Shown: positions 1 through 30,365 of the stretch, piece after piece
Position numbering within the stretch: the stretch's first letter is position 1
Layout of the letters: each line of letters begins with the position of its first letter
Translations under genes and position numbers: made by a program
Source of the DNA: a virus
Virus record (IMG/VR): IMGVR_UViG_3300043446_000888
Span: 1-30,365 of that record
Length of the DNA stretch: 30,365 nt
Strand: one strand, 5' to 3'
The notes under the pieces: model-generated
Told to the model about the DNA's origin: nothing
Seen by the model: the letters and a program-made list of their open reading frames with translations, nothing else
The model's database searches: none

Positions 1-1836
1 CGCCTGCCCGGCTCGATCAACATGAAGCCCGGCCGCAACAGCTTTGCCGCCCGGCTGGTCGAGTTTCACCCCGAGAACCAGTACACGCTCGCGCAGATTT
101 GCGAGGCCCTAGGCGTCGTGCCAGCCGAGGCGGCTGCCGCGTTCAAGCCCATCCGCGTCTCAGACGACGGCGCCGACGACGTGCTGGCTTGGCTCTCCGA
201 CCAAGGCTTGGTGCTGTCCAAGCCCAACGGCGAGGGCTGGGCCGGCGTCATCTGCCCTAACAGCGCCCAGCACAGCGACGGCAACCCCGAGGGGCGTTAT
301 AACCCCTCCATGCGGGCGTTTTGCTGCCTGCACAGCCACTGCATCGACCTAGACAGTAGCACGTTCTTGCAGTGGGTTGGCGAGCAGGGCGGCCCGCACC
401 ATGCGCCCGGCCTGCGCGATGAGCTGCTGGCTAACATGATGACCGACGCCCTTGGCAAGCTCCACCCGACCGAGCAGTTTCCCAACGAGGCCGCCCGCGT
501 GATCGCCGAGGTTGAGCGCAAGGAGTTGGGCCGCGTCGAGCGCGCGCAGTGGTACGAGCGCTTCGCCTACATTCAGGAGGGCGATCTGTACTTCGACATG
601 ATCGACCGCCGCGAGGTCAGCCGAAAGACCTTCAACGCCCTCTTTCGTCACATCGAATGCCGCAGCATCCACGGCAAAAGGCCCAAGGTCGAGGCCAGCA
701 TTTGCTTTGACGAGAACCGCCAGGCCATGGGCGCTCGGTCCCTGGTCGGCGTCACGTACGCGGCCGGCGAGGGGCTGCTGGTGGCCCGCGATGGTGACGT
801 GTACGGCAATCGCTGGCGCGACGCCCGCCCGGCCATCGTGGCCGACGCCAAGGCTAACGTTCGCCCCTGGCTGGAGCACTGCGAGGCGCTCATCCCCGAG
901 GCGTCTGAGCGCGAGCATATTTTTAACGTGATGGCTTACAAGGTCCAGCACCCCGAGGTGAAGATCAATCACGCTGTGCTGCATGGCGGCGATCAGGGCT
1001 GTGGCAAGGATACGCTCTGGGCCCCGTTCATCTGGGCGGTCTGCGGGCCGCAGTTCAAGAACCGGGGCTTGCTCGATAACGATACGCTGGGCTCCCAGTG
1101 GGGCTATCAGCTGGAATCGGAAGTGTTGATCTTGAATGAGCTGAAAGAGCCCGAGGCCAAGGACCGTCGGGCGCTGGCTAACAAGCTCAAGCCGATCATC
1201 GCAGCGCCCCCGGAGATGCTTACGATCAACCGCAAGGGTCTGCACCCGTATGACATGCTGAACCGCATGTTCGTGCTGGCCTTTAGCAATGACCCCGTGC
1301 CGATTTCGCTCGACTCCCAGGATCGCCGGTGGTTTTGCGTTTGGTCCGCAGCGCCTCGGATGGCCCCAGACGCTGCCGCGCGGCTGTGGGGTTGGTACAA
1401 GTCCGGCGGTTACGAGGCCATTGCCGCCTGGCTGAAAGCGCGGGACGTCTCGGCGTTTAACCCGTCCGCAGCGCCGGCCTGGACTGAATTCAAGTCCAAT
1501 CTGGTCGAGCACGGCATGTCCATCGCTGAATCGTACCTCGTGGAGCTTATGCGCGGCCGTAGGGGCGAGTTTTCCAAGGGTGTGGTGGGTAGCCCATTCC
1601 ACAGCCTTTGCGACCGTCTGGCGGCCGGCGCGCCCTCTGGCGTGAAAGTGCCCCAGGCTGCGCTCTTGCATGCGCTTAAAGAGGCTGGCTGGATCGACTG
1701 CGGCCGGATCAAATCGCGCGCCAACGATACCCGCAAACATGTGTTTTGCGCGCCTGATATGCAACTACACAGCAAGTCCGAATTGCGCGATTTGGTCGAG
1801 GACGCCGCGTCGCCGCTTATGGTGCGGGTGAAATAA
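1..1836 (+). CDS. Primase-polymerase/helicase, C-terminal part (5' end outside window)
   Basis: This is the 3' portion of a replicative primase-helicase of the phage/plasmid AEP-primase plus DUF5906/D5-like helicase type, which would prime and unwind DNA at the replication fork. The frame is open from base 1, and its first residues read RLPGSINMKPG. That resembles the RLPGTxNxKPG motif near the end of archaeo-eukaryotic primase domains, so the ATG at 22 is probably internal. A Cys/His cluster follows (Cys at 253, His at 271, then CCLHSHC at 322-342), as in primase zinc regions. The helicase core has a Walker A motif, GGDQGCGKDT, at 985-1014. A Walker B-like LILNE lies near 1126-1140, and a DRRWF arginine-finger/sensor segment at 1321-1335. 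The gene converges on the leftward small-gene operon and shares the intergenic terminator with it. I am confident of the helicase part; the primase domain itself is not visible here. Confidence 0.85.
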   Translation, partial: RLPGSINMKPGRNSFAARLVEFHPENQYTLAQICEALGVVPAEAAAAFKPIRVSDDGADDVLAWLSDQGLVLSKPNGEGWAGVICPNSAQHSDGNPEGRYNPSMRAFCCLHSHCIDLDSSTFLQWVGEQGGPHHAPGLRDELLANMMTDALGKLHPTEQFPNEAARVIAEVERKELGRVERAQWYERFAYIQEGDLYFDMIDRREVSRKTFNALFRHIECRSIHGKRPKVEASICFDENRQAMGARSLVGVTYAAGEGLLVARDGDVYGNRWRDARPAIVADAKANVRPWLEHCEALIPEASEREHIFNVMAYKVQHPEVKINHAVLHGGDQGCGKDTLWAPFIWAVCGPQFKNRGLLDNDTLGSQWGYQLESEVLILNELKEPEAKDRRALANKLKPIIAAPPEMLTINRKGLHPYDMLNRMFVLAFSNDPVPISLDSQDRRWFCVWSAAPRMAPDAAARLWGWYKSGGYEAIAAWLKARDVSAFNPSAAPAWTEFKSNLVEHGMSIAESYLVELMRGRRGEFSKGVVGSPFHSLCDRLAAGAPSGVKVPQAALLHALKEAGWIDCGRIKSRANDTRKHVFCAPDMQLHSKSELRDLVEDAASPLMVRVK

Positions 1837-1841
1837 AGAAA

Positions 1842-1870
1842 ACCCCCACGGGCTTGTGGCCGGTGGGGGT
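1842..1870 (-). terminator. Intrinsic terminator between convergent genes
   Basis: ACCCCCAC (1842-1849) pairs perfectly with GTGGGGGT (1863-1870) around a 13-base loop. Read on the minus strand the hairpin is followed by a T-rich run (TTTTCTTTATTT), as in a rho-independent terminator for the leftward operon. On the plus strand no T run follows, so it would stop primase transcripts less efficiently. Confidence 0.7.
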
Positions 1871-1884
1871 CAAGGGCAACTGCG

Positions 1885-1947
1885 TTACAGGTCGAAGAAG
1901 ACCGCTAGCAGTGCGGCGATGATACCGCAGATCAGGATTGCGCCCAT
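1885..1947 (-). CDS. 20-residue hydrophobic micropeptide
   Basis: A very short ORF encodes MGAILICGIIAALLAVFFDL, essentially one transmembrane helix with an acidic C-terminus. The start is set by a strong ribosome binding site, GAGGAGG, six to seven bases before the ATG. The ATG overlaps the last 16 bases of the upstream gene (stop at 1932), the same tight arrangement as the rest of this operon, and the terminator lies just past its stop. I do not recognise a family. A small membrane-acting phage peptide is the simplest reading; chance cannot be excluded at this length. Confidence 0.5.
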   Translation of the reverse strand: MGAILICGIIAALLAVFFDL

Positions 1948-2150
1948 GCCGCGTCCTCCTCGATTGCATTGATCGTGCCGGGCGATAGCAGGGGCAAAAT
2001 ATCAACCCCTGCCACTTTGGCGCTGATCAGATACGCGGCCGGCGGAAACGGCGGGTTGATTTCGTCGGCCGTCTGGCCGGGATCGTACTCTAGCTCGCAA
2101 TCGAGCCCGATCCCTTCGCCGTGCTCATAGTGGTGGCTTATTGTTCGCAT
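1932..2150 (-). CDS. Small conserved-type phage protein, 72 aa
   Basis: The product begins MRTISHHYEHGEGIGLDCEL and is acidic and soluble, with no signal peptide or membrane segment. Its N-terminal HGEG-x-GLDCELEYDPG segment looks like a recurring small phage protein whose function is unknown to me. GAGG lies about seven bases before the ATG. Its start overlaps the end of the upstream gene by 13 bases and its end overlaps the 20-residue micropeptide, so translation of the cluster is probably coupled. No function is proposed. Confidence 0.75.
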   Translation of the reverse strand: MRTISHHYEHGEGIGLDCELEYDPGQTADEINPPFPPAAYLISAKVAGVDILPLLSPGTINAIEEDAAWAQS

Positions 2151-2467
2151 GGCAGGGCCTCAACTTCAGGGATTGATGGGTCCAGCATGGCCGCCGGTCG
2201 GTCGGCGTGCTCATAGTTGACTTTGGCAAGGCGCAGCCTATCGTTTAGAACAGCATAAGCGCCGATGTAATCGGCAGTGCTCATGCCTGGCTCAAAAACG
2301 GGATAGGACCGTTTGTTGCTATCGTGCTTAGGGTTGCCCTTGTCCTTAGGCAGTTTGCGCCCTTTGGCGCCTTTGCTCTTGTCAATGAGCGCCAGTAGTT
2401 CGCGCGTGGGCTCGGCGTTTTGGGGCTGGACGGTAAACGTGGCGCGGTTGTGTGTGATGGTAATCAT
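2138..2467 (-). CDS. Small phage protein of unknown function, 109 aa
   Basis: I place the start at the ATG at 2465-2467 (product begins MITITHNRATF) because GGAG lies nine bases upstream. An in-frame TTG at 2482 would add five residues but would include that ribosome binding site in the coding sequence. The protein has a short beta-like N-terminus, then a very basic central stretch (KSKGAKGRKLPKDKGNPKHD, about residues 31-50) and an acidic C-terminus. The basic patch suggests nucleic-acid or polyanion contact, but that is inference. It lies within the leftward operon, overlapping the 72-residue gene downstream. Confidence 0.75.
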   Translation of the reverse strand: MITITHNRATFTVQPQNAEPTRELLALIDKSKGAKGRKLPKDKGNPKHDSNKRSYPVFEPGMSTADYIGAYAVLNDRLRLAKVNYEHADRPAAMLDPSIPEVEALPCEQ

Positions 2468-2471
2468 AGGG

Positions 2472-2729
2472 TTAGTCTCCAATGGCTTTGGTGATGGCTG
2501 CGCGGGCTTGGTTGAACCAGTCCGGCCGGGCGTCGCGTGGCGCGTCTTTCATGGGCGCAGCCCATTGAACCGCGGATTCAAGCGCGGCCAGCAAGTCCGG
2601 CGCGGCCGCAATTAACTGCGCGTCGCGTCGGTTAATCGTTTTGGTAAGTTCGACGTCTCCGGCGCCGGCCACGTAGCCGTTTTCAGATGCAGTGAACCAC
2701 CATTTCAGATGCATTTCAGATGGGCTCAT
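2472..2729 (-). CDS. Small phage protein of unknown function, 85 aa
   Basis: The start chosen is the ATG at 2727-2729 (MSPSEMHLKWWF), which has AAGGAA upstream and overlaps the stop of the previous gene as ATGA. The longer open frame to 2816 runs through that gene and adds an arginine-rich low-complexity stretch, so I reject it. The protein has an aromatic N-terminus, then NRRDAQLIAAAPDLLAALE and an alanine-rich helical C-terminus. The AQLIAAAPDLLAAL segment is typical of many small phage proteins of unknown role. It ends five bases before the next gene's start. Confidence 0.78.
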   Translation of the reverse strand: MSPSEMHLKWWFTASENGYVAGAGDVELTKTINRRDAQLIAAAPDLLAALESAVQWAAPMKDAPRDARPDWFNQARAAITKAIGD

Positions 2730-2923
2730 GTCTCGATGTTCCTTGCGATGATGTACTGATCGACCGCGTCGGCGACGTCGGTCCCGAAAAAATAATAGTA
2801 CTTGGCCGCGTCCCAATCAATGCGGCCGGCCAGGCGCGGCACGCGGGTTAGCAGCGCGTCCGTAAACGCGGCCAACCAATCCGCTTGTCGCTGTGCTTTG
2901 GTTTGTCCGAAATGGCGTTTCAT
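2726..2923 (-). CDS. Small phage protein of unknown function, 65 aa
   Basis: The ATG at 2921-2923 (MKRHFGQTKAQRQADW) is preceded by GGAG nine bases upstream, while the alternative TTG at 2938 would overlap that site. The gene is linked by ATGA overlaps to both neighbours (stop of the 42-residue gene upstream, start of the 85-residue gene downstream). The product is mostly helical, with a basic, glutamine-rich N-terminus and an aromatic KYYYFFGTD segment near residue 42. No family is recognised. Confidence 0.75.
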   Translation of the reverse strand: MKRHFGQTKAQRQADWLAAFTDALLTRVPRLAGRIDWDAAKYYYFFGTDVADAVDQYIIARNIET

Positions 2924-3048
2924 GCTTTCATGCTCCAAAAATAGATAGCGAAGGGCGCGCCGATGAGCGCGGCGAGGATGAGGGCTTGCAGGAAGTCCAG
3001 CGCGGCGCTGGCGCGGCGCACGGGACGGGGCTCATAGTGTTGGCGCAT
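2920..3048 (-). CDS. 42-residue single-span membrane protein
   Basis: The start at 3046-3048 lies two bases after the stop of the upstream gene and has a GGGGA ribosome binding site. The product is a basic N-terminal segment (MRQHYEPRPVRRASA) followed by one hydrophobic helix (roughly residues 17-38, LDFLQALILAALIGAPFAIY) and a short polar tail. By the positive-inside rule the N-terminus would be cytoplasmic. A longer frame to 3159 would overlap the upstream gene and has no better site. The role is unknown; the stop overlaps the next start as ATGA. Confidence 0.65.
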   Translation of the reverse strand: MRQHYEPRPVRRASAALDFLQALILAALIGAPFAIYFWSMKA

Positions 3049-3050
3049 GG

Positions 3051-3284
3051 TCACATCCCCACCATGGCCGCGCGGATGCTGGAGACGCTGTAGGGGGCAC
3101 CGTCGGGGGTTTTGGTTATGCCCCAATCGCGCAGCTCTAGCAGCATGCCATTGGCGCATTGATCGCGCTTTCCGGCGTAGCCCTTGAGGCAGGCGCGCGC
3201 AAGCCTGTACAGCCCTTCGTCATTGTTGATCCAGAGACTGACGTTCCAGTGGTTCCAGTTTTTGTGTCCGTTGAATTTGCTCAT
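3051..3284 (-). CDS. DUF7249-like small phage protein, 77 aa
   Basis: The product starts MSKFNGHKNWNHWNVSLWIN and ends with a PDGAPYSVSSIRAAMVG segment. From memory this Trp/Asn-rich N-terminus and the TPDGAPY motif match a widespread small phage family filed as DUF7249; I have not checked the number. The start has CTGGAG nine bases upstream. The protein is soluble and compact, without a signal peptide. Its function is unknown. Confidence 0.8.
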   Translation of the reverse strand: MSKFNGHKNWNHWNVSLWINNDEGLYRLARACLKGYAGKRDQCANGMLLELRDWGITKTPDGAPYSVSSIRAAMVGM

Positions 3285-3309
3285 GATGTGTACTCCAGTG
3301 GGCTAAGGG

Positions 3310-3516
3310 TTAGACGTTGACGGCGGCGGCAAAGTTAGGCGCCTGACCGGCGTAGCCTGCGATGCGGAAAGAATGAAAGCCGGCCACGCTGGCTGCCGCT
3401 TTAACGCGCTCGATGTTCGCTGTGGTGTTGGCGCCATCTTTGAAGCACGCCAAAAGCTCTTCCATGTAGTCGCGCGTCTCGCCTTTAGCCAGTCCATAGA
3501 TCAGAATTTCTTTCAT
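3310..3516 (-). CDS. Small phage protein of unknown function, 68 aa
   Basis: The product begins MKEILIYGLAKGETRDYMEE and looks like a small alpha/beta protein: a short strand, then helices rich in Ala and Glu, and a C-terminal FRIAGYAGQAPNFAAAV segment. AGGAG sits eight bases before the ATG. It is the first gene after a good sigma-70-like promoter on the minus strand, so it probably leads a leftward operon of eight genes ending at 1885. The overlapping frame at 3303-3497 has no ribosome binding site and is a shadow. Confidence 0.78.
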   Translation of the reverse strand: MKEILIYGLAKGETRDYMEELLACFKDGANTTANIERVKAAASVAGFHSFRIAGYAGQAPNFAAAVNV

Positions 3517-3559
3517 GTCGTTAGCTCCTGGTGTTGCATCGCGTCAGTGCGATGTAGAG

Positions 3560-3588
3560 ACTGTAAGAGATTTCCTTGCAGTGGTCAA
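3560..3588 (-). promoter_or_regulatory. Sigma-70-like promoter for the leftward small-gene operon
   Basis: On the minus strand TTGACC (3583-3588) and TACAGT (3560-3565) are separated by exactly 17 bases, a near-consensus -35/-10 pair. Transcription would begin near 3553, giving a leader of about 36 bases to the ATG at 3516. The -35 box overlaps the stop codon of the preceding gene. Confidence 0.6.
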
Positions 3589-3857
3589 GCGTTATCGGCA
3601 TAGGGATAAACCCTTACGAGCTTGGCGCGAACGTTGACGCGGAAGGCGTCGGCGCCAGCGCGCACGTATGTGACGCCCTTAGGCGTGCGCTGGTGCAGCT
3701 CGATCGCGCCAGGTAGCGACGGCGCAGCGGCCAGGCAGATAACGATCCATTGGGTGCGGCTAAGATGCCCCCGCACGTAGAGAACAGAAAGCGCTTCCTC
3801 AAGTTGCTGGCGGTTTTCAACGTGCGGAAGATGGATTAGGGGCTTTTTATGGGCCAT
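3585..3857 (-). CDS. Phage protein of unknown function, 90 aa, below the LexA-like box
   Basis: I use the ATG at 3855-3857 (MAHKKPLIHLPHVENRQQLE). The frame stays open to a GTG at 3992, but the extra 45 residues are low-complexity and lack a ribosome binding site. Even the chosen ATG has only a weak GAG upstream. The protein has a helical N-terminal half (QQLEEALSVLYVRGHLSRTQW, about residues 16-36) and a beta-rich, basic C-terminal half ending in VRVYPYADNA. It is the first gene leftward of the LexA-like palindrome, which overlaps a candidate promoter about 210 bases upstream. If that site works, this gene would be derepressed during host DNA damage. Function not recognised. Confidence 0.65.
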   Translation of the reverse strand: MAHKKPLIHLPHVENRQQLEEALSVLYVRGHLSRTQWIVICLAAAPSLPGAIELHQRTPKGVTYVRAGADAFRVNVRAKLVRVYPYADNA

Positions 3858-3939
3858 GGCGTGCTCGATAAAGTTGAGGGAAAACTGATAGTACGACAAA
3901 ACGTAGAAATACGCAAGAGCGTAAATGTAGGGGCTGTTT

Positions 3940-4037
3940 TGTGGGTAAGCGTGGGTTAAGAGTGGGTGATGGGAATTGGTGAGATTGTCCACGCGGTTTT
4001 CAGAGGAGAAATGTGTGGCTGTGGGTAATGTGGACTA
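3940..4037 (-). repeat. Left repeat array, CCCAC motif on minus strand
   Basis: Copies of GTGGGTAA-like units lie at 3941, 3951, 3963, 4021 and, more weakly, 4030 (GTGGACTA). Read on the minus strand, TTACCCACA occurs twice exactly (3940-3948 and 4020-4028), one base from the DnaA box TTATCCACA. On the plus strand TTGTCCACG lies at 3985-3993. These look like iterated protein-binding sites. Confidence 0.5.
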
Positions 4038-4070
4038 TTGGTTTGTTAATAGTTAGAGAGATAAAAAATA

Positions 4071-4086
4071 CTGTATATATATACAG
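4071..4086. promoter_or_regulatory. LexA (SOS) box-like palindrome
   Basis: CTGTATATATATACAG is a perfect 16-base palindrome and is identical to the core of the enterobacterial LexA consensus; the flanking TA on the left also fits. It covers the -10 element of a candidate leftward promoter, the usual position for LexA repression. An AT-rich palindrome could alternatively be a DNA-unwinding element. Confidence 0.65.
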
Positions 4087-4102
4087 GTAAAAGGCAGTGC
4101 AA
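4074..4102 (-). promoter_or_regulatory. Candidate leftward promoter overlapped by the LexA-like box
   Basis: On the minus strand TTGCAC (4097-4102) and TATATA (4074-4079) are 17 bases apart. Transcription would start near 4067 and reach the 90-residue gene at 3857 after a leader of about 210 bases that has no good start codon. Confidence 0.5.
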
Positions 4103-4131
4103 TAGCCCCGCGCCCTCGACGCAACACCACG

Positions 4132-4152
4132 CCAAAAAAATACGCTTTTTGG
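4132..4152. repeat. Short AT-rich inverted repeat
   Basis: CCAAAAA (4132-4138) pairs with TTTTTGG (4146-4152) around a 7-base loop. It lies between the palindrome and the right repeat array. It could be a weak terminator or part of an unwinding region; no role is assigned. Confidence 0.35.
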
Positions 4153-4173
4153 GGTAGACCTCCTGTCAACCCC

Positions 4174-4327
4174 ATTGCCCACTTGCCCACATTGACCACA
4201 AACCCCCACGCCAGCCCATGCGCTTACGCAGGCCATGCGACTTGCAACCCATGGCCCACATGGCCCACATGGCCCACATGGCTAACGGACGCATCCGACC
4301 GGCAAACCAATTGACCACATGGCCCAC
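4174..4327 (+). repeat. Right repeat array, iteron-like ATKGMCCAC units
   Basis: The 9-base unit ATGGCCCAC is repeated three times in tandem (4251-4277), followed by a degenerate copy ATGGCTAAC (4278-4286) and a further copy at 4319-4327. Related units lie at 4174 (ATTGCCCAC), 4183 (TTGCCCAC), 4191 (ATTGACCAC) and 4310 (ATTGACCAC). All point in the same direction and oppositely to the left array. The array lies about 150 bases before the terminase small subunit gene. Iterons, a partition/packaging site or operator repeats are all possible. Confidence 0.6.
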
Positions 4328-4481
4328 AGCATCCGGGCGCCTGGCCGCGCGGCAATCAAACACTTAGGTTTCTAAACTAAAAAGGCATTTTGCTTGGAGG
4401 GGGCGGGGGAGGGCCCGGAGCCGAGAGGTCACGGCAGCGGAGGGGCTACAAAAACTTTTTATTTTTTGCTATATTCGGCCC

Positions 4482-4955
4482 ATGTTCGAAACCCTGCCTT
4501 ACGAGCCGCGTCAGTTGCAAGCGACTGAAGACCGGCTGCATCGCATCTACAAGGCTGCCAAGCTTGGCCTTAAGGGTGACAACTTGGCACTGGCCGCAGG
4601 CATGCTGCCCAAGGAGTACGCCAGGCTCAAGCAGTTCGACAGCGTGGCGGAATATGCTGAGATGAAAGGCCGCGCTGATGGCGAGCTGCAAGCCAGTGAA
4701 CAGCTGCACGAAGCCGCAGCGCAGGGCGACGCCAAGGCGGCGCTGGCGATCCTCCAGAACGTCCACGGCTGGGTGGCTAAGCAGGCCATCAGTGTGGATG
4801 TCAACCAGCAGATCAGCATCACGGCGGCGCTGCAAGAAGCGCAGCGACGGGTGCGGGACGTGATCGACGTCACCGACGTAAAGGCCATCAATGAAGATAC
4901 TTCTATGGATCGTAGCCTTTCTGTTGGTCGTGTGGCTGATCAGCGTGCTGTTTGA
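4482..4955 (+). CDS. terS: Terminase small subunit
   Basis: This 157-residue protein is the likely DNA-recognition subunit of the packaging motor, which selects viral DNA and hands it to the large subunit. It lies directly before the large terminase gene and is nearly the same size as P22 gp3 (162 residues). The N-terminal half has a helix-turn-helix-like segment (LALAAGMLPKEYARLKQF, about residues 35-52). The middle reads GDAKAALAILQNVHGWVAKQAI, a segment I associate with phage small terminases, followed by a helical C-terminus. No ribosome binding site precedes the ATG. A TATATT -10-like hexamer ends only six bases before it, so the message may be leaderless, or the start may lie elsewhere. 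A 23-residue ORF overlaps its 3' end in another frame. Confidence 0.8.
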   Translation: MFETLPYEPRQLQATEDRLHRIYKAAKLGLKGDNLALAAGMLPKEYARLKQFDSVAEYAEMKGRADGELQASEQLHEAAAQGDAKAALAILQNVHGWVAKQAISVDVNQQISITAALQEAQRRVRDVIDVTDVKAINEDTSMDRSLSVGRVADQRAV

Positions 4956-4962
4956 CAACTGA
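4891..4962 (+). CDS. 23-residue hydrophobic ORF overlapping the end of terS
   Basis: In a different frame from the terminase small subunit gene, an ATG at 4891 opens a 23-residue ORF that is almost entirely one membrane helix (MKILLWIVAFLLVVWLIS, then VLFDN). It has AAAGG six bases upstream of the ATG. Its TGA shares its last base with the terL ATG (TGATG at 4960-4964), a classic stop-start coupling. The terS stop lies inside it (4953-4955). No family is recognised. The sequence supports a translated membrane micropeptide or a leader that couples terL translation; it could also be chance. Confidence 0.45.
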   Translation: MKILLWIVAFLLVVWLISVLFDN

Positions 4963-6494
4963 TGCAAACCACACGCTACAGCGCGGAGGACGAGCAAGAG
5001 CTGATGGCTCGGTTGTGGAGCCCGGCGATCAAGGACAACCCGCTGGCGTTCGTGATGTTCGCCTACCCGTGGGGTCAGCAGGGCACGCCGCTGGAGCACT
5101 TCCATGGCCCGCGCAAATGGCAGCGCGAGGTGCTGACGACGATTGCCGAGCACATCAAGGCCAACGGCGGCAAGCTGGACTTCGACGTGCTGCGCCTGGC
5201 GGTCAGCTCGGGCCGCGGTATTGGCAAGTCGGCGTTAGTCAGTTGGATCACAGACTGGATGCTGTCCACGCGCATCGGCTCGACGACCATCATATCGGCT
5301 AACTCAGAATCACAGCTGCGCTCGATCACTTGGGCCGAGCTGACAAAGTGGCTGGCGATGTCGATCAACAGCCATTGGTTCGAGGTCAGCGCCACCAGAC
5401 TGATGCCGGCCAAGTGGCTAACGGAGCTGGTCGAGCGCGACCTGAAAAAAGGCACGCGTTACTGGGGCGTTGAGGGCCGGCTGTGGTCGGCGGAAAATCC
5501 TGATGCCTACGCGGGCGTGCATAACTTTGACGGCGTGTGCGTGATATTCGACGAGGCGTCGGGTATCGACGACGCTATCTGGGCGGTGACCAGTGGATTT
5601 TTTACGGAAAACACGCCGAACCGTTTTTGGTTTGCGTTTTCCAACCCGCGCCGCAACAGCGGGTACTTTTACGAGGCGTTCAACAGCAAGCGCGAGTTCT
5701 GGTCGTCAAAAGTCGTCGATGCCAGGACGGTTGAGGGCACCGACAAGCAAGTGTACGAGCAGATCATTGCGGAGTATGGGCCCGACTCAAGCCAAGCGCA
5801 TGTTGAGGTGTACGGTCAGTTCCCGAACGAAGGCGACGATCAGTTCATCAGCATCGGCGTGGTCGATCAGGCAATGAAAACGCCGCCGTACAAGGACCAG
5901 TCGGCGCCAATCGTCATCGGCGTAGACCCGGCGCGGTTCGGGGCGGACGCAACGGTCATCGCCGTGCGGCAAGGGCGCGACATCGTCAAGATCATGCGCC
6001 ACCGGGGTGACGACACGATGACGGTGGTTGGGCACATCATCGATGCAATCGAGGAGTTCAAGCCGTCGCTGGTCAATATTGACGAGGGCGGCTTGGGAGC
6101 GGGCGTTGTGGACCGGCTAAAAGAGCAGCGGTTCAAGGTCAGAGGCGTCAACTTCGGCAATAAGGCCAAAAACCCCATCATGTACGGCAACAAAAGGGCT
6201 GAAATGTGGGGCGATATGCGCGATTGGCTAAAAACAGCCAGTGTACCTGTGGACAGGTTCTTGAAAAGTGACCTGATTTCGCCTAAGATGAAGCCCGATT
6301 CGCGTGGTACTATATTTCTGGAGTCCAAAAAGGACATGAAAGCCCGTGGTCTGGCCTCACCCGACGCCGCAGACGCCATCGCACTGACGTTTGCGTATCC
6401 TGTCGCCAGCCGTGAATATCGTGAGCCAAAATCACACATCCGCACTGCAAGCGGGTATAGTGGTGGGGCTACAACCAGTTGGATGGGGGCCTGA
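4962..6494 (+). CDS. terL: Terminase large subunit (packaging ATPase/nuclease)
   Basis: This is the ATP-driven motor and nuclease that pumps and cuts viral DNA at the portal. Its 510 residues compare with 499 for P22 gp2. The N-terminal ATPase has an adenine-contact region around residues 40-62, Walker A GRGIGKS at residues 84-90, and Walker B VCVIFDE at 192-198. The C-terminal RNase H-like nuclease begins VIGVDPARFG, with the first catalytic Asp at residue 322. NIDEGGLG follows, with acidic residues at 374-375, and the last acidic motif SPDAAD is at 466-471. All expected catalytic residues appear present. The ATG shares its first base with the stop of the 23-residue ORF, which supports this start. 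Confidence 0.96.
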   Translation: MQTTRYSAEDEQELMARLWSPAIKDNPLAFVMFAYPWGQQGTPLEHFHGPRKWQREVLTTIAEHIKANGGKLDFDVLRLAVSSGRGIGKSALVSWITDWMLSTRIGSTTIISANSESQLRSITWAELTKWLAMSINSHWFEVSATRLMPAKWLTELVERDLKKGTRYWGVEGRLWSAENPDAYAGVHNFDGVCVIFDEASGIDDAIWAVTSGFFTENTPNRFWFAFSNPRRNSGYFYEAFNSKREFWSSKVVDARTVEGTDKQVYEQIIAEYGPDSSQAHVEVYGQFPNEGDDQFISIGVVDQAMKTPPYKDQSAPIVIGVDPARFGADATVIAVRQGRDIVKIMRHRGDDTMTVVGHIIDAIEEFKPSLVNIDEGGLGAGVVDRLKEQRFKVRGVNFGNKAKNPIMYGNKRAEMWGDMRDWLKTASVPVDRFLKSDLISPKMKPDSRGTIFLESKKDMKARGLASPDAADAIALTFAYPVASREYREPKSHIRTASGYSGGATTSWMGA

Positions 6495-6755
6495 ATGGCT
6501 AAAAAAGGCGTGTCTCTCAGTGTCGGACGGGGCGAAAAGCTACCCGTCAGCAAGGGCGCTGGCCTGACCGCCAAAGGCCGCGCCAAGTACAACGCTGCCA
6601 CCGGCTCCAACCTCAAGCCTCCGGCTCCAAACCCCAAGACTAAAGCCGACGCTGCACGGAAGGCATCATTTTGTGGGCGTATGGAAGGGGTCGTCAAGCA
6701 CGCCAAAGGCGACGCCGAGCGGGCTAAGGCATCACTCAAACGCTGGAAGTGCTGA
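6495..6755 (+). CDS. Small basic phage protein, 86 aa (DUF6321-like)
   Basis: The product begins MAKKGVSLSVGRGEKLPVSK and contains GLTAKGRAKYNAATGSNLKPP, then a C-terminal segment with a KASFCGRM motif and LKRWKC. I recall this GLTxKGRxKYNxxTGSNL plus SFCxRM pattern from a small family encoded near portal or terminase genes in podoviruses (possibly DUF6321, unchecked). It is very rich in Lys, Arg and Gly. Its ATG directly follows the terL stop, with a G-rich site just upstream. It is probably a minor virion or DNA-binding protein, but its function is not established. Confidence 0.82.
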   Translation: MAKKGVSLSVGRGEKLPVSKGAGLTAKGRAKYNAATGSNLKPPAPNPKTKADAARKASFCGRMEGVVKHAKGDAERAKASLKRWKC

Positions 6756-6757
6756 TT

Positions 6758-6913
6758 ATGGCTACAAAACCCGGACTTTACGCTAATATTGCAGCTAAAC
6801 GTGAGCGCATTAAGGCCGGCAGCGGTGAGAAAATGCGAAAACCGGGCAGCAAGGGTGCTCCCACCGACAAAGCGTTCCGCGAGTCGGCGAAAACGGCCAA
6901 GAAAGGTAAATGA
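6758..6913 (+). CDS. 51-residue basic phage protein
   Basis: The product begins MATKPGLYANIAAKRERIKA and continues GSGEKMRKPGSKGAPTDKAF before a Lys-rich end. The ATG has GGAAG upstream, and the TGA overlaps the next ATG (TGATG at 6911-6915). The pattern AKRxRIKAGSGEKMRKPGSKGAPT is, from memory, common in small proteins found beside podovirus terminase and portal genes. It is highly positively charged, so nucleic-acid binding is plausible, but no function is known to me. Confidence 0.8.
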   Translation: MATKPGLYANIAAKRERIKAGSGEKMRKPGSKGAPTDKAFRESAKTAKKGK

Positions 6914-7062
6914 TGCCTCTCGTCAAGTCAAAATCCCCCGAAGCCTTTCGCAAGAACATCAAGGCTGAAGTCAAGAGCGGAAAACCAGTGAAACAAAGTG
7001 TGGCAATTGCCTACGCTGTCAAACGTGCAGCGGCTAAATCTACCCCCCGGAGTAAGAAATGA
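6913..7062 (+). CDS. 49-residue basic phage protein
   Basis: The product begins MPLVKSKSPEAFRKNIKAEV and contains SGKPVKQSVAIAYAVKRAAA. The KPxKQxxAIAYxVKR motif recurs in small phage proteins encoded near portal genes; its role is unknown to me. GAAAGG precedes the ATG. Start and stop both overlap the neighbours (TGATG upstream, ATGA downstream), so the four tiny genes between terminase and portal are probably translated as a coupled set. Confidence 0.8.
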   Translation: MPLVKSKSPEAFRKNIKAEVKSGKPVKQSVAIAYAVKRAAAKSTPRSKK

Positions 7063-7244
7063 GCAAACACCTCGAACCCATCAGCAAACTCAACGCCCGC
7101 GAGCCGAAAATCTCCGGCGGCGGTATGCCCGACCGCAACAAGGAGACGTACTCCAAGATGCCGGGCATGGGCTGCCACGGTAGCATCCCCAGCGGCACCA
7201 ACGTCAAGGCGACGGTTGCCAAGGTACTGAGCAAGATCAAGTAA
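7059..7244 (+). CDS. 61-residue Gly/Lys-rich phage protein
   Basis: The product begins MSKHLEPISKLNAREPKISG and contains GGMPDRNKETYSKMPGMGCHGSIP in its middle, ending in a basic helix (KATVAKVLSKIK). GGAG lies upstream and the ATG overlaps the previous stop as ATGA. It is the last of the tiny genes before the portal, whose ATG follows its stop by three bases. No recognised family or function. Confidence 0.75.
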   Translation: MSKHLEPISKLNAREPKISGGGMPDRNKETYSKMPGMGCHGSIPSGTNVKATVAKVLSKIK

Positions 7245-7247
7245 ACC

Positions 7248-9440
7248 ATGCCGCAAGACTACACAGGAGTCGTCGCTGCCGGTGCGGTCAGTGAAGGCGG
7301 CTCGGCCAAGGACAAAAGCGACGCTGATGTCCTCTCGACCGCCCGCTCCCGCCTGGACATGGCGATTTCTGCGTTGTCGGAGTCGCGTGAAGATGAGTTG
7401 GACGACCTGCGGTTCTACGCTGGCTCGCCCGACAACCACTGGCAGTGGCCCGCTGATGTGCTGGCAACCCGTGGTGCGGTCCAAGGGCAGACAATCAACG
7501 CTCGCCCCTGTCTGACCATCAACAAGCTGCCGCAGCACGTCCACCAGGTCACCAACGAGCAGCGCCTGAACCGCCCGCAGCCCAAGGTCATCCCGGTTGA
7601 TGACAAGGCTGACGTTGAGGTGGCAGAGATTTTCAACGGCGTCATCCGGCACATCGAATACATCAGCGACGCCGACGTAGCCTATGATACCGCGTGCGAA
7701 AACCAAGTCGCTTACGGCGAAGGTTACGTGCGTATTTTGACCGAGTACTGCGACGCAGACACGTTCAATCAGGACATCAAGATCGGGCGCATCAGGAACA
7801 GCTTCAGCGTCTACATGGACCCGCTGATCCAAGACCCGTGCGGCTCTGACGCTCGCTGGTGCTTTATCACCGAGGACATCCCGCGTGACGAGTACGAGCG
7901 CCAGTTTCCCAACGCCTCGCCGCTGACCACGCTGCAAACGCTGGGCGTCGGCGACCAAGGCATCAGCCAGTGGCTCAACGAGAACACGATCCGCATCGCT
8001 GAGTACTTTTACATCGAGAACACCAAAGAGACGCTGAACCTGTATCCGGGCAACGTCACCGCGTTCCAGGGCTCGCCCGAGGACAAGATGCTGCGGATGC
8101 AGTTCGGCAAGCCCCTGCGCTCACGCCAGTCCGACCGCAAGCGCGTCAAGTGGCTCAAAATTAACGGCTACGAGGTGCTTGAGCGGGCCGACTGGGCAGG
8201 CTCGCACATCCCGGTGATTCGCTGCGTGGGCAACGAGTTTGAGGTTGAGGGTCGTCTGTACGTCAGCGGTCTGGTGCGTAACGCCAAAGACGCGCAGCGC
8301 ATGTACAACTACTGGACCAGCCAGGAAGCTGAGATGCTGGCGCTGGCCCCCAAGGCCCCGTTCATCGGCTATGGCGGCCAGTTCGAGGGCTACGAGACTC
8401 AGTGGAAAACGGCCAACACGCAGAACTGGCCGTATCTTGAGGTCAATCCTGACGTCACAGACGGCGCAGGAGCCGTTTTGCCGCTGCCGCAGCGAGCAGC
8501 TCCACCGCTACCCCAAACTGGCCTCATACAGGCCAAAATGGGCGCTGCCGACGACATCAAGAGCGTCACCGGACAGTACAACGCATCGCTGGGCCAAACG
8601 TCCAACGAGCGCAGCGGCAAAGCCATTTTGGCCCGCCAGCGCGAGTCCGACACCGGCACCTACCACTACGTTGACAACTACGCCCGCATGATTCGCTACG
8701 TCGGGCGGCAGCTGGTCGATTTGATCCCAAAAATCTACGACACCGAGCGCATCGCCCGCATCATCCAAGAGGACGGCGAGTCGGGCATGGTCAAGATCAA
8801 CCCGATGCAGCAAGAGCCGGTCAAGAAGATCCGCAACGAGCAGGGCATCGTGATCGACAAGATCTACAACCCCAGTGTCGGCAAGTACGACGTACGCGTC
8901 ATCACCGGACCAGGCTTTCAGACCAAACGTCAGGAGTCGCTGGAGGCGATGGCTCAGTTGCTGCAAGGCAACCCGCAGCTTTGGAGCGTGGCGGGCGACC
9001 TGTTCATCAAGAACATGGACTGGCCGGGCGCTCAGGAAATGTCTAAGCGCTTTGCCAAGGTTATCGATCCGAAGATCATCGGCGACGAGGAAGACAACCC
9101 GGCGCTGGCTGCGGCCAAGCAGCAGATCGAGGCGATGAACGCCGAGATGCAGCAGATGGCGGGTATGCTTCAGAACGTGCAGAAATCGTTCGAGGCACGC
9201 GACGTGCAGATCAAGGAGTTCAAGGCCGACATCGAAGCCTACAATGCTGAAACCAAGCGGATTGCGGCAGTGCAGGCTGGCATGACCGAGCAGCAGATTC
9301 AGGACATCGCTATGGGCGTCGTGGCTGCCGCGATGGAGAGCAACGATTTGATTGCCGGACATGAACAGCGCGAAATGCCTGAGATGGGTGAAGCGCCGTC
9401 TGAGCAGCCCATGATGCCGCCTCAAGGAGCCATGCAATGA
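7248..9440 (+). CDS. Portal protein, P22 gp1-like
   Basis: Portal proteins form the dodecameric ring at one capsid vertex through which DNA enters and leaves and onto which the tail is built. The 730 residues compare with 725 in P22. Features I associate with the P22-type portal family are AYGEGYVRILTEY near residue 155, VYMDPLIQDP near 190, the KSVTGQYNASLGQTSNERSGKAI segment near 440, and a Gln/Met-rich helical C-terminal barrel from about residue 620. The position after the terminase genes is as expected. No strong ribosome binding site precedes the ATG, so translation may depend on coupling to the upstream small gene. The stop overlaps the next start as ATGA. Confidence 0.93.
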   Translation: MPQDYTGVVAAGAVSEGGSAKDKSDADVLSTARSRLDMAISALSESREDELDDLRFYAGSPDNHWQWPADVLATRGAVQGQTINARPCLTINKLPQHVHQVTNEQRLNRPQPKVIPVDDKADVEVAEIFNGVIRHIEYISDADVAYDTACENQVAYGEGYVRILTEYCDADTFNQDIKIGRIRNSFSVYMDPLIQDPCGSDARWCFITEDIPRDEYERQFPNASPLTTLQTLGVGDQGISQWLNENTIRIAEYFYIENTKETLNLYPGNVTAFQGSPEDKMLRMQFGKPLRSRQSDRKRVKWLKINGYEVLERADWAGSHIPVIRCVGNEFEVEGRLYVSGLVRNAKDAQRMYNYWTSQEAEMLALAPKAPFIGYGGQFEGYETQWKTANTQNWPYLEVNPDVTDGAGAVLPLPQRAAPPLPQTGLIQAKMGAADDIKSVTGQYNASLGQTSNERSGKAILARQRESDTGTYHYVDNYARMIRYVGRQLVDLIPKIYDTERIARIIQEDGESGMVKINPMQQEPVKKIRNEQGIVIDKIYNPSVGKYDVRVITGPGFQTKRQESLEAMAQLLQGNPQLWSVAGDLFIKNMDWPGAQEMSKRFAKVIDPKIIGDEEDNPALAAAKQQIEAMNAEMQQMAGMLQNVQKSFEARDVQIKEFKADIEAYNAETKRIAAVQAGMTEQQIQDIAMGVVAAAMESNDLIAGHEQREMPEMGEAPSEQPMMPPQGAMQ

Positions 9441-9802
9441 GTACCGCAGCCGACTTTGTAGGCACCCTGTTTCTGGCCCGCGACGTGGCTCACTCGGTGC
9501 ATCTGAACACCAGGTCGTTTTCCAAGCACATGGCGCTCAACACGTTCTACGACAGCATCATCGACCTGGCTGATGCGTTTGCCGAGGCGTACCAAGGCCG
9601 TCATGGCCTCATCGGGCCAATCAGCCTGATGAGCGCCAAGAAGACGACCAACATCATCGAATTCCTTGAGACGTCCTTGGCCGACATCGAGGAAATGCGC
9701 TACAAGGTGGTCAAAAAAGAGGACACCTCTTTGCAGCAGTTGATCGATAATATCGTTGAACTGTACTTGACCACGCTGTACAAACTCAAATTCTTGGCAT
9801 AA
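9437..9802 (+). CDS. Dps/ferritin-like helical phage protein, 121 aa (DUF5856-like)
   Basis: The protein is predicted all-helical. Residues 16-52 resemble the two metal-binding helices of Dps (starvation-inducible DNA-binding ferritins). His19, His31, Asp46 and Glu50 have the spacing of E. coli Dps ferroxidase residues H51, H63, D78 and E82 (12, 15 and 4 apart), although the position matching Dps D67 is Asn35. The second half (FLETSLADIEEMRYKVVKKE) also looks like an antiparallel helical bundle. I recall related phage proteins as DUF5856, unchecked. The start overlaps the portal stop, so the two are co-translated. It could be a virion or DNA-protection protein; function is inferred only. Confidence 0.8.
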   Translation: MSTAADFVGTLFLARDVAHSVHLNTRSFSKHMALNTFYDSIIDLADAFAEAYQGRHGLIGPISLMSAKKTTNIIEFLETSLADIEEMRYKVVKKEDTSLQQLIDNIVELYLTTLYKLKFLA

Positions 9803-9811
9803 GGAGCCATC

Positions 9812-10078
9812 ATGGCACTCTACAAACAAGGCAACGCCGACGCGCAGATCAAGATTGGCGGCGGCAAGCTGTACGGCATCTACATCTCCAGCACTTCCAG
9901 CGGCACGTTTGCGCTGTACGACAGCGCTGTAGCCAGCACCAGCGATCCCAAGATCGTTGCTACGGTCACGCCGACGGCTGGAACTCAGCACGTCAGTTTC
10001 CCCGCTGGCCTGTGGTTCAGCAATGGTCTGTATATCGACGTGGCAAACACCATCGAGTACACGGTCGCATACGAGTAA
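9812..10078 (+). CDS. Small beta-rich virion protein candidate, 88 aa
   Basis: The product begins MALYKQGNADAQIKIGGGKL and is a compact beta-rich protein with alternating Ser/Thr and hydrophobic residues, in the style of small head or tail decoration proteins. AAGGAG precedes the ATG. It lies between the Dps-like gene and the tailspike gene, in the same transcript. No family is recognised; a structural role is inferred from composition and neighbours. Confidence 0.78.
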   Translation: MALYKQGNADAQIKIGGGKLYGIYISSTSSGTFALYDSAVASTSDPKIVATVTPTAGTQHVSFPAGLWFSNGLYIDVANTIEYTVAYE

Positions 10079-10087
10079 GGACACGAC

Positions 10088-11782
10088 ATGGCTGTCAACC
10101 TTTCCCCCGTGGGCGGCGTTGCGGCCCAGTTCTTCACAAACAGCGGCGCGGTCCTAACGGGCGGCAAGTTGTACACCTATGCTGCGGGCACCACTACACC
10201 CCAAGCCACGTACACAACCAGTGTTGGCAACATAGCGCACACCAATCCAATTGTTTTGGATGCTGCTGGCCGTGTGTCCGGTAGTGGTGAAATTTGGCTT
10301 ACCAGTGGGGTGACATACAAATTTGTTTTGAAGGATTCAAATGATGTTTTGATTGCAACGTACGATAATGTTTACAGCATTAACAATCTGTCATTGCCAA
10401 TAGATTCCTCGAACATTACGTACGACGCCCCATATTCTGGCGCTGTTGCGATCACGGGGGAAAACAAATTTGCCCAAACTGTCAGCGTTAAGGACTTTGG
10501 TGCAGTTGGAAACGGTGTAGTAGATGACACTGCAGCGTTTGTAAATGCTTTGGCTACAGGCATTGCAGTCTATGTGCCCACAGGCACCTATTTGATCAGC
10601 TCGGCGCTGCAAATTCCCGACAACGGGGCTATGTATGGTGACGGCTGGCAGTTGTCCAAGATCAAGTGCAAAACCAGCACGTTTACGGGCAACTTTGTCA
10701 ACATGGGCGGGTATACGCGCCTTGAGAAGCTGTCGTTCATCACCGACGGGACACAAGCGGGAACCGCCATCAAGGTTTGGGATTCGGCAGATCAGTATGG
10801 CTTTACTGGCTACATCTCAATTCGGGATGTAACTATTTACGGGTTCACCAACGGCATCTACATCAACAACATCTTTTTGTTTGAGCTTCACAAAGCGCTC
10901 ATTCAAAATTGCGTGTACGGCACCAAAATTTCGCCCGCCGCTAACGGAGGCGACAACGGCTACTGCACGACTTTGACGTTCAGCAGTGTTGATTGGTTCA
11001 ACAACACGGTCAACGTCTACGCCAACCCAACCATCGTTACCAAGAACGTTATGTTCCGTGATTGCGGTATTGAAATGGCAAGCGGCTCTAGCTATCAAGC
11101 GTACTTGCAAAATTGCAACCCGCTGACGTTTGAAAACTGTTATTTTGAAGGCAAACCAGCCATCCCCGCGCTTCAATTGGTGAGTTGTGACACCACCATC
11201 ATTGACACATTTGTCAATGACACTGGCGGCATCAATTTGGGAACTGGCTCCAATACGTTGCGCGGCATCAACATCTACGGTACTGCGTCTACGGACAAAT
11301 TAATTGCCAACGGAACACTTCTTCAATATATCGATTTAAACGGTTGTAATCTTGGTTCGACAAGTGTGCTGAACGCTACGCGGATGCGGTTGTGGAACTG
11401 CTACATCGGAGGTGTTCCGTATCTCAATAGGCAGCTAAACCCCGCGTTAAATCTGACAGACAGTCTTGCCGATAACACCACTGCAATTAGCAGTGTACTG
11501 GCGTACACTCGTACAGTTACAGCTACGGTAAACGCTGGCGCAACAGTACAGCTGATCGCGGATCAATACTCTGCAAACCTGTTTGCTGACAATTTTGTGG
11601 CAGCAGTGGCAAACATCACAAATCTGTATTTGCCCGGGTTGATTTTGAGTGTGCAACCAGCCAGCACCGGAAACCAAAACTATTTCAACGTGCTTGCCAC
11701 CAACACGACGGGCTCGCCCATCACTATCACCAGCGGTGCCTTGAAAGTGACTTTCATCAAAGGCACCGGGATGGCGATTTAA
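10088..11782 (+). CDS. Tailspike-like protein with pectate-lyase-type beta-helix
   Basis: This 564-residue protein is a likely receptor-binding tailspike. Residues 1-100 (PVGGVAAQFF, then GGKLYTYAAGTTTPQATYT) resemble the virion-attachment domain of many podovirus tailspikes. VSVKDFGAVGNGVVDDTAAF near residues 131-150 is the usual entry to a pectate-lyase-like parallel beta-helix. Irregular strand-turn repeats fill about residues 150-440, and the remainder is a beta-rich tip (LNRQLNPALNLTDSL onward). P22 gp9 has 667 residues. The DNA from about 10300 to 11600 is visibly more AT-rich than its neighbours, consistent with receptor-binding parts exchanged between phages. The location between portal and scaffold is unlike P22. 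Host surface polysaccharide is the likely target, and enzymatic activity cannot be judged from sequence alone. Confidence 0.83.
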   Translation: MAVNLSPVGGVAAQFFTNSGAVLTGGKLYTYAAGTTTPQATYTTSVGNIAHTNPIVLDAAGRVSGSGEIWLTSGVTYKFVLKDSNDVLIATYDNVYSINNLSLPIDSSNITYDAPYSGAVAITGENKFAQTVSVKDFGAVGNGVVDDTAAFVNALATGIAVYVPTGTYLISSALQIPDNGAMYGDGWQLSKIKCKTSTFTGNFVNMGGYTRLEKLSFITDGTQAGTAIKVWDSADQYGFTGYISIRDVTIYGFTNGIYINNIFLFELHKALIQNCVYGTKISPAANGGDNGYCTTLTFSSVDWFNNTVNVYANPTIVTKNVMFRDCGIEMASGSSYQAYLQNCNPLTFENCYFEGKPAIPALQLVSCDTTIIDTFVNDTGGINLGTGSNTLRGINIYGTASTDKLIANGTLLQYIDLNGCNLGSTSVLNATRMRLWNCYIGGVPYLNRQLNPALNLTDSLADNTTAISSVLAYTRTVTATVNAGATVQLIADQYSANLFADNFVAAVANITNLYLPGLILSVQPASTGNQNYFNVLATNTTGSPITITSGALKVTFIKGTGMAI

Positions 11783-11785
11783 GGT

Positions 11786-12526
11786 ATGGCAAACAGCAAG
11801 ATTTCCGCGCTCACCGCAGCCACCACACCGCTGGATGGCACGGAAGTCTTGCCTATTGTCCAAAGCAGCACAACCAAAAAGGTTGCCAACAACGATCTTC
11901 GGCCCAAGCAGATACAGTCAAACGCCACCAGTGGTGTGATGCAGATTGTCGGCCCTGCTGCGGCATCTACGCGGGTGATGACCATCCCCGACGCCAACTT
12001 CACGGCGGCTCGCACTGACGCAGCGCAAACTTTTACTGGCGTTCAAACCTTTTCCAACGATGTGTACGTTGGCGGGGCCAGCGGAACAACGCGCAACGGC
12101 AATTTTGCCAACGGCAGCCAACTTGCCACTTTGGCCGCTACAGGCAACGGTCGAGTGTGGACAAGCATCTACAACGTATCGGCCACGAACAACGCCACAG
12201 TCGATGTGTGGCGGGCCACAGATGCTGGCGGCACGCTGCGGGGCAACAACTTCATCACCGGGCACTTTTATGTGTATGTCACAGGAGCGTCCGGCGCAAA
12301 CGGTTTCACTGGCGTCTACGCCATAGCCACCAACGGGAACGGAACGGCTCAAGCAATTTTGACCGCTGTGACCACGGTGACTCGCGGCACAAGCCCCGTT
12401 ACCAGTGTCCAAATAGCCGATGATGGTGCAGGAGGCGCCATCAAACTGACAATCACCTATATCAACAACTCCGGCGTAGTTACCGGGGGCAGTTCGTGGG
12501 TGACTTTTGTTGGACAAGTTTTCTAA
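11786..12526 (+). CDS. Fibre-like virion protein, 246 aa
   Basis: The product begins MANSKISALTAATTPLDGTE. The KISALTxATTPLxGTEVLPIVQ opening is one I associate with phage fibre and adhesin proteins. It continues with MTIPDANFTAARTDAAQTFTG, a tail-fibre-type connecting repeat (compare TVTLPDANIDFTAG in the large fibre gene of this window), and a beta-rich C-terminus that looks like a small jelly-roll or knob. It starts four bases after the tailspike stop, with only a poorly spaced AAGG, suggesting reinitiation. It probably forms part of the host-contact apparatus with the tailspike. Confidence 0.75.
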   Translation: MANSKISALTAATTPLDGTEVLPIVQSSTTKKVANNDLRPKQIQSNATSGVMQIVGPAAASTRVMTIPDANFTAARTDAAQTFTGVQTFSNDVYVGGASGTTRNGNFANGSQLATLAATGNGRVWTSIYNVSATNNATVDVWRATDAGGTLRGNNFITGHFYVYVTGASGANGFTGVYAIATNGNGTAQAILTAVTTVTRGTSPVTSVQIADDGAGGAIKLTITYINNSGVVTGGSSWVTFVGQVF

Positions 12527-12541
12527 CTTGTGCGATAAGTG

Positions 12542-12597
12542 TATGATTTTAAAAACCTGTACCGGCCCAGTAGACCGGGGTTCCTTTGGAACATGAA
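12542..12597 (+). promoter_or_regulatory. Leader region upstream of the scaffold gene
   Basis: A -10-like TATGAT (12542-12547) follows the fibre gene, with only a weak -35 (TTTCTA 16 bases upstream). The next 50 bases contain ACCGGCCCAGTAGACCGG, with two CCGG units that could pair weakly, and a GGAA ribosome binding site. This may be an extra promoter or leader for the heavily used scaffold and coat genes; evidence is modest. Confidence 0.35.
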
Positions 12598-13389
12598 ATG
12601 ACTGAACAAGTCCAAGAAGCCTTAGCGGAAGTTGAATCCGCGCCAGCACCCGAGGTGACGGCCACCCCGGAGAATGCACAAAACGCGCCGGAAGTAGCTG
12701 AAAGTCAACCCGAGCAGCAGCCCGAGGAGAAGAAATTCACCCAGGCTGAGATCGACGCGATGATCAGCAAGCGCCTTGCCAGAGAGCAGCGCAAATGGGA
12801 ACGTGAGCAGCAGGCCAAACTTGCCCAACCGCAAGCGCCAAAGGAGATCCCGCCAATCGATCAGTTCGAGTCCCCTGATGCCTACGCGGAAGCGCTGGCG
12901 GTTAGAAAGGCCGAAGAACTGCTCGCACAGCGTGAGTTCCAGAAGCAGCAGGCTGCGATTGAGGAGGCTTACCACGAGCGTGAGGAAGAAGCCAGGGCCA
13001 AGTATGACGACTTCGAGCAAGTCGCCTACAACCCGCAGCTTCGAGTCACCGATGTGATGGCCGAGACAATCAAGGCGTCTGAAATGGGTCCAGACCTTGC
13101 CTACTGGCTGGGAACGAACCCGAAGGAAGCCGATCGCATTTCCCGTCTGGCACCTCTTTTGCAGGCTCGTGAAATTGGGAAGATCGAGGCCAAACTGGCC
13201 GCAAGTCCTCCCGCGAAACCAACTACGTCTGCGCCTGCGCCGATTACACCTGTTACCGCACGAACCAGTGGCAACCCGTCGTACGACACAACTGACCCTC
13301 GCTCCGTGAAGGCCATGAGTGCATCAGAATGGATTGAAGCTGAACGTGCCCGGCAGATGAAGAAGCTGCAAGCACAAATGAACCGCTAA
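12598..13389 (+). CDS. Scaffolding protein
   Basis: Scaffolding proteins guide coat assembly and leave before DNA fills the head. This 263-residue protein (P22 gp8 has 303) is very acidic and Gln/Glu-rich at the N-terminus, then mostly long charged helices. KKFTQAEIDAMISKRLAREQ near residue 45, which I associate with phage scaffolds, leads into a coiled-coil-like stretch. The C-terminus is basic and helical (ASEWIEAERARQMKKLQAQM), as needed to bind coat protein. The ATG at 12598 has GGAA six bases upstream; a TTG four codons earlier is less likely. It precedes the coat gene, separated by an HNH endonuclease gene. Confidence 0.88.
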   Translation: MTEQVQEALAEVESAPAPEVTATPENAQNAPEVAESQPEQQPEEKKFTQAEIDAMISKRLAREQRKWEREQQAKLAQPQAPKEIPPIDQFESPDAYAEALAVRKAEELLAQREFQKQQAAIEEAYHEREEEARAKYDDFEQVAYNPQLRVTDVMAETIKASEMGPDLAYWLGTNPKEADRISRLAPLLQAREIGKIEAKLAASPPAKPTTSAPAPITPVTARTSGNPSYDTTDPRSVKAMSASEWIEAERARQMKKLQAQMNR

Positions 13390-13398
13390 CCTCCGAAA

Positions 13399-13416
13399 TC
13401 GGGTATGATTACCCGA
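13399..13416. repeat. Short inverted repeat upstream of the HNH gene
   Basis: TCGGGT (13399-13404) pairs with ACCCGA (13411-13416) around a 6-base loop, ATGATT. It sits between the scaffold stop and the HNH ribosome binding site. It may attenuate HNH expression. The same GTATGATT octamer occurs upstream of the scaffold gene at 12541. Confidence 0.4.
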
Positions 13417-13431
13417 AACTAGGAGAATGGA

Positions 13432-13965
13432 ATGGAAAGGGACAATCAGCATCTGACACCTGACGAACTGAAGCGGCAACGCAACAGAGAAGCAGCGGCC
13501 AGATACCGAGAACGAAACCGGGAAAAGTTCAATCAGCGCATGCGCGATTGGCGAGCAGAAAACCGGGAGAAATCCCGCGAAATGTCTCGTGAATGGCGCA
13601 ACCGCAAGTTGGCGATGGCGACACCTGAAGAAGCCGCTCAAATCAGAAGGGCTGAAGCAGACAAAACCAGACGCATTCAAGCGGTGTGCAGGGACCAAGT
13701 GTTTGCCGCTTACGGTGGCTACAAGTGCAACTGCTGTGGTGAAACTGAACCAATGTTTTTGTCAATTGACCACATAAACAACGATGGCGCCGCTGAACGC
13801 AAGTCAGGCAAATACAAAGGTGGAGGGTCAGCCTTCTACAATTGGCTTCGCAAGACAGGCTTCCCAGAAGGCTACCAAGTGTTGTGTATGAATTGTCAAG
13901 TGGGAAAACATAAGAACGGCGGCGTTTGTCCTCACCAAACTTCTTTGACACTGAAAGGAAATTGA
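13432..13965 (+). CDS. Free-standing HNH homing-type endonuclease
   Basis: This 177-residue protein has a Zn-stabilised HNH nuclease fold. CNCCGE and LCMNCQVGKHKNGG (around residues 99 and 150) supply the paired Cys residues, and LSIDHINNDG (near residue 110) carries the catalytic His and Asn-rich segment. The N-terminus has iterated RNREAAARYRERNREKF-type units (about residues 16-60), as in related phage HNH proteins, probably for DNA binding. AGGAG lies six bases before the ATG. It interrupts the usual scaffold-coat pair, the typical location of a selfish homing endonuclease. It has lower GC than its neighbours. Confidence 0.88.
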   Translation: MERDNQHLTPDELKRQRNREAAARYRERNREKFNQRMRDWRAENREKSREMSREWRNRKLAMATPEEAAQIRRAEADKTRRIQAVCRDQVFAAYGGYKCNCCGETEPMFLSIDHINNDGAAERKSGKYKGGGSAFYNWLRKTGFPEGYQVLCMNCQVGKHKNGGVCPHQTSLTLKGN

Positions 13966-13966
13966 A

Positions 13967-15166
13967 ATGGCTAACTCGATTCTTACAATCGACATGATAA
14001 CCCGCAAGGCGCTTGAGATCCTTGAAAACAACCTGGTGCTCACCCGTAACGTCAACCGTCAGTACGACGACAGCTTCGCTGTTGAAGGTGCCAAGATCGG
14101 TTCGACCCTGCGTATCCGTCTGCCTGACCGCGCTCTGGTCACCGACGGCGCGGCCCTGCAAGTTCAGGACGACAACGAGCAGTTCACCACCCTGACTGTT
14201 GCTTCGCAGAAGCACATCGGCGTGAACTTCACCTCTGCCGAACTGACCATGCAGTTGGACGACTTCGCAGAGCGTGTGCTCAAGCCTCGTATCAGCCAGC
14301 TGGCCTCCAGCATCGACGCTGATGTTGCCAACGCATACAAAACCATTGGTAACACTGTCGGTACTCCCGGCACCACGCCCAGCACCTCGCTGGTTCTGCT
14401 GCAAGCCCAGCAGAAACTCAACGAGAACGCTGCCGTGATGAACCCGCGCTACGCAACCGTTAACCCGGCTGCCAACGCTGGCCTGGTCGAAGGCATGAAA
14501 GGTCTGTTCAACCCGACCGACACCATTAGCCGCCAGTTCAAGAACGGCATGATGGGCATGGGCGTGTTGGGCTTTGACGAGATCAACATGTCTCAGTCGA
14601 TCAAGCAGCACACCACCGGCACCCGCGCCGCCACTGGCGCTACTACCGGCGCTGCTGTGACTTCTGAAGGCGCTACCACTCTGACGCTGACTGTTGGCTC
14701 TGGTGAAACCATCGCTGTTGGCGACGTGTTCACGATTGCTGACTGCTACGCCGTGAACCCGCAGACCCGTGAGTCCACCGGCTCGCTGTTCCAGTTCGTG
14801 GCTCTGGCCTCCTCGACCAGCACCACGACCGCCACCGTGACCGTTGCGCCGATGTACTCGGCCAACCACGCGCTGGCTACCGTGAACGCTCTGCCGGCCA
14901 ACAGCAAGGCTGTCGTGTTCGTGGGCGCTGCCTCGTCGCAGTACCCGCAGAACCTGGTGTACCACAAGGACGCCATCACGTTTGCCACCGCCGACCTGCT
15001 CCTGCCCCAGGGTGTGGACATGGCCGCTCGCGCTGTCCATAACGGCATCAGCCTGCGCGTTGTTCGTCAGTACGACATCAACAACGACCGTATGCCCTGC
15101 CGTATTGACGTGCTGTACGGCTTCAGCACCATCCGTCCGCAGATGGCTTGCCGTCTGTGGGGCTGA
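13967..15166 (+). CDS. Major capsid (coat) protein, P22 gp5-like
   Basis: This is the HK97-fold shell subunit. The start MANSILTIDMITRKALEILE, then NNLVLTRNVNRQYDDSFAVEGAKIG, closely resembles the opening of P22 coat protein and its relatives. The P22-family segment VNFTSAELTMQLDDFAERVLKP is near residues 85-106. Length is 399 against 430 in P22. Around residues 215-300 there is an Ala/Thr-rich inserted region (GTRAATGATTGAAVTS onward) that may be a surface domain. AAGGA lies upstream of the ATG. Codon choice is strongly biased, as expected for a highly expressed gene. Confidence 0.93.
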   Translation: MANSILTIDMITRKALEILENNLVLTRNVNRQYDDSFAVEGAKIGSTLRIRLPDRALVTDGAALQVQDDNEQFTTLTVASQKHIGVNFTSAELTMQLDDFAERVLKPRISQLASSIDADVANAYKTIGNTVGTPGTTPSTSLVLLQAQQKLNENAAVMNPRYATVNPAANAGLVEGMKGLFNPTDTISRQFKNGMMGMGVLGFDEINMSQSIKQHTTGTRAATGATTGAAVTSEGATTLTLTVGSGETIAVGDVFTIADCYAVNPQTRESTGSLFQFVALASSTSTTTATVTVAPMYSANHALATVNALPANSKAVVFVGAASSQYPQNLVYHKDAITFATADLLLPQGVDMAARAVHNGISLRVVRQYDINNDRMPCRIDVLYGFSTIRPQMACRLWG

Positions 15167-15193
15167 TCAGTAACTCTTTGAAAGGAATTCATC

Positions 15194-15601
15194 ATGGCTC
15201 TCCCTAATGGCGCTGGTGGTTACCAGCTTGGCGACGGTAATCTGACCGAAGCCCAACTGACCGTACAAACGATCCCCGCAACCCTGACCGCAGACACCAC
15301 GCTGACTGCTGCTCAAGTGGCTGTTGGTTTGGTTGTTTGCCAAAAAGCTACGGATGCTACTTTGACTGTTACGCTGCCCACCGCAGCGTTGCTCGATGCA
15401 GCCATCCCTAGCGCAAAAGTTGGCTCGGCTTTTGATTTGACCATTTGCAACAACAACAACTCCGGCGCATCGTCTACCGTTCCTGTCACCACAGGCACCG
15501 GTATCACGATCTACGGTTCTGTCACTGTCCCGCGTTTCGGTGCGTACACGTACCGTTTCGTGAAGACCGGTGATGCTGCTTACTCAGCATTCCTTAAGTA
15601 A
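15194..15601 (+). CDS. Head decoration-like protein, 135 aa
   Basis: The product begins MALPNGAGGYQLGDGNLTEA and is a Thr/Ala/Val-rich beta protein with no membrane segment. Its position immediately after the coat gene and before a strong terminator matches a small capsid decoration or head-fibre protein expressed at high level. AAAGGAA lies upstream of the ATG. The C-terminal FGAYTYRFVKTGDAAYSAFLK resembles the ends of other phage structural domains. No specific family is recognised. Confidence 0.8.
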   Translation: MALPNGAGGYQLGDGNLTEAQLTVQTIPATLTADTTLTAAQVAVGLVVCQKATDATLTVTLPTAALLDAAIPSAKVGSAFDLTICNNNNSGASSTVPVTTGTGITIYGSVTVPRFGAYTYRFVKTGDAAYSAFLK

Positions 15602-15603
15602 AT

Positions 15604-15627
15604 AACGGGGGCTTCGGCCCCCGTTTT
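15604..15627 (+). terminator. UUCG tetraloop terminator after the decoration gene
   Basis: AACGGGGGC pairs with GCCCCCGTT around a TTCG tetraloop, and the stem ends in TTTT. This is a strong rho-independent terminator form. It lies three bases after the stop of the decoration-like gene and would limit transcription of genes beyond the coat block. Confidence 0.85.
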
Positions 15628-15640
15628 GAAAGGACACATC

Positions 15641-15877
15641 ATGGCAAATAATCAACCTGTTGGCGTCGCGTATGCGGACCCTCAGTTGACCAGTGCTACC
15701 TTCACGCCTGTCGCCGTTGCCTCGCTGCCCGCAGCATCGAGCGCGATTGCCGGTATGCGTATGGCAGTGAACAACTCCAACGCCGCCCTCACGGCGGGTA
15801 TTGGAGCGGTTGTTGCAGGCGGCGGCTCCAATACGGTGCCGGTGTTCTGCGACGGCACCAACTGGCGCATCGGCTGA
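15641..15877 (+). CDS. Small virion protein candidate, 78 aa
   Basis: The product begins MANNQPVGVAYADPQLTSAT and ends NTVPVFCDGTNWRIG. The DGTNWRIG ending is common in phage fibre and decoration modules. AAAGGA is placed seven to eight bases before the ATG at 15641; an in-frame TTG at 15626 would place that site within the gene. It is bracketed by two related UUCG hairpins, so its expression may be set independently. A minor head component is the likely role, by position and composition only. Confidence 0.78.
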   Translation: MANNQPVGVAYADPQLTSATFTPVAVASLPAASSAIAGMRMAVNNSNAALTAGIGAVVAGGGSNTVPVFCDGTNWRIG

Positions 15878-15878
15878 T

Positions 15879-15905
15879 AAAGTGGGGGCTTCGGCTCCCA
15901 CTTTT
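15879..15905 (+). terminator. Second UUCG tetraloop terminator
   Basis: AAAGTGGGGGC pairs with GCTCCCACTTT (one G-T wobble) around TTCG, ending in TTTT. It overlaps the end of the 78-residue gene's stop region and lies six bases before the next ATG. It shares GGGGGCTTCGG with the first hairpin. Confidence 0.8.
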
Positions 15906-15911
15906 ACTCAC

Positions 15912-16115
15912 ATGGCAGTAATCTATCTAACGCACCCCGTTCATGGGGCCAAAGTCGCCTGCTCGGATATCGAAGCAGATTTTGACCGACAACACGGATG
16001 GGAGCGATACAATCCCGATCAGGAAATTGAGCCGGATGCCGATGTTGCTCCGGTTGCGCGGCGCGGGCGCCGCAAGAAAACCGAGGAATCGGTAGAGTCC
16101 AACGAAGGAGAGTGA
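15912..16115 (+). CDS. Small phage protein of unknown function, 67 aa
   Basis: The product begins MAVIYLTHPVHGAKVACSDI and continues EADFDRQHGWERYNPD before a charged, disordered tail with RRGRRKK. The opening (YLTHPVHGAKVA) is familiar from proteins encoded between coat and tail-connector genes in podoviruses, without known function. No ribosome binding site is visible: the terminator hairpin ends just before the ATG. The stop lies one base before the next ATG, which has AAGGAGA inside this gene. Confidence 0.72.
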   Translation: MAVIYLTHPVHGAKVACSDIEADFDRQHGWERYNPDQEIEPDADVAPVARRGRRKKTEESVESNEGE

Positions 16116-16116
16116 C

Positions 16117-16833
16117 ATGGCGACCTACAGCGCAAACGATCAGATCAACCGAGCGTTGCGGCTGTTGGGTGTGCTGGCCGAGGGTGAGACACCTTCAGCA
16201 GCCGTGTCTCAAGACGCCCTGATGGCGTTGAACCAGATGATCGACTCGTGGAACACTGAGCGCCTTGCCGTGTTTTCCACACAGGATCAGGTTTATCTGT
16301 GGCCCACCAGCACCGTCAAACGCACGCTCGGTCCCACTGGCGATTTCGTCGGCAATCGCCCGATCTTGCTGGATGACGCGACGTATTTCCGCGACCCCAG
16401 CACCAACGTCAGCTTCGGCATCAAGATCATCAACCAGCAGCAGTACGACGGCATCGCGGTCAAGACCGTGACTTCCACGTACCCGCAGGTGATCTGGGTC
16501 AACATGACGTACCCGGACATCGAGATGTACATCTACCCGGTACCGACGAGGCTGCTTGAGTGGCACTTCGTCAGCGTCGAGGAACTGAATAAGCCCGCCG
16601 ATCTGTCCACGCAGATTCTGTTCCCGCCGGGTTACCTGCGGGCGTTCACGTACAACCTGGCTTGCGAGATCGCGCCTGAGTTTGGCGTTGAGCCGTCGCC
16701 CCAGGTGCAACGCATTGCGATGTACAGCAAGCGCGACCTCAAGCGCATCAACAACCCGGATGACATCATGTCGATGCCGTACTCGCTGATCGCAACGCGC
16801 CAGCGGTTTAATGTCTACGCCGGTAACTACTGA
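16117..16833 (+). CDS. P22 gp4-like head-completion/tail accessory protein
   Basis: Proteins of this type bind the portal after packaging, seal the head and provide the platform for later tail proteins. The N-terminus (INRALRLLGVLAEGETPSAA, then DALMALNQMIDSWNTERLAVF, about residues 11-53) is the helical bundle typical of the P22 tail accessory factor gp4 family. A beta-rich middle and a C-terminal helical region follow. Length is 238 residues, longer than P22 gp4 (166). AAGGAGA precedes the ATG, and its stop overlaps the next start as TGATG. Confidence 0.88.
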   Translation: MATYSANDQINRALRLLGVLAEGETPSAAVSQDALMALNQMIDSWNTERLAVFSTQDQVYLWPTSTVKRTLGPTGDFVGNRPILLDDATYFRDPSTNVSFGIKIINQQQYDGIAVKTVTSTYPQVIWVNMTYPDIEMYIYPVPTRLLEWHFVSVEELNKPADLSTQILFPPGYLRAFTYNLACEIAPEFGVEPSPQVQRIAMYSKRDLKRINNPDDIMSMPYSLIATRQRFNVYAGNY

Positions 16834-18269
16834 TGAAAACCCCAATCCTCGGCTCGACGTATGTGGCCCGCAGCGTCAACGCTGCGGATGCCCGCATGGT
16901 CAACCTGTATCCCGAGGTGCTGCAAGAGGGTAAAGAAGCGGCGTACTTGCAGCGTTGCCCAGGTCTGCTCACGCTTGCCAGCATCGGCGCCGGGCCGATC
17001 CGGGGCCTATGGGCGTTTTCGTCCGACAACACCGTGGCCTTCGTTGTCTCGGGAACGGAGTTGTACAAAATCAACACCAACTACACGGCCACATTGTTAG
17101 GCGTTGTTGCGGGTGCTGGACCTGTCAGTATGGCCGACAACGGCACTCAGTTGTTTATTGCGGCAAATGGGCCAAGCTACATCTACAACAATCAGACCAA
17201 CGTCTTTGCACCCATCACCGACCCGGACTTCCCCGGCGCGGTGACCGTGGGTTATCTGGACGGCTACTTTGTCTTCAACGAGCCGAACAGCCAGAAAATC
17301 TGGGTGACTGCGCTACTTGACGGTACCTCGATTGACCCACTCGACTTTGCCAGCGCAGAAGGCTCGCCCGACGGCGTGGTGGGCATCATCGTCGATCACC
17401 GCGAAGTCTGGGTCTATGGCACCAACAGCGTCGAGGTTTGGTATGACACCGGCGCCAGCGACTTTCCGCTTCAGCGCATCCAAGGCGCGTTCAATGAGAT
17501 CGGCTGTATCTCAGCCTACACCGTCGCCAAACTCGACAATGGCTTGTTTTGGCTAGGCGCTGATGCTCGCGGCCAAGGCATCGTATACCGGGCCAACGGT
17601 TACACCGGCCAACGTATCTCCACGCACGCCGTCGAATGGCACATTCAGCAGTATGGCAACCTGACCGACGCGCTGGCATACACCTACCAGCAAGACGGCC
17701 ACAGCTTCTACGTTCTGATTTTCCCGAGCGCCAACACGACTTGGGTGTATGACGTAGCCACACAGGCATGGCATGAGCGGGCCGGGTGGAGCAATGGCTC
17801 GTTTACGCGCCACCGCAGCAACTGCCAGATGGCGTTCAACAATCAAATCATTGTCGGTGACTACGAGAACGGCAACATCTACGCCTTCGACATGGACACC
17901 TATGCCGACAACGGCCAGATTCAAAAGTGGCTGCGGACCTGGCGAGCACTGCCGCCCGGGCAGAACAACCTCAAGCGCACCACGCAGCACGCGATGCAGA
18001 TTGACATCGAGTCGGGCGTTGGTCTGAACTTGGGTCAGGGCAGCGACCCCGAGGTGATGTTGCGCTGGTCGGACGATGGCGGCCACACCTGGTCCAATGA
18101 ACATTGGTCCAAGGTAGGCAAGATCGGCGAGTTCTACCGCCGCGTGTGGTTCCGCAGGCTTGGCATGACGCTCAAGCTGCGCGACCGAGTGTACGAGTTG
18201 TCGATGACCGATCCTGTGAAGACGGCCATCATGGGCGCCGAACTGATCATCAGCCCGACCAATGCCTAA
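16833..18269 (+). CDS. P22 gp10-like packaged-DNA stabilisation protein
   Basis: Gp10-type proteins form the ring below gp4 and stabilise packaged DNA. The 478 residues compare with 472 in P22 gp10. The start MKTPILGSTYVARSVNAADA, with ARMVNLYPE at residues 21-29, is typical of the family. Repeated Trp/Tyr-containing beta blades follow (VWVYGTNSVEVWYDTG, TTWVYDVATQAWHERAGW), consistent with a beta-propeller-like body. It is coupled to the gp4-like gene by a TGATG overlap and overlaps the fibre gene by eight bases. Confidence 0.9.
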   Translation: MKTPILGSTYVARSVNAADARMVNLYPEVLQEGKEAAYLQRCPGLLTLASIGAGPIRGLWAFSSDNTVAFVVSGTELYKINTNYTATLLGVVAGAGPVSMADNGTQLFIAANGPSYIYNNQTNVFAPITDPDFPGAVTVGYLDGYFVFNEPNSQKIWVTALLDGTSIDPLDFASAEGSPDGVVGIIVDHREVWVYGTNSVEVWYDTGASDFPLQRIQGAFNEIGCISAYTVAKLDNGLFWLGADARGQGIVYRANGYTGQRISTHAVEWHIQQYGNLTDALAYTYQQDGHSFYVLIFPSANTTWVYDVATQAWHERAGWSNGSFTRHRSNCQMAFNNQIIVGDYENGNIYAFDMDTYADNGQIQKWLRTWRALPPGQNNLKRTTQHAMQIDIESGVGLNLGQGSDPEVMLRWSDDGGHTWSNEHWSKVGKIGEFYRRVWFRRLGMTLKLRDRVYELSMTDPVKTAIMGAELIISPTNA

Positions 18270-21200
18270 TCCTAGCGCCACGCCGACGCCGATCACCCCT
18301 CCTCGGGTGGCGCTGATCGACGCGCGCACCGGGCTGATTGATCGGTCGTGGTACATGTTCTTTCTGTCGCTGTTTCGGGCAGCGCAGACAATCGACAACA
18401 ACCCCGATGTCGGGCCTAGCGCCGAGTCGCTGATTGCGTCCTACGCGGCTGAATTGGAAGTGCTGACGCAGATTGTTGGCACGCAGTTCAACTCTGAGTC
18501 AATGCTGGCGTCGCTTGAGGCCGCCATCAATGTCCTGCGCGACCAGCACAATCTGCAACCGTCGCCGCAAGTCGGCGAGTTGCAGCAGCAGATCGACGCG
18601 CTGCGCCAGGAGATCCAAACCCAGCGCCAGCCGGAACTGGGCAGCATGGCTCCGCTTGAGCAGGACAACGTACCGTGGCTGACGTTCAACACCGCCCCAT
18701 CGCCCGTTCCAACGGCTGTGGGCACGATGGCCTGGGACGGCGGCACGACGATGGGTTTGCAGGCTACAGCCAACGTGCTGATGCGCATCGGCGAGTCCGA
18801 GTTCGTTTACGTCAAGGCCAGCAGCGCCATCACCAAGGGCCAGTTGTGCTACCACACGGGCGCTGTGGGCGGCTCCGGCGTCATCACTGCCGCCCCTACG
18901 CCGCTGGCGCTGGCCGATCCCAATCAGATCGTCGGCGTCGCCGCCGAGTCGATTGCGCTTAACGGCTTTGGCTTGATTCAGATCAGCGGCGACTTGCGCG
19001 GCTTCAACACGACCGGCAGCAGCGTTGGCGAGACATGGGCCGATGGCGACCCGCTGTACTACAACCCCGCCTACGTCGGCAGCTTCACCAAGACCAAGCC
19101 CTCAGCCCCAAACCAGAAGACCTACATTGGTGAGGTCATCAACGCTAGCAGCGGGGGGTCTGGTTCGATCAACGTCCGCATCATCCCCGGCTCAGTGTTG
19201 GGCGGCACTGACAGCAACGTGCAATTCAGCGGGTTGGCGAACAGCGACCTGATCCAATACGACAGCACTGCTGGATACTGGAAAAACGTCCCTGCCTCGA
19301 CGTTGCCGGTCGGCACGGCCACCAACATTGCAGGCGGCGCGGCAGGCTCAGTGCCGTATCAGTCCGCGCCCAGCACCACGACGTTTTTGTCTATCGGCGC
19401 TGTTGGGCGTTGGCTAGGCTCGTCTGGCACCGCACCGCAGTGGAATGCGCCTGCGGCGCTTACCAAAACCGATGACACCAACGTCACGCTGACACTGGGC
19501 GGCAGCGCGTCTACGGCGCTGCTGAACGCCGCGTCGCTGACGCTGGGCTGGACAGGTCAGCTTGCCGTCAGCCGGGGCGGCACAGGTGTTGCTACGGCCA
19601 CCGCCAATACCGTGTTTGCCGGTCCGACAACTGGTGCGGCGGCAGCCCCTAGCTTCCGCGCTCTTGTCTCAGGCGACATCCCTGCGCTGTCCTATGTCAG
19701 TTCGGTGGGCGCTACGGCCCCCATCACATCAACTGGTGGCCTGACGCCGACGATTGGCGTTACCTCGGCTGCGCTAACTAAGGTAGACGACACCAACGTC
19801 ACTTTGACCTTGGGTGGTTCGCCCACGACCGCTTTGCTGGCAGCTACATCCTTGACGCTGGGCTGGACAGGTCAGCTTAGTGTAGCTCGGGGCGGCACAG
19901 GCTCCTCAACGGCGGCAGGCGCGATAACCAACTTGGGCGCAACAACGGTCGGCGGCAACTTTTTTACGCTAACCAATCCTAGCGCGATCACATTTCCTCG
20001 CATCAATGCTGACAATACCGTTAGCGCTTTAACCGCTTCCGCGTTTAGAACCGCAATTGGCGCTGGTACTGGCAACGGAACAGTGACCTCCGTTAGCTGG
20101 ACAGGAGGGATTGTTTCTGTTGCAACGGCCACTACAACGCCCGCGTTTACGATTGCAGGGACTTCTGGCGGCATTCCTTACTTTTCTAGCGCAAGCACTT
20201 GGGCATCTTCGGCTGCGCTTGCTGCAAATGCTATCGTTTTGGGCGGCGGCGCGGGTGCTGCTCCAGCAACCACTACGACGGGAACTGGTGTCGTTACGGC
20301 CCTTGGCGTAAACACTGGTACTGCTGGCGCGTTTGTTGTTAACGGCGGCGCGCTTGGTACGCCATCATCTGGCACCGTTACAAATCTTACCGGCACCGCT
20401 AGCATCAACATTAACGGTACTGTAGGAGCGACCACTCCTAACACGGGCGCGTTTACTTCGGTAACGTCAACCAGTGCCGCTGGCGTTTTGACTCGCGCTG
20501 CGGCTACTCAAGACGGCGTTGAAATGATTGGCCGTGCAGGTGGCACGACTTCGCTTAAAGTATCGCTGACGCCCACTACGCTGACCGCATCTCGCACTGT
20601 TACGCTGCCAGATGCAAACATCGACTTTACCGCTGGCCTTGCAGTAGCAAACGGTGGTACTGGCTCGACCACTGCAAGTGGAGCGCGTACCAATTTGGGC
20701 GCGACGACAGTTGGCAGCAATTTTTTTACGCTGACCAACCCCAGTGCCATCACTTTCCCCCGTATTAATGCTGACAACACAGTTAGCGCCTTAGATGCTG
20801 CGACTTTTCGCACCGCAATCGGCGCTGGCACAGGTAGCGGCACAGTCACATCTGTTACCGGGACATCGCCAGTTGTGTCCTCTGGTGGTACAACACCGGC
20901 GATTAGCCTTGCATCGGGTTATGGAGACACACAGAACCCATACGCCAGCAAAACTGCCAATTTTGTTTTGGCTGCACCCAACGGCAGCGCGGGCGCTCCA
21001 ACTTTTCGCGCCATTGTTGCTGCTGATATTCCAACACTGAACCAAAACACCACTGGTTCGGCGGGGTACGTCGCCAACTCGGGTGGCGCCATCGCCAACA
21101 TTTCGGCTCCCGGTTCGGGGACGTATAACATCCATTATTGGTACGCCAACTCAACTGAGATGGCGATTGAAACCGCATTGGCGACCAATGTTGTTGGTGG

Positions 21201-22281
21201 GGCCAAACTGCCAATGTATTTCACTTGGCGCGGAGGGTACGCTACTCAAGGTGGTCTTGCCATCACTGGTCCCTCTACGGCTGCGCTTGGTGGGTATCCG
21301 ATCTACACCACCGCCAGTACCGTGGCAGTTGCCAACGGTGGCACGGGCGTCACCACCACGCCTACCAACGGCCAGTTGCTGATCGGTAACGGCACTGGCT
21401 ACACGGTTGCCAACCTGACCGCAGGCACGGGCGTCAGCATCTCCAACTCGGCTGGTGGCATTTCGATCTCGGCCACTGGCACGGGCGGCACGGTCACCAG
21501 CGTGTCTGTCGTGTCTGCCAACGGCTTTGCCGGTACTGTGGCGACAGCGACGACCACGCCAGCGATCACCATCTCGACCAGCATCACCGGGCTGCTGTAC
21601 GGCAACGGTACGGCCATCGCCGCCGCCACGGTTAGCGCACCTCTGACGTACTCGGCGGGCACCCTGGCGATCACCCAGGCCACGACCAGCACAAACGGCT
21701 ATCTGAGCAGCACGGACTGGAACACGTTTAACAACAAACAGCCCGCTGGCACCTACGTTACCTCGGTCACTGGCACATCACCCGTGGCGTCCAGTGGCGG
21801 CACGACTCCGGCAATCAGTCTAGCTTCAGGCTACGGCGACACCCAAAACCCGTATGCCAGCAAGACGGCCAACACCTTTTTGGCTGCACCCAACGGGTCA
21901 GCCGGTGTGCCGACCTTTCGTGCGATTGTGGCTGCTGACATCCCGTCGCTGCCGTACCAGCCAACAGCAGCCCCAGTCACTTACACGGCCAACTTTTCCG
22001 TGGCGGCCACGGATGTCTGGATCATCAACAACAAATCCGGGTCATCCTGCACTGCCACGCTGCCAGCCGCCTCAAGCTACTCGGGTCGGGTGCTGCGGTT
22101 TCAGAACTACCAGACCCAGACCCTTGTTTCTGCCTCGTCGAACGTCGTGCAGATTGGGGGCGGCGCTGCAACCACGTCCATTTTGCTGGCAAGCGCCGGG
22201 GACCAGGCTACCCTTGTGTCCGATGGCACAAATTGGATAATGATGCAATACATCCCGAACAACATCCTACTCTTGGAGTGA
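18262..22281 (+). CDS. Large tail fibre protein with internal repeats, 1339 aa
   Basis: The N-terminus (RVALIDARTGLIDRSWYMFF at residues 15-34) has the Trp-Tyr-x-Phe-Phe pattern found at the virion end of many podovirus fibres. A coiled coil follows (about 85-125, LQQQIDALRQEIQTQR), then a beta domain (150-310). About 900 residues of Gly/Thr-rich tail-fibre repeats come next, including three duplicated segments listed separately. The C-terminal 100 residues (FSVAATDVWIINNKSG, then LVSDGTNWIMMQYI) form a cap domain. No intramolecular chaperone is recognised. There is no ribosome binding site, and the ATG lies inside the gp10-like gene, so translation is probably coupled. P22 has its needle gene (gp26) here, so this protein occupies the needle's place in gene order. 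Confidence 0.85.
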   Translation: MPNPSATPTPITPPRVALIDARTGLIDRSWYMFFLSLFRAAQTIDNNPDVGPSAESLIASYAAELEVLTQIVGTQFNSESMLASLEAAINVLRDQHNLQPSPQVGELQQQIDALRQEIQTQRQPELGSMAPLEQDNVPWLTFNTAPSPVPTAVGTMAWDGGTTMGLQATANVLMRIGESEFVYVKASSAITKGQLCYHTGAVGGSGVITAAPTPLALADPNQIVGVAAESIALNGFGLIQISGDLRGFNTTGSSVGETWADGDPLYYNPAYVGSFTKTKPSAPNQKTYIGEVINASSGGSGSINVRIIPGSVLGGTDSNVQFSGLANSDLIQYDSTAGYWKNVPASTLPVGTATNIAGGAAGSVPYQSAPSTTTFLSIGAVGRWLGSSGTAPQWNAPAALTKTDDTNVTLTLGGSASTALLNAASLTLGWTGQLAVSRGGTGVATATANTVFAGPTTGAAAAPSFRALVSGDIPALSYVSSVGATAPITSTGGLTPTIGVTSAALTKVDDTNVTLTLGGSPTTALLAATSLTLGWTGQLSVARGGTGSSTAAGAITNLGATTVGGNFFTLTNPSAITFPRINADNTVSALTASAFRTAIGAGTGNGTVTSVSWTGGIVSVATATTTPAFTIAGTSGGIPYFSSASTWASSAALAANAIVLGGGAGAAPATTTTGTGVVTALGVNTGTAGAFVVNGGALGTPSSGTVTNLTGTASININGTVGATTPNTGAFTSVTSTSAAGVLTRAAATQDGVEMIGRAGGTTSLKVSLTPTTLTASRTVTLPDANIDFTAGLAVANGGTGSTTASGARTNLGATTVGSNFFTLTNPSAITFPRINADNTVSALDAATFRTAIGAGTGSGTVTSVTGTSPVVSSGGTTPAISLASGYGDTQNPYASKTANFVLAAPNGSAGAPTFRAIVAADIPTLNQNTTGSAGYVANSGGAIANISAPGSGTYNIHYWYANSTEMAIETALATNVVGGAKLPMYFTWRGGYATQGGLAITGPSTAALGGYPIYTTASTVAVANGGTGVTTTPTNGQLLIGNGTGYTVANLTAGTGVSISNSAGGISISATGTGGTVTSVSVVSANGFAGTVATATTTPAITISTSITGLLYGNGTAIAAATVSAPLTYSAGTLAITQATTSTNGYLSSTDWNTFNNKQPAGTYVTSVTGTSPVASSGGTTPAISLASGYGDTQNPYASKTANTFLAAPNGSAGVPTFRAIVAADIPSLPYQPTAAPVTYTANFSVAATDVWIINNKSGSSCTATLPAASSYSGRVLRFQNYQTQTLVSASSNVVQIGGGAATTSILLASAGDQATLVSDGTNWIMMQYIPNNILLLE
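19461..19903 (+). repeat. Fibre repeat A, two copies
   Basis: A unit of about 42 residues (DDTNVTLTLGGS, then SLTLGWTGQL) occurs at about 19461-19587 and 19777-19903. The protein is largely conserved, while the DNA differs at many third positions, so the duplication is not recent or has been maintained at protein level. Confidence 0.75.
19891..20857 (+). repeat. Fibre repeat B, two copies
   Basis: A 68-residue unit (GGTGSTTASGARTNLGATTV onward, through FFTLTNPSAITFPRINADN) occurs at 19891-20095 and 20652-20857. By eye, about 60 of 68 residues are identical between copies, with third-position DNA divergence. Confidence 0.8.
20854..21951 (+). repeat. Fibre repeat C, two copies
   Basis: A unit of about 62 residues (SGGTTPAISLASGYGDTQNP, through GSAGxPTFRAIVAADIP) occurs at about 20854-21037 and 21765-21951. 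Copies are nearly identical in protein but diverged in DNA. The first copy directly abuts repeat B copy 2. Confidence 0.8.
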
Positions 22282-22285
22282 TACC

Positions 22286-22621
22286 ATGACAGTCACCGTC
22301 AAAGTCCTGGTCCCGGCCAAAACGGTCGAAAACGCGCAGACCACCCAGTACACCGCCACCGGTGTCACGACCATCATCGACAAGTTCACCGCGACCAACT
22401 ACAACACGGCTGCGGCGACCATCAGCGTCAACCTAGTCACGACTGCGGGCGCGGCTGGCAATGCCAACTTGATCACCAAAACCAAGACGCTCCAGCCTGC
22501 CGAGGTTTATACCTTCCCGGAACTGGTCGGCCAGGTCTTGGGGCCGGGCGACTTCATCAGTACAATCGCTGGAACTGCCAGCAGCATCAACATGCGCGTC
22601 AGCGGGCGCGAGGTGACCTGA
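22286..22621 (+). CDS. Conserved-type virion protein, 111 aa
   Basis: The product begins MTVTVKVLVPAKTVENAQTT and is a single beta-rich domain (TQYTATGVTTIIDKFTATNY, then an ISVNLVTTAG segment) with no membrane helix. Its composition and position after the fibre gene suggest a small structural or fibre-associated protein. TTGGAG lies upstream of the ATG. The stop overlaps the next ATG as TGATG. No family function is known to me. Confidence 0.78.
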   Translation: MTVTVKVLVPAKTVENAQTTQYTATGVTTIIDKFTATNYNTAAATISVNLVTTAGAAGNANLITKTKTLQPAEVYTFPELVGQVLGPGDFISTIAGTASSINMRVSGREVT

Positions 22622-22983
22622 TGAAATTCATCGATCCTGAGGTTCGGCATCACTTTGGCGGCGGCGTCTACGCCAAGGAGACGTTTATCCCCGCCGACAA
22701 ATGGCTTGTGCAGCATACGCACAAGTTTGACCATTTGTCCGTGCTGGCTAAAGGATCGATTGAGTTGATCGTCGATGGCGAGAAATCCGTAGTCCACGCG
22801 CCGGCTTGCGTGACGATCCAAGCAGGTAAACACCACGGCGTGCGCTCTCTAACGGATGTCGTCTGGTATTGCATTCACGCAACCGACTGCACGGACGAAG
22901 ACGAAATTGACGATGTGATTATTGCACCTGTAGACTCTAAACAGGTGCGCCAGATTGCTCAGTGTTTGAGCGAAGGAGTTTGA
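22621..22983 (+). CDS. Cupin-fold protein, 120 aa
   Basis: The protein fits the cupin metal-binding fold. Motif 1 is HTHKFDHLSVLAKG at residues 32-45, matching HxHx3-4(E)x6G except that His38 replaces the usual Glu. Motif 2 has AGKHHGV near residue 78. These His residues could hold a divalent metal. Cupins act as enzymes or as small-molecule or structural beta-barrels; the substrate is not predictable here. GAGG precedes the ATG, which overlaps the upstream stop. It lies between structural genes and just before the ejection-protein block, so a virion role is possible. Confidence 0.78.
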   Translation: MKFIDPEVRHHFGGGVYAKETFIPADKWLVQHTHKFDHLSVLAKGSIELIVDGEKSVVHAPACVTIQAGKHHGVRSLTDVVWYCIHATDCTDEDEIDDVIIAPVDSKQVRQIAQCLSEGV

Positions 22984-22984
22984 T

Positions 22985-23725
22985 ATGCCTTGGATGATAC
23001 CTGCGGCGATTATTGGCAGCTCATTGATTGGAGGCATGTCTTCGCAAGAAGCGGCCAGCACACAAGCCGGCGCAGCCGACCGCGCTGCCGAGTTGCAACG
23101 GCAGATGTTTGAGCGACAAGTTGAGCTTAGCCGCCCATACCGCGAGGCAGGCGAACGAGCGCTCAACAAGCTGATTCCACTGGCGACCGAGTACACGCCG
23201 TTTGGCACTCAGCAGTTCCAAGCCGACCCTGGCTACGCCTTCCGTCTATCTGAAGGCCAGAAGGCGCTGGAGCGGTCGGCAGCAGCACGCGGCGGCCTGT
23301 TGGGCGGCGCTACCGGCAAAGCCTTGACGCGCTACGGCCAAGAGATGGGCAGCCAAGAGTATCAGAACGCCTTCAACCGCTACCAAGCCGAGCGCCAGGC
23401 GCGGCTCAATCCGTTGCAGTCACTTGCTGGCGTCGGTCAGACGACTTCGCAGCAACTGGGCGCTGCCGGGCAAACAATGGCCTCCAACGTCGGCGAAGCA
23501 ATCGGCGCTGGCGCTCAAGCTAGAGCCTCCGGCTACATGGGTGCTGCCGGCGCAATTGGTGGTGGCTTGAATCAATACCTGAATTACAGCCAGAACCAAG
23601 CGCAGAACGCGCTGCTGCGGCAAGCCATAGAAGAACGAGGCGGGTACGGCAGGTACGGCGGTTACGGTGGTGGTGGTGGCGGTATGGGCGCAGGCTATGT
23701 GCCTGGCTACGGTACGGAGTACTGA
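22985..23725 (+). CDS. DNA ejection protein, P22 gp7-like
   Basis: The first of three ejection-protein candidates, 246 residues (P22 gp7 has 229). The N-terminus is hydrophobic (MPWMIPAAIIGSSLIGGMSS). A helical body follows, with EYQNAFNRYQAERQARLNPLQSLAGVGQT near residues 120-148, a segment typical of phage DNA-transfer proteins. The C-terminus is an extreme Gly/Tyr-rich tail (about residues 217-246). AAGGAG precedes the ATG. Such proteins travel inside the virion and help DNA cross the host envelope. Confidence 0.82.
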   Translation: MPWMIPAAIIGSSLIGGMSSQEAASTQAGAADRAAELQRQMFERQVELSRPYREAGERALNKLIPLATEYTPFGTQQFQADPGYAFRLSEGQKALERSAAARGGLLGGATGKALTRYGQEMGSQEYQNAFNRYQAERQARLNPLQSLAGVGQTTSQQLGAAGQTMASNVGEAIGAGAQARASGYMGAAGAIGGGLNQYLNYSQNQAQNALLRQAIEERGGYGRYGGYGGGGGGMGAGYVPGYGTEY

Positions 23726-23727
23726 TC

Positions 23728-25287
23728 ATGGCACTTGTCAATCCTCAGATCGCAATGTCATACCGGCCGACGGTCGAGTACCAGCCGCGCAACGCGCTGG
23801 CCGAATACGCGCAAATTCAAAACATTGTCGGCGGTCAGCGTCAAGCTGAAGTAGCTGACATGCAGCTTGAGTCGCTGCGCCGCGAACGAGATGCTTTGGG
23901 GCAAATTCAAGCGGCGATTGTTGCCAAAGGCGGCCCACCGGATTTGGAGGCTGCTGCCGACGCGATGATTAAAACCGGGCGCCCTGAGTTTTTGACTCAA
24001 GGTATGGCTATCCGCACAGCCCTTCGCAATCAACGCGAGGCTGAAGCATACCGCAGGGATTATGGTGTAGGCGCCGCGCCTGCAAATGCAATGGTAGCCC
24101 CCGCCGCTGCTGCGGCGCCAACGGCGGCTCCCATGCCTCAGGGCGAACTTGTGGCCGCGCCGATTTTGCCTTCCACGGGCACTGTGCGAGAGATCGCGCC
24201 TGGTGGCGCTATGGGTGCGCCAATGCCATTGGCTGCCAATGCTTTGGCGCCTGCCGCCGCGCCAGCCGCGCCGATTAATGCATTGACTGCTGCCCCTGCT
24301 GTTGCCGCCGCCCCTGCTGCTCCAGACGCTAACGCGCTTCGACTCAGAACATTGGAAGCGCAGTACCGCCGAATCGGGAACAACCCCGAGCTGGCGAATG
24401 AAAAAGCGCTGATCCTCAAACAGATTGAAGATGTCCAAGCGACCATCCGTTCTGAAAGCGCCACGCCGACTGAAGCTAAGTTCATGCGGGTGTTGGGCAT
24501 CCCGCTGACCCGCGAAGGGTTTGTAGAGTTTGAGGCGCTTAAGCAGCGTCCAGGCGAGTTTGAGCGGTTGTTGTCGCGATCTGGGCTTCCAAAAGCTGAC
24601 CAGACTGCATTGATCCAGCAACGGCTGAGAAAAGAAGCCACGCACGCGCCTGGCACAACCGTTACCGTCACGCAAGAAAAGGCTGAGGCTGGCGAGTATG
24701 GAAAACTGCTGGTCGGTCAATATAAAGACGTTTCTGCTGCTGCGGCGCTGGCTACTAAATCATTGCCTGCATTGGACACGCAAGCAAAAATCCTTGATCA
24801 GGGATTTAAGACTGGATTTGGAACTGACGCTAAGGCTGCTGGCGCGTCTGTGCTTGCGGCGCTGGGAGTGCCTGAAGCAGACAAATTTGCCACCAATTCT
24901 CAAACATTTTTGGCCGCGACTCAACAAGCAGTGTTGCAACGTCAGCTTGAGCAAAAAGGTCCCCAAACCGAATCTGACGCACAGCGTATTACGCAGACCG
25001 CCGCGCAGCGCGGCAACACTGTTGACGCAAATAGGTTCCTTATTGATGTCGCCAAAGCACAGCTTCAACGCGACATAGATCAGCGCAATTTCTACGCAAG
25101 TTGGCGTGAGAAGAATAAAACCTTTAGCGGCGCTGAAGATGCTTGGTACGCGGGGCCGGGCAGTAAATCGTTGTTTGACCGGCCGGAACTTAAGAAATAT
25201 GCAACGCCAGCTGGAGCAGGAGCGCCTGCTGCGCCAGCCGCAACTTCAGTACGCAGTCAAGCTGATGCAATTCTGCAAAGGAAGTAA
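23728..25287 (+). CDS. Internal virion/DNA ejection protein, P22 gp20-like position
   Basis: This 519-residue protein is Ala/Gln-rich and mainly helical, with a central low-complexity Ala/Pro segment (about residues 110-195). A coiled region LRLRTLEAQYRRIGNNPEL follows. It lies in the slot and size range of P22 gp20 (471 residues), the second ejection protein. C-terminal residues AWYAGPGSKSLFDRPELKKY followed by a Pro/Ala tail are the most ordered end motif. GGAG lies upstream of the ATG. The assignment rests on order, size and composition, not on a diagnostic motif. Confidence 0.75.
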   Translation: MALVNPQIAMSYRPTVEYQPRNALAEYAQIQNIVGGQRQAEVADMQLESLRRERDALGQIQAAIVAKGGPPDLEAAADAMIKTGRPEFLTQGMAIRTALRNQREAEAYRRDYGVGAAPANAMVAPAAAAAPTAAPMPQGELVAAPILPSTGTVREIAPGGAMGAPMPLAANALAPAAAPAAPINALTAAPAVAAAPAAPDANALRLRTLEAQYRRIGNNPELANEKALILKQIEDVQATIRSESATPTEAKFMRVLGIPLTREGFVEFEALKQRPGEFERLLSRSGLPKADQTALIQQRLRKEATHAPGTTVTVTQEKAEAGEYGKLLVGQYKDVSAAAALATKSLPALDTQAKILDQGFKTGFGTDAKAAGASVLAALGVPEADKFATNSQTFLAATQQAVLQRQLEQKGPQTESDAQRITQTAAQRGNTVDANRFLIDVAKAQLQRDIDQRNFYASWREKNKTFSGAEDAWYAGPGSKSLFDRPELKKYATPAGAGAPAAPAATSVRSQADAILQRK

Positions 25288-25290
25288 ACG

Positions 25291-27009
25291 ATGGCTACCG
25301 CTGACGAATACGCTGCATGGATCGTAAAAAATCAATCGCTCAAAGGTACGCCTGACTTTGATACGGTCGCTAAGGCATATCAAGAAGCAAAAGCGCTTGA
25401 GTCTTCAGCCGGCGTACCTGGCCCGCGCCAGCCGCCGTCTACATTGGACGTGATTACCAGCGCGCCGTACAAAGCGCTTGCTGGTGCAGCGGACCTGTTT
25501 TTGACCGCGCCGCAGAACGTAGCTAACCTTGCCAAGATGGCGTACGGCACTGCGGTGACTGCTGCCGGTTATCCGGCTTTGGCACCTGAAGTGACCGCGC
25601 CGCGCCAGCCGGTTACTGAGGCACTTACGCGGGCGGGGCTTATCAAGCCAACGGAAGGCATGACCACGGGGCAGCGCTTTATTGACGTTGGCTTGCAAGC
25701 CGCTACTGGCGGCGCGATTTCGCCCGCAGCGTCTTTGCGCGAAGTTGGCGCCAGCGCCCTTAAAGGTTTGGCCGCAGGCACTGCTGGTCAAGCAACTACA
25801 GAAGTGACTGGCAGCCCCGTTGCGGGCATGGCCGTTTCAATGGCTACGCCAGCGGCTATGGTTTCGGCCGCGCAAGCTAAACAAGCACGTTTGCAGGCGC
25901 AGCAACAACAAAACGCTGTGCGTGACTTGACCGTTCGCCAAGGACAAGCGGAAGGCTATGTTGTTACGCCAGGCAGCATCACACCCAGCGCGCAAAACGT
26001 GCTGATTGAGCGTTTGGCTGGCAAGACCAGAACCCAACAAGAAGCAGCTTCGCAAAACCAGCAGGTCACTGATCGGCTGGCAAGGCGGGCGGTAGGTCTT
26101 GGCGAAAACGACCCGCTGACGCGCGCCAACATGCAACAGATTCGCAAAGACGAATACCAGCGCGGGTATGAGCCATTGAATAAAGCTGGCGCCATGCAGA
26201 CCGATCAGCAATTTAACCAAGCACTTGACAAGGTGCTGGCGTCTTACACTGGACCGGGGCGGTCTTTCCCCGGCGCAATTCCTCAGCCAGTGCAAGATTT
26301 GGTCAACAGCTACCGCGTCGGCCAATTTAATTCGGCTGACGCCGTGAGCGCCACTCGGACGCTGCGTGAGCAGGCAAACGCCAACATCCGCGCTGGCGGC
26401 GACAACGCTTCTGTCGGCTTAGCTCAGCGAGCTATCAGCAACGCGTTAGAAGATCAGATTGAGCGTTCGCTTCAGGCGGCTAACAACCCCAACGCGCAGG
26501 CCATGCTTGACCAGTTCCGCGCCTCGCGGCAGCGTATGGCAGTCAGCCACGCAGTCGAGGACGCAATTATAGAGGGGGGCGGTTCTGTAAACGCCCGACA
26601 ACTGGCGAACGATTTGCAGACGCGGAATCGCTACTTCAGCGGCGATTTGGATTTGATTGCGCGGTTTGCCAACATTGCGCGGCCTGTTATGGTGCCGCCC
26701 GGCACTATGGGCACGCCTGGTGCCGGGTCGGTATTGGGCGCGGGCTTGGGTAGCGGCGCGGGCGCTGGAACGGCCATGCTTATGGGGCTTGGCCCTGGTG
26801 GGACTTCAACTGCCGCTATGTTAGGCGCGGCGGCGCCGAGTGTAGTTTCCGCTGGCGCTCGGCGATATCTGTTGTCGCCGATGGGCCAAGAAAGAGCGTT
26901 GCCGTCCTATGATCGTTACGCTACTCAACCATTAAATAATGCGTTGCTGTCTACGTTTATGGGCATTCCAACGTACACGACGCAAAACCAAAACGCTCTC
27001 GCGCCCTAA
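25291..27009 (+). CDS. Internal virion/DNA ejection protein, P22 gp16-like position
   Basis: The third of the consecutive Ala/Gln-rich proteins, 572 residues (P22 gp16 has 609). It begins MATADEYAAWIVKNQSLKGT, contains a KGTPDFDTVAKAYQEAKAL segment, and has hydrophobic Ala/Gly-rich stretches near residues 130-190 and 475-530 that could insert into membranes. The middle is helical and Gln-rich. AAAGGAA precedes the ATG. Like gp16, it may be released into the host during DNA entry. The assignment is by position, size and composition; no lytic transglycosylase motif is seen. Confidence 0.75.
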   Translation: MATADEYAAWIVKNQSLKGTPDFDTVAKAYQEAKALESSAGVPGPRQPPSTLDVITSAPYKALAGAADLFLTAPQNVANLAKMAYGTAVTAAGYPALAPEVTAPRQPVTEALTRAGLIKPTEGMTTGQRFIDVGLQAATGGAISPAASLREVGASALKGLAAGTAGQATTEVTGSPVAGMAVSMATPAAMVSAAQAKQARLQAQQQQNAVRDLTVRQGQAEGYVVTPGSITPSAQNVLIERLAGKTRTQQEAASQNQQVTDRLARRAVGLGENDPLTRANMQQIRKDEYQRGYEPLNKAGAMQTDQQFNQALDKVLASYTGPGRSFPGAIPQPVQDLVNSYRVGQFNSADAVSATRTLREQANANIRAGGDNASVGLAQRAISNALEDQIERSLQAANNPNAQAMLDQFRASRQRMAVSHAVEDAIIEGGGSVNARQLANDLQTRNRYFSGDLDLIARFANIARPVMVPPGTMGTPGAGSVLGAGLGSGAGAGTAMLMGLGPGGTSTAAMLGAAAPSVVSAGARRYLLSPMGQERALPSYDRYATQPLNNALLSTFMGIPTYTTQNQNALAP

Positions 27010-27031
27010 CTGCAAAATCTTGTCAATCGTC

Positions 27032-27060
27032 TTGAGTTCTGCACCATCGTTTGATTAAAT
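27032..27060 (+). promoter_or_regulatory. Weak promoter candidate before the lysis genes
   Basis: TTGAGT (27032-27037) and TTAAAT (27055-27060) are 17 bases apart in the only gap between the ejection and lysis genes. Each has four of six consensus bases. The -10 ends eight bases before the next ATG, giving little or no leader. Confidence 0.3.
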
Positions 27061-27068
27061 CAGCAGCC

Positions 27069-27290
27069 ATGGACTACCAAATTCTCTTTAACATCGCCGT
27101 GGCTGTCGCAGGGTTCTTCGGGGGCTGGACGCTTAACAGGATCTACCAGGCCATCGACCGGCTCGACAACGATGTGCGGCACATGCCGACGCATTACGTC
27201 TCGCGGGACGACTACCGCACTGACCTCAAAGAGATCCGCGACATCTTAGGCAAGATCTTTGACCGCCTAGACAACAAGGCCGACAAATGA
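27069..27290 (+). CDS. Small membrane protein of the lysis cassette, 73 aa
   Basis: The product has one N-terminal hydrophobic helix (residues 4-24, QILFNIAVAVAGFFGGWTL) and a charged, coiled-coil-like C-terminal domain (YRTDLKEIRDILGKIFDRLD). This layout is shared by small holin-associated proteins and by XhlA-type or inner-membrane spanin-like proteins. The ATG at 27069 is preferred over an in-frame TTG at 27051; neither has a good ribosome binding site. The stop overlaps the endolysin ATG as ATGA, so it belongs to the lysis group. Exact role uncertain. Confidence 0.75.
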   Translation: MDYQILFNIAVAVAGFFGGWTLNRIYQAIDRLDNDVRHMPTHYVSRDDYRTDLKEIRDILGKIFDRLDNKADK

Positions 27291-27763
27291 ACTTCCTGAC
27301 CGCCTTCGAAAAGTTGCTCAAGCATGAAGGTGGTTTCAGCGATCACCCGGCTGACCCCGGCGGCAAGACCCGCTACGGCGTCACCGAGGCCGTCGCCCGC
27401 GAGGTCGGCTACCGCGGCGACATGCGCGAGCTGCCGCTGGACCTAGCGCAGCGCATCTACAAGGAGCGCTACTGGGACGCCGTGCAGGCCGACAACCTGC
27501 CGCCAGACATCCGCTATATCGTCTTCGACGGCGCAGTCAACTCAGGCGTCGTCCAGTCGGCCAAGTGGCTCCAGCGCGCCTGCGGCGTCAAGGACGACGG
27601 CGTGGTCGGGCCGCAGACTATCCGCGCTGCCAACTCGCTGGCCTCTGATGGCCTGAAGCGCAAGATTCTCGCGCAGCGCCTGCGCTTCATGGCGACGCTG
27701 CCCAACTGGCCGGCCTTCAGCCGTGGCTGGGCTAACCGCATCGCTGATTTGCTGGAGGCTTGA
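27287..27763 (+). CDS. Endolysin, GH108 muramidase
   Basis: This 158-residue cell-wall hydrolase degrades peptidoglycan at the end of infection. The N-terminus LLKHEGGFSDHPADPGGKTR, then YGVT, is the glycoside hydrolase family 108 signature, with Glu14 in HEGG as the expected catalytic acid. RYWDAVQADNLPPDIRYIVFD is also typical. The second half (GVKDDGVVGPQTIRAANSL) is a PG_binding_3-type domain. No signal peptide or signal anchor is present, so it needs a holin for export. Genes for a membrane protein and a holin candidate flank it. Confidence 0.95.
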   Translation: MNFLTAFEKLLKHEGGFSDHPADPGGKTRYGVTEAVAREVGYRGDMRELPLDLAQRIYKERYWDAVQADNLPPDIRYIVFDGAVNSGVVQSAKWLQRACGVKDDGVVGPQTIRAANSLASDGLKRKILAQRLRFMATLPNWPAFSRGWANRIADLLEA

Positions 27764-27764
27764 C

Positions 27765-28136
27765 ATGGACCCGCTAACCATCCTCGCAGCCCTCGGGCCG
27801 CTGGCCGTCGATCTTGGCAAATCGCTCATCGGGCGCTTCATCCAGACCGACGGCTACAAGCCCGTCAACATCGACGAGTACGTCAAGATGCGCCAGCTGG
27901 ACCTTGACATGTTCAAGGCAATGAACGAGGCCGGTGGGGCCAACCCCTCATACCCTTGGGTTGAGGCTGCTGTGCGCCTTATGCGGCCCACGGTCGCCAT
28001 GATTGTGCTGGGCACTTGGGCCTCGCTCAAGCTGAGCGGCCAGCCGAGCGACGCTGTTGACAACTTCGCTGCGGCTGTGGGCTTCTACCTGTTCGGGGAC
28101 CGGACGCTGTTCTACAGCCGCAACAAGGCGCGGTAA
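27765..28136 (+). CDS. Holin candidate (three-TM GTA-holin-like), 123 aa
   Basis: The product begins MDPLTILAALGPLAVDLGKS and has hydrophobic segments near residues 4-22, 66-90 and 97-112. RPTVAMIVLGTWASL and the ending VGFYLFGDRTLFYSRNKAR resemble the three-span holin family (Holin_3TMs/GTA_holin), in which a GxWFGxR-like end is common. GGAGG lies six bases before the ATG at 27765, fixing the start; the longer frame overlaps the endolysin. It would open the inner membrane for the muramidase. Its last 25 bases overlap the end of a convergent gene. Confidence 0.75.
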   Translation: MDPLTILAALGPLAVDLGKSLIGRFIQTDGYKPVNIDEYVKMRQLDLDMFKAMNEAGGANPSYPWVEAAVRLMRPTVAMIVLGTWASLKLSGQPSDAVDNFAAAVGFYLFGDRTLFYSRNKAR

Positions 28137-28318
28137 GCCTCCAGCGCCGTCTTGAGGTCCTGGCGCTGCTGTTGCAGCTGGTCCTCCTGCTCACGCATTT
28201 TCAAGTAGGCGTCCTGAGCAAACTTTACCAGCGTCTCCGTCCTCCAACTTGCGAAGTCGGGCCCCTCCGTGAGGTTTTGTAGGGACGTGGCGTTCTTCTG
28301 TGGTGAATCGATGCTCAT
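28112..28318 (-). CDS. Coiled-coil small phage protein, 68 aa
   Basis: The product begins MSIDSPQKNATSLQNLTEGP and is a helix from about residue 28 (LVKFAQDAYLKMREQEDQLQ) with heptad-like spacing, ending in ALEAYRALLRL. GAGG lies about ten bases before the ATG. The first 128 bases overlap the zinc-ribbon gene in another frame, and the last 25 overlap the holin gene from the opposite strand. This helical pattern is common among small early phage proteins. Function unknown. Confidence 0.72.
   Translation of the reverse strand: MSIDSPQKNATSLQNLTEGPDFASWRTETLVKFAQDAYLKMREQEDQLQQQRQDLKTALEAYRALLRL
28142..28168. repeat. Inverted repeat just past the late operon
   Basis: CAGCGCC (28142-28148) pairs with GGCGCTG (28162-28168) around a 13-base loop, starting six bases after the holin stop and inside the convergent gene. 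No T run follows on either strand, so it is at best a weak terminator. Confidence 0.3.
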
Positions 28319-28406
28319 TGCCGCAGGTCCTCGATCTCTGGACGTACCCGTCCATCTGTTTCGTTAATTTCACTTCTGTCCATGTTCCGCATATCGGACA
28401 TTTCAT
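28191..28406 (-). CDS. NrdR-like zinc-ribbon protein, 71 aa
   Basis: The product begins MKCPICGTWTEVKLTKQMDG and continues RSRTCGNEHRFTTEERH. CPIC plus CGNEH supply a likely four-ligand zinc ribbon like the N-terminal finger of NrdR and of many small phage proteins with the CPxC-GxW-TxV and C-x-N-xHRFTT pattern. GGAGG precedes the ATG by four bases. After about residue 40 the sequence reads out of frame through the next gene, with no recognised domain, so only the finger may matter. It lacks the NrdR ATP-cone. A DNA- or RNA-binding role is inferred. Confidence 0.72.
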   Translation of the reverse strand: MKCPICGTWTEVKLTKQMDGYVQRSRTCGNEHRFTTEERHVPTKPHGGARLRKLEDGDAGKVCSGRLLENA

Positions 28407-28594
28407 TTCGCCTCCGTTGCACGGCGTAGGTACACAGTCAAACGCTTGATCTTAACGTCATAGTACTTGCACATGGACTCAGCGTATTCCCGACCTGACT
28501 GGGCTTCCAACAACTTGCGCTTGGCTTCTTCTAGCTCCTTGAGCGCCAACGTCTCGGCGCTTGGCGGCAAAAACATCTTGAGAATCTTGTTCAT
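28403..28594 (-). CDS. Small helical phage protein, 63 aa
   Basis: The product begins MNKILKMFLPPSAETLALKE and is almost entirely one long charged helix, with EYAESMCKYYDVKIKRLTVYL in its second half. Such short helical proteins with a KIxRL ending occur in many early phage operons. A near-perfect AAAGGAGG lies seven bases before the ATG. The stop overlaps the zinc-ribbon start as ATGA. Function unknown. Confidence 0.78.
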   Translation of the reverse strand: MNKILKMFLPPSAETLALKELEEAKRKLLEAQSGREYAESMCKYYDVKIKRLTVYLRRATEAK

Positions 28595-28773
28595 TTGACT
28601 GCCTCCTTTAGTAGTTCAACTCGTTCTCGCGCTGCTCGTAGCATGGTGTAGCGCTGGTGCAGGCGCTCCAAGAACGTCACACGCTTGGCGCCTTGGCGTT
28701 CGGCCTCCAGCAGCGCCAGCACCTCATCCTCGCTTAGGATGTTTAGCTTTTTGTTTAGCTCGCGCCAATTCAT
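28591..28773 (-). CDS. Small helical phage protein, 60 aa
   Basis: The product begins MNWRELNKKLNILSEDEVLA and continues LLEAERQGAKRVTFLERLHQ, then RYTMLRAARERVELL. The NWRELNKKL and RxTFLERLHQRY pattern is familiar from small proteins in phage early regions, with no known function. GGAGAG lies seven bases before the ATG, inside the overlapping 58-residue gene. The stop overlaps the next start as ATGA. Confidence 0.8.
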   Translation of the reverse strand: MNWRELNKKLNILSEDEVLALLEAERQGAKRVTFLERLHQRYTMLRAARERVELLKEAVK

Positions 28774-28900
28774 CTTTTCTCTCCAGTTGGTCTAGGGATT
28801 TCTTCAGCCGCTCCAGCAAACGCTGCGACTGGTTGTACTGCCGGATGGCAATACGCAGCTGCGCCTTCGTCGAGCGTATACGGTCTTTCAGGGTGTTCAT
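28724..28900 (-). CDS. 58-residue basic coiled-coil protein
   Basis: The ORF is short but has GGAG six bases before the ATG and overlaps the stop of the upstream gene as ATGA. The product begins MNTLKDRIRSTKAQLRIAIR and continues as a basic helix (QRLLERLKKSLDQLERKDEL) with a Lys-rich tail. Its last 50 bases overlap the 60-residue gene in another frame. Family not recognised; the small helical style matches the other genes here. Confidence 0.68.
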   Translation of the reverse strand: MNTLKDRIRSTKAQLRIAIRQYNQSQRLLERLKKSLDQLERKDELARAKQKAKHPKRG

Positions 28901-29217
28901 TTTTTCTCCATGTAGCAGTCAGTAGGATTAGAGCAACAGGTGTCTACCATTCCGTATGGGCAAGACGTTGGCGGCGGCAGCCTTGCTTGCAAGGCATTGA
29001 TAGCAGCGCCGATTGCGTTGGTGGGCCATTGCTTGGTGTTCGCCAAGTACAGCGCGTCTAACGCTTGCTGCATAAGTTCACGATCAGTTACTTCTGCTTT
29101 TCTACGCGCTCTGAGGCGTTCGTTTTCATTGCAAAGACGTAATAACTCAAAAGCTGCGTCTTCAAGTAAACCCGATGCGTTTAGCAAGTCATTGCGTAGT
29201 TGTTCAACATAGGTCAT
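28897..29217 (-). CDS. Small phage protein with Cys-rich tail, 106 aa
   Basis: The product begins MTYVEQLRNDLLNASGLLED and has a helical first half ending near NERLRARRKAE. An LMQQALDALYLANTKQWPTN-AIGAAINALQARL segment follows, a pattern I recall from small phage proteins. The C-terminus (CPYGMVDTCCSNPTDCYME) has four Cys and could bind zinc. GGAGAG precedes the ATG, which overlaps the helicase stop as ATGA. Function unknown. Confidence 0.78.
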   Translation of the reverse strand: MTYVEQLRNDLLNASGLLEDAAFELLRLCNENERLRARRKAEVTDRELMQQALDALYLANTKQWPTNAIGAAINALQARLPPPTSCPYGMVDTCCSNPTDCYMEKK

Positions 29218-30365
29218 TTCAGGCTCTCCATTGCAATATCACTGATAACCTGCTTGCTGTGCAGCGCGGCCCATATCTTCTCGTCCACCGTCTGGTTGGC
29301 GATCATGACGTAGCACCAGACATCGTGGCGCTGCCCGGATCGGTGCAGGCGTCCGTTGGCCTGCTCGAACAGCTCAAGGCTCCAGGGCAGGCTGAGCCAG
29401 ACGATGTGGTGGCCGCCGTGCTGGAGGTTGAGCCCGTGCCCGGCGGACTTAGGGTGCAGGCATAGAAGGCGTACTCGTCCGGCGTTCCAGTCATCAATGC
29501 TGTCAACCGTTCGGGCGTGAGGGAAGCGTCGCTTGAGTTCATTGAATTCCTCGATGAAGTTGTAGAAGACGATTGTGTTGGCCTGCTGGTTCTCGGCCAG
29601 TAGCTCCTCCAGCCGGTCGAACTTGTGGCCGCTAAACCAGACCGGCTCTGGCGTGTAGACGAAGCCAGCCGCCATCTGCGAGAGCTTTTGCGTCACCACG
29701 GCAGCGTTGACGGCCACCGCAGTCGCATCGAGAAAGCGCGTCACGAAGTCCTTCTTCATGTCCTCGTACGGCTTGCGGTCGGGCAGGTCCATCCGCACCT
29801 CGACCGTGTGCAGCGGCGGCAGCTTGTCCTTGTACTCGCCAGGCTCCAGCACGAACGTGGCCGGCTTGATGCGGGCCATGACCTGCTCCAGCGCCCCCGG
29901 GCGCGGCTGCCAATCGTTGAACTCGCGATTGATCAGGTAGAAGTACTGCTGCTGGAACGCACCCTTGCTGCGCCCGAGCAGGCTCTGGTCGATGATCTTG
30001 CATTGCCCGAACACATCCTCCAGGCCGTTGCTGGTGAAACTGCCGGTCAGGCCCCAACGTATCTGGCAGTTCAGCACCTTGGCGAGCGCCTTGAACCTAG
30101 CGCCCGACGGGTTCTTTAGGCGCGTCAGCTCGTCGAACACCACGCCGCCAATGTGTGAAAGGTCATGCTGCGCGAGCCACTGGAGGTTGTCGTAGTTGGT
30201 GACGACGACATTAGCGCCGCTGTAAAGCGCGGTAAGACGTTGCGTCGGTGTACCGCAGGCCACCGCCATCGTCAGGCCGGGCGCCCATTTCGGTGCCTCG
30301 GTCGGCCAAACGCTGGTCGCCACGCGCAGCGGCGCCAACACCAGCCAGTTGTTCACGACGCCTTC
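29214..30365 (-). CDS. SNF2-type DEAD/DEAH helicase, C-terminal part (5' end outside window)
   Basis: The frame is open to the right edge, so the N-terminus and Walker A motif lie outside the window. What remains covers helicase motifs Ia to VI: VVVTNYDNLQW, the motif II variant GGVVFDELTRLKN (DELT in place of DEAH), GLTGS (motif III), and the second RecA-like domain with HPKSAGHGLNLQ and QANGRLHRSGQ (motifs V and VI). This is the SNF2-like helicase found in many phage replication modules, probably a DNA translocase or helicase. Three stop-start overlaps link it to the first three leftward small genes downstream, so it probably heads or lies within their operon. Confidence 0.92.
   Translation of the reverse strand, partial: EGVVNNWLVLAPLRVATSVWPTEAPKWAPGLTMAVACGTPTQRLTALYSGANVVVTNYDNLQWLAQHDLSHIGGVVFDELTRLKNPSGARFKALAKVLNCQIRWGLTGSFTSNGLEDVFGQCKIIDQSLLGRSKGAFQQQYFYLINREFNDWQPRPGALEQVMARIKPATFVLEPGEYKDKLPPLHTVEVRMDLPDRKPYEDMKKDFVTRFLDATAVAVNAAVVTQKLSQMAAGFVYTPEPVWFSGHKFDRLEELLAENQQANTIVFYNFIEEFNELKRRFPHARTVDSIDDWNAGRVRLLCLHPKSAGHGLNLQHGGHHIVWLSLPWSLELFEQANGRLHRSGQRHDVWCYVMIANQTVDEKIWAALHSKQVISDIAMESLK

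Follow-up and report, generated by a model that had tools for sequence, protein, structure and literature searches.

A putative iteron origin in an uncultured podovirus-like phage and its covariation with the predicted wing of a primase-helicase

We analyzed a stretch of 30,365 bases from an IMG/VR virus contig (the window, by which we mean this whole stretch) and find that an array of 9-bp repeats in front of the gene for the terminase small subunit (terS) carries a word that, among relatives, changes together with a few residues of the phage's own primase-helicase. We propose, with a probability of roughly 0.85, that positions 3941-4330 are an iteron replication origin of an uncultured podovirus-like phage, read by the wing of its primase/SF3-helicase. 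This reading builds on the array itself, its conservation, its uniqueness within each genome and its covariation with the wing. The covariation means that protein and repeats work together; we infer in addition that replication starts there. An earlier note, made on the window alone, had offered a bidirectional origin as one option for this locus and host DnaA or the terminase small subunit as proteins that might bind it. A replication origin is strongly supported by our analysis, with the phage primase-helicase as the probable reader in place of either of those proteins.

The window carries P22-like head genes (terminase large subunit, portal, scaffold and coat), and the array is flanked by small leftward genes on one side and by terS on the other. 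Elsewhere in the window, an HNH endonuclease gene (13432-13965) has been inserted directly in front of the gene for the major head protein, and a 1339-aa open reading frame (18262-22281) without a PHROG match lies among the virion genes. Relatives found in MAGs carry the labels Rhodoferax, Burkholderiales and Methylococcaceae; a freshwater proteobacterium is the probable host, as a guess from this binning.

Outward-pointing repeats around an AT-rich core

Multiple short direct repeats cluster at one locus in the window, as they do in 12 relatives. The 9-bp family, roughly AT-K-R-M-CCAC, has 13 units in 630 bp versus 14 in the other 29.7 kb. Its form WTKRMCCAC occurs 12 times in the window, 8 of them within 4021-4327, while whole-window shuffles give a mean of 3.95 and a maximum of 11. 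The units are heterogeneous, and this is also true of the nearest wing relatives (L141-L146). The earlier note had placed the units on the minus strand to the left of a central palindrome and on the plus strand to the right, including a tandem triplet of nine bases. This arrangement holds with the exception of one plus-strand unit inside the left arm, and the triplet consists of exact copies with a 9-bp period (Table 1). A plus-strand unit at the place equivalent to this exception recurs in many relatives. Absent from the earlier note are a pair of 28-nt arms forming an imperfect inverted repeat and the AT-rich stretch at 4034-4093.

The earlier note had also counted, by hand, 61 G and 14 C in 3901-4080 and 47 G and 91 C in 4081-4320, and had described a sharp flip in GC skew between these flanks. 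Both the counts and the flip are correct: the skew jump, which is the skew of the 180 bp to the left minus that of the 240 bp to the right computed along the window, peaks at 4094 with a value of 1.03, the runner-up in the window being 0.41 and the standard deviation 0.13. With the repeat units masked the skew is still +0.63 on the left and -0.27 on the right, so the units are not the sole cause of the flip. We therefore discarded the idea that the flip is a mere by-product of the units; something besides them contributes to the skew of both flanks.

An AT-rich region adjoins the repeats, as in iteron-type origins, and in relatives it is likewise found near the center of the array. In the window its AT content is the highest of any 60 bp in the region, and we propose it as a candidate DNA unwinding element. 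It contains a perfect LexA-type palindrome. With up to 3 mismatches, 0.04 matches to this 16-mer are expected in the window, and such matches occur in 49 of the 177 relative loci described below (0.2 expected). Part of these 49 are related but different palindromes (CTATATAGCTATACAG, CTCTCTATATATACAT), leaving the strict LexA-like form in roughly 35, and the box is restricted to part of the group. We conjecture that through it DNA damage might act on the origin or the left operon.

Table 1. Features of the proposed origin and its reader (positions in the window)
Feature	Position	Strand	Description
Primase / SF3 helicase (DUF5906), proposed origin-binding initiator	22-1836	+	
Predicted C-terminal winged-helix domain	1522-1809	+	residues ~501-596; AF2 models
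Specificity segment	1702-1737	+	codons of residues 561-572, GRIKSRANDTRK
Two iteron units	3941-3949, 3951-3959	minus	CTTACCCAC, TTAACCCAC
Lone unit in left arm	3984-3992	plus	ATTGTCCAC
Left arm of 28-nt imperfect inverted repeat	4018-4045		86% complementary to 4303-4330
Tandem pair	4021-4029, 4030-4038	minus	ATTACCCAC, ATAGTCCAC
AT-rich core	4034-4093	no strand	77% AT
LexA-type palindrome	4071-4086	no strand	CTGTATATATATACAG; CTGT-N8-ACAG, in AT-rich core
Three units	4174-4182, 4182-4190, 4191-4199	plus	ATTGCCCAC, CTTGCCCAC, ATTGACCAC
Exact tandem triplet	4251-4259, 4260-4268, 4269-4277	plus	ATGGCCCAC
Right arm of 28-nt inverted repeat	4303-4330	+	holds units ATTGACCAC (4310-4318) and ATGGCCCAC (4319-4327)
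Conserved G-rich block, then T-rich tract	4396-4467		between array and terS, outside the word-switching part
Terminase small subunit (terS)	4482-4955	+	position, homology to relatives, annotation of DSL-LC05

Between the array and terS, the G-rich block and T-rich tract are kept in many relatives, and 28 nt of them are 93% identical even in DSL-LC05. It is a candidate for a packaging site or for an element of a late promoter. About 6 bases before the terS ATG there is a TATATT (GCTATATTCGGCCCATG; 4470-4484), which is present in relatives too (GGTATATTCCGCGCATG). Were this a -10 element, transcripts of terS would have almost no leader.

Layout and word among relatives

Starting from 80 terL relatives and three scans with the primase C-terminus, we collected 177 distinct loci that have a primase tail and an array region. 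The earlier note had stated that its proposal would fail if all related genomes lacked the repeats and the skew switch at this locus. The layout is found throughout the group; the exact strong skew flip is not general, with a test of +0.1/-0.1 passed by 41 of 120 loci. The order in relatives is minus-strand units, a single plus unit, a minus pair, the AT-rich core, and then plus pairs or triplets that extend to ~150 bp before terS. In the 120 loci that have at least 4 tandem units, 92% of units are oriented as this two-sided layout predicts.

The sequence of the unit differs among phages and is largely uniform inside each. For instance, we find ATTGTCCAC, ATGACCCAA, ATGAC[TC]CAC, ATTGCCTAC, ATTGTCCAT, ATAGCCCAC and others; in all, the 120 loci have 17 words, which are consensus calls, and more lie outside our search template. 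In each of 12 large contigs from relatives, copies of the phage's own word are confined to one cluster at the place of the array, apart from a stray copy at most, and words of other phages occur singly or not at all. In phages with units that do not fit the template, the wings are unusual and different words are repeated, for example GRLMSR[DN]YTS with ATGACTAAC.

A few relatives have additional elements near the array. In some clades (L017, L020, L038-like) a constant pair, ATTGCCCAC/ATGACCCAC, lies about -36 and -27 before terS; it is independent of the phage's own word and shows no covariation with the wing, and we kept it out of the covariation test. In four loci (L018, L021, L027, L077) the iterons are separated from the G-rich block by another repeat family, which is palindromic (AAGTTAGT...ACTAACTT). 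In MW202483 (L082), the array uses TGTTTACAT-type repeats, a homing endonuclease gene separates it from terS, and a gene beside that of the primase (7083-7379) encodes 98 aa that include a DnaA C-terminal domain (PF08299).

Covariation of the repeat word with the predicted wing of the primase-helicase

The protein that follows the word is a primase-helicase. In the window its N-terminus is missing, as the contig begins inside the gene; relatives have ~765 residues with a RepB_primase domain, which in a full-length relative has an E-value of 1.5e-5, just above our cut-off. An SF3 helicase core is supported by a DUF5906 match (PF19263, E 3.8e-11) and by fold matches to NrS-1, PriRep1 and D5. The domain-only AF2 model of the C-terminus has a pLDDT of mostly about 90; from an alignment used for folding, a row of the annotated phage collection was left out. 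Against the PDB this isolated domain has no confident match, and its weak matches are winged-helix-like (E 0.1 or worse). In the AlphaFold models, residues 564-571 form a predicted wing, that is, a loop between strands 558-563 and 572-576, and the helix 545-554 is nearly invariant.

Among all proteins of 33 records, the primase-helicase is the only universal gene product with a much higher similarity inside word classes than across them (81% versus 64%). For terS, terL, portal, polymerase and helicase, this gap is about -1 to +3 points in the 33 genomes. We scanned the primase-helicase with a 12-aa window over 120 loci, using an oriented word template, removing units within 135 bp of terS and leaving out phages whose units misfit the template. 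The correlation with the word peaks at residues 555-572 (r = 0.63-0.67), where controlling for the protein's own backbone hardly changes it (partial r = 0.62-0.66), and residues 561-572 give a Mantel r of 0.67. Nearly everywhere else in the protein r is about 0.05-0.25, rising to 0.27-0.37 just downstream of the segment. Permutation maxima are 0.09 when free and 0.20 within backbone clusters. An earlier word-distance metric, which counted reverse complements and off-register matches, for that reason yielded no more than a weak peak (partial 0.28).

At the level of single positions, residue 566 tracks DNA position 9: R goes with C in 82 loci and G, A or S with A in 36, with 2 exceptions. Because the sequences are related, and the E-values and p-values above and below treat a clade-structured sample, we added a tree-aware test of independent pairs on a codon-level backbone tree. 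For 566 and position 9, 6 of 6 pairs are concordant (p = 0.031), and for 569 and position 5 about 8 are concordant and 0 discordant (p = 0.008); 136 control residues average about 0. On a protein-level tree just 4 independent pairs are supported, all of them concordant (p = 0.125). The wing also has predictive value: among phages more than 10% diverged, the nearest wing gives the exact word in 71% of cases, compared with 17-22% for the nearest recognition helix, backbone or TerS and 20% for a random donor.

L144 and L149 differ by 0.3% in the backbone and 0.7% in TerS, yet both wing and word differ (GRLKSRANDTKK with ATTGTCCAC in L144, GRLASADYPSKK with ATGACCCAA in L149). Parts of the DNA between their primase tails and arrays are 90-98% identical. 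L004 and L005 likewise have near-identical backbones and a different wing and word. Although parts of the intervening DNA stay so similar in L144/L149, the primase tail and the array could be partly co-transferred by recombination, and this bears on the view that the array is a compositional accident or shared descent, in which functionless C-rich repeats are tied to the primase tail by linkage only. The tail and the array are indeed ~2-3 kb apart and exchangeable together, and sequence counts are non-independent events. Against it, there is one cluster per genome, the association peaks within 18 residues and falls on both sides, and it holds within backbone clusters, in independent pairs and across diverged donors. 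We consider this explanation hardly credible.

The covariation also bears on a packaging role, another option of the earlier note, in which the repeats are a pac or cos site bound by the terminase small subunit. Such sites are often located directly upstream of terS, which is where the array lies, and a separate conserved G-rich block sits between the two. However, the word covaries with the 12 primase-helicase residues and hardly with TerS (r = 0.11, partial 0.07), and L004/L005 and L015/L280 have TerS proteins 99-100% alike with different words. By this indirect test TerS is rejected as the reader of the repeats, and a packaging role for them is very improbable. Where the array switches, the G-rich block and terS remain almost unchanged, and any packaging function here belongs to the block.

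A third option of the earlier note, an operator array, fares somewhat better as a side function. In this explanation the initiator or another phage regulator controls divergent promoters for the left operon and terS, with LexA at the central box. The divergent gene layout and the perfect LexA-type box are consistent with it, and initiators often autoregulate; the primase-helicase could use the array for regulation instead. On the other side, a promoter scan found no sigma-70-like promoter in 3800-4600, no other universal protein covaries with the word, no unit cluster lies near the primase gene, and most relatives have no LexA-type box. As the main role of the array we judge it improbable, and an origin remains our main reading. 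A terminator scan, an Rfam search and a tRNA search found nothing.

Finally, the units might be host DnaA boxes resembling TTATCCACA. A single base separates the word TTGTCCACA, found in several relatives, from a DnaA box, and MW202483 encodes a small DnaA domain-IV-like protein. But words such as ATGACCCAA and ATGACTCAC bear little resemblance to DnaA boxes, and phages whose genes are near-identical can differ in their word, so this is not a DnaA-box origin pattern and host DnaA is extremely unlikely to be the reader. The annotated DnaA helix-turn-helix gene of MW202483 prompted us to consider a DnaA-like protein as a general reader; PF08299 is present in 1 of 33 records, this same one, and not in the window, and we dropped the candidate.

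Proposed mechanism and known systems

We propose that the ~13 copies of the 9-bp iteron, which point outward from the AT-rich core, would be bound by the primase/SF3-helicase through its C-terminal winged helix, one subunit per unit. Helicase rings would thereby be loaded on both sides of the core, which would then melt so that replication can initiate. Binding is strongly implied because of the covariation, as far as sequence comparison can tell, and we infer origin function from what the protein is, a primase joined to an SF3 helicase, and from its functional relatives SaPI Rep, Cch2 and PLE RepA. The two-sided layout suggests that replication may be bidirectional. Base identity in the iteron would be read mainly by the wing (residues 564-571) and not by the recognition helix; judging from the models, it is plausible that constant bases are read or held by the helix, with positions 3-5, 7 and 9 left for the wing to read. 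Wing and iterons would change together, giving each phage lineage its own origin word.

A further reading, which we advance tentatively and which may well prove wrong, is that the wing is a compact specificity cassette in which few residues set a private 9-bp word, with a code in which R at 566 goes with C, and G, A or S with A, at position 9, and D at 569 goes with T at position 5. A private origin would shield a phage from something that recognizes origins, for instance a satellite, a co-infecting relative or an origin-directed nuclease, and this would explain the many switches on near-constant backgrounds.

It has long been asked how an initiator and its origin can acquire a new specificity in concert while the replicon survives, and most studies have had two or three natural alleles to work with. 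This group is a large natural allelic series with specificity on one short loop and near-identical pairs as ready-made controls, and it permits direct tests of why phages change their origin word. The series also allows the word to be predicted from protein sequence and candidate origins to be located in uncultured phage genomes. Specificity in the wing instead of the recognition helix is unusual for winged-helix proteins.

The satellite phage P4 alpha protein is a primase-helicase fusion whose C-terminal origin-binding part reads short iterons (ori1/crr). P4 has a second site, crr; in contrast, the 12 large relative contigs have no second unit cluster. SaPI Rep and SCCmec Cch2 are helicases whose C-terminal domain recognizes short direct repeats, the iterons at the element's origin (PMC7581432). 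We propose the same for the window protein, of which PriRep1 of SaPI5 (PDB 7pds) is a fold match. These C-terminal domains are not alignable by sequence with that of the window protein. Here, moreover, the replicon is a phage and not an island, ~2-3 kb separate the gene from the array downstream of it, outward units flank an AT-rich core, and many alleles map to the wing. The NrS-1 primase-polymerase-helicase (PDB 6k9c/6k9e/6lrb; PMC7102993) is both the best PDB sequence match (E 2.5e-4) and the best fold match (E 1.4e-14), with a helicase body, head and tail. The available text of its report gives one 8-nt recognition sequence in two copies and no iteron array, calls the tail a novel fold, and describes no covariation of tail and repeat (PMC7102993). 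PLE RepA of Vibrio cholerae satellites covaries with its own origin (PMC8263062), and the exchange there has been linked to escape from the Odn nuclease (PMC8263062, PMC7145576). Unlike the wing described here, the RepA_N domain is unrelated, the whole domain switches and few alleles are known (PMC8263062, PMC7145576). The architecture is known in kind, and a wing-encoded, many-allele recognition code appears, within the open-access literature, to be new.
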